From Opisthocomus hoazin (lineage: Eukaryota > Chordata > Aves > Opisthocomiformes > Opisthocomidae), in contig NC_134417.1 in the NCBI RefSeq assembly GCF_030867145.1, forward strand, positions 6,177,577-6,241,576: 64,000 nt of DNA, written 5' to 3'. The position numbers and the translations under genes were made by a program. Within the stretch, counting starts at the first letter, position 1. Each line of letters starts with the position of its first letter. Below, piece after piece: positions 1 through 64,000 of the stretch. The notes beneath the pieces are model-generated. The model was not told where the DNA came from, searched no databases, and saw nothing but the letters and a program-made list of their open reading frames with translations.

Positions 1-696
1 TAATTATTTCTTGCTGGGCAGGATGGGGTTTGACGTCCCACTCACAAGGCCCAGCACTCCCACCTGTCCTGGCATTGTAGAGCTCCGCACAGCGCTTTTC
101 AGCCTACGGCACGTGGAGCCATGAAGGCCTCGGACAGCTCCTGAAGTAGTGCACAAAATAACTACAAAAACCGAATCTCATACTGCCCCAAAGCTTCAGA
201 TTGCTACACGGGGATCCACACCTTCACTGTAAAAGTTGCAGGGATCTGAAAATCTAGGCCTTTCCAGTAACGGGATGTTCCTCCTAGTCCAATCAAGAGA
301 AAACATACAAACTTGGCAGCTAAACAGCTGTCTTGATTTTAATATTGAAGCTACCAAGCGTGTACAGATAGTTCATTAGGCTCATTTTCTGCTGCCTGCA
401 GAATCAGGAAGACAGTTCTGCATAAGCAGAAAGCCACCTCCTTTACTTAAGCCCATCTAAAAAGCTGTAGCTCTCCCAAGTGGTGCTTCTCTGCAAAGCT
501 ATTAGACATACCTAACCCTAAGAATTCTTCCAATGGTGGCTAAAAATATTTCTGCTGAGTGCTCTCAGTTTACAATTAATTTCCAGCCTTTGTTCTACTG
601 AAATCCCAGCTCCTAAGAGATTCTGCATCCACGGCATGAACCCCTGTCACTCAGGGACTGAACCCAACACCCAGCCCACAAGGCAGCACACAATAC
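1..696 (-). other. SRPRB intron 5 (partial)
   Basis: Sequence beyond the exon 5 donor (GTATTG, 696-691 on the minus strand). I see no further SRPRB exon, no repeat and no other gene here. Confidence 0.8.
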
Positions 697-3557
697 CTTG
701 CTTATTGCAAGCGATCAGCAGCGCGGGTGCGTTTTTGAGCACAGTGCTATCGACCAGGACCTGGTACAGGAACTCCGCCACATCCTTCACCTCCCGCTGG
801 AAGGCCACACTGTCCACCACAAACACAATGGCTCTGGAGAAAAGAGGGAAGAACACGTGCTGGGCCTGTAACCATCTCTCCCTGCAAGTATTCCAGCCTG
901 GGCTAACACATTTGTTTCCACCACTGATCTCATCCAACTCAAGAAGTTAGCACACGCTGGCTGAAATACACCCCACGTCCCACCACAGCAAGAAACCTTT
1001 CCCTCTCTGCCCCATGGATATACCACATACCCTAAACCCTCCCCGCTGCAGTGGCTTTGCCTCCTGATGCACTATGACCACAGGTCAGAGGGAAAGCAGA
1101 ATAACAACCCCCACTACCCCATGGCAGAGCTGACTGTCAGGGCACCACCGCACAGAGCGAATCCAGCCCAGCTCACAGCACCCCCAGCACCACCATTTGG
1201 TCCATCCCTGTCAAAAACATGACCTGACCCCTCCTGCCCAGCCAACCTCCTCCAAGTTACCTGGCTGCAGCCTTGAACCTCTCCAAGAACTGAAGCCGCA
1301 AACTCTCATGGCCGGGAAGGTCGATTAAGGTCACATTAGCACTCTGGGAACAGAAGCAAGAAGGTATTAGCAACACCTGATCCAGCAGTACCTGTGATCA
1401 TGAACCAGGGAAAACCAGTCTGATAGCGGATTCCAGTCAGCCTGGTGGTGTGGCAGCAGCGGGCGAGTGAGTCCCCATACTGGGCAGAAGCACGTAACGC
1501 TCCCCCAGGTGCAGGCACTCCACCAGCCCACGCAATTCTGACAGGCAAAAGAAATGCTGAGGAACAACTCTCATGGCCCAGGCTCAGTACGGAGGGCACT
1601 ACCACCAGCAAACCACCCACCAGAGCAGAGAGGACAGAGCACGACCGCAGAGAAAAGAGAATGTTCAACCTATTTCCCATCCACAGTAAGCCCCCTACAA
1701 CCGCCACACGCACAGCGTGAGTGACAAAGCTTCATCGGTCGCCGCAGAGTTACACTGTCTCTGACAGCAGGTAGATCTCTGCACAGCAAAACCGCAAACT
1801 CCCATCCTGCAAGTCCCTGATAAAGAACGCTAATCCTACGGTCTCTGAATCAAGTTACCTAGTCACGCACACAGTCTACCCAACTACGCAAAACTTCGCC
1901 GAGAATAACACAAAAACACCCTTGCAAGAGGCTTTTTAAATTGAAAGTTGCAAACACTTCCTTTTCCACAGCCTGCCAGCCAAAGCAACGACAGTAAAGC
2001 GAACGAATGCCCCTCACGTGCTCCTGACTCAGATGGGACCAAGTACGGCGATATCACCGTTCTCAAGACAATGCTCGTTGCTCTCAAGAGGGGAGAGAAT
2101 ACTACACAAGACCCTAACTGCTCATTGCTCTTGGATTTTAATGGAAACCTTGTCTACAATTTAAAGAAAGAAAAGCAGCAGTTTGCATTGCATCATTCTA
2201 ACACCTCACCCCCTGCAAACACCTCCTGTCTGCTCAATCTTAGTAGCATAAAAAAATAGAGCCCTGCATTTCCCTTTAGTAATTTTTTAACCTCTTATCA
2301 TCACCACTGTTACTGAAGATTGCCACAGAGAAGCCACAAAACCATCCTCAACTTTTACAATTCACCAGCACGTAATGTGCTGCCAGCTTGCTGCTTTCAC
2401 TGCCACGTGGGCACCCGCCACGAGAAAAAACCTCTTCTGAAACTAGAGAGATCACCGTAAGCTGCAAAGAACTAGGTCTGTGGCAGCCCAGGACCTGAAA
2501 GTAACCAAACCCTTTTAGAGACCACAAGAAGTTCAGCTGGAGACTCTTCCTAAGCCTGCCACAGCTTTTAAATTCAGGTTTTCTTGGGGGACACAGAAAT
2601 TACTGCCAAGCAAATAAGCCAAACACAACAGAGCACTGTTCCCTCACAAGTCTCCCTCCTGCTTCGCACCACACCGCTGTGTGTTTTATTCCACTTGTAA
2701 AAGGAGCTCCTTTGCCTCCTCTGTTAAAAAGAAAACAAACAAACCACGTTACCCACCTTTCAAAACTTGACACACAGACGTGGTTTTCAGTCAAAAAGGT
2801 TTCCCAATTTGAGAAGCGAAGCAAAAAGAACCTGTGGTGATGAGGAGTCGCTGACACCTCCCGGTCCTTTCCCACCTTCCCAGAGCGCACCGCCCAGCAC
2901 AACCCAGCCCTGCTCTTGGCCCGCAGCGGGGACTGATCTGGGGCTGGCAGCGTCGCACCGGGTTCAGCGCGGGGAGCGGCGAGCCGGGGGCACGGGCCGG
3001 CCGGGCAGCCGCGCGCAGCACTGCCCGCTCACCTTGTCGCCGCCGGCTCTGTACACGGCGGAGCTGTCGGTTATCGAGGTCTGGGTGTCGCGGTATTTGC
3101 CCGCCAACAGCTGCGGAGGAAGAAAAAGCCGTTCTCAGGACGAAGCAGGCCACGGCGCCCGGGCCCCCCCCCCGCGGCCCCGCGCTCACCCGCGCGAACA
3201 GCAGCGTCTTCCCCGCGTCGCAGAGGCCCAGCAGCAGCACCGCCCTCCGGCCGCTCCTCCGGCCCTGCACCAGCCTCCAGAGCACTGCGGGCAGAGGGGG
3301 GAGCGCTCAGCGCGGGCCGCCGCCCACTCCGGCCCGGCCCGGCCCGGCCCCGCCGCCCCCTCAGCCCGGGCCGCCACCCCCCGGCCCGGCCCCGCCGCCA
3401 CCCCCCGGCCCGGCCCCGGGGCTCCCCCCGCCGGCCGCGACTCACAGAGCGTGACGGCGACGGCGATCAGCGCCAGGAGGACGGAGAGCACGGCGGGGCC
3501 GGGGGCCCGCAGCTCCCGCCGCAGCGCCTCCAGGTGCGGCTCCAGCCGCCCCGCCAT
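697..3557 (-). CDS. SRPRB: Signal recognition particle receptor subunit beta, exons 1-5 (3' part off the window)
   Basis: Membrane-anchored small GTPase that tethers SRP receptor alpha to the ER during co-translational targeting. Coding exons on the minus strand: 3446-3557, 3190-3284, 3033-3110, 1261-1343 and 697-833, all with GT-AG junctions and matching phases, giving 168 residues. The start is the ATG at 3557; an ATG 18 bases upstream in frame is less likely because the family begins near here. Residues 21-43 form the single N-terminal membrane segment. The P-loop GLCDAGKT is residues 57-64, the G3 motif DLPGH 103-107, and the G4 motif NKQ 166-168 falls exactly at the end of exon 5. The family is about 265-270 residues, so roughly the last 100 residues lie left of base 1; I found no exon in 1-690. 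Identity is from the close match to vertebrate SRPRB (for example the SFQREVKDVAEFLYQ-like helix, here AFQREVKDVAEFLYQ). Confidence 0.96.
1344..3032 (-). other. SRPRB intron 3
   Basis: 1.7-kb intron between exon 3 (3033-3110) and exon 4 (1261-1343). Donor GTGAGC at 3032 and acceptor CAG at 1344-1346 on the minus strand. No repeat or embedded gene recognised. Confidence 0.85.
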
Positions 3558-3640
3558 GCCTGCCCGCGCGCACACGTCGCCCTCAGCAGGCTCTCCCTTC
3601 CGCTTCCGCTACCGGCGCAGCGCGGGGACTCACGGGAGTT
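2880..3640. promoter_or_regulatory. CpG island over SRPRB exons 1-3 and promoter
   Basis: Very GC-rich stretch dense in CpG dinucleotides, contrasting with the AT-richer intron 3 and intergenic DNA around it. It covers the first three exons and short introns of SRPRB, as expected for a broadly expressed gene. No TATA box is visible upstream of the ATG. Confidence 0.8.
3597..3608 (-). promoter_or_regulatory. Tandem ETS core motifs in SRPRB promoter
   Basis: Two adjacent CGGAAG cores on the minus strand (3597-3602 and 3603-3608), 40-50 bases upstream of the SRPRB ATG and next to the SBS-like element. ETS/GABPA sites of this kind are typical of CpG-island housekeeping promoters; here it is a motif match only. 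Confidence 0.4.
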
Positions 3641-3645
3641 GTAGT
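3634..3645 (-). promoter_or_regulatory. ZNF143/THAP11-type SBS element in SRPRB promoter
   Basis: Minus strand reads ACTACAACTCCC, the core of the ZNF143 (SBS) promoter element, about 77-90 bases upstream of the SRPRB ATG. This element is common in TATA-less housekeeping promoters. Factor binding itself is inference. Confidence 0.55.
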
Positions 3646-3652
3646 CCTGGGG

Positions 3653-3940
3653 CAGGGGAAGAGGAAGGGGAAGAGGAAGGGAAGGGAAGAGAAGGGAAGA
3701 GAGGGGAAGGGAAGGGAATAGAAGGGAAGAGAGGGGAAGGGAAGGGAATAGAAGGGAAGAGAGGGGAAGAGGAAGGGGAAGAGGAAGGGAAGGGAAGAGA
3801 AGGGAAGGGAAGGGAAGAGAAGGGAAGAGAGGGGAAGGGAAGGGAAGGGAAGGTGAAAGAGAAAGGGAAAGGAAAGGGAAAGGGGAAGGAAAGGGGAAAA
3901 GGAAGGGGAACGGAAAGGGAAGGGGAAGGAAGGGACGTGG
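3653..3940 (+). repeat. Purine-rich (GGGAA)n-type microsatellite
   Basis: Almost pure-purine tract on the plus strand made of GGGAA, GAGAA and GGGGAA variants, interrupted and degenerate. It starts just upstream of the SRPRB promoter. Long open frames across it are artefacts of the repeat. Confidence 0.95.
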
Positions 3941-4039
3941 CAGAAGGACGAGAGAAAGCGGGGGCCGGCCCAGGGCTCAGTGGCTCGGCCTGCCCCAGGA
4001 GGGGTGGCAGCTGGCAGCCTGTGCCGCACTCGGGGGGAT

Positions 4040-4345
4040 AACGCACGGCTGTTCAGCCTGGAGACGAGAAGGCTGTGGGGAGACCTTCTTGCGGCCTTCC
4101 AGTACCTGAAGGGGCCTACAAGCAAGCCAGAGAAGGACTTTTTACAAGGGCATGGAGTGATAGGACAAGGGCTAATGGCTTCAAGCTAAAAGAGGGAAGA
4201 TTTAGGTTAGATAGCAGAAGGACATTCTTTGCTGTGAGGGGGGAGAGGCCCTGGCACAGGCTGCCCAGAGAAGCTATGACTGCCCCATGTCTGGAAGTGT
4301 TGAAGGCCAGGCTGGACGGGGGCTCTGAGCAACCTAGTCTGGTGG
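4040..4345 (+). mobile_element. CR1 LINE fragment, 5'-truncated, plus orientation
   Basis: Carries characteristic CR1 ORF2 3' text: the CTGTTCAGCCTGGAG block, the AGGCTGCCCAGAGAAG block and the GGCTGGACGGGG-CTCTGAGCAACCT block. The terminal octamer repeats are missing, so the copy is truncated at both ends. Coding frame is broken. Confidence 0.9.
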
Positions 4346-5090
4346 AAGGCGACAGCAGAGACAGAGGCCAGCACCGGCTGGGAGGAAGGTGGCAGAGGCA
4401 CTGAGGCCACCAGCCCTTCCCCGGGCAGGGCCAGGAGCACATCCCCGCAGGGGCCAGCAACCCAGCGCGGAAGGTACCAGGCACAGCTCCTCTCAGCATC
4501 CCGGTGCCGGCCCTGGAAACAGCGGCTCAGCGGCTTGGCTCCAAGCCCCGTCCCGCTCCAAAGGCCAGCGGAGAATGGCCGCGTTCTCTGTCGATGCTGG
4601 TCACAGCGCCTGGCCGGGATGGATTAGTGGGGCTCGGTTACACGTGAGAAATTCAGTCGAGGGGCTGGAATAAAATCAAGAAGCAGCAGATCAAAGCCTT
4701 TAAACACCGGTCGCCCAGTGAGGCTCCGTTGCAGATTCAGCCTCTTCATCCCTCCCCAGCCCCAGCGCGGGCTGAGGGCCGGCTCTGGTGGGGGCACGAG
4801 CCGACGCCACCCTGCAATACAGCCGCAGTGCCAGAGCGGGTTGCACTGTGCCGTGAGGGGGGGAGTTTGTGAGAGCCCTGCGAGGGCTGGGTCTTCCTCC
4901 AGGTACCAGAAAGCCACCCGCCAACGTCCTGCCTCCTGCTCCCCTGCAGTGCTGGGCAAGGACAGAAAGGGCCACCTCGACGCCCGGTGTGGCCTGGGGC
5001 CTCCGCTCAGCTGTGCCAGGGCTGCCTCCCCCAGCCCGGAGCCTCCCCGCGGGCCTGCAGCCCCCCGCAGCACAGGGCAGAGCGGGACTG
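4346..5090. other. Spacer between CR1 and pentamer repeat
   Basis: GC-rich non-repetitive DNA. The only structure I see is one copy of a duplicated ~68-bp segment at 4437-4505 (second copy at 5345-5410). Confidence 0.6.
4437..4505. repeat. Copy 1 of a ~68-bp dispersed duplicate
   Basis: Starts with ACATCCCCGCAGGGGCCAGC and ends CTCTCAGCATCCC. It aligns with 5345-5410 over nearly its whole length with scattered substitutions. The two copies lie about 0.9 kb apart in the same orientation and bracket the pentamer microsatellite. Confidence 0.75.
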
Positions 5091-5264
5091 GGAGAGGAGA
5101 GGAGAGGAGAGGAGAGGAGAGGAGAGGAGAGGAGAGGAGAGGAGAGGAGAGGAGAGGAGAGGAGAGGAGAGGAGAGGAGAGGAGAGGAGAGGAGAGGAGA
5201 GGAGAGGAGAGGAGAGGAGAGGAGAGGAGAGGAGAGGAGAGGAGAGGAGAGGAGAGGAGAGGAG
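5091..5264 (+). repeat. Near-perfect (GGAGA)35 pentanucleotide microsatellite
   Basis: About 35 uninterrupted GGAGA units, all purine on one strand. There are essentially no mismatches, implying recent expansion or ongoing instability. Open frames read through it are meaningless. Confidence 0.98.
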
Positions 5265-5344
5265 GGCTTCTCCCAGACCTCCAGCTCAGCCTCTTGCCTT
5301 GCCTCTCTCCCTCTCCCTCTCTCCCTTCCCCTTCCCCTTCCAGG

Positions 5345-5410
5345 GGTGCATCCCCACAGGGACAGCAAACCGGCATGGAAGAAACCAGGCGTGGCCCCTC
5401 TCAGCATCCC
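5345..5410. repeat. Copy 2 of the ~68-bp dispersed duplicate
   Basis: Second copy of the 4437-4505 segment, running GCATCCCCACAGGGACAGC ... CTCTCAGCATCCC. It abuts the 3' end of the TOPORS-like gene, immediately downstream of that gene's polyadenylation signal. Confidence 0.75.
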
Positions 5411-5417
5411 CCATGGT

Positions 5418-5423
5418 TTTATT
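5418..5423 (-). terminator. AATAAA polyadenylation signal abutting the TOPORS-like stop codon
   Basis: Minus strand reads TGA followed at once by AATAAA (TGAAATAAAACC). A canonical hexamer directly after the stop predicts a 3' UTR of only some 20-35 bases. Confidence 0.6.
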
Positions 5424-5987
5424 TCAGAGGGGCCCTGGGGGGCCCCGCTGCCCCGCTCGAAAGTGGAGCAAGGGCAGGCGGCGCGCGTGGTCCCCTGAGC
5501 CCGGCTCTGCCTCCCGGAGCCTCCGCAGCCATGACGGGTCTTGGCGGATCGCCATCAGGATGTAGAGCCGTCTGTGCTCGTCGTTGTCCCACTGCCCGGA
5601 CAGGCTCTGGCCATGATGGCGGGGCATGGGTGGTCTGCGCTCCCCAGGCTGAGAGACGAATCTCTGGCGTCGGGGACATCTGGAGCCCCGCTGCTGCTCC
5701 TGCCACCACAGCCACAGCCACGTGCAGCGACGGAAGCGGCCGTGGTGACGGCGGGCCACCCGAGCATGGTCATCCTCTACCCGCAGGCGGCGGATGGCCA
5801 TGATGGGCTGCCGGCAGAGCGGGCAGGAGGCAGCGACGGCGGTGGCCACCCAGCGCTGGATGCAGGCATGGCAGAATACATGCCTGCACGGGTCCACGCT
5901 AGCGGGGTGATCAAGGGGATCCAAGCAGACGGGGCAGGTGTCCCCACCGCGGGGAGATCCTGGCCGTTCCTGGTGTTGCCAGCTCAT
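5424..5987 (-). CDS. TOPORS-like RING-finger protein, intronless, 187 residues
   Basis: Single open frame from the first in-frame ATG (5987) to TGA (5426-5424). Residues 18-58 form a complete C3HC4 RING: C18, C21, C34, H36, C39, C42, C55 and C58. The text around it (CPVCLDPLD near 18, CPLCRQP near 55, then an RVEDD run) closely resembles the RING and following segment of TOPORS, a ubiquitin/SUMO E3 ligase; E3 activity is therefore likely but inferred. The rest is Arg-rich (blocks near 70-125) and has no domain I recognise. Full TOPORS is about 1,000 residues, so this is a short relative, probably retroposed. A polyadenylation signal directly follows the stop. A degenerate 27-bp repeat lies just upstream. 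No neighbouring-gene function can be inferred; it sits between TF and SRPRB on the same strand. Intactness argues for a real gene, but it could be a young pseudogene. Confidence 0.7.
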   Translation of the reverse strand: MSWQHQERPGSPRGGDTCPVCLDPLDHPASVDPCRHVFCHACIQRWVATAVAASCPLCRQPIMAIRRLRVEDDHARVARRHHGRFRRCTWLWLWWQEQQRGSRCPRRQRFVSQPGERRPPMPRHHGQSLSGQWDNDEHRRLYILMAIRQDPSWLRRLREAEPGSGDHARRLPLLHFRAGQRGPPGPL

Positions 5988-6005
5988 GCCTGGATGCCTG
6001 CAGTC

Positions 6006-6236
6006 CTGCTGCTGGGACACGCCGTCCTGTCAGCTCCTGCTGGGACTTGATGTCTCGTCTGCTGCTGGCAGGACTTGATGGGTGCTGCTGGTGGGAATCG
6101 CAGACTTGGGTTCCGCTGGCAGAACTCGGTGGCTCCTCGGCTGCTGGCAGGTCGCAACGTCTGGTGTGCTGTTGGCAGGACTCAATGGCTTGGGTGCTGC
6201 CCACAGGCCTCAACGTCTCGTGTGCCACTGGCAGTG
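6006..6236 (-). repeat. Degenerate ~27-28-bp tandem repeat, 8-9 units
   Basis: Units on the plus strand start CTGCTGGCAGGA(C/T)... and recur roughly every 27-28 bases (range about 23-29) with heavy divergence. On the minus strand one frame is open through the array and reads as 9-residue blocks rich in S, Q, A and P. It lies directly 5' of the TOPORS-like ORF but in a different frame, so it is probably 5' flank or UTR. Confidence 0.65.
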
Positions 6237-6330
6237 CGGCCGGCATGTACTGCTGCTCAGCACAAGCGATGTCATGGTGTGACTGTGACTCTCTGGTGAC
6301 ATCACAGGGCTCTCAGGGGCACAACCGGTA

Positions 6331-6560
6331 CATTTAGACTGGATATAAGGAAGAAATTTTTTACCATGAGGGTGGTGAAACACTGGCGCAGGTTTCCCAG
6401 AGAAGTGGGAGGTGCCCCATTCCTGGAAACTCTCAAGGCCACGTTAGACAGAGCTCTAAGCAACCTGATCTACTTAAAGATGTCACTGCTCATTGCAGGG
6501 GGGTTGCGCTAGATGACCTTTAAGGTCCCTTCCAACTCAAAGCATTCCATGATTCTATGA
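6331..6560 (+). mobile_element. CR1 LINE 3' end, plus orientation
   Basis: Shows CR1 3' blocks (ACTGGATATAAGGAAGAAAT, TTGCGCTAGATGACCTTTAA, GGTCCCTTCCAACTC) and ends in the octamer-type tail ATTCCATGATTCTATGA. 5'-truncated. Confidence 0.93.
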
Positions 6561-6842
6561 AGAAGGAGACAGGCTTTTCACAGTAGTGCAGGATGAGGAG
6601 CAATGAGAATACATTGAAACGAGAGTTTCACAGTGGGTGTGAGAGAAATTTCTTCCCCTTGAACACTGTCAAGCAGCGGGACATGTTGCCCAGGGCGATC
6701 GTGGAGTCTGCATCCTTGGAGGCTTTCAGTGCCTGACTGGGTCAAGCCCTGAGCAACCTGGCTGACCCCTTTCTTTGAGCAAGATGTTGGACCGGAGACC
6801 TCCAGAGGTCCCTTCCCTCATGAGTTACTCTATGATCCTCTA
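6561..6842 (+). mobile_element. Older diverged CR1 fragment, plus orientation
   Basis: Second CR1 3' segment directly following the previous one: an AATTTCTTCCCCTTGA-like block, TTGCCCAGGG, then GAGGTCCCTTCC and a decayed tail ACTCTATGATCCTCT. More diverged than its neighbour. Confidence 0.7.
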
Positions 6843-7810
6843 GTGAGGTTTCCTTTTTTGCTGTGCGTTCTAGTTATGAGATAAGGTGCTGCACCTGATA
6901 TGGAGTACAGATGATACAACTCTTCCTAAGGAAAGTTTTCTAGCTGTAGCCATTTCTCTCTTCTGAGGTGATCTTCAGTTAGGCTAGTAGACTTCTCACA
7001 ACGCATGCCAAAATTATCACTGTAAGCCCATCAGAATCACCATTCTGTCAACACCAGAATCTCTTAGAATGTTTCTGCCCTCAGCAGCTCTTCCATGCCT
7101 GCCTTACCAACAGGTTTGGGACCTGCTGGATTATCCCAGACTCTGTTTCTCTGAAGCAGAGAACCTCAGCAGACTTTCTTTGTCTTGCTTTTTATTTTCA
7201 GCTTGGGTCAGAGTCAGGCTGCCCAACTACGTGTTTGTTTTCAGGTCTGCAGCACAGAGGGAAGACTACTAAAACACATTTCTAAATAATTCTAGATTTT
7301 TTCAAGCAGGAAGTCTAAGCCTGGACTCTCCCCATCAATATACTTAGGTGTTTTAAAAGTAGTGCCTGGTGGAAATGACCCTGCTGGCAGCGCTATTCAG
7401 ATCCAGCCAGCTGAGATACAAAATGGAATGACTTCTGTTTGTACCTTCCGTCTTACAACCAGTGTATCTGTTTGGTTTGATTTGTTTTTTTTTCTCCTAC
7501 TCCACCCTTCAGCTTCCCTCACATAAACACTCTCCTTCTTCCTGTGTCCCAGCCACACTGGGCAACTGTCATCTGCTGGGGGGATAATGGGATAACCTGG
7601 GCAAAGCAAAAGCAGAGACTACAAAACATCTGTTAATTAGGCTCTAGGGCATATTTAATCCCTTTTGCTTTGACAGATGTTGGACCAGATTTCTCTAATG
7701 GGCATCAGTAGCCTTAAATGGCAATAGCCACATTGGTACCTGGCACTGTCTTACAGCGAGAGCTGCTGAGGAAGGAACGGGCTTAAGAACCGTTTTGAGA
7801 AATCTCAGGA
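6843..7810. other. Intergenic DNA downstream of TF
   Basis: Between the CR1 cluster and the TF 3' end. I see no conserved coding sequence, RNA gene or clear repeat. Confidence 0.6.
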
Positions 7811-7830
7811 CACCACTTTAGATCGGAGAT

Positions 7831-7836
7831 TTTATT
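7831..7836 (-). terminator. TF polyadenylation signal
   Basis: AATAAA on the minus strand, about 185 bases downstream of the TF stop codon at 8020. It gives a short 3' UTR of about 200 bases, as is usual for ovotransferrin mRNA. Confidence 0.75.
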
Positions 7837-8019
7837 TCTTGCTGTGATGGCAGCAGAGAACGGTAAAGTCTCAAACAGGCACTTTCAGAGTGATGAGGAA
7901 GGGCAGAGAAAGCAGCAAAGGCAGAGGGCCCTCTGCGGATCGGTGTTCGGTGCCGAGGGCACGAGAGGCGTCATGGCTTGAAGTGTTCTCCCCCTCCAGC
8001 AAGAGTCCTTCCCATCTCA

Positions 8020-22779
<14,760 letters not shown>

Positions 22780-22878
22780 GCTTGAGCGGGGAGTCAAGTG
22801 CCGAGGAGGGGGTGCAGCAGCCTTGGTCACAGACTGTCCCCTCCAAGTCTGTGATGGCTCTGAATCCGCTTTCTTCCT

Positions 22879-22886
22879 CTTTTATA
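22879..22886 (-). promoter_or_regulatory. TF TATA box
   Basis: TATAAAAG on the minus strand, exactly 100 bases upstream of the ATG at 22779, implying a start near 22850-22855 and a 5' UTR of about 75 bases. A strong TATA fits a highly expressed secretory gene. Confidence 0.8.
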
Positions 22887-22904
22887 GAGGAACAGCCCTG
22901 GCTG

Positions 22905-22926
22905 TGTTTGCAGAAGCAATGACCTA
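22905..22926 (-). promoter_or_regulatory. Candidate nuclear-receptor half-site and FOXA-like motif in TF proximal promoter
   Basis: Minus strand carries TTAGGTCATTGC (AGGTCA at 22925-22920, with a C/EBP-like ATTGC beside it). A plus-strand TGTTTGC FOXA-type motif lies at 22905-22911. Both are 20-45 bases upstream of the TATA box. Orphan nuclear receptors and liver factors regulate hen and mammalian transferrin; that these motifs do so here is inference. Confidence 0.4.
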
Positions 22927-22929
22927 ACA

Positions 22930-25245
22930 CTGTTTGTCCTTCCTTGTTTCTCAATAGCTCCTAAATCGCCCCCCTCCCTGGATCAGCCCATATTTAGGAA
23001 GCCTTTCACTTTGGCACTGAACCTCTCTGCAGGCAGGAGTCAGAGCAGGGCAAGGTGCTTTTCATTTTACAAGGGGCTTCAGATGGAAAATTCCCAAATT
23101 GTGACATTTGAATTCCCTGCAGGCTGCAACGCAACGGGGGGGGGGGGCTATTTTCTTTGTGCTAGCCACCCCCTGCCTTGCCCAGCCTAATCTCAGAAAG
23201 TCCCTGCTGGATCCAGCCCCGAGTTTTGCATGTTTGCCAGCAACTGCTGCTGTTCTGCCCATCACCCTTTGGCTGGCAGTACCCCGAGTGCCTGCCTGCT
23301 CCCTTGCGTTCTCCTGGAAATGGCAATGGGGTTGAAAGGCAGTAAATGTTCCTTACGCATGATCTAGCAAGCTCCTTGCACAGGCAAAGAAAGTCAACAG
23401 CAGTGACCGGACAGCTGGATAGTGCCCTGCAACCAGGAGGAAGTGTCACACTGCACCTTTGTTAAATTCTTGGGATGAACCTGGGAAGGAATGCTGAGAT
23501 TAGCAGTCACCCTCCTCCCCCTGCCTCTGCAACACCTCTCCATCCGGTTGTATCACTCCTGATTTATTTCCTTGCAGCCATGACCAGTTGGGGCATGACT
23601 AGGTTTATGAAGGTCTGCCCTGTCCCGGGCTCAATGTCCCCATCTTTGCTGCAGGCTACAAGACCAGCTTCAGGTTGACTTTGACACATGCACACTAAAT
23701 GCGAGACCCTGGACCACATCAGCTAGCCCACAAGTCCTGGCAGCATCCCTAGACAGCAGCTGCTAGGGCTGGTCCACCCACCATGCCCACCCAACACAAG
23801 CCACAAGAGTGCTGTAGGAAGCCAGCATTGAGGTCCAGCTCGCGGGCTTGCTGTCAGGAGCTCCAGCCTCCCTTTGTGATCTTCTGGAACCCCTGCACAG
23901 GTCCTTCCTCTCCCACTGCCTGCACCCTCCAGGCAACAGTGCCATGGGCTTGCCCACAGTGGGCTCCCAGCTGAGGCTGGCTGGAAGCACCCTGAGTTGG
24001 CTCTTCTTCCTCCTCCCAGCAGGCTCAGGGCACAGCGACCTGCAGGTTCGTGGTGGTGGCCAGAGTGGCTTCAATGGAGGTGGGACCCCTGTGTCAGGTC
24101 AAGGATATGGTTCTACAAAGTGACCCAGTGAAGGGGGCTGCTGGAGACCTTCAGGCAATGACCACCTCCACTGTGGCACCATGAGCCTGCCCTACCTGTG
24201 GCTCTGGCTGCTGGAGGTCCCTACAGGCTGAGCAAGAGGCACTCATGGCCATGCTGGTTATTGCAGCATAATCTTTAGTAGTTCCTTCAGCATGATTAGT
24301 TCCTATTTTTCATCCCTTCATCCCCTGCTTTCACACAAAAGCAACACTTTTTGTGTCCAGAGCATCTCCAAACACACTGCAACTTGTGGGGGGGGCACGA
24401 ATTTCCTTTTAAAAGATCTCCCATCTATATTTATTCCAGCAAGCTGTAGCCCTCCAAGGTCTTCCTCCGCTGAGTCACGTACATGCCACAATAATCCATT
24501 CCTAGCCTTCCATGGGTCTCACCAATCCTTGCCTCACTCAAGGTAGCCATAGCAATTTCCCCATCTATGGGAAGAAGAGGCACAAGTGCTCGCACGAGGC
24601 TGTTCCACACGGTTCCTCCATAGATTTTTGTCAATTTGTTCTAAAATACCTCTTCTAACAAATATCCCGAGAGAGCCTAGAAATTACAGTGCTACTGAAA
24701 GAGCAAAGTTATCTGAGCACATAAATAAGGGTGAAAATATTTGGACATCTTGACTCCACAAACTAAGTGATTACAACACTAGCCATAGCAGGTAAAGGTA
24801 TTTTTGCCACATGACAAATGAAGGGGAAAGACGCAGAAGAAAATTTGGAAAACATGAAGGATCTGTTCAAGCAACAGAAAAGCAGTTCCTGGAGGAGCCC
24901 GTACTATCTTGCCTTCTGCACATGGTTTCCAGCTTTTTTTACACGGATCACCCACTGCACCTCTCTCCCCTCTCAAATTGCACCTCCATCCCCAATGCAC
25001 TTTCTGTATATGCCAAGGGGATGGCTGTGATGTGGTGACCTGATGGGTGATTTTCACTCCACACCTCTTTCCCTTGCCCTCCCAGATAGCATCAGGGCAA
25101 ATACACAGGTGAAGGAAGAGGCTTGGATTGCAATAGATTTTACTGCTCACCTCTTGTCGTCCAGCCTTTACCAGTAACCTCCTGGATTTCCAGATGTCCA
25201 GCCACTAGTCATCTGGAAAGTCACTGGCCATGTACAGAGAAGCTT
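22930..25245. other. TF 5' flank, intergenic
   Basis: Upstream region of TF with a poly-G run near 23131-23147. No coding sequence I can support; short open frames lack recognisable domains. Confidence 0.55.
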
Positions 25246-26800
25246 CTATAGACTCATAGAAACACAGAATGGTTTGGGTTGGAAAGGACATTAAAGACCA
25301 CTAGTCCAACTTCCCTGCAATGAGCAGCAACATCCTCGACTAGATCAGGTTGCTTAGTGCCCTGTCCAACCTGACCTTGAATGTTTCCAGGGATGGGGCA
25401 TCTACCACCCCTCTGGGCAACTTGTGCCTGTGCCTCACCACCCTCATTTTAAAAAACTTCTTCCTTATATCCAATCTAAATCTACATGCTTTTAGTTTAA
25501 AACCATTACCTCTTGTCCGATCACTACATGCCCCTGTAAATAGACTGTCCTGTAGGCCCCTTTGGGTGCTGGAAGGCTGCGGTAAGGTGTCCATGGAGCC
25601 TTCTCTTCTACATGCTGCGCAGCCCCAGCTCTCTCAGCCTTTCCTCATAGCAGAGGTTTTCCATCACCATGACCATTTTCACAGCCCTCCTCTGGACCCA
25701 CTCCAACAGCTCCATGCCCTTCCTGTGTTGAGGGGTCCAGAGCTGGATGCAGGACTCCAGGTGGGGTCTCGCCAGAGCAGAGTGGCAGTATCATCTCCCT
25801 TGACCTGCTGGCCATGCTGCTTTTGATACAGCCCAGCATGCGGCTGGCTTTCTGGGCTGCGAGTGCACATTGTCAGCTCATGTCCAGATTTTCATCCACC
25901 AGTACCCCCAAGTCCTTCTTGGCATGGCTGTTCTCAATCCCTGCATTCCCCAGCCTGTATTGATACTGGGGGTTGCCCCAGCGCAGGTGCAGGACCTGCA
26001 TTTGGCCTTGTTGAACTTCGTGAGGTTCACATGTGCCCACTTCTCAAGCTTGTCCAGGTCCCTCTGGGTGGCATCCCTTCCCTCCAGTGTGTTGACCACA
26101 CCACTCACCTTGGTGTCATCTGCAGACTTGCTGAGGGTGCACTCAATCCCACTGTCTATGTCATTGATGAAGATATTAAACAGTACTGGTCCCAGTATGG
26201 ACCCTTGAAGGACACCACTTATCACCAGTCTCCATTTGGACACTGACCCGTTGACCACTACGCTCTGGATGCAACCATCTAACCAATTCCTCATACACTG
26301 AACGGTCCATCCATCAAATCCATATCGCTCCAATGTAGAGAGAAGGATGTTGTGGGGGACTGTGTCAAAGGCTTTACAGAAGTCCAGATAGACAACATCC
26401 GTAGCTCTTCCCTTGTCCACTGAAGTAGTCACACTGTCACAGAAGGTCACTAGGTCGGCCAGACAGGACTCTCCCTTGGTGAAGCCATGCTGGCTGTCTC
26501 AAATCACCTCCCTGTACTCCATGTGCCTTAGCACAGCTTCCAGGAGGATCTATTCCATGATATTCCCAGGCACAGAGGTGAGGCTGACAGGTTGATACTT
26601 CCCAGGGTCCTCCTTTCTATCCTTTTTAAAAATGGGTGCAATGTTTCCCTTTTTCCACTCACCTGGGACTTCACCTGACTGCCCTGACTTTTCAAATATG
26701 ATGGAGAGTGGCTTGGCAACTACATCAGCAAATTCCCTCAGGACTCTGGGATGCATCTTGTCAGGCCCCAACCTATATATAAGCCTAGACCCTATACTTC
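25246..26800 (-). mobile_element. CR1 LINE with reverse transcriptase remnant, minus orientation
   Basis: 3' end at 25246 (reverse-complemented tail and GGTTTGGGTTGGAAAGGAC), 5' truncation near 26800. Minus-strand translation shows CR1 ORF2 reverse transcriptase: a [15 protein letters not shown] start, palm motif A in [22 protein letters not shown] of motif B and SADD at motif C (normally F/YADD). An in-frame TGA lies near 26500 and the frame shifts after motif C, so the copy is dead. Confidence 0.95.
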
Positions 26801-28744
26801 CTTTTAATGCTACCAAATCCTACCTTTCTCCACGATGGATTTCCATTCACCTCTCAGTCTGCACTCATCTTGTGGCTGCTCCTTCAGCAGCTTTGCCTCT
26901 CCTGTGCCAAGCTTTGTGGCTCCAGCCTGATGCAGAGCAGCTCTGGGGAGAAGAAACTTTTCCACCATGCAGCTTGCCTTGGAGGTACTCAATGGCAGAA
27001 GCACAGCAGATTGGTGATGTGTCCTCTAGGCCATCTGGGCTTGAAGGCTCAGACTTTGATCTCCAAAGGACCCAACAGACGTCCCAGATGCTCCTTTCTG
27101 AGGAGTACATCCCACAAAGGGAAGCCTTGGATGCTAAGGTAAAAAGCACTCTGGGTGGCCTCCAGCTGCAGCATGCCTTCCCTTTGGAGTCCAGGAGGGA
27201 CAAACTTCTTGGTGCAACCAACTTCTTCCCCTGAACACCTATCATAAAACTGCTTTTCCAAATTTTGCGTTAGAAAGTGCAAGCTTATTCACACAGTGGG
27301 TCCTCTCTCTCACTAAATACATACACATGCTTCTACAAGTTCTAGTTAGATCTATATCTCACTGCCGGGGTGCACAGTTATGTGCAAAAAGAGAGCTCCT
27401 CCCATGCGCACATGTGCATATCTGGCTGACTAAGCTGAGATTGAACAGTGAGGGCCAATTGGCCTGATGACCCAATTCTTGTTGTCTTTCAAGGTAAGAG
27501 ATCAATACTCTGTCTCATACAAACAGAAGCAGCTTTATCAGAAAGGACAGAGCTAAACCAGTGCCTCTCAGACTTTGTCCTTGTCATCCAGAAAGCATCA
27601 AGTCTTCAGTAGTGTAATTCTTCATGAAATGAGCTGAGATATTATTGCACATCACAAGTTCGTTGTATTGCAACACTATGGATCCCAGCTGTTCTGTTTT
27701 CAGAAAGAGGATGCTGCTAAAAATTGCACGAATGATGAAGAAATACAAATTAACACACCCCCTGACCAATCGTGGGTGACTAGTGATGCATAAACACATC
27801 TGAACCCCAAGAAAAGGACAGGGCTCGGCCCCAGGCTAAGTAAAACTGAAGGTAAAATAATACTGCTTATTTCCACATCTCCCTTATTACTGCAAACCAC
27901 GCTGTGGTTTGTGGTTGAGATGAGGCTGGACTGGAGTTTTGGTTGTGTGCTAAGGAAAGGGCATTTGTCATAACTGGGCTGGGATAAAGTTAGAGCTGGC
28001 GTGACTGTCTGGGAGAGGGCTCAGCTCTAACATGGTGCTGATTGCTCTCTGCAGCAGAGCTCATCCTGGAGCCAACACAGCTGAACAGGGTCTGGAGCCG
28101 AGCTCTGGTGGTATGTGCATGTGGGGAAAACATTAACCATGGAGAGGGAAAGCTGTGATCAAGGCACCACACCAACACAGGCATCTCACCCGACTCTTTG
28201 GAGCAGTTATTTGCATAGAGGTGCTCCTATCCAGCAGTGGAGGCCTTTGGAGTTAATGCTGCTGTTCCCAGGAGTCACCAGTGTGGCAGCTGTGTGATGA
28301 AGAGCCAGCTCACCTTGAGATATTAAGAAGAAAAAGCACTGAAAAAGGAAGGAAAAAAAAAGGAATCAATCGAGTCTTGATGTGAGATGGGCTGAGGGCA
28401 GAGGGCAATATACACGCACTAGGATTTTGGGCTTGTCTATAGAGTTGGCTTGTTTGCCTCTAGAAATGGGAATTTCTAGTTTGTTGCTTGGAGGAGGCTG
28501 GAGCCTGCCCACGACAAGGACATCAGCATGGTCAACCGCAAAAGCTGGGCTCAAGTTCTTGTCATGTCCTGGCCTCACAGGTCACATTGCAGCAGGTGCA
28601 GGCAAGAAGAGTATCCTGATAGGAACCCATTTTCCCAGACCATCTTCCCTGTTCCTCTGTCAACAGCCATGGGTGGGACATGAGACTGAGACTGGCCCTG
28701 AACTGGCAATGGTGCCCATTTCAAGAGATGGGAGATGATGATGC
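26801..28744. other. Intergenic DNA between two CR1 copies
   Basis: No gene, RNA or clear repeat recognised. A 126-codon minus-strand open frame near 26865-27245 has no family resemblance. Confidence 0.5.
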
Positions 28745-29460
28745 TGGGTGGTGAATGGATAGAGAGCAGCCTTGCGAGCAGGACTTGGGGGTACTGGTGG
28801 GTGACAAACTGGACATGAGCTGGCACTGTGCACTCACAGCCCAGGAAGCCAACCATACACTGGGCTGCATCAAAAGCAGCATGGCCAGCAGGTCGAGGGA
28901 GGGGATTCTGCCCCTCTGCTCCGCTCTGGTGAGACCTCACCTGGAGTCCTGCGTCCAGCTCTGGAGCCCTCAGCACAGAAAAGACATGGACCTATTTGAG
29001 CGGGTCCAGAGGAGGGCCACAAAGATGGTCAGAGGGCTGGAACACCTCTGCTACGGAGAGAGGCTGAGAGAGTCGAGGCTGTTCAGCCTGGAGAAGAGAA
29101 GGCTTCATGGAGACTGTACTGTTGCCTTTCAATGTATAAAGGGGGCTTACAGGAAAGATAGAGAGAGACCTTTTACCAAGACTTGTAGCAACAAGACAAG
29201 GAGCAATGGTTTTAAAATGAAAGAGGGTAGGTTTAGATTGGCTATAAGGAAGAAATTATTTACGATGAGAGTGGTGAGGCACTGCAACAGGCTGCCTAGA
29301 GAAGTTGTGGATCCCCCATTATTGGAAATGTGCAAGGTCAGGCTGGATGGGGCTTTGAGCAACCTGACCTAGTGTAAGCTGTCCCTGCCCATGGCAGAAG
29401 GGGTGGAACAGACGGTCTTTAAAGGTCATTTCCACCCCAAACCGTTCTGTGATTCAATGT
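28745..29460 (+). mobile_element. CR1 LINE ORF2 C-terminal part and 3' end, plus orientation
   Basis: A 205-codon frame (28755-29372) is still open and matches the C-terminal half of CR1 ORF2 ([55 protein letters not shown]). It is followed by the 3' UTR and tail AACCGTTCTGTGATTCAATG. 5'-truncated, so not autonomous. The preserved frame suggests a relatively young insertion. Confidence 0.95.
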
Positions 29461-32400
29461 TCAGCTACCCAGGAAGGGCAGAGAGAAGTCAGGGGGTTTC
29501 TGCAGAGCTGGCTTACCTGGTCAGTGTAAGCATGTGGGGGAAATCCCAGCCCTCCTGCCTGACATCAGGTCTTTCCTGGAAGAGGGAGTCACGCGCTCAT
29601 TCCCTGGAGCATGGGTCACCATGGGGCTTGCAGGAGCTGTAAGCCGCAGTGTGGGAGTGCCAGCTCTGGGAGCATGTCCGTGGCTGACGGTGGACTGGGA
29701 CCAGCTTGGCACTCCCTGTGGCTTCCAAGACCTGGCAGATACCTGGAGAGCTGTGGTAGTCTATCCAGAGACATGCTTTCAGCCCCTGTTTGGACCTATG
29801 GGTCAATTTTGAGGCTGTGCTCCAACTCCAGAGTCATTGCAGTTAGTTTATTTTTCAGGAAATGCCACAAACCAGTTTCCCCGCTTGTTAGGAGAAATAC
29901 TTGGTGTCAGGTTTTGACTGTGTTGCAATATGCTGTTTTCTACCTGGGATGAGCTGAACTGGCCACTGGAGAGTGGGAGCTGATGTTTGAACCAATATTT
30001 GCTTCTAAGTATTGCTTAATTTCTAAACTGCACACAGCAAACAAAGAGCTCTCTGTCAATTTTAAGCAGCTCTTCCCGGCTCAGAGCACTAAGCCCAGCT
30101 GCAGAATGTAGCTTCTTGTCCGGAGCTGCTTACCATGTCATGCCATTACAGGTTTGCATTTCTAGATTGGAAACTAACGTCAGCTCAACAGCCAGGTACC
30201 AGCAGTTCGACCCTTTCTGCCTTGCACAGAAGCTCTGCAGGACAGTGCCACTGCCCCGCACGCCCGCTGTGCACATCCCCCTCTCCAGCAAACACCAACT
30301 GGTCCAGCATCGATGAGGAAACAGATTTTCTTGACCTCCTCTCTCAAGCAAGCCATCCTAACTCCCCAGCCCCCTTGCTGAAGTCAGCAGCGGTTTCTGC
30401 TCTGCCAGCCAGTGGTCCATGCAAAACTCACCCTCTCGGATATGCTATTAGTGCCCTTCCTCCTAATGAAGGATTCCAGTTTGCTTAACTAACCCAAAGG
30501 TTAACAAGGTTACCAGCAGCTCTGTGCAACCTTGGGAGCTGTGATGTTCTTGATGGGCTTTTGGAAGGGAAGGCAGAAAAACGCAGTGGGTTAATCATTC
30601 CTGCTGAAGACACACTTGCAAACAGAGCAGCTGGAGCCTGATAACATTCACCCCCACTTCCCGTGTATTTTCTGAAGATCTGTGGGAACAAAGCAGCAAA
30701 TACTGATAGCCGGGAAAGAAAGGGCAGGAATGCCAGCTGCCCTGCATGGCTGCAGCACCCTTGGCTCCCCTTCTGCAGGACCCCCAGGCCCCATGCCAGG
30801 GCAGACACCAGGTAATTGCACAACACTTCTGTCCACAAAATGGTTGTGTCCAGCTCCATGGGACATGCCAGACAGTCTCCACGGGGGCATGTACTCACAA
30901 TAAGATGCTGGACCATCCCAGAGGATGTGGCTGGGTGAGAACAGGAGAAAGGGTGGCTTATATCAAGGGGAGGAGGGAGCTGTGGCTCACAGGAGTCCCC
31001 ACGCACACATCCAGGGACAAGGCAGCACGGGTGCAAGTAGGGACATTCCTCTGCCATCACAACACCCAGGTCACCAGGTTTGGGACAGAGGCAAGATGGT
31101 GGTGGAGTAGGTCAAGAAGACTCCATAGTGAGAGCGGAGCAAGAGTGGAGAAGCACAAGGTCCACCTGGAGGTGAGCCACAGCCACCCCCCCCACCACAA
31201 GGGGACACCCAGATGGGTCCTACATCTTTGGCTGCCAAAGGAGCAGGGGGACATCACTGAAGCAGGCAGAAGAAAGCTCTTGGCAGATGCAGCCAGCCTT
31301 GCTCAGGGAGCAGCCCTGCACGTGCTGCAGAGGGATGCTGGTGGTTCAGGTGGACCGACTTTGCAGGAGCTGTGGGCACAGAGCTGCCGGTGGAACCAGG
31401 CAGCAGAGTCCAGCCACCAGAAGGACATAAAAGGAGAAAGCAAGGGGAGACGACAAGGAAGGAAGGCTTTTGAACCTGCTTTGCAGAGCAGCACCGGCAG
31501 CACAAGCCCCGGGGCTGGCAGTGCTGGCTGGTGGCTGGAGCAGCTCTCACTGCTGGATCCAGCCCAAGGAGCAAGGGTTGAACCTCTTATCATCCTCTGC
31601 AGGCCATGGGCTGGGCTGGCAAGGCCACCCACCACTGTGCCCAAGCATTGTGTTCAGCTACTGGATAGCTGCTCTGGCCAGAAATGAGATTTGGGCGTTA
31701 AATGAACGGGAAAAGGGTCACCTCAACAGTGGGTCAAGCTGAACTCTACCACGTGCTGTTCAGCCCCTTTCCAGTTAGTTAATTCACAGTAATCATTAGC
31801 ACCAAGCCCCTCTCTGTATTGGAGCCTCACAATAGCTAATTTTTAAACTGTCACCTCAACTACATGCTGTTACACGTGTCCTGGTTGAAGCCACCTTCCC
31901 ATTTAAACACTCTTACGGCCAATATATTTCCTTGTTGATTAACAGTGGTTGTTTTGAAATCACCAAAAAATCTGTTGCCCAGCATTCCCTTCCACTTTAT
32001 AATTTTAAAGCAGCATTAAAGGGAATTAATTGAAATAAGCCTTCAGAATAACAGCAAGGTTTAAGTCTTTATTGGAGACCCTTTGAACTCTAGTTAAATT
32101 AATTTTCCTTCTGCTCTTGAGATTTTCAAACACGGATTTGGCAGTTCAGCAGTCACGAGCCATGCAAACACCTCACCCTTTGGAGGTCAATAGCTCAGTA
32201 CGACACCAATGACTAAATACTGGACCCAGGACCTGGGAGGGCATCTCTTCCCTGACACTGCTGGTGACCACCATCACATCACTGAAACACCCTCCTCATA
32301 GAAAGAAAGATCTCTAAGGAGCCCACGGGCTTGCCTGATCTTTCAGTTCCCCCTCTCCGTCCCAAGCAGCAGAGGAATTTGTTTCCTGGTTGTTGGTCAA

Positions 32401-35400
32401 GATGTTCTCATCAAGATAAAATCCGAGGGCAACGGCTCCTCCCATCCTCACCGCTCCACTCCCTGGTCTCCAGGGGCTGGCACAGTCCCGGAGGCACTGC
32501 TAGACCCTGGCTCTCAAACCACCTTGTCCTTTCCAGTAATTTCTGTTTTGCAATGCGGAAAATAACAAAAGTCTTGGGACTACTAAGAACTCTGGGAGGA
32601 ACAGAAAGAGGGGAGCAAAAAGCCAAGCTGAGCAGATTTCAAACCTCCTCCTGAGGGCTTTCAGACTCCCGTGGCATTTTAATCCTCTTGGCATTTCCAG
32701 CTTCAGGGATAAATGAGCAGAAATCATTGGCAGAGGTGTGGAGGCTTTAGGGCACGTGTCTGGCTGGGGCTGGTCCTGGGGAGGGAGCTCTGGGATGGGG
32801 TGGTAGTAGAACGCAGCAGCCCTCTCCCCAAGCCCCCGCAGCATTATCCATCGGCCCCTTGCCCACATGCTCTGCTCATGCGGGTGCCTTGGGGCTGGGG
32901 AAAGCGATGGCAAAGCCCAGCTAAAGTGAGATGTGGCCCTAAGAGCTCCTGACAACTCTTGCAAGAAGAAGGAAGGAACCAGAAAAATTTCTTGCTTCAG
33001 ATGCTTTGCTGAAAGTTGCATAAGGTAGGAGAACGTGGCTGTGCTCTGTAGGTGTAATGATCAGTCATGTTACAGACAAAGGGTGGTGTATGGGGAGAAA
33101 TGGCTTCACACCACTAACCTTTGATTCACAGTGGAAAAGAAAAATGAACTCCTTTTGGGGAGTCTGGTCACTGGCAGTGACTGAGGGTCTCAGCCTGGCC
33201 GTGTCCATAGCCTTGCAAGACCCGAGCTGAGATCTGTTATTCTCCCCTCCATCAGCGGTTTTGCCCTTCAACACACACCCCTCTGATCACCAACACCCTT
33301 CTTCCATCATCTGCATCTGCCAGTGGCATCTGCTGCAGGCAGAAAGCCCCGCCACTGTTCTGCCATGCGAAACCTGGATGAACACCACAGCCAGAGCGCA
33401 CCAGGGCCACATGCTGAGGGCAGAGAGAAGAAGCCTTGGAGAAACACTGGTCAGCTGTGCAGTGCTGCAAGAAACATCCCTTACCCAATGGCATCACCAG
33501 CTCTTACAACCCCATCCTCCCTCATTTTCAGCCTTACTGGGGGCCTCCAGTGACAAGATTCCAGGAGCCCCTTCACACTCAGTCCATCAGTCCTTGCTTG
33601 TGCAACGATGGAGGAGCACTGGTCCCCAGCACCACCACAGCTCTGCTCCTGCCCATGGCTCTGTTGGTCCAGACCCCAACCCACGGACAGAATTCCCAGA
33701 GAGACCTGGGACCTGCCTGGTGGTCTCTGGTCTGTATCTGGCCCTACTACTCTCCCCAGACCCAATCCCAACCTCAGACCTGCCCTGTCACCACCAGCTT
33801 CCCAGGGTATCTGGACTCTGGGCTGACCCCAGCTGCTATGCCAGGGCCCATCTTACTCACCTTGCATGGAGACAGTGATGGACAAGTCCCCTGCACACCC
33901 AGCTGTGCCATCCTGCTGGGCTCCCCATACCTTCCAGAGTAGTCAGCCCTTGTGGTACCTGGCACGCAGGAGAGGACACAAAGTTATCTCCTGGTTAGAC
34001 CAGGGAATTGAGAACAAGACCCCGGCTCTCCCGTAGGGCTTTGATCCCATACTTCAATCCATTTACAGCCCATTTTATCCTTGGCAATTATTTTTTGTAT
34101 GCAGCAGTAAAGATTTTGGCATTGAACCAAACGTTTCTACTGAGTACTGGCCCTCAAACGAATCCCACAGACCAGAGCTAACATCAACACTGTCTTTTAT
34201 AAACATGCCATGGAGAAATAACATGACCAAACAGCTTTATGACCAAAGGCTTTATGGAGATCCTATTACAAACAAGATGTTTGTTCCTCTCGCACGTTCC
34301 CCTAGAGGTGGGAAATCCCCATGAAAAGACCAAGCTGGCCTTTAGTCAAGGACATCAGACTTGTGTAATGACGGCGGGGTCCAGGGAGCTGGACCTACCA
34401 ACCTGTGTCTCCTTTCTTGTCTACCACAAGGGATGCTAGCACAGATTTTAAGAGCATAGAAGCAAACGGCTTCTCAGGGGAGCATTTTACACCAAAAGAG
34501 CAATTAACTTTTTACTCATTAGCATAATATTTCTATTAGTAACACTTGCAGGCTCTGTCTGTGACAGAGGACTTAATAAATTGGAGAAGCCAAAAGATGG
34601 GACCATCTTGCTCTGTTTTAGCCCTCCAAAAGTTAAACCTGGGCTGCCTCTATCGTTCCAGAGGGCAGACATCCCCAGAGGCCAATTCCGCCCACTATAG
34701 CAGAGGTAGCATGAAGTATCCCATGAACGTGGTAGAGGACACAGATGGTGGCCCAGACAGGGCACCCGCTTGCCTGGTGGCTAGGAGAAATTATTCCCAC
34801 CTTCCCACCTTCAGCAACTGAAGCTGAGTTAAAGAATTCACTGATTGCAAGTCAAGCTGTCCTGATTTTAAGGAGAGACACAGGCATCTGGAGCAGTCCA
34901 GGGTTAAAGCTACTGTACTCACAAATGCCAAAGTACAGGTTGCTCATTTATCCAGCAGCCACAGTGCAATTTCTTCTGGTCACAGGTGACCGCTTAAAAA
35001 TAAAAGACGTGGGAAAGGCAGGGGAGGGAAACACAGAGGATGTGCCATGGCCAGACTCCTGTGGCAGGGACGTTCCCCCCAGTGGGGCACCTTGATGGAG
35101 AGCTCGGGGCTGTGACCAGCTCCTGCCCCAGCACACGCACTGTGAGCACGCAGGGTCTCGGCTTGAGGGGACAAGCCAGGGAGTGTATTCCAATCCAAAT
35201 CTTGGGCATAATCATCTCCTGAAGGTTTTCAGTAGGGTGTTGAGTCTGCTAAACTCACTTTCCTGCATCTGCGAGCTTCAGCAGAAGGGTGCTGAGCCAA
35301 GATGCAAACTCTAGCATCTTGGGCACAAGACACAGCCCTCCTTTCCAGGAACAGCAGCTCTTTCTGCTCATACAGCTTGACCTGGGACTGCTTTTTGAGC

Positions 35401-38189
35401 TCTAACATGTGGCACCTCAGCCCTTACCCAGTTCATAGTTGTCAGACTCTCACGTTCATGCATCTCTTACTCAGAGACGCTGATTGTGAAAGGAAAAGCA
35501 GGGAAGATCTATGAGATCATGATCTCTAAGATTAGCTAAGGTTAAGGAGCAATGTAAAGATGGAGAAAGGCCTTCTGCACTATCTCCTGGTGTTGGTATG
35601 TTCAAAGGAAAATAATGCTCCCAGACTGGCTGAGGAACATCTGGAGAGAGACACATCCTGCACCAATAAAAGGACAATGGCCCAAAGGTCTCTGAATGCT
35701 AATATCTATTTCTTGGGGCACAAGGACTGTTGTGGAGGGGCATCATGCCAACCTGCCCCCTGGAGCTGCCACGCATGGGAGCACACAGACCACCCTCCAG
35801 AGATGGTCTTCAGACTCTCCAAGGCTGGTGGAAACCACTGCAGCTATATAGACACCAGCAGAGCTCTTCCATTCCTTGTGATGTGACCTTATGTCTGTAA
35901 TTTGTCCTAGGCCACTTTAAGCCATACGTATATCTATGGCTTCCCCCTTCTCTCCTTTCTATGCCTAACAGCCTGAACTGCTCTAGTCTCTCTCTCCTGG
36001 GGCTCAGTTCCTCATCTCTTAACTTCTTCCCAACCCGGACCTGCACTCTTCTTATTCAGAAATTGCCTTTTCAAAGATGGGGTCAACAGATGTGAAGAGG
36101 GGTAGCTCCTGCCAGGATGTGGTATCCCACTAGACTGTTGGCATCAGTTTCTATTCCATTCTTCCCTGCTTCCCAGGCGGTTGAACTGCTGAGCCTCACT
36201 GGCTGAGTGCCTGCCTTGGGCTACCTTCAACATAGACCTCTCCAACAGGGCAAAGATGTCTAAAGCCCGCTCTGCTGCACAGGCAGTGCCAACAGTGGTA
36301 ATATATGCCTATGCCTGCATGCTTCTTGCTTCAATCGACTCTGCATGGCATCTGCATTTTGCTCATCCTTGTTTCACAGAGAATTAGTTGTTTTCCTAAA
36401 TATCGGCTCTGGCCTTCTTGCAGCATCCCAGGGAAAGGCACCAAAGAATGTGTTGACTCTACCCAGCTTCATGTCTGGTGGGACAGGAGTCCCTCCAAGG
36501 TGTCCTGCCAGCTGCCCTTGGGCAGTGTATTGCAGAAGATACAGAGGATAAACATGAGAAAGAAGGATAAAGCAGCCAAGATAGAAATAAATGGCCCAGA
36601 GGAAGGTCATTCCCTTGGCCCATGGCAGAGAAAGGGATCCAAAGCCAAGGCAGCGGAGGTGAGGGGGGACACAAGTTGTAATACGTGATCCCCGGAACAA
36701 AGTTCAACCAAACTGTAGCCTAATGAATCCCCTTTGTGCAAACAGCAGCTGCTTGCTCAGCAAACACACCTAACCCAGCCCCAGCTGCCGCAGCCTCAGC
36801 CAGGATTTTTGGAGGAGGGCACGTTTTAACATCTGTGAAGAACTGGTATCTGGACCACTTATGCAACTGTTGCGTGTTGGGGGAGCGTACCTTCACATGC
36901 AACCACAGTGCACCCCATTCCTCTCACTGAACCACTATCATCAGTCTTCAGAGGTGCAACCAGGAATGCCCTTGCTCTGCTAGATACAGGAGAGTCCAGC
37001 AATGGGACTTGGTAAAAAACCCATGTCCAAACCCACAGCACATGAGGGACTCCATTCCCACCTTCTTCAGCTCTTTGGCTTTCTGTAGGACTATGTTTGT
37101 GTAGCAATTGTGCACTTTGTCCCTCTGTGACAAACGTACCCTCAGACCCCATGGGGAGATAGAGAGCTCTCCAGGCTGAGAAGCAAGGTGAGAAAGGACA
37201 TCAGAGACGTCAGGGCAGGAGGAAGGAATGAAGGTAACCAAGGAGATGGTGCAGTGGCAGAGTGCCCGTGCTCAAGTGTGCAGGAGGGAAACAAGCTGAT
37301 TGTGCTCCTCTTCACCACCACATCCTCAGGGCTGCTGCATCCACCTCAATCTTCTCTTCTTCTCCTGCCCTACAGGTCTACACAGAGCACCCACTCTGGC
37401 CCTTGAGACCACTGCACAGTGCTCTCAGTCCCCAGAACCTATCATGTCTCTGGTGAGTCACAGCTCTCCTCACGGATAGACTCTGGACCCAAACCTGTCC
37501 CTCTGAACCTCTGACCCGCCGCTTCTAACGAGAAATGGCAACAGCAGCCTTGGCCCGGCACGTAATGCTGTTTGCACAGCCCTTGCTCAAACACAATGGC
37601 CGGAGCTGGCTCTGCACAGGACACAGCTCCCCACCAGCAATGCCGTGACCTCCCTCCCACCCTGACCTGCTGCCTTAGCAGGATTACAACGCCGCGTTGT
37701 GTGCCTCCATCTCTGCTTCAGCACCTGCGGGAGCTTGCAGGCAGGTGTCCGCGGTTCAGCTGAGTAGGATGAAGGTTCACATTCCCTCCTCAACTCGCCT
37801 TGTCGCTGCTTAACTAACCCACAGTGTCTCAGAGGGCACCGACATCTGAATCAGGTTAATTATTGTGGTTATTTATGGTAATCAAGCATAAACCTCAGAC
37901 AGTATTATACAGTGGGGCTTTGTTGGTCTTGGAGAAGACAACAGTGACTTGGCCAGTGTTCAAGCCCTGGATACCTTCTGTGTCAACACTCTCCTGAAGG
38001 CAAGAAGTGATGTGAATGCGGTTTACCTCCAGCCTTGATGCCAGCTGAGCTATGGCAGAACCACGCAGAGAGCTTGGGAGCCCCAGCAGGAGCCTGACCT
38101 ACAGTTGTTGCTCAAAGAAAATGCTCCCCATTTACACCTTGAGCCATGAAACCCGCCAAAGCAGCACCATTGCATACCAAAGCAGCAAA

Positions 38190-38224
<35 letters not shown>

Positions 38225-39744
38225 CAGGTCTCCAAAAGGAGCAACTCCCCTTATAGGAAAGCTTCAAGTCCAGAGTCCTTCTGGCCAAAGGGAGAAGCGG
38301 CAGACCCCTACCTTTTGTGTACATTATGCATGCAGCGGAGTAGGTTGTAGGAGCAGAGCATCAGCTTTTCATCTGTAGCCGAATGTGGCACACACTCACT
38401 CGTGGAAACTCCAAGGACCAGACCAAGAAGCTGATGGGAGCAGCACAACTCATACCTGAATACCTTTCTGTGGGCATTTCACTTCAAAACACCTTCCTTC
38501 TTGGGGTGAAGAGGCTGGTGGCAAAGGAGCCAGAGGCCAGAACAGATGAGCACATGCTGGTGGAATAGCAGAGGGGCAAAGTGAGGCTTCCTGTGAACTT
38601 CTTCAGCAGCTTTGCAGGCTTCTAAGGCCTGCAAATTATTTTTCTTGCCCTGAAAACATTTTGGATGTGTCAACAGATTCCTCCATTGCAACCGGGGATA
38701 GAAAATGCAGATCTCAGGGGCTTTTTTCCCTATAAAAAGTAGCTCTGATCAGGAAATATTGTGCCTGTTCTCCGGGCAGCTACCTGTGATTTCCATGCTG
38801 CTTTGATGACCCCTGCAGGGACAAGCAGTAAAAAGTCCTGAGATTTTAATCTCTTCCTCACCTAGAAGAGCTGTGGTTTGGACATGGGCATTGTAGTTTT
38901 TGTAGGGGCCAGCTATCATGGGTGGCAAGTCTCTCCTCCTGGGGGAAGCAAAGATTTAACACTCGCAGGAAGCTCCCAGAGTCTGAGGTCCTTGTGCAGG
39001 GAAGGATGACTGCTCTCAGTAGCATCCAGCTGTGGTTGGGTATGAATGGAGGAACCAGCTATAGCTTCTGACGCATGGAAATTGCTGAAAGAGCCAAAAT
39101 ATAAGTGCATGCACATTGCTGACTGCATGGAGTGGTGCTGGCCATGTCCAAGGAGATCTCCTGATGTTTTCCATCTTTCCCTTGCCTTTGACATACAGAG
39201 GTCCTCCATCCTACCCAGAACTCCCAGATCTCTAGATAGTTCTTTTCAAGCTCATCCTTCTACACAGCCACATAGCCACTACTTTTTCACTTTCCCTGGT
39301 GGGCACTCTTTCTTCTCCAGGTCCTTCAAGGACACTAGCGCTAGTCCTCTTATTGTCCTTGTTGGTGGGACTCCCTGATCAAATTCCCAACAGATCCGAC
39401 ACAGCCATTCATGAGGACTAACACCCTTGGTATATGAGGAGGAGGCCACTCTACTGTCATGATCTACAGGAAAATACTCTGCAACTGCAAACAATGCAAT
39501 ACAACTGCATACCCATGACTTCAGCATCCTTCCTCTTACAGAACTGAGGCTCGCTTGTGTGCAGCTGGGACTTGGAGAGAGCAGAGCAAACTCTCACGTC
39601 CCACCCCCAGACATGAACAGAAAATGGAAAGATCTGATTTAACTGTGGACACCCCCTTCAATGCTAGCTGACCATGACCCATGCAGTAATTCCATTTAAT
39701 CATGGCTGCAAGTATCCCTAATATGAACTGAACCAAAGTTTTAG
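29461..39744. other. Ten-kilobase gene-poor stretch
   Basis: No supportable gene. Contains an AT-rich block (about 31740-32130) and a TCAA-type microsatellite at 38188-38221. Long open frames such as 30746-31687 show no domain, signal peptide or splice context. Confidence 0.5.
38188..38221 (+). repeat. (AATC)n tetranucleotide microsatellite
   Basis: About eight perfect AATC units followed by one imperfect unit (ATTC). Confidence 0.95.
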
Positions 39745-39747
39745 ATT

Positions 39748-40402
39748 ATAGAATCATAGAATGGTTTGGGTTGGAAGAGACCTTAAAGATCATCTAATTC
39801 CAACCCCCCCTGCCACCAGCAGGGACATCTTCCACTAGGCAAGGTTGCTCAGAGATCCATCCAACCTGGCCTTGAACACTGCCAGGGAGGGGGCAGCCAC
39901 AACTTCTCTGGTCAACCTGTTCCAGTGTTTCACCACCCTCATGGTGAAGAATTTCTTCCTAATATCTGCCCTCTTTTAATTTAAAGCCATTCCCCCCCTG
40001 TCCTATCACTACACGCCCTTGTGAAAAGCCCCTCTCGATCCTTCCTGTAGGCCCCTTCAGTTACTGGAAGGGTGCTATAACATCACCCCAGAGCCTTCTC
40101 TTCTCCAGGCTGAACAGCCCCAACTCTCTTAGCCTGTCCTCATAGGAGAGGTACTCCAGCCCTCTGATCATCTTTGTGGCCCTCCTCTGGACCCGCTCCA
40201 ACACATCAATGTCCTTCCTATTTTGGGGGCCTCAGAGCTGGATGCAGTACTCCAGGTGGGGTCTCACAAAAGCTGAGTAAAGAGGCAGAATCACCTCCCT
40301 CGACCTGCTGGCCACGCTTCTCTTGATGCAGCACAGGACACGGTTGGCTTTCTAGGTGATATAGTTGGCTTTCTGGGCTATACGGTTGGCTTTCTGGGCT
40401 CA
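39748..40402 (-). mobile_element. CR1 LINE fragment, minus orientation
   Basis: Plus strand begins with the reverse-complemented tail (ATAGAATCATAGAATGG, TTTGGGTTGGAAGAGACC) and continues through the usual blocks (CTCCAGGCTGAACAGCCCC, GCAGTACTCCAGGTGGGGTC). At its 5' limit the sequence is a 21-bp triplication (40341-40402). Confidence 0.95.
40341..40402. repeat. Three 21-bp tandem copies at the CR1 5' end
   Basis: Three units built on GTTGGCTTTCTGGGCT, the first with a small difference (TCTAGGTGA). Intact CR1 has a single GGTTGGCTTTCTGGGCTGCA here, so the triplication arose within or at insertion of this copy. Confidence 0.8.
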
Positions 40403-41234
40403 AACAAAAGGCTGTTAAATGCATATCAAAGGGCACACACCCTGCTGTGACACCCTCCTTGCAGGGTGCTCAAGGGCATGCTCTGCAGTGTCTTTCCATG
40501 CACCCTCCACTACTGCCAACGCTTTCCTTCTGATTTCATTGTCAGAGGCAGAAGGCAGGACACTGGCTGCAAAGACATGTCAGTCAGCAGGGCAGGCATG
40601 CAAGGGATACTGCCCTTGGACACCCAGCAGAGCAGCCCATCTCGGCCATCACCTTCAGATGACGACCCTCAGCTTCCCTCCATGACCCAGGGAATACCCC
40701 TCGGTGAGAGGTGAGGCCAGGGTAATTCACACATCTCTTGCAAGAGATGGGACCTTTGGGGCCACTGTTTAGTACTCACATGTCAATGCCGTAGCTTTAC
40801 CTAGAAACCATAAAATCTCCCCTAGATTTCACTCTGTTTTGTTTGTTGTTTTTTTTTCTTGTCAGATGAGGTATCAACATTTATCTGGGGATCTGTCATG
40901 CTTTTCATAAATAGGAGGTGGCATCAGACCATGAGGTCCCCACCCTGTTTGCCTGCTGATTTCTTTCAAAAGGTATTTGCTCTGTAAACGCCTACTGCAC
41001 CTGGTTTCCCTCAGTCAACATGGCTTTTCTAGACAGGCTTCATCTGAAAACTTTTTTCGCTATTTTTGTTGTGGGCAGCAGGCACTGGCCGGGGCAGAGC
41101 AGGGGGCTGGACCCAGCACTTACCCACTCCTCCAGGTCAGATGCAGCTGCACAGGCCTTCCACTGTCCTATAGACATCTTCAGCCATCCCCAGGACAAAC
41201 ACAGCTTCCCAAACTCAGCAGCAGCCTCCTTTCC

Positions 41235-41570
41235 CACTCTGCTCAGCACTGGTGAGGCCACATCTGCAGTACTAGGTCCAGCTCTGAGCTCCCCAGTGCA
41301 GGAAAGAGATGCACTTACTGGAGCAAGTCCAGTGCAAGGCCACAAAGATGATGAAGGGTCTGAAGCATCTTTCATATGAGGAGAGGCTGTGAGAGCCGGG
41401 GCTGTTCAGCCCAAAGAAGAGTAGTCTCAGGGGGACCTCACAGATGTGTATAAGCATCTGACAGGAGGGAATGAAGACAAGGGAGCCAGGCTCTTCTCAG
41501 TGGTGTCTAGTGACAGGACAAGAGGCAACAGGAGCAAACTAAGATGCATGCAGTTCACCCACAGGAGCTG
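41235..41570 (+). mobile_element. CR1 LINE fragment, plus orientation
   Basis: CR1 blocks CTCAGCACTGGTGAGGCCAC, GGCCACAAAGATGATGAAGG, GGCTGTTCAGCCCAAAGAAG and GACAAGAGGCAACAGGAGC. It loses similarity near 41570 without reaching the 3' tail; frame broken. Confidence 0.85.
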
Positions 41571-44500
41571 CCTCTCTCCACCTCTGCTGAGGAGAGTCCA
41601 TGGCATCTTGCAGTTGGAATTCCCACTTCTTTTTCTGCTTCCAGACACCTACAGGTGGACCAGCAAGTCCTCCCAGTAACAAGTAACCTGGTGTCTTTGG
41701 AGAAAAAGACGTGGACAGTCGCCAGGAATTGTTCAGAAGATCCTGGGTCCTACAAGGCCCTGAGAGATCTGGTCTAATATTGCAGCCACCCTAAAATATA
41801 CAGGTCTTTCAGTTCCCAAGTGCTGCCGGTGCTGCAGGCTTCAGAGGCTTCAAGACAAAGCCCAGGTTTATGAGTGATCACTCTGATCTCTTGGAGGTCT
41901 CTGGTAACAAAACAAAACCAACCAAAAAGAAATGGGAAAGCCTGTTCCCAAGGTGAGTGGAGATGTATTTGGTTGTTCAAAGGCTCCTGATAAGGTGACT
42001 GAGATTAAGGAACAAATAAGTGTACATCTAGGGCGAAAGTCCCAATGCAAGCTGAAAAGCACACAGCCAGAAGCAACAATCTGCTTCTCACCTAAACCTG
42101 AACACATCCAGCTGTTCTTCAGCCTTCACGCCTAAGAGGAGCTCTGCCTGGTGCTGGCACAGGCTCTGCCCCATCCCCTCTGGGACAAGGTCCCCACGCC
42201 AGCGGGGGTCCCATGCAGCCCAGCAGCCGCAGCACATCAGCACTAGTCCTACGCTCGGCTCTCTCCACGCATTGCTCCAGACTTCCCAGCCGGATTCATT
42301 TACTCCCATTGGCCCTGAGCATCCTTTCAGAGGGAGCTGGTATCAACGGGCACGTCACTGTAGAACGGGCTGACTTCAATGTCCCAGGAGAACTGTTGAA
42401 GTTAATTGGAAATGGGCATGCCTCACTTGCTCTGCAAAGTGTAAAATTAAATAAATATCAATTCAGGTAGGCACTAATGGACTGGCAGTTGTCCAGCAGC
42501 GGAAGGGGAGGCTCGGTGTGTGATAGATTTCAAAACGACTTGGAAAGCAAACTTGCATGTTGCTGATATTGCAGTACGCTGGATTCCCCAGAGAAAGTAA
42601 ACTAGAAGTTATTGTGGCTCATTTCATGAATAGGTCCGTCTGGAAACTGGTCTGAAAAGCAAACAGAAAAGCTGCACAAAGAGGTTTCTGGGGGTGGGGG
42701 GGAAGCTCATCGCTCTCTGAAGTTTCTCTCCATCAGGGGTTTTGCAGGAAGGACTGCAGACCTAGGAAATAGGGATGTCCCAGACCCTGATTTCACCACG
42801 GTAGACACACACAAACCTCTTGTCTTTCCAGTCCCTCTGAGATTCAGCAAGCTCCAGGCTTCCAGGGTACAAATGACATGGCCAAACGTGTAGGCAGCAA
42901 ACAATGAACGCAAGTCCTTGCTTGAGCAAAGTGAACACACATCAAAAAAAAAGAAGCAGAGAAATAAAGAAGAGGGGGAAAAAAATGATAAAACGATGTG
43001 AGCAGGGACAGCCCCACCAGCCTCGGCAGCGTGCAGAACTTGGCCGTGCTGCTCTGTCTTGCCGGGATCAGGACAACAAGTTGTGGCATTGCTCAAAGGT
43101 ATGGTTTTATGAGCCAGCTCAGGTTGTACTTTTGTGCCTGCAAAAGGCAAATCCCCTCAGCCACAGCTCGGCCACTTCTTGCAGGCTGGGAGGAGGCAGC
43201 AGCACCAGGCAATTGGAAATCTTAGGACGAAGGACCCAAACCAAGAGGCAGAGGTGAGTTTAGGGGTTTCCTGATGGGATGCTGTGAGCGTGCAACAAGA
43301 GACGGGACAGCGGAGCCTGGGCAGGTGGCATGGGCAGCACAAGCAGAGCGGGGACCCACAGTGGGAAACAGGAACTCGTGATCATCCTGGGTGAGGCACA
43401 GGACCCAGTCCAACAATGGACATGACTTACCAGACTTATCCCAGTAGGAACAACCTCCCTCCAGGTCCTCAAAGTCTAGCTGCCTGCATAAGGCAAAGGG
43501 ATGACAGCCTCCAGCCAGGCAACTCCAGCTTCAGGTACCAGGACTCCCACCGCAGCTGCAGGCAGTGCCACCAGTCCTTCCTCATGGAGGGCTCCTCAGC
43601 CCCTCTCACCAGCCGCCTTCTTTGGAGGTCTGCCCCACCATCGCAGCACTGCCAAGAGGTCTTCCAGGCTCCTCTAATATGACATCAGTAGGTTTTTAAT
43701 TCTTTGCCCTTCCCAGGAGAACTTCAACCCTGGGTATGGCTCCTATAGCACTCTGGTTTTCCCCCTCCAGCTAATGCTTTCTACGGGAATTTAAGGAGCA
43801 TTGACTACTTCTTTTAGACACAAAAACATTTTCATTTATTTTGCAGATGTTCTATTTTGACTTTAAAGTAAGGAGCCATTTCCAGCAGGAGCTCCATCAC
43901 TCTCCATTCCCTGCTAAGGAAACTTCTACCGGTCACTCCCACCCTGGGAAATCTCCAGGGGTTGCCCCAACCTCCATTGCAAAAGCCCCAGAAGCAGTTT
44001 CCTCATCTGGCCCGGGACCCCAGTCTTCCCTCGCTGCAAAGAAATCTTCCTGGCTGCCTGTAACCTCCAGGCTACAGCTGCCTCCCTTTTGCCAACACAC
44101 CCAAGGACATCAGTCCCCTCCTTGTAAGCCAAGGAAAATATTGTCCTGGAGAGCAGCGGTGGCCTTTCTCCTGCGCCTCACTTTCGCAGCACTGTCTTGG
44201 CATCCCAGCTCTCTCAGGAGAATAAATCTTCGCTGCTCCTGCCTGGAAAGCCCTTGCTGGCTCATCACCTTTGCAAGGAGATCTGTCACGCTGCCCGCCT
44301 GAAGGCAGCTGTTCTTGCCTTGGGGCTCAGCAAGGAGCGCTGTTAAGGCAAACATATCTGCCTTTAGCAAGACCAAACAAAAACCCATGTGCAGCTTTCT
44401 GCTGTGTTATTTTTATGCTGGAGTAGTCCACACCCAGCAGGAAAAGGAATAAGGCACAGATGAAAGGAGGCAGAAAGCTACTCGGTATTACAGCCAGGCT

Positions 44501-45484
44501 CAAGCCATTGCAAACCCCAGTGATGGCCCTCACCCCACCCATTGCTCCAGCAATTGGTCTAGCCCCCAGGGTTGGAAATCTGGGTCCTAGGACTCCTCTC
44601 CCCCTCACCAGAGAGGTGGGCACCTTCCCACACATTCATCTCAATCCAGGTGCAGGCTTGCAAAGGGACCAGAGATGCCTGCTTTCCATGTGCATCTTGC
44701 CCCACAACCCTAAGGAAAACCCACCAGCAGTCCCACCAGGCCATGGACAGGCCAAGCAGGAAAGCCTTTGCATGGGGGTGGCAAGGTCCTGGGTGTCTTG
44801 AGGCAAGCCGAGATCTCCTTGCTCATCATATTAAGCAGGGGTGAGAATACAGGGACACAGGATGAGAAGGTACTGGAGGCTTCTGCCATTAGCTGTCTTT
44901 GGGGCTCCAGCCTTCCGCTGAGACCAGGCTGAGATCAGCCCACCCCAGGTAGTGAATGAGCACACCATGTGGGAGGGGGCACATACCCTCGTAGTATGAC
45001 CCTATGAGGGTCATACTCAGCAGCGGGCACCTGGGGCAGTTCTGCACCACCAGGACACTCTTCACATGTACGCAAAAGTTATGAGCCTGTTAGGTCACCC
45101 CAGCAGGACCTGGCTGCGTGGTGAGCAGAGACAGAGCCAAATCCCTCCTACAAGAGCACCTTTTCCTTCTCAAGAGATGCAGCTGCAAAAGATGCATTTA
45201 CCTGCCCATATCCTGAGCCCTGCTCCAGCATGTGCGGGAAGGAAGAGACCACCAGGTGTAATCTCAGAGGACTGCCATCTCCACCAAGGCCCTCAGACAC
45301 TGGTCCACAAGTAGAGCCACATTCCATGCAGGTCACGCTCAGAAACAGCCTCTCTGGCATGCAGTTGCAAGGTAGCAGAAGCAGCCCAAGAGATCTGCTG
45401 AAGTACTGCAGATGTGGCCTCCGACACAAGAAGCAGGCAGGTAGATGACGGCATGTGCTGTGCTTCACGTTACCAGATCCAAGC
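41571..45484. other. Intergenic DNA
   Basis: No gene recognised. A perfect 11-bp inverted repeat sits at 44993-45017. Confidence 0.5.
44993..45017. repeat. Perfect inverted repeat, 11-bp arms, 3-bp loop
   Basis: AGTATGACCCT, ATG, AGGGTCATACT. The arms contain two GGGTCA hexamers pointing outward. Confidence 0.9.
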
Positions 45485-45955
45485 GAGACAAGACAAGGGC
45501 TACAAAGATGATGAGGGGGCTGGAGCATCTCTCCTACGAGGAGAGGCTGAGGGAGCTGGGCTTGTTCAGCCTGAAGAAGAGAAGGCTGAGAGGGGGCCTA
45601 ATAAATGTTTATAAATATCTCAAGGGTGGGCGTCAAGAGGATGGGGCCAAACTCTGTTCAGTGTTGCCCAGCGACACGACAAGGGGCAATGGGCACAAAC
45701 TGAAGCACAGGAAGTTCCAGCTGAACATGAGGAAGAACTTCTTCCCTCTGAGGGTGACAGAGCACTGGCACAGGCTGCCCAGGGAGGTTGTGGAGTCTCT
45801 TTCTCTGGAGATATTCAAGACCCACCTGGACAAGGTCCTGTGCAGCCTGCTGTAGGTGACCCTGCTTCTGCAGGGGGGTTGGACTAGATGACCCACAGAG
45901 GTCCCTTCCAACCCCTACCATTCTGTGATTCTGTGATTCTGTGATTCTGTGAAGA
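45485..45955 (+). mobile_element. CR1 LINE 3' part, plus orientation, low divergence
   Basis: Clean CR1 ORF2 end from GGGCTACAAAGATGATGAGG through GCACTGGCACAGGCTGCCC to GGTTGGACTAGATGACCCAC, closing with four tandem TTCTGTGA-type octamers. A 136-codon frame (45445-45855) is still open. 5'-truncated. Confidence 0.96.
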
Positions 45956-48023
45956 CAACTCTGCCTTTTGAGTTTCTCTTCCACAGATGCATCAAGTCAT
46001 GCCCAAGAAAGAGGCTGCCAGGCAGCAAACCCGAACACACGCAATACTCAGCAGGATTACATACTGAAATGGGACCTCCTGTGAGATCCCCACAGACAGA
46101 CAGGCTTGACCTTAGGGAAATAATTAGGCAAATCCCACAAGTGACACTCCACCAACAAGCAAAGAGGAGCAGGATCACGCCACTCTGGGCACCCTCATGT
46201 TGATGAGCCTCTAGGTGCTCCCAGGCAAGGGTGCCCCATGCCCTGAAGCAACAGGTTGTCTCCCAAGGTCCTGCCTGGGGGGTGCTCGCACACCCCTCAG
46301 CCACCTACCCATATCACTGTAGCCCCCCCAAGCAGGCTTATCCATTGCAGATTGCATGAGGCATGGTTGTGCAGAGGGATGGAGAGCAGAGAAGCACCAA
46401 CCCTCAGTCCCAACAGCAGAAAGCGGTTTGATCCCTGCAAACAGTGAGCTAGCCCGTGGCTCTCACCCAGCCCCAGACTCCCAGATAAGCTGCCAGCCTA
46501 GGCAGATAGCCAGAGCACAGGATGGGTGGAGAACACGACAGCCCCACAGTAAACTTGTGGTTTTGATGAGGTGGATGGGGAGAGGCAGCTCCCACCTGTG
46601 CCACGGTGAGGGGAATGGCAACCTTCCTGCCTGCGAGGGGGGAGGGAGGAAGCTGCACCCTTTTGTCCCTCTAGAAAGCCAAGGTTTGGGCTGGAAGTGA
46701 CTTATCTGCCTGGTGTGTGTTTTCTGAGACCCATGGGCATGGGTGAAGGGAAAGCGCACATCACCAGGGTGCTCTTCACCAGTGACAGGAGGCACTTGGG
46801 GAGCCTGGTCCTGCAGAATAGGTGTTGCACAGCCTGAGCCACTGGTCCTCGTGGCACACATCGCAGCCACGCGTCCTCCATCTCCACCACCGCCCCAGGT
46901 GTCTGGTGCCCAAATATGAGAAGCACGTGGTCCTGCTACCTGGACTTAGGGCCCCTGGTCACACAAAGCCATGGCTATCTTGTTGATGCTGTGCAGGATG
47001 CTGGGATGAGCCTCAAAGGGGAAGGATGTAGAGGAAAAGCCACTGAAGAGGGAGGAGACACTGGTCAAAGGACTGGCTGTGGACGTCCGTCATGGAGGAA
47101 AGCCTCCCAGTCCTCCTTTGAGCTGTCTGTGTTGTCCGCCAGCCAGCAAGAAGCAGACCCAGTGACTATTTTTCTGCTGCTACTGGAAAGCAGTTGGCTT
47201 CCTAGCAGGGCTGTCCTGTTGCTGGTCACCTGGCACAGCTCAGCCCCAGCACGGGGGGTGAGGACTTTGCTGGCTTGGGGGAACATGGGAGGCCAGTCTG
47301 AAGATGGCAAGTGCAAGACATCAACATGTGCCAGCGGTGCCTGGAGCTGCAAGTGGTTAAGTGCTGTGCCTGGAGCAGTGAGTACGGTGAAGCGAAGCAA
47401 AGGAGGGAGCTGGGGATTGCCGTAACTCCAGCCCAGGGTGGATGGAGTCAGGCCACGTTGGAGAGGATTAGCTCCATGCCATGCAGGTGTGACCCAGCCT
47501 GCACAGGGTCTCAGCAGCACACCCCAAAAGGCTGTATCAACACAAGGACTATCAAGAGCTAAGCACTCATGACCAAACCGTCTTTGTCCTCAGCTTTGTC
47601 AAGAAGTAAAAGCAGGACACAGGAAAGGAAAAGAAGGGACAGACACAAACTGCAGAGCAGGAGGACATAAGGGCCATGGGTGACACCAAGGAGTAAGGCA
47701 GGGGCGCAGGTGAGGGTGGCACGGCCACCCGCCGCAGCGTCCACAAGTAGCCTGGCCACCACTCTAGGTGACGTGGCAATGGTTTGCGGAAGGCAGCTTG
47801 CTGCCAGCAGCCCTTGAGGCTGTGGCCGTGCAAACGTGCCACTCACCGGAGCGGAGGCTGGTCACTCCCTGGGTGGGAAGGTCTCCTGGGCTTGTTGTCC
47901 AGGGCGCTCCCCCTGGGGAGGGGCCACTGGCCGCAGGCACACAAGCCGGTCTCCAGGTGTTTGCTTTCCATTCTCCCAGTCTGACGATAACCACCCACTC
48001 CCCAGCCAAGGCTCCAGCTCACC
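45956..48023. other. Intergenic DNA upstream of GAL3ST2
   Basis: Moderately GC-rich toward the right. It probably holds the GAL3ST2 promoter and any 5' UTR, but I cannot point to a TATA box or start site. Confidence 0.45.
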
Positions 48024-51000
48024 ATGCTGAAATTCAGAAGATATTTGACCACGTAAGTGGATTTTAAATTTATTTCTTTAAGTAAAATACTATTTCCTTA
48101 AGGAAAATTCTACTTACATCCTACCCAGAGGTCATGTCCTTGTAGGTCCCTCTGCACTGAGAAATGGTTGGAAATTGAAGTGATGATGGGAATGGGCAGA
48201 GGAGTGCTTCTTCTCCTCATAAATGCAGGGAGGTGTGGGTTGACGGAGCTCTCTTCTAGTGAAACTCCAAGGGCAGCACTGCTCCCCTGCATGCTAGGCA
48301 GGAAAATAACATCTTTTGTAAGGCCTGATACCGCAAAGGAAAAAGAATGGCAAAGGCCTTGTTGGGGCAAGTAGGATGCTGATCCCTCCTGTCTTGTCCC
48401 AGACAAGGGCTCACCACTCTCAGCTCCGCACGCTCACCTATGGAGTAGATATGGAGCAGAAACTTGTCTCTGTGCCACTCTTTCACATGACCAACCCAAT
48501 GAATGCATCTAGGATGAGGTGCGCTCTTCCACAGCCTCTGTTTTGGAGAGGATGTACGAGGAGCAGAGAAGGGCAAGGCTTGACTTCACGGCAGTGCCCT
48601 TTTGCTGGGGAAGAGTGTTTTGGGGCAGAACAGCATTTCCACACACGCCTGCAGCGTTTGGGGCACTGCTAGCTGCAGTGCGAAGGGGCTCGGGGTCTTT
48701 CCTAACCCAGCTGGGCACTGATACAGGCAGGCAGTGCTGTTGTGCCCTCACTGCGCTACCTTATCTTCTCCTGGGCGTCCTGCAGATTGTTGTCCTTGTT
48801 TTCTCACTTATTGCAATGCAAGTGAAGAAAAATGTCTCCAACTGGTGGTCAGAGGAAGCAGGCTATCGCTGGTGTACACATCGTGTACATTAATTCCCCA
48901 TGCAACATCGCTTGCTGCCTGGAGCACATCTAGCTACAGCAAATCAATAAAGCCATTTTCTGCCACCTGCCTGCCCGATTAACTCAGCCTCGGCACCTCC
49001 CTCAGCACCCAGCCGTTGGCTGCGACCCTGCACGGTCTGCACCTGGCAGTCGACCACAGAACGGTGCATTTAGTTTTGTGTTGAACAGGGAAGGGGCACA
49101 GGTCAGAGGGAAGCAGGTCAAAAAATGGAGGGGAAATCTGCAGTACCGCTGCAATCAAGGAGTCCCCAGGCATCCCCTCCCCTGCCAGGAGGAGGCAGTG
49201 AGACACGGCCAGGGGCATCATCCCTTGCAAACAGATGACCAACAGATAGGGTTTTGATTAAATCCACTGAGCCCGCACAGGAGGATTCAGCTTCTGTGGC
49301 TCTGCTGCTAAGCCCTCGCAACCAACAGTGTCTTTGCGGTGCTGCATCCATCATCACGCCCTGCTTTGTCACTTTTGGAGGTGACAGCACACAGGCTCTG
49401 ATCCACAGGGGCTCTTCAGCTGTAGCCTGCCCACAGCCGGAGGCATTTCCAAAGACTCTGCAGGTTGCTCTCGCAGCCCAGCCCACCCTACGGGACAGCA
49501 TTGACTCCCTCAAGCTCCGACTGCATCTTAGACATCTTCCTGGTGCTTCAATCTCAAGTATTTAACCCTGCCCCAAGACACCCATGCCCATGATCTCATC
49601 CTGGCATGTTAAACTGAGAGAAGGCTGTGAAGGAGTTACCCAAGGAAAGCACCTGAGCCTTTTGAAGGCTCATTGCCCAGCTACAAACCATCCAGCTATC
49701 CCAGCCTCCAAGACAAAGGCTTCTCATGCTACATGTGCCATTTCATCCTGGTTTTGCTACCTTCAGTGCAACTTCTTGGCATCTTCAGCGCAAAGTTCGG
49801 TGCTGCCTCAGCTCTCCCTTTCTCAGCACACCCTCCTTGATGCATGTGTTCCCCACCAGAGCCAGCCTGGAGGAAGGGCTCTGGCTTTATGCTAGCCTGA
49901 TCAGACACAAGGAGCCAGCAATGCGTTGCATGTCCTCAACCAGTTGTTCAACCAACACATCAGCCATCTCAAAAGAGGAAGCAGGCTAGCAGCAAAAGGA
50001 CTTGCATCTTTCACAAGTCCTCTTCAGGCTGAAAATTTAATATTGACCAGGGACCTCTGTGGAAGCAAGTCCAGAATTATATCTTAACAAAATATAGATA
50101 CCGGAGTAGCAGAGGGTGCTGCCTACTGCAGCACCACTTGCCAGGGAAGCGTTGCATCATTCTGCCTTCGCTACTGGATGCTCGTGGAGAACTCCCCAAA
50201 GAGACAATTTGGGTATATCAATAAATATCACAGTTAGTTAGCTCTTCATTCCGTTCCTGCTGCTTTTCTTAGGCTGGCCAGGCAGACAAACTTATCACCA
50301 GTGGTGCCTTGAGTTGGAAAGAGTTGGATCAGGTCTCCAAAAAGATCTGCCCAGCAGCATCACTTCATACTGGAGCAACTTCTCCTTCACTGCTTTCTCC
50401 CTCTTTTGTCTCTCTAGCCATTAGTGATCTTCCACATGGATATTTCAACAAGCCTTGCCTTGCAGCAGCTCTGGGGCAGCCCTGAGTCTCCACTTCAGCC
50501 TTCTCCCTTTAGTGTGTCTTGGTATTTTAAGTGCTGTTTAAGCATTTGGCATTTTCTTGATCCGTTGTTCATCATACCCATTTATCCTGGGCAGCACGAG
50601 GCTCTCCTTGTGCTGCTTGCATGGCCAGGCAGTGAGCCATGCGCATATTCACCAGCTGCCTGTGTCTCATCCGAGCGTGGCAGTCTGCTCCTCAAGTGGA
50701 GGTATCTGTGCTCATTTTCCAGGTTGCCAGCAGGTTTTGGGGATGCTGTGCTGCTGATGACTAGTTTGTTCACCGTGCTAGTAACTATGAGCCTTTTGAA
50801 TCCTCAGTAGCACTGTCATGACCTAAGATCTCCCAGCCTTTACAGTCCCAAGTACTTTAGACATTAAAGATCTCCTGGGAGGAGCTTAGCATTTCAACTC
50901 TGTAAGTGACATGATTGAGAGCAAGGCAGAACCGAATCCATGAGTGTCCAAACTGATGTGCAACCACTGGAAGCAGTGCTGTGGAAAGCAAACTACAGTT

Positions 51001-54000
51001 AGTCACAACAGTTGATGATTTTTCTGGAATAAACCCAGTTTTTCAATAGCAAACCCAAATTTCTGACCAGTACCAATGGGATGCATGTGACCACTTCAGA
51101 CAGCCCACGTTTGCATCATTGCTAGCTCATCGAGCTAGTACATCTCCCACATCTCACAAGACTGCTCAGAGTGGAAGATAAAGCAACATGGAAATGAAAA
51201 AGCTCTGGGACGAGCAGGTCTGTACAGTCCCAGGCCCACTCTCTTGGTCCAAAACTGACCACTGAAGGAAGCAGGCAACATCAGCAAGCACAGATTAGCT
51301 GTTGGAACTTGGATTCCAAGCAGACTCTGCCCAGATCTCTGCTTTCATTAAGTCCTCCTAGTTAGATCCCTCCGTTTCATGCTCAGCAAAGCAGTCTCTG
51401 CCTGCTCCCTCCCTCTGAGCGGGGGAGGGAGAGCAGACATCTGGGTCTTGCAGGCTGGACTCCCACCCAAGGAGGAGCCCGCAACAGAGGATTTAACCAG
51501 ATTCTAAGCACAAATCATCTCCTGTTAAGCAACAATATGTTCCCTGGGTAGAAAACAGCAGAAATGAAGTGCAAACTAATCCTTTTTTTCCAGGAAGCTT
51601 AGTCCCTCAACTGCTCGACTGAAGTCTAAGATTAAGACTACGATCAAGCTCCACCAGGGTTTGCAGCAAGCCCTACAAACAGTAGAAGCCCTGTGGCGAT
51701 GTTTTTCATGGCCTGAACATCCCCACATACAAGCTAAAATCCCATAGGATAGTGCTGATCACTTGAAGAATTCATGCTACCATTGTGGACTTGGCTAAAA
51801 CCAGACTAAAACCGTGCCAGGTCACACACCAGAGAGGCAGAGCTGGGGCCCCCGCAGTAGCATCACGTCTGGAGCTGCGCAGGTGGCAATCAGCTCCAAT
51901 GGCAGGCATCGAGAGAAGGGGAGAGCGGGGAAAACCAAGTTTTACTGTCTTTGTTTATAGCGACAGGGTCCCGATATTTCTAGGCCAGGCAGGGCAGGGC
52001 AAACGCAAGCAGTGCCTGCTCCTGCTGCCAAAACGGGGGCTCAGGCTGTGCGGGTGAGGCATTCCTGAGCAGCCAAGGGACTTTGTGGTTATCACTATTT
52101 ACCTTTCGGTGCGATATTTGTGTCGCGGCTGGAAATTTCCACTAGGCTACACTGCTTGTGCACAGCCTCTGAAGTTCATTGGTTATCGCTGGCTCTGCAC
52201 CTCTTCTACCTGTGAAAATGTGACCTTACCCTAAAAAAAAAAAAAAAAAAATACATATATGTAAAATTTAAAGAAGTCCCAAGGCTCTTTCCCCTCTGGC
52301 TCATACACACATTTCTTCTACCTACTAATGGTCTGAAATATCTGTTTCCTTGCAGGAAATTGAAAGCGATATACAGGTGCCAGCCAGGTCGGCTCTGGGT
52401 CTTCTTCAGCCTCCTCGTCCTCCTGTTGGTCACGCTTCAAGTCGTGGAGAAGCTGCAGCCTTCCAGGTAGGTCTCAAGCAGGACTGCAGACCTGCACCTC
52501 ATGCTCCAGCCTTTCACTGACCACTGAGGTGGGCTCAAAACCGCACTCGTGAAAACCACCCAGCAGTGTCTTCTTTAGATATGTAGGAAAGTCCAGGTGA
52601 GAGAGGACCTCTGTGGGGGTCTCGCATCCAACCCCTATGCCCTGACCAAAGCTGACCCCACTCTGGGTTCAGACCAGGCTGCTCCGGGCTTTGTTCTGGC
52701 TGGCCTCAAAACCCTACAGCCCCTGACCATCCTCCCAGGCCTCCCAATCTGGGGTCATTTGCAAAGTTTCCTCCAGCTTCTCCAGGTCACCTGCTCTTCT
52801 TTCTCCTTGCCTTCTCTTGCTTTGCCCCTTTTGACCAGCCCACGGTGCTCCAGGGGGACAGGGGCATTAGCACGCCCCTGCTGACACATCCTTCTCCTCT
52901 CGCACGCACCCTGACCTCCCAGGTCCTACAACCACTAGCAATGCCACCCACCCCAACAAAGACAGGGGAACGTGCTTTGGGGAGTCTGCAGGGGGGGTTC
53001 ATTAAGCTGGAGAGGAGTTGCCCTCTTTGCATGCTCCTTCCATCCTCTGCATGTTTGCCGCTGAGCTTCACGTCCCCCGTGTTACAGAAACTGCCAATGT
53101 GAGCTGGAGCGTGCCCTGCAGCAGACCACAGGCCATGGCCAGAAGAGGCTGAGCTATGCCCTTCAGACCCCCGACCCGCTGTTGGAGGACAATCCCCTGC
53201 AGTGGCAGAGGAAAGCCATGCCGGACTCCACTTCGACAGAGAGCATGCAGGACGTTTTTCAGACGCACCTGTACTTCAGTCAGGAGACCCCGCTGGAAAG
53301 CAGCCCAGGCAGCCAAGAGGAGCACCGGGTGTGGCAGCCTGTGGAGGAGAGCAGCAAGCAGATGAAAGCCCATCCTTCATCCACAAGGCTGAAATCCCAG
53401 CTTCCTGGCCCGAGTAAAGCAACCAGAGAGGGTCCTTACCTAAGTCTTCCTAAGAGGATCTCTGCAGTTTTGGGAGATGCTAATGCTGTCACCACCAAGT
53501 TCATAATCTTTGCAAACAGGATGACTGCAGAGGAGCACAGGAGAACATCACCACCAGGAACAAGGCAGGTGGTGGCACAGAGCCAGTCTCAGCCTCAAGA
53601 CACGGGTCCTCCCCACCATCAGTGGGGCAGCTTGCTTAGACATTCCTTGCCAAATTCAGCTCCACCTCCACAAGCAGAGGGCTTTTACAAGGCAAACTTA
53701 GAGAGAAGATTTTTCCCGAGCTGGACAGAAGTCTCTAAGAGTGACAAGGTGACTCTTGGAGAAGGCCAGCAGGCCAGAGGGGTCTCCTCTCAAAGGGAGA
53801 CGTGTGAGCCCAAGACTGACATTGTTTTCCTCAAAGTCCACAAGAGCGCCAGCAGCACCGTCATGAACATCCTCTTCCGCTTTGGTGAGACGCACAACCT
53901 CACCTTTGCCTTCCCCATCGGGGGTGGCAACCAGCTCTTCTACCCGCACCCCTTCTTGGCGAGGTTCGTGCAGGGCTTCTCCCCCAGGAGCCCTCAGCGG

Positions 54001-55584
54001 TTCAACATCCTCTGCCACCACATGCGATTCCTGCAGCCGGAGGTACAGGCAAAGCCGCGATGCCTTGGGAGGGATGAACATGGGAGGGAGAGGGGGTCTC
54101 GTGGGGAACAAGGTGGGGCACCCATAGAGCACATAAACTTTTCAGGGATGAAGCTAAAGAGAGACGGGATTGTCCCCAGGTACCTTGCATGTCATGGGCA
54201 TCTCCTGAGAGCTTCTGTAACAGGTTTGATGAATCACTGTGCTGTGACCTGAGACAAGTCAGGGGACAGAGTCTGTAGCAGTCAGTAACTATCATCTTGT
54301 TCTTCTCTGGTTGGCTCTTGGAGATGCTTTGCTCCTTGGACAGGCCCAGAGGGTACTAGCTGCAAGAGCAGAATGCCTTAAGCACATCAGCTCAGGTCAG
54401 CCAGGCCCAGAATCCACCCTTCTGGATGTCACTTGAGGACATGCACAGCTGGGGAACAGCAAGGAGATAGGACATCTCTCAAGCCCGGACAGGCCACCCA
54501 GCTGTGGCAGCATGTAGCAGGGAGCTTTGGTCACTGCTCTCCCATGTACCTCTTCTGGAGCTCCCTACAACTGACACAAATGCTCCTCTGATGACCTGCA
54601 CCCTCAAACCCTCTCCAGCACCCACCACCTCCAACACCAGCAAGCGTTTCTGCTTTCCAGCTGAGCACAGCATTACTAGTGAGCAGGTCTCATCTCCCTA
54701 CCCCACTTTTGAAACCTCCTTATTCTCCTCCGCAGGTAGAGAAAGTGGTGTCCACCTCAGCTGTCTACTTCTCCATCCTGAGGAACCCCGTGCAGCTCAT
54801 GGAGTCCTCCTTCGCATACTACAAGGGCGCGTCAGCTTTCTCCCGTGCCCGCAGCCTGGAGGAGTTCCTCAGCCAGCCCTACCACTACTACAACTCCACA
54901 CACCACGACAGCCACTATGCCAGGAACCTCATGGCCTTTGACTTTGGCTTCAACCCCAACGGACAGGTCTCAGCCAAGCGGGTGCAACTCATGCTGAAGG
55001 CCATCGAGGCATCCTTCGATTTGCTCCTCATCTCCGAGTACTTCGATGAGTCCATGGTGCTGCTGAAGGAGATGCTGTGCTGGGACCTGGACAGTATCGT
55101 CTCCTTCCCACTCAACATCAGGGACAGCAGCACCAAGTACCCCCTCTCAGACACCATCATGGAGAAGATAAAGGACTGGAACAGGTTGGACTGGGAAATT
55201 TACATCTACTTCAACAGGACCTTCTGGCAAAGGATCGACCGCGACATCGGCAGGGAGCGCATGCAGCGGGAAGTAAAGGCACTTCGGGAGAGGCGGGCAG
55301 AGCTGGCGAGGACCTGCCTGCAAGGCATGGGCAGCGTGGCCCCGAAGGACATCAAGGACTCTTCCCTGAAGCCACTGCAGCACGGCAGTGCAAAGATCTT
55401 GGGCTACAACCTCAAGCAGGGCTTGGATAAGGAGACGGAGCACATGTGCCGGCGGCTGGTGACCCCGGAGCTGCAGTACAGCAGCGCTCTCTACAAGAAG
55501 CAGTTTCCTCAGAAGCCCCCCCAGCCCACTCACCCTCGACAGGGCAATGCCCTGCGGCACAGGCTGGAAGGCACCCAAAACTGA
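48024..55584 (+). CDS. GAL3ST2: Galactose-3-O-sulfotransferase (GAL3ST2-like), 4 coding exons, 647 residues
   Basis: Golgi type II enzyme that transfers sulfate from PAPS to the 3-OH of galactose on glycoproteins. Coding exons: 48024-48052, 52356-52466, 53088-54042, 54736-55584. Phases fit and total 1944 bases. Residues 1-23 are a basic cytosolic tail, 24-41 a membrane anchor ([12 protein letters not shown]), 42-288 a Ser/Thr/Pro/Gln-rich stem, and 290-645 the catalytic domain. The 5'-phosphosulfate loop KVHKSASST is 296-304; the 3'-phosphate motif YFSILRNP is 376-383; sequons lie at N317, N418 and N525. The [11 protein letters not shown] and RLVTPELQY runs near the C-terminus fit GAL3ST2 better than its paralogues. 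Family members are about 400-490 residues; the extra length is all stem, encoded in exon 3. Exon 1 is chosen for its CACCATG context, GTAAGT donor and exact phase match; it is the least certain part. Confidence 0.88.
48053..52355 (+). other. GAL3ST2 intron 1 (inferred)
   Basis: 4.3-kb stretch between inferred exon 1 and the membrane-anchor exon, donor GTAAGT and acceptor TTGCAG. Contains an AATAAA at 48946-48951 and a poly-A tract near 52232-52252. No CR1 seen. Confidence 0.6.
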
Positions 55585-56130
55585 GCCTCGTGGTACCCTC
55601 CAGGCACCGTTCTCCAGCTGCCTTTGCTGAGGACAGCGAGGGGCTCGCCTCCCGGGCTCGGGGGCTGCTTCTGCCCCGGGTGGGCAGGCAGGCTTGGGAA
55701 CCTGCCGCCCTCAAGAGCCCCCGGCTGCCCCTCTCTCTGTGCAGGACTGGGCACAAGCTCTTAGGTGCTACACGCTGCGTTACTGCGGAGCAGGACGGGC
55801 TGCAACGGGAGGTCCCAGGGGCTCGACACAACACGACTCTTCAAGTGCAGGTCCTCAGCAAATGGGGCAAAACTCCTGACTGGAAGCTGAAGCCTTGGAG
55901 GAGGCGATCCGAGGCTTTGGGCTGCATAGCACCAACTCCAGCAGCGAGGAGCAGAACCAGGAGGGCAGCCCAAGCCCTCAGCCCCGTGCCAGAGACCGCA
56001 ACAGTGCAGGGCCAAGCTGTAAATCAGAGCTGCAGAGCTTGATTTACAGTTTGGGAACAAGTCTGTCCGTCTAGCTGTGGCTCTCCTCCACTATGCCTGA
56101 ATGCTACTGTGCTGGAAAAGCAGCCCCTTA

Positions 56131-56136
56131 ATTAAA
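56131..56136 (+). terminator. Possible GAL3ST2 polyadenylation signal (ATTAAA)
   Basis: ATTAAA variant hexamer about 550 bases after the GAL3ST2 stop at 55584. No AATAAA is seen nearer. Confidence 0.3.
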
Positions 56137-56149
56137 AATAACAATATTC

Positions 56150-57860
56150 CCTGTTGCTCCTATTAAGTTCCCCTTAATTACATCAGTCTGCCCAGAAGAT
56201 GATCACCCCAGCAGCCCAAGAAACAGACCTCAAACATTCGAAAATGTCTGGGGGGGGAGGAGGGGGAAGAGTAAAAGAAAAAAAGAAATCAGTATTTTTT
56301 TGCCCTGACTGTGTGGTTACAGACTGCCTTCAGATGCCGCACTCATACACTGCATTTACAGGATCAGCATCCTACCCTGGAGCTGATGCTGACACCGTGG
56401 TGTCAGACTGCAAGTTAAATACCCATGAGTCCGGGAGATGTCTCATGAGCAGCCAGACATCCTGACCCACCACTTGGAGCGGCTGTAGGAATCTTCTGCG
56501 CTCTGCCTGGGGAAAAATACCGCAAGAATGGGTTGCAGTGGGCTAGCCAACCTTACTTTTCACATCCTACACTTAAACTCAAATCAAAAGCAGAGCCAGC
56601 AAATCAGTTTAGATAAACAGATGCCCAGCTCAGGATTTTCAGCACAATTTCCAAACCAAAAGAGGTTCGGAAAAAATTGTTGGGGGGATCTGAGCATCCT
56701 AGGCTCTCCCTCGGCCAGCCGTGAGAAGCCTCAAAGGTTTTGGTTCCCATCTGAAGGTGCCCCATCTCCTGCTCACAGTCTAGCCGGGATAAAAACCAGA
56801 CTGCATTCCCATCACCCTTCCCCACGAGGGACCGGGCAGCACCAAGCATCCAGCCAGGCATGATATGGGGCCATCGTTTTTGAATTGTTTGCTGCACGGT
56901 TTTGGGGGCGTTGTTTATTCCATAAAGTTTCATCTCTGAGGCCTGTTCACGTATCGCTGCGTTGGTTCCTTCCCTCTTTATTTTCCTGTTGGGACGTGGC
57001 ATGGTCTCGTGGTTTGCAGAGGTCCAGCTCCCCTCTGGGCTCCTGGGCAGTCTCCAGTTCACCCCTGAGGGCAATCCCACAGGCGACGAAGGCAGATGGG
57101 CAGCCGACGGGCAGCGTAGCCAGGGCGGGCCCCCCAAACCCACAGGGGACATAGCAGGGGTGCAGGGAGGAGCAGGGCTGGGGGCACCGTGTGCCTGGGT
57201 ACCAAACCTTGCATCTGACGCCTTCCTGGGCTCTCGGTTCACTCTGGATTTTAATCAGGTGCCGCTTCCTTATTCACCGTTTGGAACTCGGTAAGCAGAT
57301 CACCCCTGCTCCAGCTCCTGCCAAGGTGACCCAGGGCAGAGGCACTCGTACAACCAGAGCATTGCCTGAGAAGCACAGCCTGCCCCGGAGCATGCGCCCT
57401 GTGATTGCTCTGAAAAGCTGTAGTGCAACAAGAATACATTCAGTTCCGGAATTTTCTGTCCAGAGAGTTCCTGCAAAGTTGACTATTTTCTGCAAAACTC
57501 AGGAACTAGCTGTTTTTGGCAGGGACAGGTGAGACCTCTGGGCAGCAGCTCAGCATCCAGCCATGCCCTGCAGCCCTGCTCCAGGGATGCTGCACGTGGG
57601 ATTGCCCCAGCCCCTGCTCTTCCCTGTGGAGAGACCCCCAGGGTGCAGCACCCATGGGGTGCCCTGGCTTTACCTGGGGGGAGCCCCATTTACTTAAGCA
57701 GGTGCTTCCACCAAATTACTCCCGTTCCAGAGCAAGCAGCAGAAGGGGCAGAGTCGGTTTGGATAAGTCCATGGCATCTCCCATTTTCAGGGATCAGACA
57801 GGCTGATCTCCCCCCACAGAGCTCACAGGAATGACATCACTCACCTAAATGCCAGTCACA
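56150..57860. other. Intergenic DNA between GAL3ST2 and AQP12
   Basis: Tail-to-tail spacer of the two convergent genes. No further gene recognised; open frames here are unsupported. Confidence 0.5.
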
Positions 57861-57863
57861 ACA

Positions 57864-57875
57864 TTTATTTTTATT
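57864..57875 (-). terminator. Candidate AQP12 polyadenylation signals
   Basis: Two overlapping AATAAA-type hexamers on the minus strand in an AT-rich patch, about 840 bases past the AQP12 stop. These are the first canonical hexamers I see downstream. Confidence 0.35.
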
Positions 57876-58712
57876 ATTATTTCCACAAACCCTAACTTTA
57901 TCTTTAGGAATATTTCACAGAGACACGGCGAAGAGCCCGGGGATGCACGTGCTCACCCACACCGGCTGCGTATCAGCTGCCTGAGTCTCATTTTTTAACC
58001 AGAGAACACTTCGTGCACCATCTCTTGATGCCTTACGGCACCCGAAACCCAGGCTAAGCACCACGTCTGCAGAAGAGCAGGGTTTCCTGTGGCCAGTGAA
58101 CTCCCTTGCCCTGCAGCATTTTTAACTCCTCTACAACAGCCAGGTTCAGCCTGTGCAATTCAAGGACCTCAATTTAACTCAAACACCACCAATTTTTAAC
58201 CAATATCCATTTAGTAACTTGAAAGATCAAAGCCTTCTTCCTCCTTGTCCCAAGGCGGTTACTGGTTTATGCTTTGGTTTTATGGCTGCAAGAGATCCAG
58301 TCAGATTAGTTCAAGTGTTGCACGATGCAATAACCTGGGAGCTGCTCAAGCCTACCCACGTAATGGTCCTGACTTTCTGTAAGCTTTCTGGCAATACAAG
58401 ATAACCAGCAATTTATGCAAAAGTATTAGGTTTTTTTTTCCCCACTGAGCTAGCGATGCAGGCTTGAAACATTTCAGGCTCTCCAGGGAGACTTTCAAAG
58501 CTATTCCCAAAGGAGCTCAGGGATTCAGACATCCTGCAAGGCCAGCTTGGCCGATTCTTTGCGAGGCTTTAAAAAAAAAAAAATCTCACCCTGCCGTAGG
58601 GACCAAATGGGCAGGACGGATGCTGGACAGGACGAGCAGCAAAATCCTCTGCGCTGGGAAAGCCGCTCCTAGGAGAGGGGCTGCAGGAACCTCCTCAGCC
58701 CCTGTCTGCGGC

Positions 58713-60708
58713 TCAGACACGAGGCTTGGAGTTGCTCGTCTCCCCTTTCCTCTTCCGCTGTGGTTCGTCACCCTCCACGTGTGCCGCCGCCCTTGCCTTA
58801 GGTATCTTGTATTTGTTCTTCTGTCTGTAAAGGAGGTTTTTCTGGAAGAGTCGTGGGATGTTGCCTTGGTACAGCAGGAGGGCAGCGAGCATCCCTGAAA
58901 CGAGAGCACGGAGCCCTTCCGTGTGCTGTATCGAGCATCTCCACGGCTGAGCAGTGATTTTCATGCCCTTGGCACAACCTTCATGATAACCAAAATGTAG
59001 CTCAGCACCACTGAAGTCACCTCTGACAGTATCTAAAAGACCCTTACTATGTTACTGTAAGCAGAATTTAACCATTGTGTCCTTAATATAATAACGAGGC
59101 TTGTTTTGACCCAATAGGGCCATAAACCACACCAGCGGTCTTCTGTCGCTGCTCCCTGCATCCTAGGCAGCATGTATCCAGCTCCCCATGGTCATCCTGA
59201 AGCTGTGGACAACCTCAACAGCCTAGTTCAGCCCTCATTGCCCTAAAACATCTTTTCTTCATCTCCCCGAAACTCTGGCCTCAGGCAGAGTTTTTGCCTG
59301 TGTCCCATCTAGAAATTGGATTTTAAAAATTGGATAGCAAAGGGACGACTCGAGTGACAGGGAAAGGGGACAGAAAAGGACGCTTGCCGCTGGCAAGACC
59401 CAAGTTCAGCCCTTTGCCAGGAACGGTTTGTGTTACACCCAGCATTTCTGCCTTGCCCACTGCCCCCCCTGCCAGCCCCTGTCCCCTGGTACCTCCCAGG
59501 CAGATCTCACCTGCAAGGGGCCCCAGCCAGTAAACCTGGACGTAGTCCCAAAGGCTGCTCCCCGAGCAGTGGAAGGTGATGGCTGTGGCCAGGGCAGGGT
59601 TGAAGAAGGCCCCTGTGAACGGTCCGGCTGTGTGGGGAGAGAAGCACGGCCTTCAGTCTCGCTTGTCGGCCTTTCAAAGGATGTGAAGATCTGGGCCAGG
59701 AGACCCATGACCCCTCCTGCCTGCCAGGAACATCCCTGCTGCTGCCCGGCTCTGGCAGCCGCATCTCTCTGACTGTGCAATAGCAGCACACGGGGAAATC
59801 CCACCCTTGTCGCCCTGAGCTTTGTGAGAAGCAGAAGAACTCAGACCGAGGGGTTGTGTTAGGGGATGCTCAAGCAAAGTGCTCCCAGTCTTGGGGCAAG
59901 CTGTGGCTTCTCATGTGCTGACATTTCACCTACTGCAGTCTTCTTCCCCCAGGGAGCATCCCCCCCCCCAGGGAGCAGAAAACAAGCATCTTAGTAATTG
60001 TTACCTCTCAAGTCCTGAAAGATGAAAAAGAGACCATTCTTCCCCCACGAGTTAGGTAGTTTTCTGAATGACTTAGAAAAAGAAAAGCAAGTATTGCTCA
60101 CCTGTGTAGGTCAGGAAGGTGACAGTCGCTGCCAGCGCAGGGACCCGGTACATAGGGTGACTCTGTTGCAACTTGAGAAGGACGAGGTGGAAAAGGAAAG
60201 AGCAGGTGCCTTCCACAAAGGCAGCGTGGTGCAGAGAGGTGTGGATGGAGGAGCTGCACTCCGACGCTATCAGGTTCTGGATGAGGTGGAAATGCGTCAG
60301 CTCCCAGGACCAGTAGAGCTTGGTGACAGCCCAGCCTGTCCCCATGCCTGCACCCTGGGCCAGGAGCTTGGCAGCAGTTGCAGCAAGGTTGCAGTCGAGG
60401 AGCAGGAACTCCTGGAGAGAGACTGTTGGGTTGGCAGATGCTCCATCAAAAGAGGCACCATGAACAGCAAAGAGGAGGAAGAGCAGAGTGAGGACCACGT
60501 CTGGGCCAAAGCCACCACCCCACAGGCCGATCTCCAATAGCATCCTCAGCTCAAGGCAGCTCATGCACAACTGTAACGAGCCAGCAAATTCTCTGGAAAG
60601 GCAGCCATATGCTCCAGAAGACAGAAGCTTCTTGGAAAGCCACCTGAGCACCTGGCACACCCCGAAAACCAGGAAAAAAAAGGCAATGGAGACATTCAGG
60701 CCAGCCAT
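58713..60708 (-). CDS. AQP12: Aquaporin-12, complete, 3 exons, 301 residues
   Basis: Intracellular superaquaporin known from pancreatic acinar cells, where it is linked to zymogen granule handling. Exons: 60102-60708, 59511-59627, 58713-58894, all GT-AG, 906 bases in frame. The start is the ATG that gives the family N-terminus MAGLNVS; the 55 in-frame codons upstream have no counterpart. The first pore motif is the AQP12-type NPT (residues 93-95, in DGASANPTVSLQEF) and the second a normal NPA (212-214, in FFNPALA). Six hydrophobic segments are visible. The C-terminus carries the family sequence LFQKNLLYRQKNKYK and a basic tail. Human AQP12 is 295 residues. It is convergent with GAL3ST2. Upstream lie a TATA box and a PTF1-like bipartite site. 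Confidence 0.96.
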
Positions 60709-60773
60709 AGCAAAGGTTAGGGGGAGAGGCTGGACCAAACCCCAGGAAGGAGCAGAGAGCTGCTGCACCTCTG

Positions 60774-60780
60774 CTTTATA
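60774..60780 (-). promoter_or_regulatory. AQP12 TATA box
   Basis: TATAAAG on the minus strand, 66-72 bases upstream of the AQP12 ATG, predicting a 5' UTR of roughly 40 bases. Confidence 0.65.
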
Positions 60781-60819
60781 AAGCCGCATGTAAGCAAACG
60801 TGGCACAGCCCGACAGGCT

Positions 60820-60837
60820 TGGGAAATGCCGCACATG
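60820..60837 (-). promoter_or_regulatory. PTF1-like bipartite site (E-box plus TC-box) upstream of AQP12
   Basis: Minus strand reads CATGTG, five bases, then TTTCCCA: an E-box and a TC-box whose centres are one helical turn apart. This is the architecture bound by the acinar PTF1 (PTF1A/RBPJL) complex. It lies about 40 bases upstream of the TATA box. The E-box is CATGTG rather than the commoner CACCTG. Confidence 0.55.
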
Positions 60838-60849
60838 CCACCCTCTCCT

Positions 60850-63800
60850 TTGCAGGGCAACGCCTGCTGCCACGGGGAGCTGATGGACTCGGCCGCAGCT
60901 GGATCAGCCGACAAGCTGCAGGTCCTGGTGTTATCTCCACCGCACGGTCACTGAGCCTCCAACCCCCAGCACTCATATCTGAGAGCCTGCAGCAGCTCCT
61001 CGGAGCTGCTCCGGCCTTCCAGAAGGAGCAAGTACCTTCATTTTGTTTCTGCTTGACCCCGTAAAACTTCACTTACTCTCCCAGTCCCAAAGCCTGGGAT
61101 GCGAGAAGACTCTTAGAAAGCCAATAACCCATGCGAGGAGTTCACATTTTTCCAGGGCAGAGCCACTCTAAGCCACAGCAAAGCCCAACTTTGGCCAGTT
61201 TGAAAGCCTGGCTTGCTTACTGCTTCCTAACCTTATCTGAGTAAGACCTCACTTCATTTGTTGGTGGCACTAATTGCACGTGCCATTGGTCTGCAGGTGG
61301 CACTTCAGCGACAGCGACATTTCAACTCCTCCTGCTGGTAACACATGTACTGGGGACAAGATCTTCTGCAGCTCCACCAAAACCAACCCATGGTGTCGTC
61401 ATTACCTGACTCCTGAAACCCACACCATCTAGGTGTCTAAACACATTTGGGTTTGACCTTTGACTACACGATGGAGTCAACAGCAATCATAGGTGACAGA
61501 ATACACTGTGTTTGCTCCAGTGGTTGCATCCTCTGCCCCAGTTCCCACCAGGCCACTGGGGACCCCTGGCCTCCCACCATTGGGGTCCGTGGGAAGAGAG
61601 GGGACCGTGAGCGATGGAAAGCGCAGGAATGGCACAAGCCACAGCAGGAAGGGTGAGATGGGCTTCAGAATGCCATATTATCAGGGACTTCTGATTAACA
61701 GAGCATAAACAACGCATTGTGTGTCTTCTGGGTCATTTCCCTGCTCTGCAGCAGAAATTACACCACCCTGAGCTTGCGCTTCCCATCCCTACAGCGGGAA
61801 CAGCACCTCCTTCATCGCCAGCACGCTGCAGGGATAAACATGCCCAGGGCGCGCTCTGCTATCACGGGAACAAGTGGTGGGATGTACTGTAAAACAGCTG
61901 CTGGGCATCAGGGCTGCTGTGCTTGATACCCCATGCCCAGGGCAAAGCCCAGCGGTCCTGCACCCTCACACAGGCAGCACCAGTGGGCAACGCAGGCTCC
62001 TCTCACCACCCCACCAGCAGCTGAACGCACGCAGGGAGCCAACAGCTTGTGCTAATGCCATTTTACTTCCCCTCCCTCCAGTCAATTATAACAGAAATTG
62101 CCAGGAGACACAGGTTTGGAGCATGCTTGAGCTGGGGATGAGGCACTAACAGCGTTCAAGCCGGCTACAGCAACAGACCAACCCATGAAAACCAGGAGCA
62201 TGCCCTTCAAAGGGGTCAGAGCTGCTCGGCCTCCCTCCCTTGCAGCCCTTGCCGCAGCAGGAGAGACATCTTGGTAGGGCATTTTAGAGATGTTTGTGAA
62301 GGTCACGGCCAGCCTCAGCATCTCCTCCAGCAGCACTCTCCCTCCTTTCATTCCCGCAGTCAGTGCTATCACCAAGTGCCCACCCAAGGCCGGTTTTGGG
62401 AAGCTACCTGGTCCCAGGTGATCATGGCACGCAGCATTTGCTTTCGAAGCCTTGGCAAGCCTGAGGGGAGGCTGCAAAGGGGATCACGCTGCAAACAGGC
62501 CATCGTCCAAGCCCTGCCCTCCTCCCCACCAGAACTGGCCTCTTTTGGTTGGCCTGCCTCAAAACTTACCACAATTTTACCATTTTTAACCCATTCCTCT
62601 CTCCAGAAGAGGAGTGTTTCCCCCTTCTCCTTTTCAAGCATTTTAAGAGTTGGGCCTTAGGAAGTAAATGTTCAGAGGTCTTTAAAAACTATTTCCCATC
62701 CATCACCTGTAATTATGGCCACAGCATATCCTGCAATGGTGGGACACTTAACCCAGGCTGGAGAGAGGAGCTGGAAGCTGCTGCTTAGGAGGGTAACTAC
62801 GGGACTAAGTAACAGCAGTGACAGACAGGCAAGCGGCTCGTTGTTTCCTGTCTCGCTTTGGTGCCGACAGCAGAAGGGGACACGTTGCAAGCTCTGTACT
62901 GGAGCACGTCTTCAGGCGACCGCAAAGGCAAAAACCCCTTCAAAAGCCCAAGCGGCTTTGCACAGCTGCTCATCTAGAAACAAGACAGTCTAAAAATCCA
63001 GATACTCCCACTGAATATTTCTCTGTGGCTTGAACATCAGTGTCTTTTCTAAACCAAATTTGCTTTCAGGGCTGCCGAGAACCACAACAGCTTCAAATGC
63101 ATGTATTTGAAACAGTGTTTTTTTAGCCATGGGATAGGAACAAGGTGACATTTCCACCGTTAAGTAAACTAAATACTCTCCAAAAGCACTGAAGGGTAAC
63201 GAGCTGAACAGAACCACGCTGGCTCCCCTCCACCACACTATTTGCACCCACAAAGAGGTAACAGCTACAGCTGAATACAGCTGTAAGGTTATTTAAGGAG
63301 AGTTTTACTGGGCAGGGGAGCGGATAAGAGCTTTCCAAGAGCAGCCACCTGTTATCAGCTGCTGTGACAAGGCATCAGAAGCACGGCAGCAGGTTTCCTC
63401 CCACAGGCAGCCAGATGAAAACGGCTCAGGGAGAGCCACAAGTTAATTGGGCTGCATGAAAAGACCCAAATCCTTAGAACAGGCATTCACTGGGAGGAAA
63501 AAATAACAAAGATGGATCGTCCTTGGCTCTAGAAACCTTGAATTCAAGGGAGACGTCTGTCCTGATGAACGTCACCCCTGTTCCCCCTCCAGGACATCCC
63601 ACAGAGGTGCCCTGAGTCACATCAGCATCCTCTCCGTTGATCTGCAGTTACAGCAAGCCAGATTCATTATTCACAAGCCCTCCAAAAAACACCAGAAACT
63701 TGAGTCTGTGCATTGAGACATATCTGTGCATTGAGAAATACTGTCTGCTGTTCCAGTCTCATCCTCCTCTCTACTGACTCAATACATCTCCAAAGCAGAA

Positions 63801-64000
63801 GTCTGGTGGTCTTTTAGTGTTCCTAAAGAGAATTAGCAATCATTAACTTCTCCGTAGGCAAATCCCATAAAACATAAAATGAAAAAAGAAATAATCATCA
63901 GGCCCTACAGGCTGTTCCAGTAACCAGGTCAACAGGCAAATGGGTTTTGAAATGCAGTTACGATGTGCCGAAGATATTCCCCCTGCAGACACCAGCTGGC
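60850..64000. other. AQP12 5' flank to window edge
   Basis: No gene, RNA or clear repeat recognised in these 3 kb. Confidence 0.5.

Follow-up and report, generated by a model that had tools for sequence, protein, structure and literature searches.

An uninterrupted open reading frame of 187 codons at 5424–5987 on the minus strand of the Opisthocomus hoazin DNA analysed here (64,000 nucleotides; hereafter the window) encodes a short, strongly diverged RING protein of the TOPORS family. We judge it fairly probable that this frame is a coding-competent, recently duplicated copy that is most likely dispensable, and the best-supported history is that of a once constrained TOPORS-like gene that has become a young duplicate without constraint at the level of the copy group. 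The frame specifies the RING and the start of the post-RING region followed by a tail of its own, with the remainder of TOPORS absent; a unit of roughly 2 kb, recently duplicated as DNA, accounts for the present copy number; and the copies as a group drift with no purifying selection detected, the intact RING being gone in 2/3 of the other copies. An annotation pipeline would probably call the frame a gene, but, as its copies show, intactness and a perfect RING are also compatible with a mere young duplicate.

The frame runs from ATG to TGA (stop codon 5424–5426), and the nearest in-frame stop upstream ends at 6030. The set of eight RING ligands is complete (C18, C21, C34, H36, C39, C42, C55 and C58), in agreement with an earlier sequence-only reading that had described an intronless 187-codon frame carrying the full ligand set and had called for a search against domain profiles. 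In that search, Pfam zf-RING_2 matched residues 16–59 (40.9 bits, E 2.5e-10); NCBIfam profiles gave weak RING matches only, all under their cut-offs. The RING finger itself (residues 18–58; 5814–5936, minus strand) is delimited by Pfam, the family alignment and AlphaFold2, and has the C3HC4 ligand set by which RING-type ubiquitin ligases are recognised. Two further segments follow on the minus strand: a post-RING flank (residues 59–113; 5649–5813) with an ‘RVEDD’ motif and an SRCPRRQ stretch, collinear with TOPORS, and a C-terminal tail (residues 114–187; 5427–5648) for which no relative was detected beyond the near copies. Supplied with 17 family rows from the same genome, AlphaFold2 returned block means of 89–94 over residues 21–70, with an overall mean pLDDT of 60 and 102/187 residues below 50; the tail was mostly below 50 except for two helices at 135–160. 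The prediction from the single window sequence was uninformative (mean pLDDT 35). G+C content by codon position is 71/57/79%. The protein contains 32 Arg and no Lys; this composition was considered as a special trait and set aside, since 365/5000 permutations within codon positions were also free of Lys.

Frame length is weak evidence for a gene, because 202/1000 dinucleotide shuffles of 5265–6330 held a frame of at least 187 codons. This count is what favours an open frame that arose by chance in GC-rich repeat DNA, with no gene behind it, a reading that we regard as very improbable given the Pfam E value of 2.5e-10, the TOPORS-family homology described below, and the occurrence of the RING pattern in an ATG frame in 0/1000 dinucleotide shuffles of the same interval. 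For the RING, a chance origin is refuted; only the tail could be young sequence. The RING pattern is loose, and one further ATG frame of the real window, 45151–45528 (minus strand), fits it; as a second RING frame this candidate was rejected as probably due to chance.

Kinship with TOPORS is supported by several comparisons. The window protein scored 62 bits in BLASTP against the 999-aa TOPORS of the same genome, and 60.8 bits (phmmer, 48.3 bits) against a fragment of human TOPORS, with which the genome’s TOPORS, a single uninterrupted frame of 999 codons, agrees closely by eye. The TOPORS-like flanks of the sequence-only reading were thus borne out: in the post-RING flank, a match of 47.9 bits reaches residue 79, and some genome-search matches extend to residue 113 of the window protein. 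In the genome search, the best 26 matches beyond the four near copies (L005–L030) are all TOPORS or TOPORS-like frames, and an RNF146-like frame, so named by us from its sequence and presumably an RNF146-type gene (C2:70.59 Mb), appears near the bottom of the list (E 1.3e-5). That gene shares a RING finger with the window protein (48.5 bits in direct BLASTP), and the window RING is therefore closer to TOPORS than to the other RINGs tested (62 vs 48.5 bits). The RNF146-like frame nevertheless outscores some TOPORS-like frames in direct BLASTP (e.g. 45.1 and 47.8 bits); further TOPORS-like frames at 38–39 bits were truncated at a late ATG. The TOPORS-first order is therefore unambiguous among the best-scoring frames and becomes mixed further down. 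The best PDB match was a herpesvirus RING (39.9 bits, below the 48.3 bits of phmmer with the human TOPORS fragment), with no TOPORS chain among the best 60 listed, and tblastn with the window frame found no relatives in the viral contig and genome contig sets.

The acidic motif after the RING adds to this kinship, reading RVEDD in the window protein and RAEDD in TOPORS; the form [DE]D[DN] occurs at this position in 15/17 aligned rows, the window protein and TOPORS included. It is absent from a shortened frame (the second L048 row, outside the alignment) and, unlike in the window protein, from the RNF146-like frame. The alignment holds 17 of the 26 rows available (the window plus 25), and the invariance of the ligands in it arises by construction, because the RING frames were gathered with a pattern demanding all eight; two of the near copies (C and D, below) were missed by this pattern. 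The window RING is of the same type as that of TOPORS, with the same ligand order and the ‘EDD’ flank, and differs from it by two extra residues ahead of the last ligand pair.

Beyond this region the likeness fades. Residues 80–113 match the TOPORS order RFRYRTT...SRSPSRR weakly, with 36/1000 shuffles equally good, so that collinearity with TOPORS holds for the RING and its ‘EDD’ flank, extends weakly over the 35 residues that follow, and is absent from the remainder. The earlier description of a frame with almost nothing else of TOPORS holds accordingly. For residues 114–187, the comparisons carried out, among them one with the genome’s own TOPORS, gave no match beyond the near copies. By eye, the stretch DPSWLRRL made the tail a promising counterpart of the conserved TOPORS region around GRYRDISAEFFRRNPACLHRLVPWL, which we take to be PWI-like; this assignment was rejected, as the match to the genome’s own TOPORS was no better than shuffled sequence (P 0.308, 500 shuffles). 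Further differences from TOPORS are the length of 187 rather than 999 residues, the lack of a detectable match to the GRYRDISAEFF region, and the presence of 1 RS/SR dipeptide and two tetrads resembling SUMO-interacting motifs (LYIL and LPLL), which are candidates by pattern match alone. TOPORS is a SUMO-targeted ubiquitin ligase that needs its RING for ligase activity and SUMO-binding motifs for targeting (PMC11402782). If the window frame is translated, its RING would, judging from fold and family, bind a ubiquitin-charged E2, and ubiquitin might be passed to whatever the Arg-rich tail holds. For targeting, the protein offers two pattern-level SUMO motif candidates and no detectable counterpart to the rest of TOPORS.

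The sequence-only reading had also suggested that the gene might be one of a family, and the genome (1.48 Gb in 415 contigs) confirmed this on two scales. At the nearer scale, contig C4 holds, besides the window copy (A), three further near copies: B at 6.49 Mb (93% protein identity), C at 7.05 Mb (89%) and D at 6.57 Mb (91%, residues 68–187). The number of duplicated units rests on this protein search of the genome. The copies span about 0.9 Mb of one chromosome. The duplicated unit in the window (4353–6326) is 95.1% identical over 1974 aligned columns to copy B, which is inverted; A matches C in two DNA pieces (95.6–95.7%) and D over 536 + 98 bp (97%). Shared flanks comprise 332 nt on the 5′ side of A, B and C and about 1 kb on the 3′ side of A and B, and because the matches continue through non-coding flanks the copies are DNA duplications. 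About 83 nt of 5′ sequence common to B and C is absent from A. The full-length copies differ by about 3–4%, a divergence so small that open frames are to be expected. Copy C has lost two zinc ligands by replacement (C21S and H36P), copy B carries W46R, both B and C carry L22S and D23G, and copy D has unrelated DNA where the RING half should be, so that only codons 72–187 are comparable. W46 is retained in the window copy, the only one of the four that combines a complete ligand set with W46 and the family ‘LD’.

These shared flanks also bear on the idea, part of the sequence-only reading, that the frame is a retrogene derived from a TOPORS-family mRNA. The frame lacks introns and an AATAAA lies directly past its stop, and decayed TOPORS copies with stops exist elsewhere (C1:43.79 Mb), all of which would suit retroposition. 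The lack of introns, however, says nothing on this point, because TOPORS itself, like the other intact TOPORS frames, is open over 999 codons; the near copies, having flanks in common, arose by DNA duplication, and neither a poly-A tract nor a target-site duplication was seen by eye at the ends of the duplicated unit. We regard a retrogene as improbable; these observations do not reach back to the first, older copying event. Decayed TOPORS copies with in-frame stops were observed at C1:43785183–43786752 and C41:21540324–21543106, 46–77% and 44–56% identical in pieces.

The AATAAA (5418–5423, minus strand) abuts the stop codon and is kept in all four copies; it is the sole one on the minus strand within 5265–6330, and by arithmetic such a hexamer is expected in a 30-nt stretch of local base composition with a chance of roughly 0.1%. 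The unit also contains a (GGAGA)n array of 34.8 copies at 100% match (5091–5264), which, judging from the translations, is shorter in C and D, and a degenerate 28-bp tandem repeat in the 5′ flank of the frame (6140–6234). Sequences around the frame that we recognise as CR1 fragments are presumably of that origin. A direct repeat of the 3′ flank (5323–5410) lies at 4414–4502 (core 72 bp, 78%). The interval 4340–5090 was examined as a decayed second RING copy beside the frame. Its best local DNA alignment scored 113, and none of 300 base shuffles exceeded 96, but only about 90 bp at the start of the alignment is convincing, and the translation gave no clear RING match (uncontrolled scores of 27–34); at most a fragment of such a copy may be present.

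Sequence change among the copies revealed relaxed evolution of the four as a group. Coding differences amount to 17/558 (3.05%) for A and B, 23/561 (4.10%) for A and C and 16/558 (2.87%) for B and C; the corresponding values are 9/332 (2.71%), 12/332 (3.61%) and 7/332 (2.11%) in the 5′ flank and 6/430 (1.40%), 8/428 (1.87%) and 6/428 (1.40%) in the far 3′ stretch. The coding DNA of A, B and C has therefore diverged at least as far as the flanks. The first 110 nt past the stop, AATAAA included, show 0/110 differences in all three pairs, which may reflect constraint, gene conversion or luck. By the Nei–Gojobori method with two transition weights, dN/dS was 1.54–2.81 in 6/6 copy pairs, D being counted in codons 72–187 only; these six values are not independent, because pairs share branches and some site patterns conflict, possibly through gene conversion. 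A hand count of the minimum changes across the copies gave 26 nonsynonymous and 5 synonymous. An omega of 0.5 was rejected (P 0.0012–0.0045), lower values more strongly, and an omega of 1 was not (P 0.10–0.19). A dN/dS below 1, the mark of purifying selection between copies, was found in none of the six pairs. The earlier suggestion that the gene is functional because it is intact is not supported, given these ratios, all above 1, and the loss of two zinc ligands in one copy.

The same data allow a more favourable view of the window copy, in which it encodes a small RING ligase under selection and is the functional source of the other three, which are decaying duplicates. Its unique combination of a complete ligand set, W46 and the family ‘LD’ fits this view, as does the AATAAA abutting the stop at a chance of roughly 0.1% per 30-nt stretch. 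In codons 13–80 the ratio of nonsynonymous to synonymous differences is 3:1 between A and B and 8:1 between A and C, and none of these changes falls on the window branch, which has 5 to 9 changes elsewhere (chance 0.10 to 0.017); the changes at codons 22–23 were assigned to B and C here, since LD, the state in most of the family, was taken as ancestral. This is a hint of constraint on the RING of the window copy alone. Against it, the window branch shows 4 nonsynonymous changes to 1 synonymous in codons 72–187, its coding DNA differs no less than the flank, and the window copy need not be the source because it lacks the ~83 nt of 5′ sequence common to B and C. We consider a selected source gene unlikely on balance, and favour a young duplicate that is probably dispensable. 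Over most of its history the lineage leading to it was probably under constraint, because both RING and open frame persisted along a branch of ~1.9 changes per column, on which the window protein and copy B are placed, without support for the placement, in a RING tree of 20 chosen rows.

At the wider scale, at least 149 places in the genome match the window protein (150/271 candidates scored), and sequence was read from 50 loci, some overlapping. Because only part of the matches was read, a few more of the 149 may be other RINGs, beyond the one RNF146-like gene. A tally of the listed match coordinates assigned 4 of the 149 to the window unit on C4, 14 to a TOPORS array on C41 and a further 18 to C41 outside that array, 44 to an array at C4 58.08–58.28 Mb (L038; mostly about 2.6 kb apart), 13 to C1 148.65–148.76 Mb, 18 to C6 53.6–53.8 Mb, 21 to C7 2.45–2.66 Mb and 3 to an array on C24; the remaining 14, including the RNF146-like gene, lie elsewhere. 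Open stretches in the C1, C4, C6, C7 and C24 arrays are about 130–560 residues long. TOPORS is known as a single-copy gene in mammals. In this genome, a tandem array at C41:33979605–34060254 (L034–L036) holds at least 14 full-length, stop-free frames of 999 aa that are 99–100% identical and mostly spaced by about 5,531 bp (46/6,210 candidates scored in the search with TOPORS), a copy number that may be affected by false expansion or collapse in the assembly. C41 is most likely the Z chromosome, because the Pfam Dmrt1 family has matches on C41 only and chicken TOPORS is Z-linked according to a passage of PMC1876622. TOPORS has multiplied here both as itself (14 copies) and, to judge from the genome search, as more than 100 RING relatives.

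Comparisons within this family show how far ratios near 1 can be read. In the C1 array the pooled dN/dS was 1.37 (10 copies, 45 pairs), and among the 14 TOPORS copies it was 0.94 over the first 590–594 codons (91 pairs, with very few changes). Between loci, the RING plus flank gave 0.27, 0.28, 0.40 and 0.44 in 4/6 pairs, whose tails gave 0.94–1.59; in the other 2/6 pairs the RING values were 1.41 and 2.08 and the tail values 1.04 and 1.12. Several TOPORS-like genes therefore pair RING conservation with rapid change in the tail, and a whole-gene dN/dS near 1 is by itself no mark of a pseudogene. A conserved RING with a fast tail, as in these 4/6 pairs, is the pattern expected for genes in conflict. 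It is conceivable, if rather doubtful, that the tandem arrays, conserved RINGs, fast tails, 14 Z-borne TOPORS copies and small satellites form a TOPORS-derived family of ubiquitin ligases engaged in an arms race, on a scale like that of zinc-finger or TRIM expansions; the window copy would then be a reduced ligase, or a protein that competes for E2 or substrate, selected while its duplicates decay. A gene named Topors-like is differentially expressed in chicken (PMC7563548) and, to go by its name, may be a member of the large family that makes up the present arrays. TOPORS also figures in passages of two bird papers (PMC9643717, PMC11439032). Among the literature matches listed, which scarcely cover subscription journals, none dealt with an expansion of TOPORS genes in birds.

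Within the window, the frame stands between TF and SRPRB, as the sequence-only reading had placed it, and all three genes lie on the minus strand in the order TF, RING frame, SRPRB. SRPRB was identified by similarity search (E 8.1e-63; exons 698–3557, ATG at 3557), and the RING ATG (5987) is ~2.4 kb upstream of the SRPRB ATG. Two TF C-lobe exons (11221–12545) match hen ovotransferrin, which is the best match of the joined exons (E 5.7e-79), and a TF N-lobe exon lies at about 18.6 kb. We know of no gene between TF and SRPRB in mammals. Rfam gave 0 matches over the whole window. Farther along, a 238-aa frame at 60073–60789 (minus strand) has no Pfam match at E 0.001 and resembles what we take to be an aquaporin-12-type protein, and a galactose-3-O-sulfotransferase gene is present in two open pieces at 53218–55581 on the plus strand (Pfam PF06990, E 1e-30 and 1.5e-75).
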